Source: Candidatus Stramentimicrobium fermentans (GTDB lineage Bacteria; Atribacterota; Phoenicimicrobiia; Phoenicimicrobiales; Stramentimicrobiaceae). Taken from it: a DNA stretch of 8,410 nucleotides. The stretch is taken from positions 1 to 8,410 of the forward strand of contig JAAYOB010000003.1 in NCBI GenBank assembly GCA_012520575.1, read 5' to 3'. Below are positions 1 through 8,410 of the stretch, one piece after another (position 1 is the first letter of the stretch; each line of letters opens with the position of its first letter). The position numbers and the translations under genes are program-made. Below the pieces are notes generated by a model. That model saw nothing but the letters and a program-made list of their open reading frames with translations, searched no databases and was not told where the DNA came from.

Positions 1-218
1 GCTACGGAGATGAACACCCCCGCTTTGGCATCAAAGGCGGAGAGAATGATGTTGCAGAACTGACTGAATATCTAAGAGTATTACTTGATATCGGCTATTT
101 AAACACAGACAACCCTCCCTTTGTAAGTTTTGAAGTCAAGCCCTTACCCGGAGAGCATCCTGAGGTTATCATTGCCAATGGTAAGAGGGTATTACGGGAG
201 GCTTGGGCGAGGGTGTGA
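1..218 (+). CDS. C-terminal end of a probable sugar phosphate isomerase/epimerase (partial, 5' end outside window)
   Basis: An open frame enters from the left edge (first complete codon at 3) and ends at TGA 216-218, giving 71 residues. It starts YGDEHPRFGIKGGENDV, continues with a helix-like TEYLRVLLDIGYL, then the strand FVSFEVKPLPGEHPEVII, and ends KRVLREAWARV. The pattern of a late beta strand with FEVKPLPGE followed by a terminal helix ending in EAW resembles the C-terminus of xylose isomerase-like TIM barrel enzymes (AP endonuclease 2 superfamily), which interconvert sugars or sugar phosphates. The catalytic metal ligands of that family lie mostly upstream and cannot be seen, so the substrate is unknown. 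The next gene, a hydroxyacid dehydrogenase, begins 115 bases downstream; a shared role in sugar or sugar-acid metabolism is possible but unproven. Confidence 0.65.
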   Translation, partial: YGDEHPRFGIKGGENDVAELTEYLRVLLDIGYLNTDNPPFVSFEVKPLPGEHPEVIIANGKRVLREAWARV

Positions 219-237
219 GATAAAGATAAAATATTAG

Positions 238-264
238 TTGATTTATCTTGGTGTACTCTAAAAT
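238..264 (+). promoter_or_regulatory. candidate sigma70-type promoter for the hydroxyacid dehydrogenase gene
   Basis: TTGATT at 238-243 (4 of 6 to TTGACA) and TAAAAT at 259-264 (5 of 6 to TATAAT) are separated by 15 bases, which is short of the ideal 17. It lies in the 115-base gap between the preceding stop codon and the dehydrogenase start, so the dehydrogenase could be transcribed on its own. The gap is AT-rich, which makes chance matches common, and read-through from the upstream gene is equally possible. Confidence 0.3.
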
Positions 265-333
265 GGTCAAAGCACAACCTAATTTTATTAATACTATTAA
301 AATGATAAATTTATTTTAAAAAAGGAGAGCGAT

Positions 334-1299
334 ATGAAAATTGTTGTATTAGATGGATATACTTTAAATCCCGGTGATCTTAGTTGGGACAAACTTGAAG
401 CATTTGGAGGGTTAACAGTATACGACCGTACTTCATTAACTGATGAAGACGAAATCATCTCCCGCATAGGAGATGCAGAAATAGTATTTACTAACAAAAC
501 CCCTATTAGGGCTACTACCTTAAAAGCATGCCCAAACATCAAATTTATTGGTGTCTTAGCTACGGGATATGATGTTGTTGATGTTGGGGTAGCTAAAGAA
601 ATGAATATACCTGTTACCAATATTCCTACATATGGTACTGCTTCTGTCGGACAATTTGCTATTGGTTTATTATTAGAAATTTGTCACCATATAGGTCATC
701 ATAGCGAAGCAGTTCATGAAGGAAGATGGGAAACTAATCCTGATTGGTGTTTTTGGGATTATCCTTTGATTGAACTTGATGGTAAAACTATGGGGATTAT
801 TGGATTTGGTAGAATAGGTCAGAGAACAGGGACTATTGCTAAGGCCTTGGGTATGAATGTTATTGCACACGATGCGGTACAGAGCGAATATGGGAAAAAA
901 ATTGCTACCTATGTGGGCTTAGATGAATTACTCAAAACTTCTGATGTAATAGCTCTACATTGCCCACTATTACCATCTACTAAGGGAATTATTAATAAAG
1001 ACACTATCTCTAAAATGAAAGACGGTGTAATTATTATAAATAATAGCCGTGGACCTCTGGTTATAGAAGAAGATTTAGCTGAAGCCTTGAATAGTGGTAA
1101 AGTGTATGCAGCTGGCTTGGACGTAGTAAGTTCTGAGCCGATTAAAGGAGATAATCCACTGTTAAAAGCGAAAAATTGTTTCATTACTCCTCATATTTCC
1201 TGGGCACCTAAAGAGAGCAGAGGAAGATTAATGAATATCGCAATTGATAATTTAGCTAAATTCTTAGAAGGCTCCCCTATTAATGTAGTAAACAAATAA
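334..1299 (+). CDS. D-2-hydroxyacid dehydrogenase, glycerate dehydrogenase / hydroxypyruvate reductase type
   Basis: This 321-residue cytosolic enzyme, a usual length for the family, should catalyse NAD(H)-dependent interconversion of a 2-keto acid and its D-2-hydroxy acid. The N-terminal part (1-100) forms half of the substrate domain, with the segment VLATGYDVVDV at 74-84. The nucleotide-binding domain has the GxGxxG loop GFGRIG at 157-162. An aspartate (D180) closes the next strand and favours NAD over NADP. The catalytic triad is visible: Arg239 in NNSRGPLV, Glu268 in VVSSEPI and His287 in TPHISWAP. The ATG at 334 follows AAGGAGAG by a few bases, and no upstream start is better. The closest recognisable group is glycerate dehydrogenase (HprA-like), but substrate choice within this superfamily is hard to read, and lactate, 2-hydroxyisocaproate or phosphoglycerate dehydrogenase activity is possible. 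The short length lacks the ACT domain of many SerA enzymes. Confidence 0.9.
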   Translation: MKIVVLDGYTLNPGDLSWDKLEAFGGLTVYDRTSLTDEDEIISRIGDAEIVFTNKTPIRATTLKACPNIKFIGVLATGYDVVDVGVAKEMNIPVTNIPTYGTASVGQFAIGLLLEICHHIGHHSEAVHEGRWETNPDWCFWDYPLIELDGKTMGIIGFGRIGQRTGTIAKALGMNVIAHDAVQSEYGKKIATYVGLDELLKTSDVIALHCPLLPSTKGIINKDTISKMKDGVIIINNSRGPLVIEEDLAEALNSGKVYAAGLDVVSSEPIKGDNPLLKAKNCFITPHISWAPKESRGRLMNIAIDNLAKFLEGSPINVVNK

Positions 1300-1403
1300 T
1301 AATGCGTAATTATAAGAGCAATAGGTCTTAGCCGATTAAGCTAACAAGCGTCAGAATAGAATACCGAAATTTTTAATAGAACAGGTTAAGCAGAATCCTT
1401 CGC

Positions 1404-1440
1404 GGTGTAAATGATAATTTATTTATACCATCAGTTTTAT
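1404..1440 (+). terminator. weak AT-rich hairpin after the dehydrogenase gene, possible terminator
   Basis: Bases 1404-1412 (GGTGTAAAT) pair with 1421-1429 (ATTTATACC), giving nine pairs with one G-U and an eight-base loop. The downstream T-rich stretch (TTTTATTA) begins only about five bases after the stem and is short, so this is at best a weak rho-independent terminator about 100 bases after the stop codon. No other terminator is apparent between the dehydrogenase and the riboswitch promoter. Confidence 0.25.
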
Positions 1441-1513
1441 TAAAATTCTGTATTGAACAAAAGTTAATATACTTAAATTGTCTTAGAATATTAACAATTA
1501 TCTAGAAAATGAT

Positions 1514-1541
1514 TTGACTTCTATCAATATATCATTAAAAT
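1514..1541 (+). promoter_or_regulatory. sigma70-type promoter driving the lysine riboswitch and carrier gene
   Basis: TTGACT at 1514-1519 and TAAAAT at 1536-1541 each match the consensus at five of six positions, with a 16-base spacer. Transcription would start near 1548, about 20 bases before the first leader hairpin and about 40 bases before the aptamer P1 helix. This is the expected placement for a riboswitch leader. Confidence 0.7.
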
Positions 1542-1568
1542 GGAATATAACAATTAAATAATGGGATG

Positions 1569-1592
1569 CCTCACTTTATGTCTGAAGTGAGG
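1569..1592 (+). promoter_or_regulatory. upstream leader hairpin that competes with aptamer P1
   Basis: CCTCACTT at 1569-1576 is perfectly complementary to AAGTGAGG at 1585-1592, an eight-pair stem with an eight-base loop. Its 3' arm includes 1589-1592, the first four bases of the 5' strand of P1, so this hairpin and a full P1 cannot coexist. It forms first during transcription. It may delay or destabilise P1 unless lysine is present, leaving the 3' strand of P1 free for the antiterminator. The pairing is directly visible; the regulatory role is inferred. Confidence 0.55.
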
Positions 1593-1771
1593 TAGAGGCG
1601 CGAACGATCAAGAGTACTGATAGGGAGCCCAGGCAGCGTTGAACTATCAGAAAAGGGGTCTTCGCCGAAGTCTGTGGGTCCATGCATTAAGCCCCAGGCT
1701 GGGGTTATGGTGAATAACCATAACACTGCCATCTAAGAGAACTCCTATGCTTAGGTGGAGCGCTATCTCAT
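1587..1771 (+). ncRNA. lysine riboswitch aptamer (L box)
   Basis: The sequence carries the conserved L-box elements: GGTAGAGGCGCGA after the 5' side of P1, the loop-E-like AAGAGTA at 1610-1616, AAAAGGGGTC before TCGCCGAAG at 1662-1670, and closing GGAGCGCTATCTC. The helices can be traced. P1 pairs 1589-1595 with 1763-1769 and can extend to 1587/1771. P2 includes 1617-1623 with 1644-1650. The P4 hairpin has 1704-1711 with 1717-1724. P5 pairs 1731-1737 with 1750-1756. This five-helix fold around one junction is the lysine-binding class found in lysC, lysA and lysine transporter leaders. It lies directly before an NhaC-family carrier, a known target (lysine transporter LysW type). Binding of lysine should stabilise P1 and switch the gene off through the terminator at 1813-1860. 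Confidence 0.95.
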
Positions 1772-1827
1772 CGAGAAGAGATAAAGGGGGATAAATATAC
1801 TTGCTGTTTATTAGGGCAATCGATGAG
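1767..1827 (+). promoter_or_regulatory. antiterminator of the lysine riboswitch
   Basis: CTCATCGA at 1767-1774 is the exact reverse complement of TCGATGAG at 1820-1827. The first arm uses the last three bases of the P1 3' strand, and the second arm lies inside the 5' arm of the terminator. Pairing therefore excludes both the lysine-bound aptamer and the terminator. ATAAA at 1791-1795 with TTTAT at 1807-1811 could add a hairpin inside the intervening loop. Without lysine this structure should form and allow read-through into the carrier gene. Confidence 0.75.
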
Positions 1828-1860
1828 CGTAAATGCGCTTATAGGTTGCCCTTTTTATTT
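1813..1860 (+). terminator. rho-independent terminator, expression platform of the lysine riboswitch
   Basis: Bases 1813-1830 pair with 1835-1852 in an 18-position stem with a single G/A mismatch (1822 with 1843), two G-U pairs near the middle and top, and a four-base AAAT loop. The base is AGGGCAA with TTGCCCT, followed immediately by TTTTTATTT. It sits 130 bases before the carrier start codon, so it acts as an attenuator and not as the end of a gene. Confidence 0.93.
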
Positions 1861-1991
1861 ATCTTTCTAACTAAAGCAAAAATAGGAGTTAATTTTAAAA
1901 TACGAGAGGAAGGAGGAGAAAGTTTATTTTATAAAGTTTTTAAGGAATTATTTTACGATAGTAATTAAAAAAATAAAGGAGTAACTAAAAA

Positions 1992-3665
1992 ATGTTGAGA
2001 AGGAGTAATTATACTCGTTATATTGTTGCCATTATTACAGTGCTCGCCGTTTTGTCTTTTTTAGCCGCAAACGGTTGGGCCGATGAAGAAAATGGAAATA
2101 GTAATGGTAATTATGGTCTTATGTCTTTAGTGCCACCCATTTTGGCGATCGTTCTCTGTATTATCTTAAAAGAGGCGTTAGTCTCTTTACTCATCGCTGT
2201 TGTAGTAGGTGTCACTATCCTAAATAGCGGCAATCTATGGACTGCCTTTGAAAATACGGCGAATATCCTAATTGCTCAGGTCGCAGATGAGTGGAATGCC
2301 AGTATTATATTATTCTTCTTTTTGGTGGGTGGTTTGATGGGCATGATATTTTTCTCCGGTGGAGGGCAGGCTTTTTTGGAATCCATCAGCAAGAAAGCTA
2401 ACAACTCTAGAATGGCACAGATCTTTCCCTGGCTTGGCGGTATTGTGGTCTTTATTGATGACTATGCTAACTCTGCCTTTGTGGGAAACCTTTTCCGTCC
2501 CCTCTCCGACAAATATTATATATCCCGGGAGAAATTATCCTATATTGTTGACTCTACTGCTGCACCGGTCTCTTCCATATTTTTAATCTCCACCTGGATA
2601 GGTTATCAGGTTGGAACTATTGGGGATTCTCTCCCGGAAGGTATTACTGTTTCTCCTTATTTTTTATGGTTGAACAGTGTCCCCTACAGTTTTTATTCCA
2701 TACTGGCTATCCTTATGGTTGGGATTATCGCCTGTACCGGCAGAGACTTCGGACCGATGTTGAAGGCAGAACATAGGGCGAGAACTACACATCAGCTCTG
2801 GGCGGAAGACGCTAGACCGTTATCCGGTACCTCAGATCTGCAGGTAGCTAAAAACGCCTCTAAAAATTCTCTGAATCTGTGGATACCTATTATCCTGCTT
2901 ATAGTACTGTCTTTCTATTTTATGTGGATGAGTGGTGGGGGCAGTGAGGCAGAATCATTCTCACAGGCAATTTCGGATGCTGATTCTATGTTTGCCATTA
3001 TGTTGGCTACGCTAATTGCTTTCTTTGTGGCTTTGGTGATGTATATAGTGCAAAGAATTGCTACTGTGGCAGAGCTAATGGACTCTTTCCTCAATGGAGC
3101 GAAGATGATGGTTTATGCTACCTTAATTTTAGTAGCGGCCTGGTCTATTAAAGAGGTTTGTGACCAATTAGGTACAGCGCCTTTTATTGTTAATGCCTTG
3201 GAAGGAATATTATCGCCGTTGATGTTGCCTATTTTAACTTTCATTGTATCCTGTTTTGTAGCTATTTTTACCGGTACTTCCTGGGGCACAATGGGGATTG
3301 TGGTTCCCATCGTGATTCCTTTGGCGGTAAGTGTAGGTGCACCACTTCCTATTGTTATTTCCAGTGTCTTAACCGGTGCCGTTATGGGTGACCATTGCAG
3401 CCCTATTTCTGATACTACTATTATGTCATCCACCTTTTCCGGCTCAGACCATATGGACCATGTCAAAACCCAATTCCCCTACTCTATCCTGGTAGCTTTA
3501 ATAGCTATAGTTTGCTATGTCCTGGTGGGAGTTGGTTTACCGGTTATTGTTGTTTTAGTGATAGGTGCTGCCCTGCTCTATCTGTCGATAATGGTTCTTT
3601 CCACTCTTTCCGCAAAACAGCTGGGTATTACCTTTCCGTTGGAAAAAGAAGTAAGTAAACCATAA
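1992..3665 (+). CDS. NhaC-family membrane carrier, probable lysine transporter
   Basis: The 557-residue protein is a polytopic inner-membrane carrier of the NhaC Na+/H+ antiporter superfamily. Long hydrophobic segments lie roughly at 8-28, 44-78, 104-122, 146-165, 190-212, 228-250, 297-314, 334-355, 372-390, 405-445, 450-466 and 497-540. Family motifs are DDYANSAFVGN at 156-166 followed by RPLSDKY and IVDSTAAP (185-192), FTGTSWGT at 426-433, and GDHCSPISDTTIMSS at 466-480. The first 30 residues (basic MLRR, hydrophobic run, then NGWADEE) look like a signal peptide or an extra leading helix. The ATG follows AAAGGAG at 1975-1981. A lysine riboswitch with attenuator controls it and a terminator follows, so it is a single-gene unit. 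In other bacteria NhaC-type genes behind L boxes are predicted lysine importers (LysW). I infer lysine uptake, possibly driven by Na+ or H+; a generic Na+/H+ antiporter label would miss this. Confidence 0.88.
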   Translation: MLRRSNYTRYIVAIITVLAVLSFLAANGWADEENGNSNGNYGLMSLVPPILAIVLCIILKEALVSLLIAVVVGVTILNSGNLWTAFENTANILIAQVADEWNASIILFFFLVGGLMGMIFFSGGGQAFLESISKKANNSRMAQIFPWLGGIVVFIDDYANSAFVGNLFRPLSDKYYISREKLSYIVDSTAAPVSSIFLISTWIGYQVGTIGDSLPEGITVSPYFLWLNSVPYSFYSILAILMVGIIACTGRDFGPMLKAEHRARTTHQLWAEDARPLSGTSDLQVAKNASKNSLNLWIPIILLIVLSFYFMWMSGGGSEAESFSQAISDADSMFAIMLATLIAFFVALVMYIVQRIATVAELMDSFLNGAKMMVYATLILVAAWSIKEVCDQLGTAPFIVNALEGILSPLMLPILTFIVSCFVAIFTGTSWGTMGIVVPIVIPLAVSVGAPLPIVISSVLTGAVMGDHCSPISDTTIMSSTFSGSDHMDHVKTQFPYSILVALIAIVCYVLVGVGLPVIVVLVIGAALLYLSIMVLSTLSAKQLGITFPLEKEVSKP

Positions 3666-3693
3666 GCTGGACAATTTATTCAAACTCGTAAAT

Positions 3694-3750
3694 AGGCAAT
3701 CCATCTCTTTATTTTGTTAAGTAAAGGGTATGGATTGTCTTTTTTTATTT
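3694..3750 (+). terminator. rho-independent terminator after the carrier gene
   Basis: A long hairpin starts about 28 bases after the carrier stop codon. Bases 3694-3704 (AGGCAATCCAT) pair with 3730-3740. After a one-base bulge (T3729), 3705-3711 (CTCTTTA) pairs with 3722-3728 (TAAAGGG), leaving a ten-base loop. The descending arm runs into a tract of T residues (3740-3746, then ATTT). This separates the lysine-regulated unit from the downstream aminotransferase cluster. Confidence 0.92.
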
Positions 3751-3804
3751 CTGAAGAATAAAGAACAGTAACTCTGAAGAACTGCAATAGGTGTCGGTAA
3801 ATAC

Positions 3805-3833
3805 TTGACAAAATACTGTTTTTTATTTAAATT
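3805..3833 (+). promoter_or_regulatory. candidate promoter for the aminotransferase cluster
   Basis: A perfect -35 box TTGACA lies at 3805-3810. With the ideal 17-base spacer, the -10 would be TAAATT at 3828-3833 (4 of 6 to TATAAT). It is the best promoter in the gap between the carrier terminator and the aminotransferase. The -10 overlaps the 16-bp palindrome at 3824-3839. Confidence 0.5.
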
Positions 3834-3839
3834 TAAATA
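3824..3839. repeat. 16-bp perfect AT-only palindrome overlapping the candidate -10 box
   Basis: TATTTAAATTTAAATA reads the same on both strands and covers the predicted -10 region of the promoter for the cluster, where a dimeric repressor could block transcription. It contains only A and T, and the local sequence is AT-rich, so coincidence is a real possibility. Confidence 0.35.
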
Positions 3840-4183
3840 GGGTAAAGGTATTATGTTTTTAGATAAACATAATGATAAAGAGAAAGAAGATAATTAAAAT
3901 TCTTGTCAATTACTCCACCTTTTTATGAATAAAAAAAGACCAAAGTCCCATATATCTTCACTCAATAAAGTGACCATAGAGGTTTCCAGATGTCTTGCAT
4001 TAGATATAGGATTATGCTTATGCATGATATTTTATTATACTTTAGGGAACAGAAATCCGGAAAATTGATAAAGAGAAGATAGCCTAAATTTTTCCAATAG
4101 AATGGTAATCATATATTAAAAAAATAAGGCGGGTCTCGAATAGTGCAAATAAACCATAAATATTTTAAAGAAGGAGAAAGATA

Positions 4184-5494
4184 ATGAGTAAATCAATCTT
4201 GATTAAGACCAGTATTCCCGGCCCTGAATCATTAAAGTTTGTTAAAGATAGAGATAGGTATGTGGCAAGTGCCCTAGGAGGCTCCTTATCTCCTTGTTAT
4301 ATTGCTAAAGGGGAAGGTGCCATTGTTACTGATGTTGATGGAAACCGGTTTATTGATTTGACGGGGGGGTGGGGTTGCCTTATGGTGGGGCATGCCCATC
4401 CCAAGGTAGTACAAGCCGTAAAAGAGCAAGTAGAAAATTTTACCCATACGGATTTCACCGCTGTCCCTTACAATTCTTATGTGGAATTATGCAAAAAATT
4501 AGCGGAGCTTGCTCCCGGCAAATCAGAAAAATCTGCCTGTCTTTTTAACAGCGGAGCTGAAGCAATTGAAAATGCGGTAAAAATTGCCCGGGCTGCTACG
4601 GGCAGAGCAGGGATTATAGTATTTGACAATGCCTTCCATGGCAGAACCTTGCTCACCATGACTATGACCCACAAGTCTATGCCTTATAAATATAAGTATG
4701 GGCCTTTTGCTCCCGAGGTCTATCGTCTGCCCTATCCCAATACCTACCGTCCCTCCATTGATATAAAGGATTTAGAAACTATAATGACCAATGTGGTTAA
4801 TCCGGAAACAGTTGCGGCCATGGTCATAGAACCAATGCAAGGGGAAGGAGGCTTTAATATCCCGGTCGATGGTTTCCTGGAGCATATCAGAGCATTATGT
4901 GATAAATATGGTATATTAATGGTAACCGATGAGATACAATGTGGCGTAGGTAGAACCGGAAAGTTTTTTGCTATTGAGCATTGGAATATCGAACCTGATA
5001 TTATCTGTCTGGCAAAATCTTTAGGTTCGGGATTGCCCTTATCGGCAGTCATTTTGAAAAAAGAGATAACCGGTTCGTTTCCGGGGGGTACTATAGGAGG
5101 AACTTATGTGGGTAATCCCTTATGCTGTAAAGCAGCCCTGCAGGTTCTGAAAATTATAGAAGAAGAGAATTTACTGGACCGGGCTGTGGAGGTAGGACAG
5201 CAGCTGAAGAGCAGATTTATGGATATGAGGAGTAAATACGAGATAGTGGGAGATGTGCGCGGAATGGGGGCCATGGTAGCCATTGAATTGGTAAAAGATA
5301 GGGCTGCCAAAACGCCTGCTCCGGATAAGGTAAGTGCAGTTATCGATTACTGTGTCAAGCACGGTGTTCTGGTACCCAGTGCCGGGATTAACAAGAATGT
5401 GTTAAGGATTCTGGTTTCCCCGGTTATTACTGATGATCAGTTGCAGGAAGCGCTTGATGTCATTGACAATGCCCTTGCTCTGGTAAGTGAATAA
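4184..5494 (+). CDS. class III PLP-dependent aminotransferase, 4-aminobutyrate aminotransferase-like
   Basis: The 436-residue cytosolic enzyme belongs to fold-type I, class III aminotransferases, which move the terminal amino group of omega-amino acids (4-aminobutyrate, 5-aminovalerate, ornithine and similar) to a keto acid. Visible features are the N-terminal GEGAIVTDVDGNRFIDLTGG region (43-62), the phosphate-binding NSGAEA at 122-127, FHGRT at 151-155, the E-P-M-Q-GEGG segment at 216-223, and MVTDEIQCGVGRTGK with Asp249 for the pyridine nitrogen. Lys278 in LAKSLGSGLPL is the predicted Schiff-base lysine. GGTYVGNPL with Thr307 completes the phosphate site from the partner subunit. The ATG follows AAGGAGA. 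It is the first gene of a three-gene cluster with a P-loop NTPase and an aldehyde ferredoxin oxidoreductase; the latter could oxidise the semialdehyde product. GabT-like is the nearest label, but the exact amino donor cannot be read from sequence; acetylornithine or diaminobutyrate aminotransferases are less likely alternatives. Confidence 0.88.
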   Translation: MSKSILIKTSIPGPESLKFVKDRDRYVASALGGSLSPCYIAKGEGAIVTDVDGNRFIDLTGGWGCLMVGHAHPKVVQAVKEQVENFTHTDFTAVPYNSYVELCKKLAELAPGKSEKSACLFNSGAEAIENAVKIARAATGRAGIIVFDNAFHGRTLLTMTMTHKSMPYKYKYGPFAPEVYRLPYPNTYRPSIDIKDLETIMTNVVNPETVAAMVIEPMQGEGGFNIPVDGFLEHIRALCDKYGILMVTDEIQCGVGRTGKFFAIEHWNIEPDIICLAKSLGSGLPLSAVILKKEITGSFPGGTIGGTYVGNPLCCKAALQVLKIIEEENLLDRAVEVGQQLKSRFMDMRSKYEIVGDVRGMGAMVAIELVKDRAAKTPAPDKVSAVIDYCVKHGVLVPSAGINKNVLRILVSPVITDDQLQEALDVIDNALALVSE

Positions 5495-5606
5495 GAAAAA
5501 TATTAGATTAATAAAGACCAATTTTTTCCCGGGATAACAATTAAAGGTTTAACAAAGACAAACAATTATAGAATAGTGAGCGCAAATTTAAAATAAATAA
5601 AATACA

Positions 5607-5623
5607 GAGGAGTGATTTTTTTG
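5607..5623 (+). promoter_or_regulatory. ribosome binding site that points to a TTG start
   Basis: AGAGGAGTG at 5606-5614 is the only Shine-Dalgarno-like stretch. A GTG inside it at 5612 would overlap the site and cannot be used efficiently with it. The TTG at 5621-5623 is in the same frame, eight bases after AGGAG, and gives an N-terminus MKKQNVLIMGAAG that begins straight at the first strand of the Rossmann fold. Confidence 0.7.
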
Positions 5624-6937
5624 AAAAAACAGAATGTTTTGATTATGGGGGCGGCCGGTAGAGATTTTCATAATTTTAATGTGTTTTTTCGCAATAATGA
5701 AAATTTCAATGTGGCCGCCTTTACTGCAACTCAAATTCCCGATATTGCCGGGCGTAAATACCCTCCGGAATTGAGTGGTCCACTCTATCCTGACGGGATA
5801 CCGATTTTTCCGGAAGAGGATTTACCGGAGTTGATTAAAAAACATAATATCAACCAGGTTGTTTTAGCCTACAGCGATTTGCCACACCAATACGTAATGG
5901 AGAGAGCATCATTAGTGTTGGCCCATGGAGCTGATTTCAGATTGATGGGTCCGGACAATACTATGCTGAAAGCGAAAGTTCCTTTAATCTCAATCTGTGC
6001 CACCAGAACCGGTTCAGGGAAAAGCCAGACTACCCGCAAAGTATCCGCTATTTTAAAAGAGATGGGTAAAAAAGTGGTGGTAATCAGACATCCCATGCCA
6101 TACGGAGATTTGTCTGACCAGATCTGGCAGCGTTTTAAGACCTATGATGATCTGGATAGATATGAGTGTACTATTGAGGAACGTGAAGAATACGAACCTC
6201 ATATAGATGTAGGCAATATTGTCTATGCCGGTGTTGATTATGGTGAAATCTTAAAGAGAGCGGAACAGGAGGCAGATATTATCCTCTGGGACGGCGGAAA
6301 TAATGATATTCCTTTCTACCACACCGATTTACACATCGTAGTTGCTGACCCCCATCGGGTGGGACATGAGCTGACCTATTATCCGGGGCTGGTTAATATG
6401 ATGATGGCAGATGTAGTGGTAATCAATAAGATCGATACCGCAGACCAGGAAAATATTGTTCAGCTAAGAGACCATATTGCCAAAATCGTACCTGAGGCGA
6501 TAACTATCGATGCCGCATCCCCGATTAAAGTTGACCATGCCGAGCTTATCAGGGGCAAAAAAGTAATAGTAGTGGAAGATGGACCAACCTTAACCCACGG
6601 AGAAATGCAGTTCGGAGCCGGGATTGTAGCGGCTCAAAAATATGGGGCTGCTGAAATAATTGATCCACGGCCCTTTGCCGTAGGCAGTATCAAAGATACC
6701 TATCAGAAATATCCAGGTATAGGTATGGTATTGCCGGCTATGGGTTATGGGAGCAAGCAGATGCAGGAATTAGAGTCTACCATTAATAGCATTGATGTCG
6801 AGCTGGTGATTATAGCCACTCCCATTGATTTGAGCAGAGTAATGAAAATAGAAAAAAATAATGTTCGAGTTAAATATGATTTACAAGAAATTGGCAGTCC
6901 TAATTTAAAAGAGATTTTACTGCAAAAATTATCATAA
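5621..6937 (+). CDS. COG2403-type P-loop NTPase (often labelled cyclic 2,3-diphosphoglycerate synthetase-like)
   Basis: With the TTG start the protein has 438 residues. It opens with a Rossmann-like domain (KKQNVLIMGAAGRDFHNFN, 2-20), an early PPELSGPLYPDGIPI segment, and a strand-helix unit ending near 115. A second domain starts with the P-loop TRTGSGKSQTT at 128-138. It continues with an SIMIBI-like strand KVVVIRHPMPYGD (151-163), a probable Walker B at ADIILWDGGNND (218-229), and NKID at 269-272, a guanine-specificity motif typical of GTPases. The C-terminal part (about 330-438) is compact and ends without membrane segments. Such proteins are named after the methanogen enzyme that cyclises 2,3-diphosphoglycerate, but nothing else here suggests that solute. 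It lies 126 bases after the aminotransferase and 62 bases before the aldehyde oxidoreductase, without a terminator on either side. A catabolic kinase or ligase, or a metal/cofactor chaperone GTPase for the oxidoreductase, are both possible; the function is unknown. Confidence 0.8.
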   Translation: MKKQNVLIMGAAGRDFHNFNVFFRNNENFNVAAFTATQIPDIAGRKYPPELSGPLYPDGIPIFPEEDLPELIKKHNINQVVLAYSDLPHQYVMERASLVLAHGADFRLMGPDNTMLKAKVPLISICATRTGSGKSQTTRKVSAILKEMGKKVVVIRHPMPYGDLSDQIWQRFKTYDDLDRYECTIEEREEYEPHIDVGNIVYAGVDYGEILKRAEQEADIILWDGGNNDIPFYHTDLHIVVADPHRVGHELTYYPGLVNMMMADVVVINKIDTADQENIVQLRDHIAKIVPEAITIDAASPIKVDHAELIRGKKVIVVEDGPTLTHGEMQFGAGIVAAQKYGAAEIIDPRPFAVGSIKDTYQKYPGIGMVLPAMGYGSKQMQELESTINSIDVELVIIATPIDLSRVMKIEKNNVRVKYDLQEIGSPNLKEILLQKLS

Positions 6938-6999
6938 GCATATTACAAAGTTACCGATGATGATAAAGAAGCAGAAATATTTTTTAAAGGAGGCTTTTT

Positions 7000-8410
7000 A
7001 TGCTGGAAGGCCAAACCATCTTTACATTTCAGTATCAACCTGCAAAGATTGTGAGGGGTTACACTGATAAAGCATTACACCTCAATCTATCCACTAAAGA
7101 AGCAACTATCAAAGAAATTCCTTCTAAGGTCAAAGAAGTTCTGACCGGGGGGCGTGGTTATGGGCTGTGGTATCTCTGGCAGGCGATAAATCCGGAGACA
7201 AAATGGGATTCTCCGGAAAATGAAATGGTATTCTGCACCGGACCCCTCTGTGGGGTTACTCAATATTCAGGGTGCGGTAAGAGCCATGTGGTGAGCCTCT
7301 CGCCGCAAACAGGCAGTGCTAATGACAACAATGCCGGAGGCTATTTTGCACCTTTCTTAAAATTTTCGGGATGGGATGTGCTGGAAGTGCAGGGCAAAGC
7401 CGAAGAGGATGTTATTATCTTCATAGACGGTAACAAGGGAGAGGTCGCAGTACGAACCTACCCCTATGAGGATACCGACTCCTATCTCTTAGTGGAGAAA
7501 TTGACGGAACATTTTGCCGAAAATGAACAGGATAAATCCAATATCAGTATTGTTTCAGCCGGGAGAGGTGCTGAGCATTCTTTAATGGGTATTCTTAATT
7601 TTAGCTGGTATGACCGCAAGCGCAAAGCAGTACGTTACAAGCAGGCGGCTCGGGGTGGACCGGGTACTGTTTTCAGAGATAAAAAGATAGTAGCCATTGT
7701 AATAAAATTTAAAGGTGTAACCGGCTCCATTAACAACCCTGCAGACCCTGAATTGTTGAAGAAGGCGGGCCAACGTATCACTCAGGAGATTCTTTTACTG
7801 GATGATATACAAAACGGAATGCGGCAGACCGGTACCGTTAACCTTCTTGACCATATGAACAATCATGAATGTTTACCGGTGCATAATTTTCAATACGGTT
7901 CACACCCGGATGCTCTTAACATCTATAACAAGGTTTGGAAAGAAAGAATTACCCAGAATCAGATTGGTGATTCCTGCTGGATTGGGTGCTCTCTGCGTTG
8001 CTCAAAGGCAGTTGATAAATTTGAACTTACCACAGGTCCTTTAAAGGGTAAAAAAGTTATCGTTGATGGTCCGGAATATGAGACCGCCGCCGGTATTGGT
8101 GCGAATTGCGGCTGTTTTGTGCCGGAAACGGTGCTGGAAGCAAACTTCTATTGCGACCACTATGGGGTTGATACCATTGCTGTAGCTACCACCATTGCTT
8201 TTTTGATGGAATGTTATGAGAGAGGAATTCTGACTCAGGAAATGACCGGTGGTATGGACCTGAGATTTGGCAATGGAGAGGCACTTCTAGAACTGCTCCA
8301 TCAGATGGCCCGCGATGAAGGATTCGGTAAGATTGCCGGCTTAGGAGTTAGGCGGGCTAAAAAGTATTTAGTAGAACATTTCAATGCCGACCAAAAATTT
8401 TTAGATGATA
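7000..8410 (+). CDS. aldehyde:ferredoxin oxidoreductase, tungstopterin family (partial, 3' end outside window)
   Basis: The first 470 codons are present and run off the right edge; family members usually exceed 580 residues. The ATG at 7000 follows a near-perfect AAAGGAGG (6986-6993) by six bases. These enzymes oxidise aldehydes to acids with ferredoxin as acceptor, using a tungsten bis-pterin and a 4Fe-4S cluster, in the cytoplasm. Family landmarks are RGYTDKALHLNL (19-30), TGGRGYG (49-55), GPLCGVTQYSG (81-91), the SPQTGSANDNNAGGYFAP segment (101-118) leading to FSGWDVLEVQGKA, RGGPGTVF (218-225), LPVHNF, the cysteine cluster 326/330/334, the pterin-region DGPEYET (356-362), DTIAVATTIAFLMECYERG (391-409) and LRFGNGEALLELL. 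The first two cluster cysteines are three residues apart, where Pyrococcus AOR has two. About 15 residues precede the usual N-terminal start of the family. The fourth cluster cysteine should lie beyond the window. Aldehyde, formaldehyde, glyceraldehyde-3-phosphate or BamB-like substrates cannot be told apart here. Confidence 0.92.
   Translation, partial: MLEGQTIFTFQYQPAKIVRGYTDKALHLNLSTKEATIKEIPSKVKEVLTGGRGYGLWYLWQAINPETKWDSPENEMVFCTGPLCGVTQYSGCGKSHVVSLSPQTGSANDNNAGGYFAPFLKFSGWDVLEVQGKAEEDVIIFIDGNKGEVAVRTYPYEDTDSYLLVEKLTEHFAENEQDKSNISIVSAGRGAEHSLMGILNFSWYDRKRKAVRYKQAARGGPGTVFRDKKIVAIVIKFKGVTGSINNPADPELLKKAGQRITQEILLLDDIQNGMRQTGTVNLLDHMNNHECLPVHNFQYGSHPDALNIYNKVWKERITQNQIGDSCWIGCSLRCSKAVDKFELTTGPLKGKKVIVDGPEYETAAGIGANCGCFVPETVLEANFYCDHYGVDTIAVATTIAFLMECYERGILTQEMTGGMDLRFGNGEALLELLHQMARDEGFGKIAGLGVRRAKKYLVEHFNADQKFLDD

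Follow-up and report, generated by a model that had tools for sequence, protein, structure and literature searches.

What does an anaerobe gain from a P-loop NTPase gene placed between the genes of an aminotransferase and a tungsten aldehyde oxidoreductase? Atribacterota inhabit sediments and digesters as anaerobes that have been cultured hardly or not at all, and the growth substrates of many of them are debated. The window analysed here, 8,410 bp in length, is the whole contig C1 of an Atribacterota metagenome-assembled genome (MAG; G000). The first-pass annotation had read three genes in a row as a candidate operon for the breakdown of an omega-amino acid, for example GABA or 5-aminovalerate. 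As it described, the genes (hereafter AT, NTPase, and AOR) are all present and consecutive on the plus strand, with the domain PF00202 in AT and the domains PF02730 and PF01314 in AOR (Table 1). Since the window is the entire contig, the reading frame of AOR is open at its 3′ end; the remainder of the gene was absent from all other contigs of G000. I compared the locus among 24 genomes of the order, including the window's family and a sister family. In summary, AT, NTPase, and AOR may constitute an arginine/ornithine catabolic module, a reading to which I assign a probability of about 0.5.

Table 1. Features of the window, with their coordinates and the evidence for each.
Feature	Position	Strand	Evidence
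Lysine riboswitch aptamer RF00168, leader of the transporter gene	1585..1773	+	cmscan 109.9 bits (gathering 30), E 2.7e-29
Intrinsic terminator of the riboswitch, predicted OFF switch	1813..1856	+	hairpin, -24.8 kcal/mol
NhaC-superfamily transporter, LysW-like	1992..3665	+	PF03553, 213 bits; adjoins NTPase and AOR in both families
Strong intrinsic terminator ending the transporter transcript	3694..3746	+	-24.7 kcal/mol, then T7; z -8.1 relative to 200 shuffled sequences
Candidate promoter (TTGACA-17-TAAATT) for AT, NTPase, and AOR	3805..3833	+	10/12 consensus matches; consensus only
AT: class-III aminotransferase, probably ornithine delta-aminotransferase	4184..5494	+	PF00202, orthologue neighbours, tree
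NTPase: P-loop NTPase of the COG2403 type, most likely the arginine synthetase ArcE	5621..6937	+	homology, neighbours, cyclic 2,3-diphosphoglycerate synthetase fold
AOR: tungsten aldehyde:ferredoxin oxidoreductase, first 470 of ~718 residues; may act on glutamate-5-semialdehyde	7000..8410	+	PF02730 + PF01314

What is the NTPase? No Pfam or NCBIfam family scored over its cut-off and no match was found in PHROGs. Its COG number, 2403, is a provisional assignment, and COG2403 gave no match in the literature searched. The TTG codon at 5621, with GAGGAG upstream, was preferred as the start over the GTG codon at 5612. An alignment of 19 sequences from many phyla has 145 invariant columns. Among 68 readable loci outside the Atribacterota, 50 have argS, the carbamate kinase gene arcC, the gene for ornithine carbamoyltransferase (OTC), or the gene for pyrroline-5-carboxylate (P5C) dehydrogenase (P5CDH) on the same strand and no more than three genes away (argS at 33 loci, arcC at 14, OTC at 7, and P5CDH at 2), and representative argS, OTC, and P5CDH neighbours scored over the NCBIfam cut-offs. 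At two loci, the gene for a true P5C dehydrogenase lies directly 5′ of those for ArcE and carbamate kinase. Two Thermococcus homologues are 65-66% identical to the NTPase. Because arginine genes adjoin its homologues elsewhere, and because of this homology, the NTPase is most likely the arginine synthetase ArcE. TK2200, the biochemically tested ArcE, is presumably a member of the same family; the ArcE pathway of Thermococcus kodakarensis was reportedly described by Michimori et al. in 2024. According to PMC13260591, ArcE, described in that year, converts arginine, ADP, and Pi into citrulline, NH3, and ATP. Thus, the gene that had been regarded as unexplained and as the likeliest site of undescribed biology is now the best explained of the three, and is largely explained. 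If ArcE replaces arginine deiminase (ArcA), the expected pattern is the absence of ArcA with the presence of carbamate kinase (ArcC) (PMC13260591). A true ArcA over the cut-off was found in none of the 24 genomes of the order, and ArcC over the cut-off was found in 16 of them, including G000.

Does AT act on GABA, on 5-aminovalerate, or on ornithine? It matches PF00202 with 418 bits and retains the class-III PLP-site motifs FHGRT, TDE, AKS, and LRI; a specificity for ornithine is not visible in the residue data. The route proposed at first has AT transaminate GABA or 5-aminovalerate and AOR turn the resulting semialdehyde into succinate or glutarate. The nearest NCBIfam models and the nearest PDB chains are indeed GABA transaminases, but the scores against these models all lie below the curated cut-offs (525.7 against 676, 500.3 against 639, and 495.6 against 506.65 bits). 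Trp63 is invariant in the whole AT clade, while the aligned GABA transaminases and ArgD proteins have Ile there. Moreover, the neighbours are arginine genes, none of the genes examined hinted at GABA or 5-aminovalerate metabolism, and the route does not account for the NTPase. It is plausible in general that AT makes a semialdehyde that AOR can oxidise, but GABA or 5-aminovalerate as the substrate is highly improbable.

The score of AT against the NCBIfam ornithine aminotransferase model TIGR01885, 271.6 bits, is below the cut-off of 378.4, so that AT is not filed as a member and its action on ornithine is put forward as a proposal. The orthologues of AT adjoin OTC in seven genomes of the window's family, and they adjoin ArcE in six genomes of the sister family, with a remnant in another. 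Since these are two different arginine genes, AT is probably an ornithine aminotransferase. In the phylogenetic tree, the AT of the window is the sister of the OTC-linked AT of a member of its own family, G002 (support 100/100), and the idea that it is a second, unrelated gene was ruled out on this basis. In G000, AT has moved from the OTC locus, where OTC was deleted, to a position just 5′ of ArcE; on contig C10, no OTC-AT stretch separates a DUF1015 remnant from PyrR. The link between AT and ArcE in G000 arose independently of the link in the sister family.

The N- and C-terminal domains of AOR, AFOR_N (PF02730) and AFOR_C (PF01314), scored 152.8 and 192.5 bits, over the cut-offs; a full-length relative has 160 and 328 bits, and complete relatives are 718 residues long. 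The nearest PDB chains are aldehyde:ferredoxin oxidoreductases. AOR adjoins ArcE in nine of ten genomes of the window's family and is in the cluster of the sister-family genomes too; in one of the latter, G011, an AOR from a different subfamily (26% identity) occupies the same place beside ArcE. G000 yielded neither a P5CDH-type aldehyde dehydrogenase nor a ProA-like match, and its only aldehyde dehydrogenase traces are an acylating-type partial match and a 77-residue remnant. AOR may take the role of the NAD-linked glutamate-semialdehyde dehydrogenase, which has no counterpart in G000. No paper in the literature searched mentioned glutamate semialdehyde together with aldehyde ferredoxin oxidoreductase.

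The semialdehyde may also have another fate. If AT serves proline synthesis, ornithine would be converted to glutamate semialdehyde, P5C, and finally proline by ProC; ArcE would provide ATP or carbamoyl phosphate, and AOR would have an unrelated, broad role in aldehyde detoxification or energy metabolism. ProC was found in 18 of the 24 genomes, including G000, where a ProA-like match is lacking, and the ornithine aminotransferase of T. kodakarensis, cited in PMC11921379, is a precedent for such a role. However, proline synthesis leaves unexplained why AOR lies beside ArcE throughout the order, even when the AOR is of another subfamily as in G011. I regard it as clearly unlikely.

Is the gene arrangement conserved? 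The genes for the NTPase, AOR, and NhaC-type transporter stay together in the two families of the order, but the conservation does not extend outside the order. Neither an AOR nor an NhaC homologue of more than 80 bits was found beside the NTPase outside the Atribacterota; the only aminotransferases found there were distant class-III members (36-38%), encoded on the opposite strand 6-9 kb from the NTPase. AT, NTPase, and AOR in exactly that order were found in G000 only. The two intergenic gaps are about 126 bp (AT-NTPase) and about 62 bp (NTPase-AOR), and no terminator was found in either, in agreement with the first-pass annotation. The candidate promoter lies 3′ of the strong terminator of the transporter gene; the sequences of four other genomes show comparable hairpins with T-runs. 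Relatives keep a TTGATT-17-TA(A/C)AAT promoter of the ArcE gene, which has been lost in G000. Because of the upstream terminator, the loss of the conserved ArcE promoter, and the lack of an internal terminator, it is plausible that the three genes of G000 form one transcription unit, as the operon proposed earlier would imply.

The riboswitch and the transporter gene were absent from the earlier annotation, and the transporter belongs to the conserved neighbourhood. It is probably responsible for the uptake of basic amino acids; the pairing of a lysine riboswitch with nhaC/lysW is known (PMC5584792). In six relatives from the window's family, the riboswitch is found at the same place. Pairing is possible between the 5′ arm of its terminator, TCGATGAG (1820-1827), and CTCATCGA (1767-1774), a segment overlapping with the 3′ strand of P1; folding with and without P1 gave an OFF pattern in the sequences of this family. 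The riboswitch of this family is thus predicted to be an OFF switch. In six genomes of the sister family, the lysine riboswitch lies 5′ of a longer set of genes, SDH-AT-ArcE-transporter-AOR, where SDH denotes a saccharopine-dehydrogenase-like gene, and its predicted antiterminator does not overlap with P1.

Is lysine the true substrate? Lysine taken up under the riboswitch would be converted to 2-aminoadipate semialdehyde by a lysine 6-dehydrogenase or saccharopine route, AOR would oxidise the semialdehyde to 2-aminoadipate, and AT would convert the latter to 2-oxoadipate, while ArcE would be a neighbour serving arginine brought in by the same transporter. In a milder form, a mixed lysine/arginine/ornithine module would use one AOR for both semialdehydes. 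The riboswitch positions in the two families favour a lysine-centred cluster. The nearest solved relative of both SDH-like proteins of the sister family is PH1688 (3abi; 229 bits for the 378-residue protein), a lysine dehydrogenase, and in one sister-family genome the genes for butyrate kinase, phosphate butyryltransferase, and a 2-oxoacid:acceptor oxidoreductase adjoin the SDH-like genes. The riboswitch and these lysine-dehydrogenase-like genes hint at lysine and are counted against the arginine/ornithine route. On the other hand, in the window's family no SDH-like gene is near the cluster, and AT adjoins OTC; elsewhere, arginine genes adjoin ArcE. The modelled OFF switch fits uptake rather than catabolism, the terminator after the transporter gene separates the riboswitch from AT-ArcE-AOR, and LysA is present in the one genome of the window's family that was checked. 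A lysine-centred function is rather unlikely, though a role of AOR on a lysine-derived semialdehyde is the strongest competing reading.

How would the arginine/ornithine route proceed? ArcE would convert arginine to citrulline with the first ATP, a step well supported by context and homology. OTC would then form ornithine and carbamoyl phosphate from citrulline and Pi, and carbamate kinase would yield a second ATP from carbamoyl phosphate; these enzymes were found in relatives. No OTC was found in G000, where PyrB was the sole carbamoyltransferase found; the one beside carbamate kinase on contig C45 is PyrB by NCBIfam. The step from citrulline to ornithine thus leaves a gap in the route, and ornithine may come from an ADI/DDAH-superfamily protein on contig C9 or from an OTC encoded in sequence that the MAG lacks. 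Judging from gene context, AT would transaminate ornithine at its delta-amino group, with 2-oxoglutarate as the acceptor, to give glutamate-5-semialdehyde, in equilibrium with P5C. AOR would oxidise glutamate-5-semialdehyde to glutamate with the reduction of ferredoxin, and would stand in for the NAD-linked P5C dehydrogenase that some other phyla encode next to ArcE. Part of the semialdehyde could be diverted to proline by ProC, and uptake of the basic amino acid or acids would fall to the NhaC/LysW-type transporter under the lysine riboswitch. In G000, AT, now off the OTC locus and directly 5′ of ArcE-AOR, would probably share one transcript with them.

A more specific possibility, which is tentative, is a ferredoxin-linked fermentation of arginine, perhaps also of lysine, with two ATP per arginine via ArcE and carbamate kinase and with a dedicated AOR subfamily that oxidises glutamate-5-semialdehyde and possibly also 2-aminoadipate semialdehyde from lysine. 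If true, the oxidation of glutamate-5-semialdehyde would be a new physiological substrate use for the AOR family. A defined substrate is thereby proposed for an AOR subfamily of so far unassigned function, and, for an uncultured bacterial order, the cluster would represent a concrete amino-acid energy route centred on the arginine synthetase described in 2024.

Compared with known lysine riboswitch and lysW units (PMC5584792, PMC11477304), the locus has the same RF00168 aptamer, intrinsic terminator, and NhaC-family gene, but ArcE and AOR lie downstream, and in the sister family the riboswitch heads SDH-like, AT, ArcE, transporter, and AOR genes. The NTPase shares its overall fold with cyclic 2,3-diphosphoglycerate synthetase (8oru, 9sxb; for 8oru, Z 21.4 and rmsd 13.2 over 364 residues, probably due to a domain shift), and a homologue 52% identical to the NTPase is annotated with that name. 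The fold is common to both, but the 17% identity and the arginine-gene context argue against the synthesis of cyclic 2,3-diphosphoglycerate. AOR resembles the known members of its family (1aor, 9mqx, 8c0z) in having both AFOR domains and the N-terminal cysteine cluster motif GDSCWIGCSLRCSKAV; its relatives are longer (about 718 versus 604-616 residues), and it has only 86.9 bits to NCBIfam PRK09849. As in the route of ornithine aminotransferase and P5C dehydrogenase, a class-III aminotransferase is linked to OTC or ArcE, but G000 has no P5C dehydrogenase, and with AOR beside ArcE the electrons would go to ferredoxin. Features shared with the T. kodakarensis ArcE pathway (TK2200, ArcB, ArcC; PMC13260591) are an ArcE-type protein with 66% identity to Thermococcus homologues, the lack of a true arginine deiminase, a carbamate kinase in the genome, and the OTC of relatives. 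In contrast to that pathway, the window's genome has no detectable OTC, and the genes beside ArcE, AT and AOR, would extend the route past ornithine.

All three plus-strand genes that the first-pass annotation had placed at 4184-8410 were found there. The aminotransferase (AT) and the tungsten aldehyde:ferredoxin oxidoreductase (AOR, 718 aa in relatives) were confirmed by Pfam and NCBIfam, and the P-loop NTPase between them matched no model above cut-off in either collection. A transporter gene and a lysine riboswitch had been left out. The window is a contig from end to end (8410 bp), and its MAG (G000) comprises 1.58 Mb in 50 contigs and is 98% complete. Among named organisms, those closest to it are Candidatus Atribacteria.

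Features of the window
Feature	Position	Strand	Remark
Lysine riboswitch	1585-1773		109.9 bits; before NhaC-family gene
Riboswitch plus terminator	1585-1856		before NhaC/LysW-type gene
NhaC-family transporter gene	1992-3665		
AT, class-III aminotransferase	4184-5494	+	Pfam and NCBIfam
P-loop NTPase	5621-6937	+	best start TTG 5621 after GAGGAG
AOR	from 7000	+	Pfam and NCBIfam; broken off by contig end after 470 codons

The predicted NTPase structure (mean pLDDT 89.6) matches cyclic 2,3-diphosphoglycerate synthetase 8oru (Z 21.4, 17% identity), and the large rmsd between the model and 8oru probably reflects a domain shift. An alignment of 19 NTPase sequences has 145 invariant columns, and Thermococcus homologues are 65-66% identical. 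Outside Atribacterota, a same-strand arginine gene lies within three genes of the NTPase in 50 of 68 readable loci. The neighbors, of which representatives were confirmed by NCBIfam, are argS (33 loci, many from related Anaerolineae and hence not independent), carbamate kinase (14), ornithine carbamoyltransferase (OTC; 7), and pyrroline-5-carboxylate (P5C) dehydrogenase (2). Thermococcus kodakarensis TK2200 is presumably a member of this family, and the genomic-context evidence for arginine synthetase (ArcE) holds independently of that assignment. TK2200 is described as an ArcE that converts arginine, ADP, and phosphate into citrulline, ammonia, and ATP and stands in for arginine deiminase, with homologues widespread among bacteria and archaea (PMC13260591). 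The NTPase is probably this known ArcE.

Is the neighborhood conserved? I surveyed 24 genomes of the order, apparently all that were available: 10 of the window's family (its own included) and 14 of the sister family. The order transporter-NTPase-AOR is present in nine of the former, while NTPase-transporter-AOR is usual in the latter (about ten), with AT directly in front in six and an AT fragment kept there in G013. No NTPase gene was found in three sister-family genomes. In G011, the same position is taken by an AOR from a different subfamily (26% identity). The NTPase-AOR linkage is kept in both families, but outside the order the widespread NTPase lacks these partner genes. In G016 (sister family, 98% complete), the module has been lost; the ArcE gene is fragmented (L053:9153-9879) with no adjoining transporter or AOR. 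G020 has another enzyme in place of AT directly before ArcE (L043:4123-5262), a capreomycidine-synthase/GntC-type class-I aminotransferase; enzymes of this type have arginine-derived substrates.

In seven relatives of the window's family, an AT orthologue lies directly downstream of OTC (over the curated cut-off), mostly after ~70-90 bp (676 bp in G002). Since two different arginine genes, OTC and the NTPase, adjoin AT orthologues, ornithine is most likely the AT substrate. The AT sequence is no proof of this; the GABA transaminase models of NCBIfam score highest without reaching their cut-offs, and the model for ornithine transaminase falls short as well. The AT clade has Trp63 where the other aligned class-III aminotransferases have Ile; this position is known to form part of the substrate-pocket wall in GABA transaminase, and human ornithine aminotransferase has Tyr there. 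The sub-threshold GABA transaminase scores, Trp63, and the arginine-gene neighbors leave the previously proposed omega-amino acid (GABA/5-aminovalerate) pathway unsupported. A contig of the sister-family MAG G021 (C24, L161), probably misbinned, carries an AT like those of the window's family and an OTC 97% identical to that of G009 of the window's family.

In the AT tree, the window sequence and the OTC-linked one of G002 form a fully supported sister pair, and the old AT locus is visible on G000 contig C10 (purH, a DUF1015 C-terminal remnant, and PyrR; L231:7278-7867) as a deletion scar from which the SerC-like, SerA-like, OTC, and AT genes of relatives are gone. Thus, AT seems to have moved to directly before ArcE, an arrangement also found in the sister family. 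A promoter of the window's family (TTGATT-17-TA(A/C)AAT, ~60 nt before ArcE) is gone in G000. Since a terminator follows the transporter gene and none lies inside AT-ArcE-AOR, these genes probably form one transcript. The claimed operon is plausible for G000. Its exact gene order was found in no other genome surveyed.

No other OTC was found in the 98% complete G000, and this loss is the weakest point of the pathway proposed for this genome. The loss and the AT move rest on one MAG and may reflect an assembly fault. The carbamoyltransferase adjoining carbamate kinase on contig C45 was considered as an OTC and rejected as aspartate carbamoyltransferase (PyrB). It directly follows the kinase (L137:9781-11723); similar pairs in several relatives may possibly supply carbamoyl phosphate directly for pyrimidines. 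An ADI/DDAH-superfamily protein common to G000 and G002 (~313 aa; contig C9, L238:1060-2127) might bypass the missing OTC, but its nearest solved relatives are dimethylargininases of low similarity.

AOR accompanies ArcE throughout the order. A P5C dehydrogenase gene holds the place directly before ArcE in L048 (protein over cut-off) and L050. G000 has no P5C dehydrogenase or ProA-like match, only an acylating-type aldehyde dehydrogenase match and a short remnant. I therefore infer that AOR is the best candidate for glutamate-5-semialdehyde oxidation in G000, which would use ferredoxin as acceptor; its sequence has no feature that shows the substrate. Since ProC is present, proline synthesis is an alternative fate of the semialdehyde.

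The pairing of a lysine riboswitch with LysW of the NhaC family is known (PMC5584792, PMC11477304), and relatives of the window's family also have the riboswitch before the transporter. Folding suggests that the leader in the window's family is an OFF switch, since its antiterminator is formed with CTCATCGA, a stretch that overlaps P1. In the sister family, the riboswitch precedes a saccharopine dehydrogenase (SDH)-like gene (nearest to PH1688), followed by AT, ArcE, transporter, and AOR; the folded antiterminator has no overlap with P1, and these leaders might be of the other polarity. Three sister-family loci have two saccharopine/lysine-dehydrogenase-like genes upstream of AT-ArcE (L040:7336-10332, L045:6505-9502, and L047:5499-8368). 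These are preceded in L045/L046 by homoaconitase-family large and small subunits, an isopropylmalate-dehydrogenase-like gene, and MmgE/PrpD, and in L047 by butyrate kinase, phosphate butyryltransferase, and a 2-oxoacid:acceptor oxidoreductase. This is possibly an undescribed lysine-linked region, and a lysine branch may yield 2-aminoadipate semialdehyde for the same AOR there. In the window's family, the terminator closes the riboswitch unit and the cluster has no gene for lysine degradation near it; thus, the arginine reading is the better one.

No true arginine deiminase exceeded the cut-off in the 24 genomes of the order, and carbamate kinase did in 16. Reported ArcE systems show the same pattern, with arginine deiminase absent and carbamate kinase present. 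What is new in Atribacterota is the linkage of ArcE with AT and with a distinct subfamily of AOR, and the ferredoxin-linked oxidation step proposed for AOR would, if true, be new as well.
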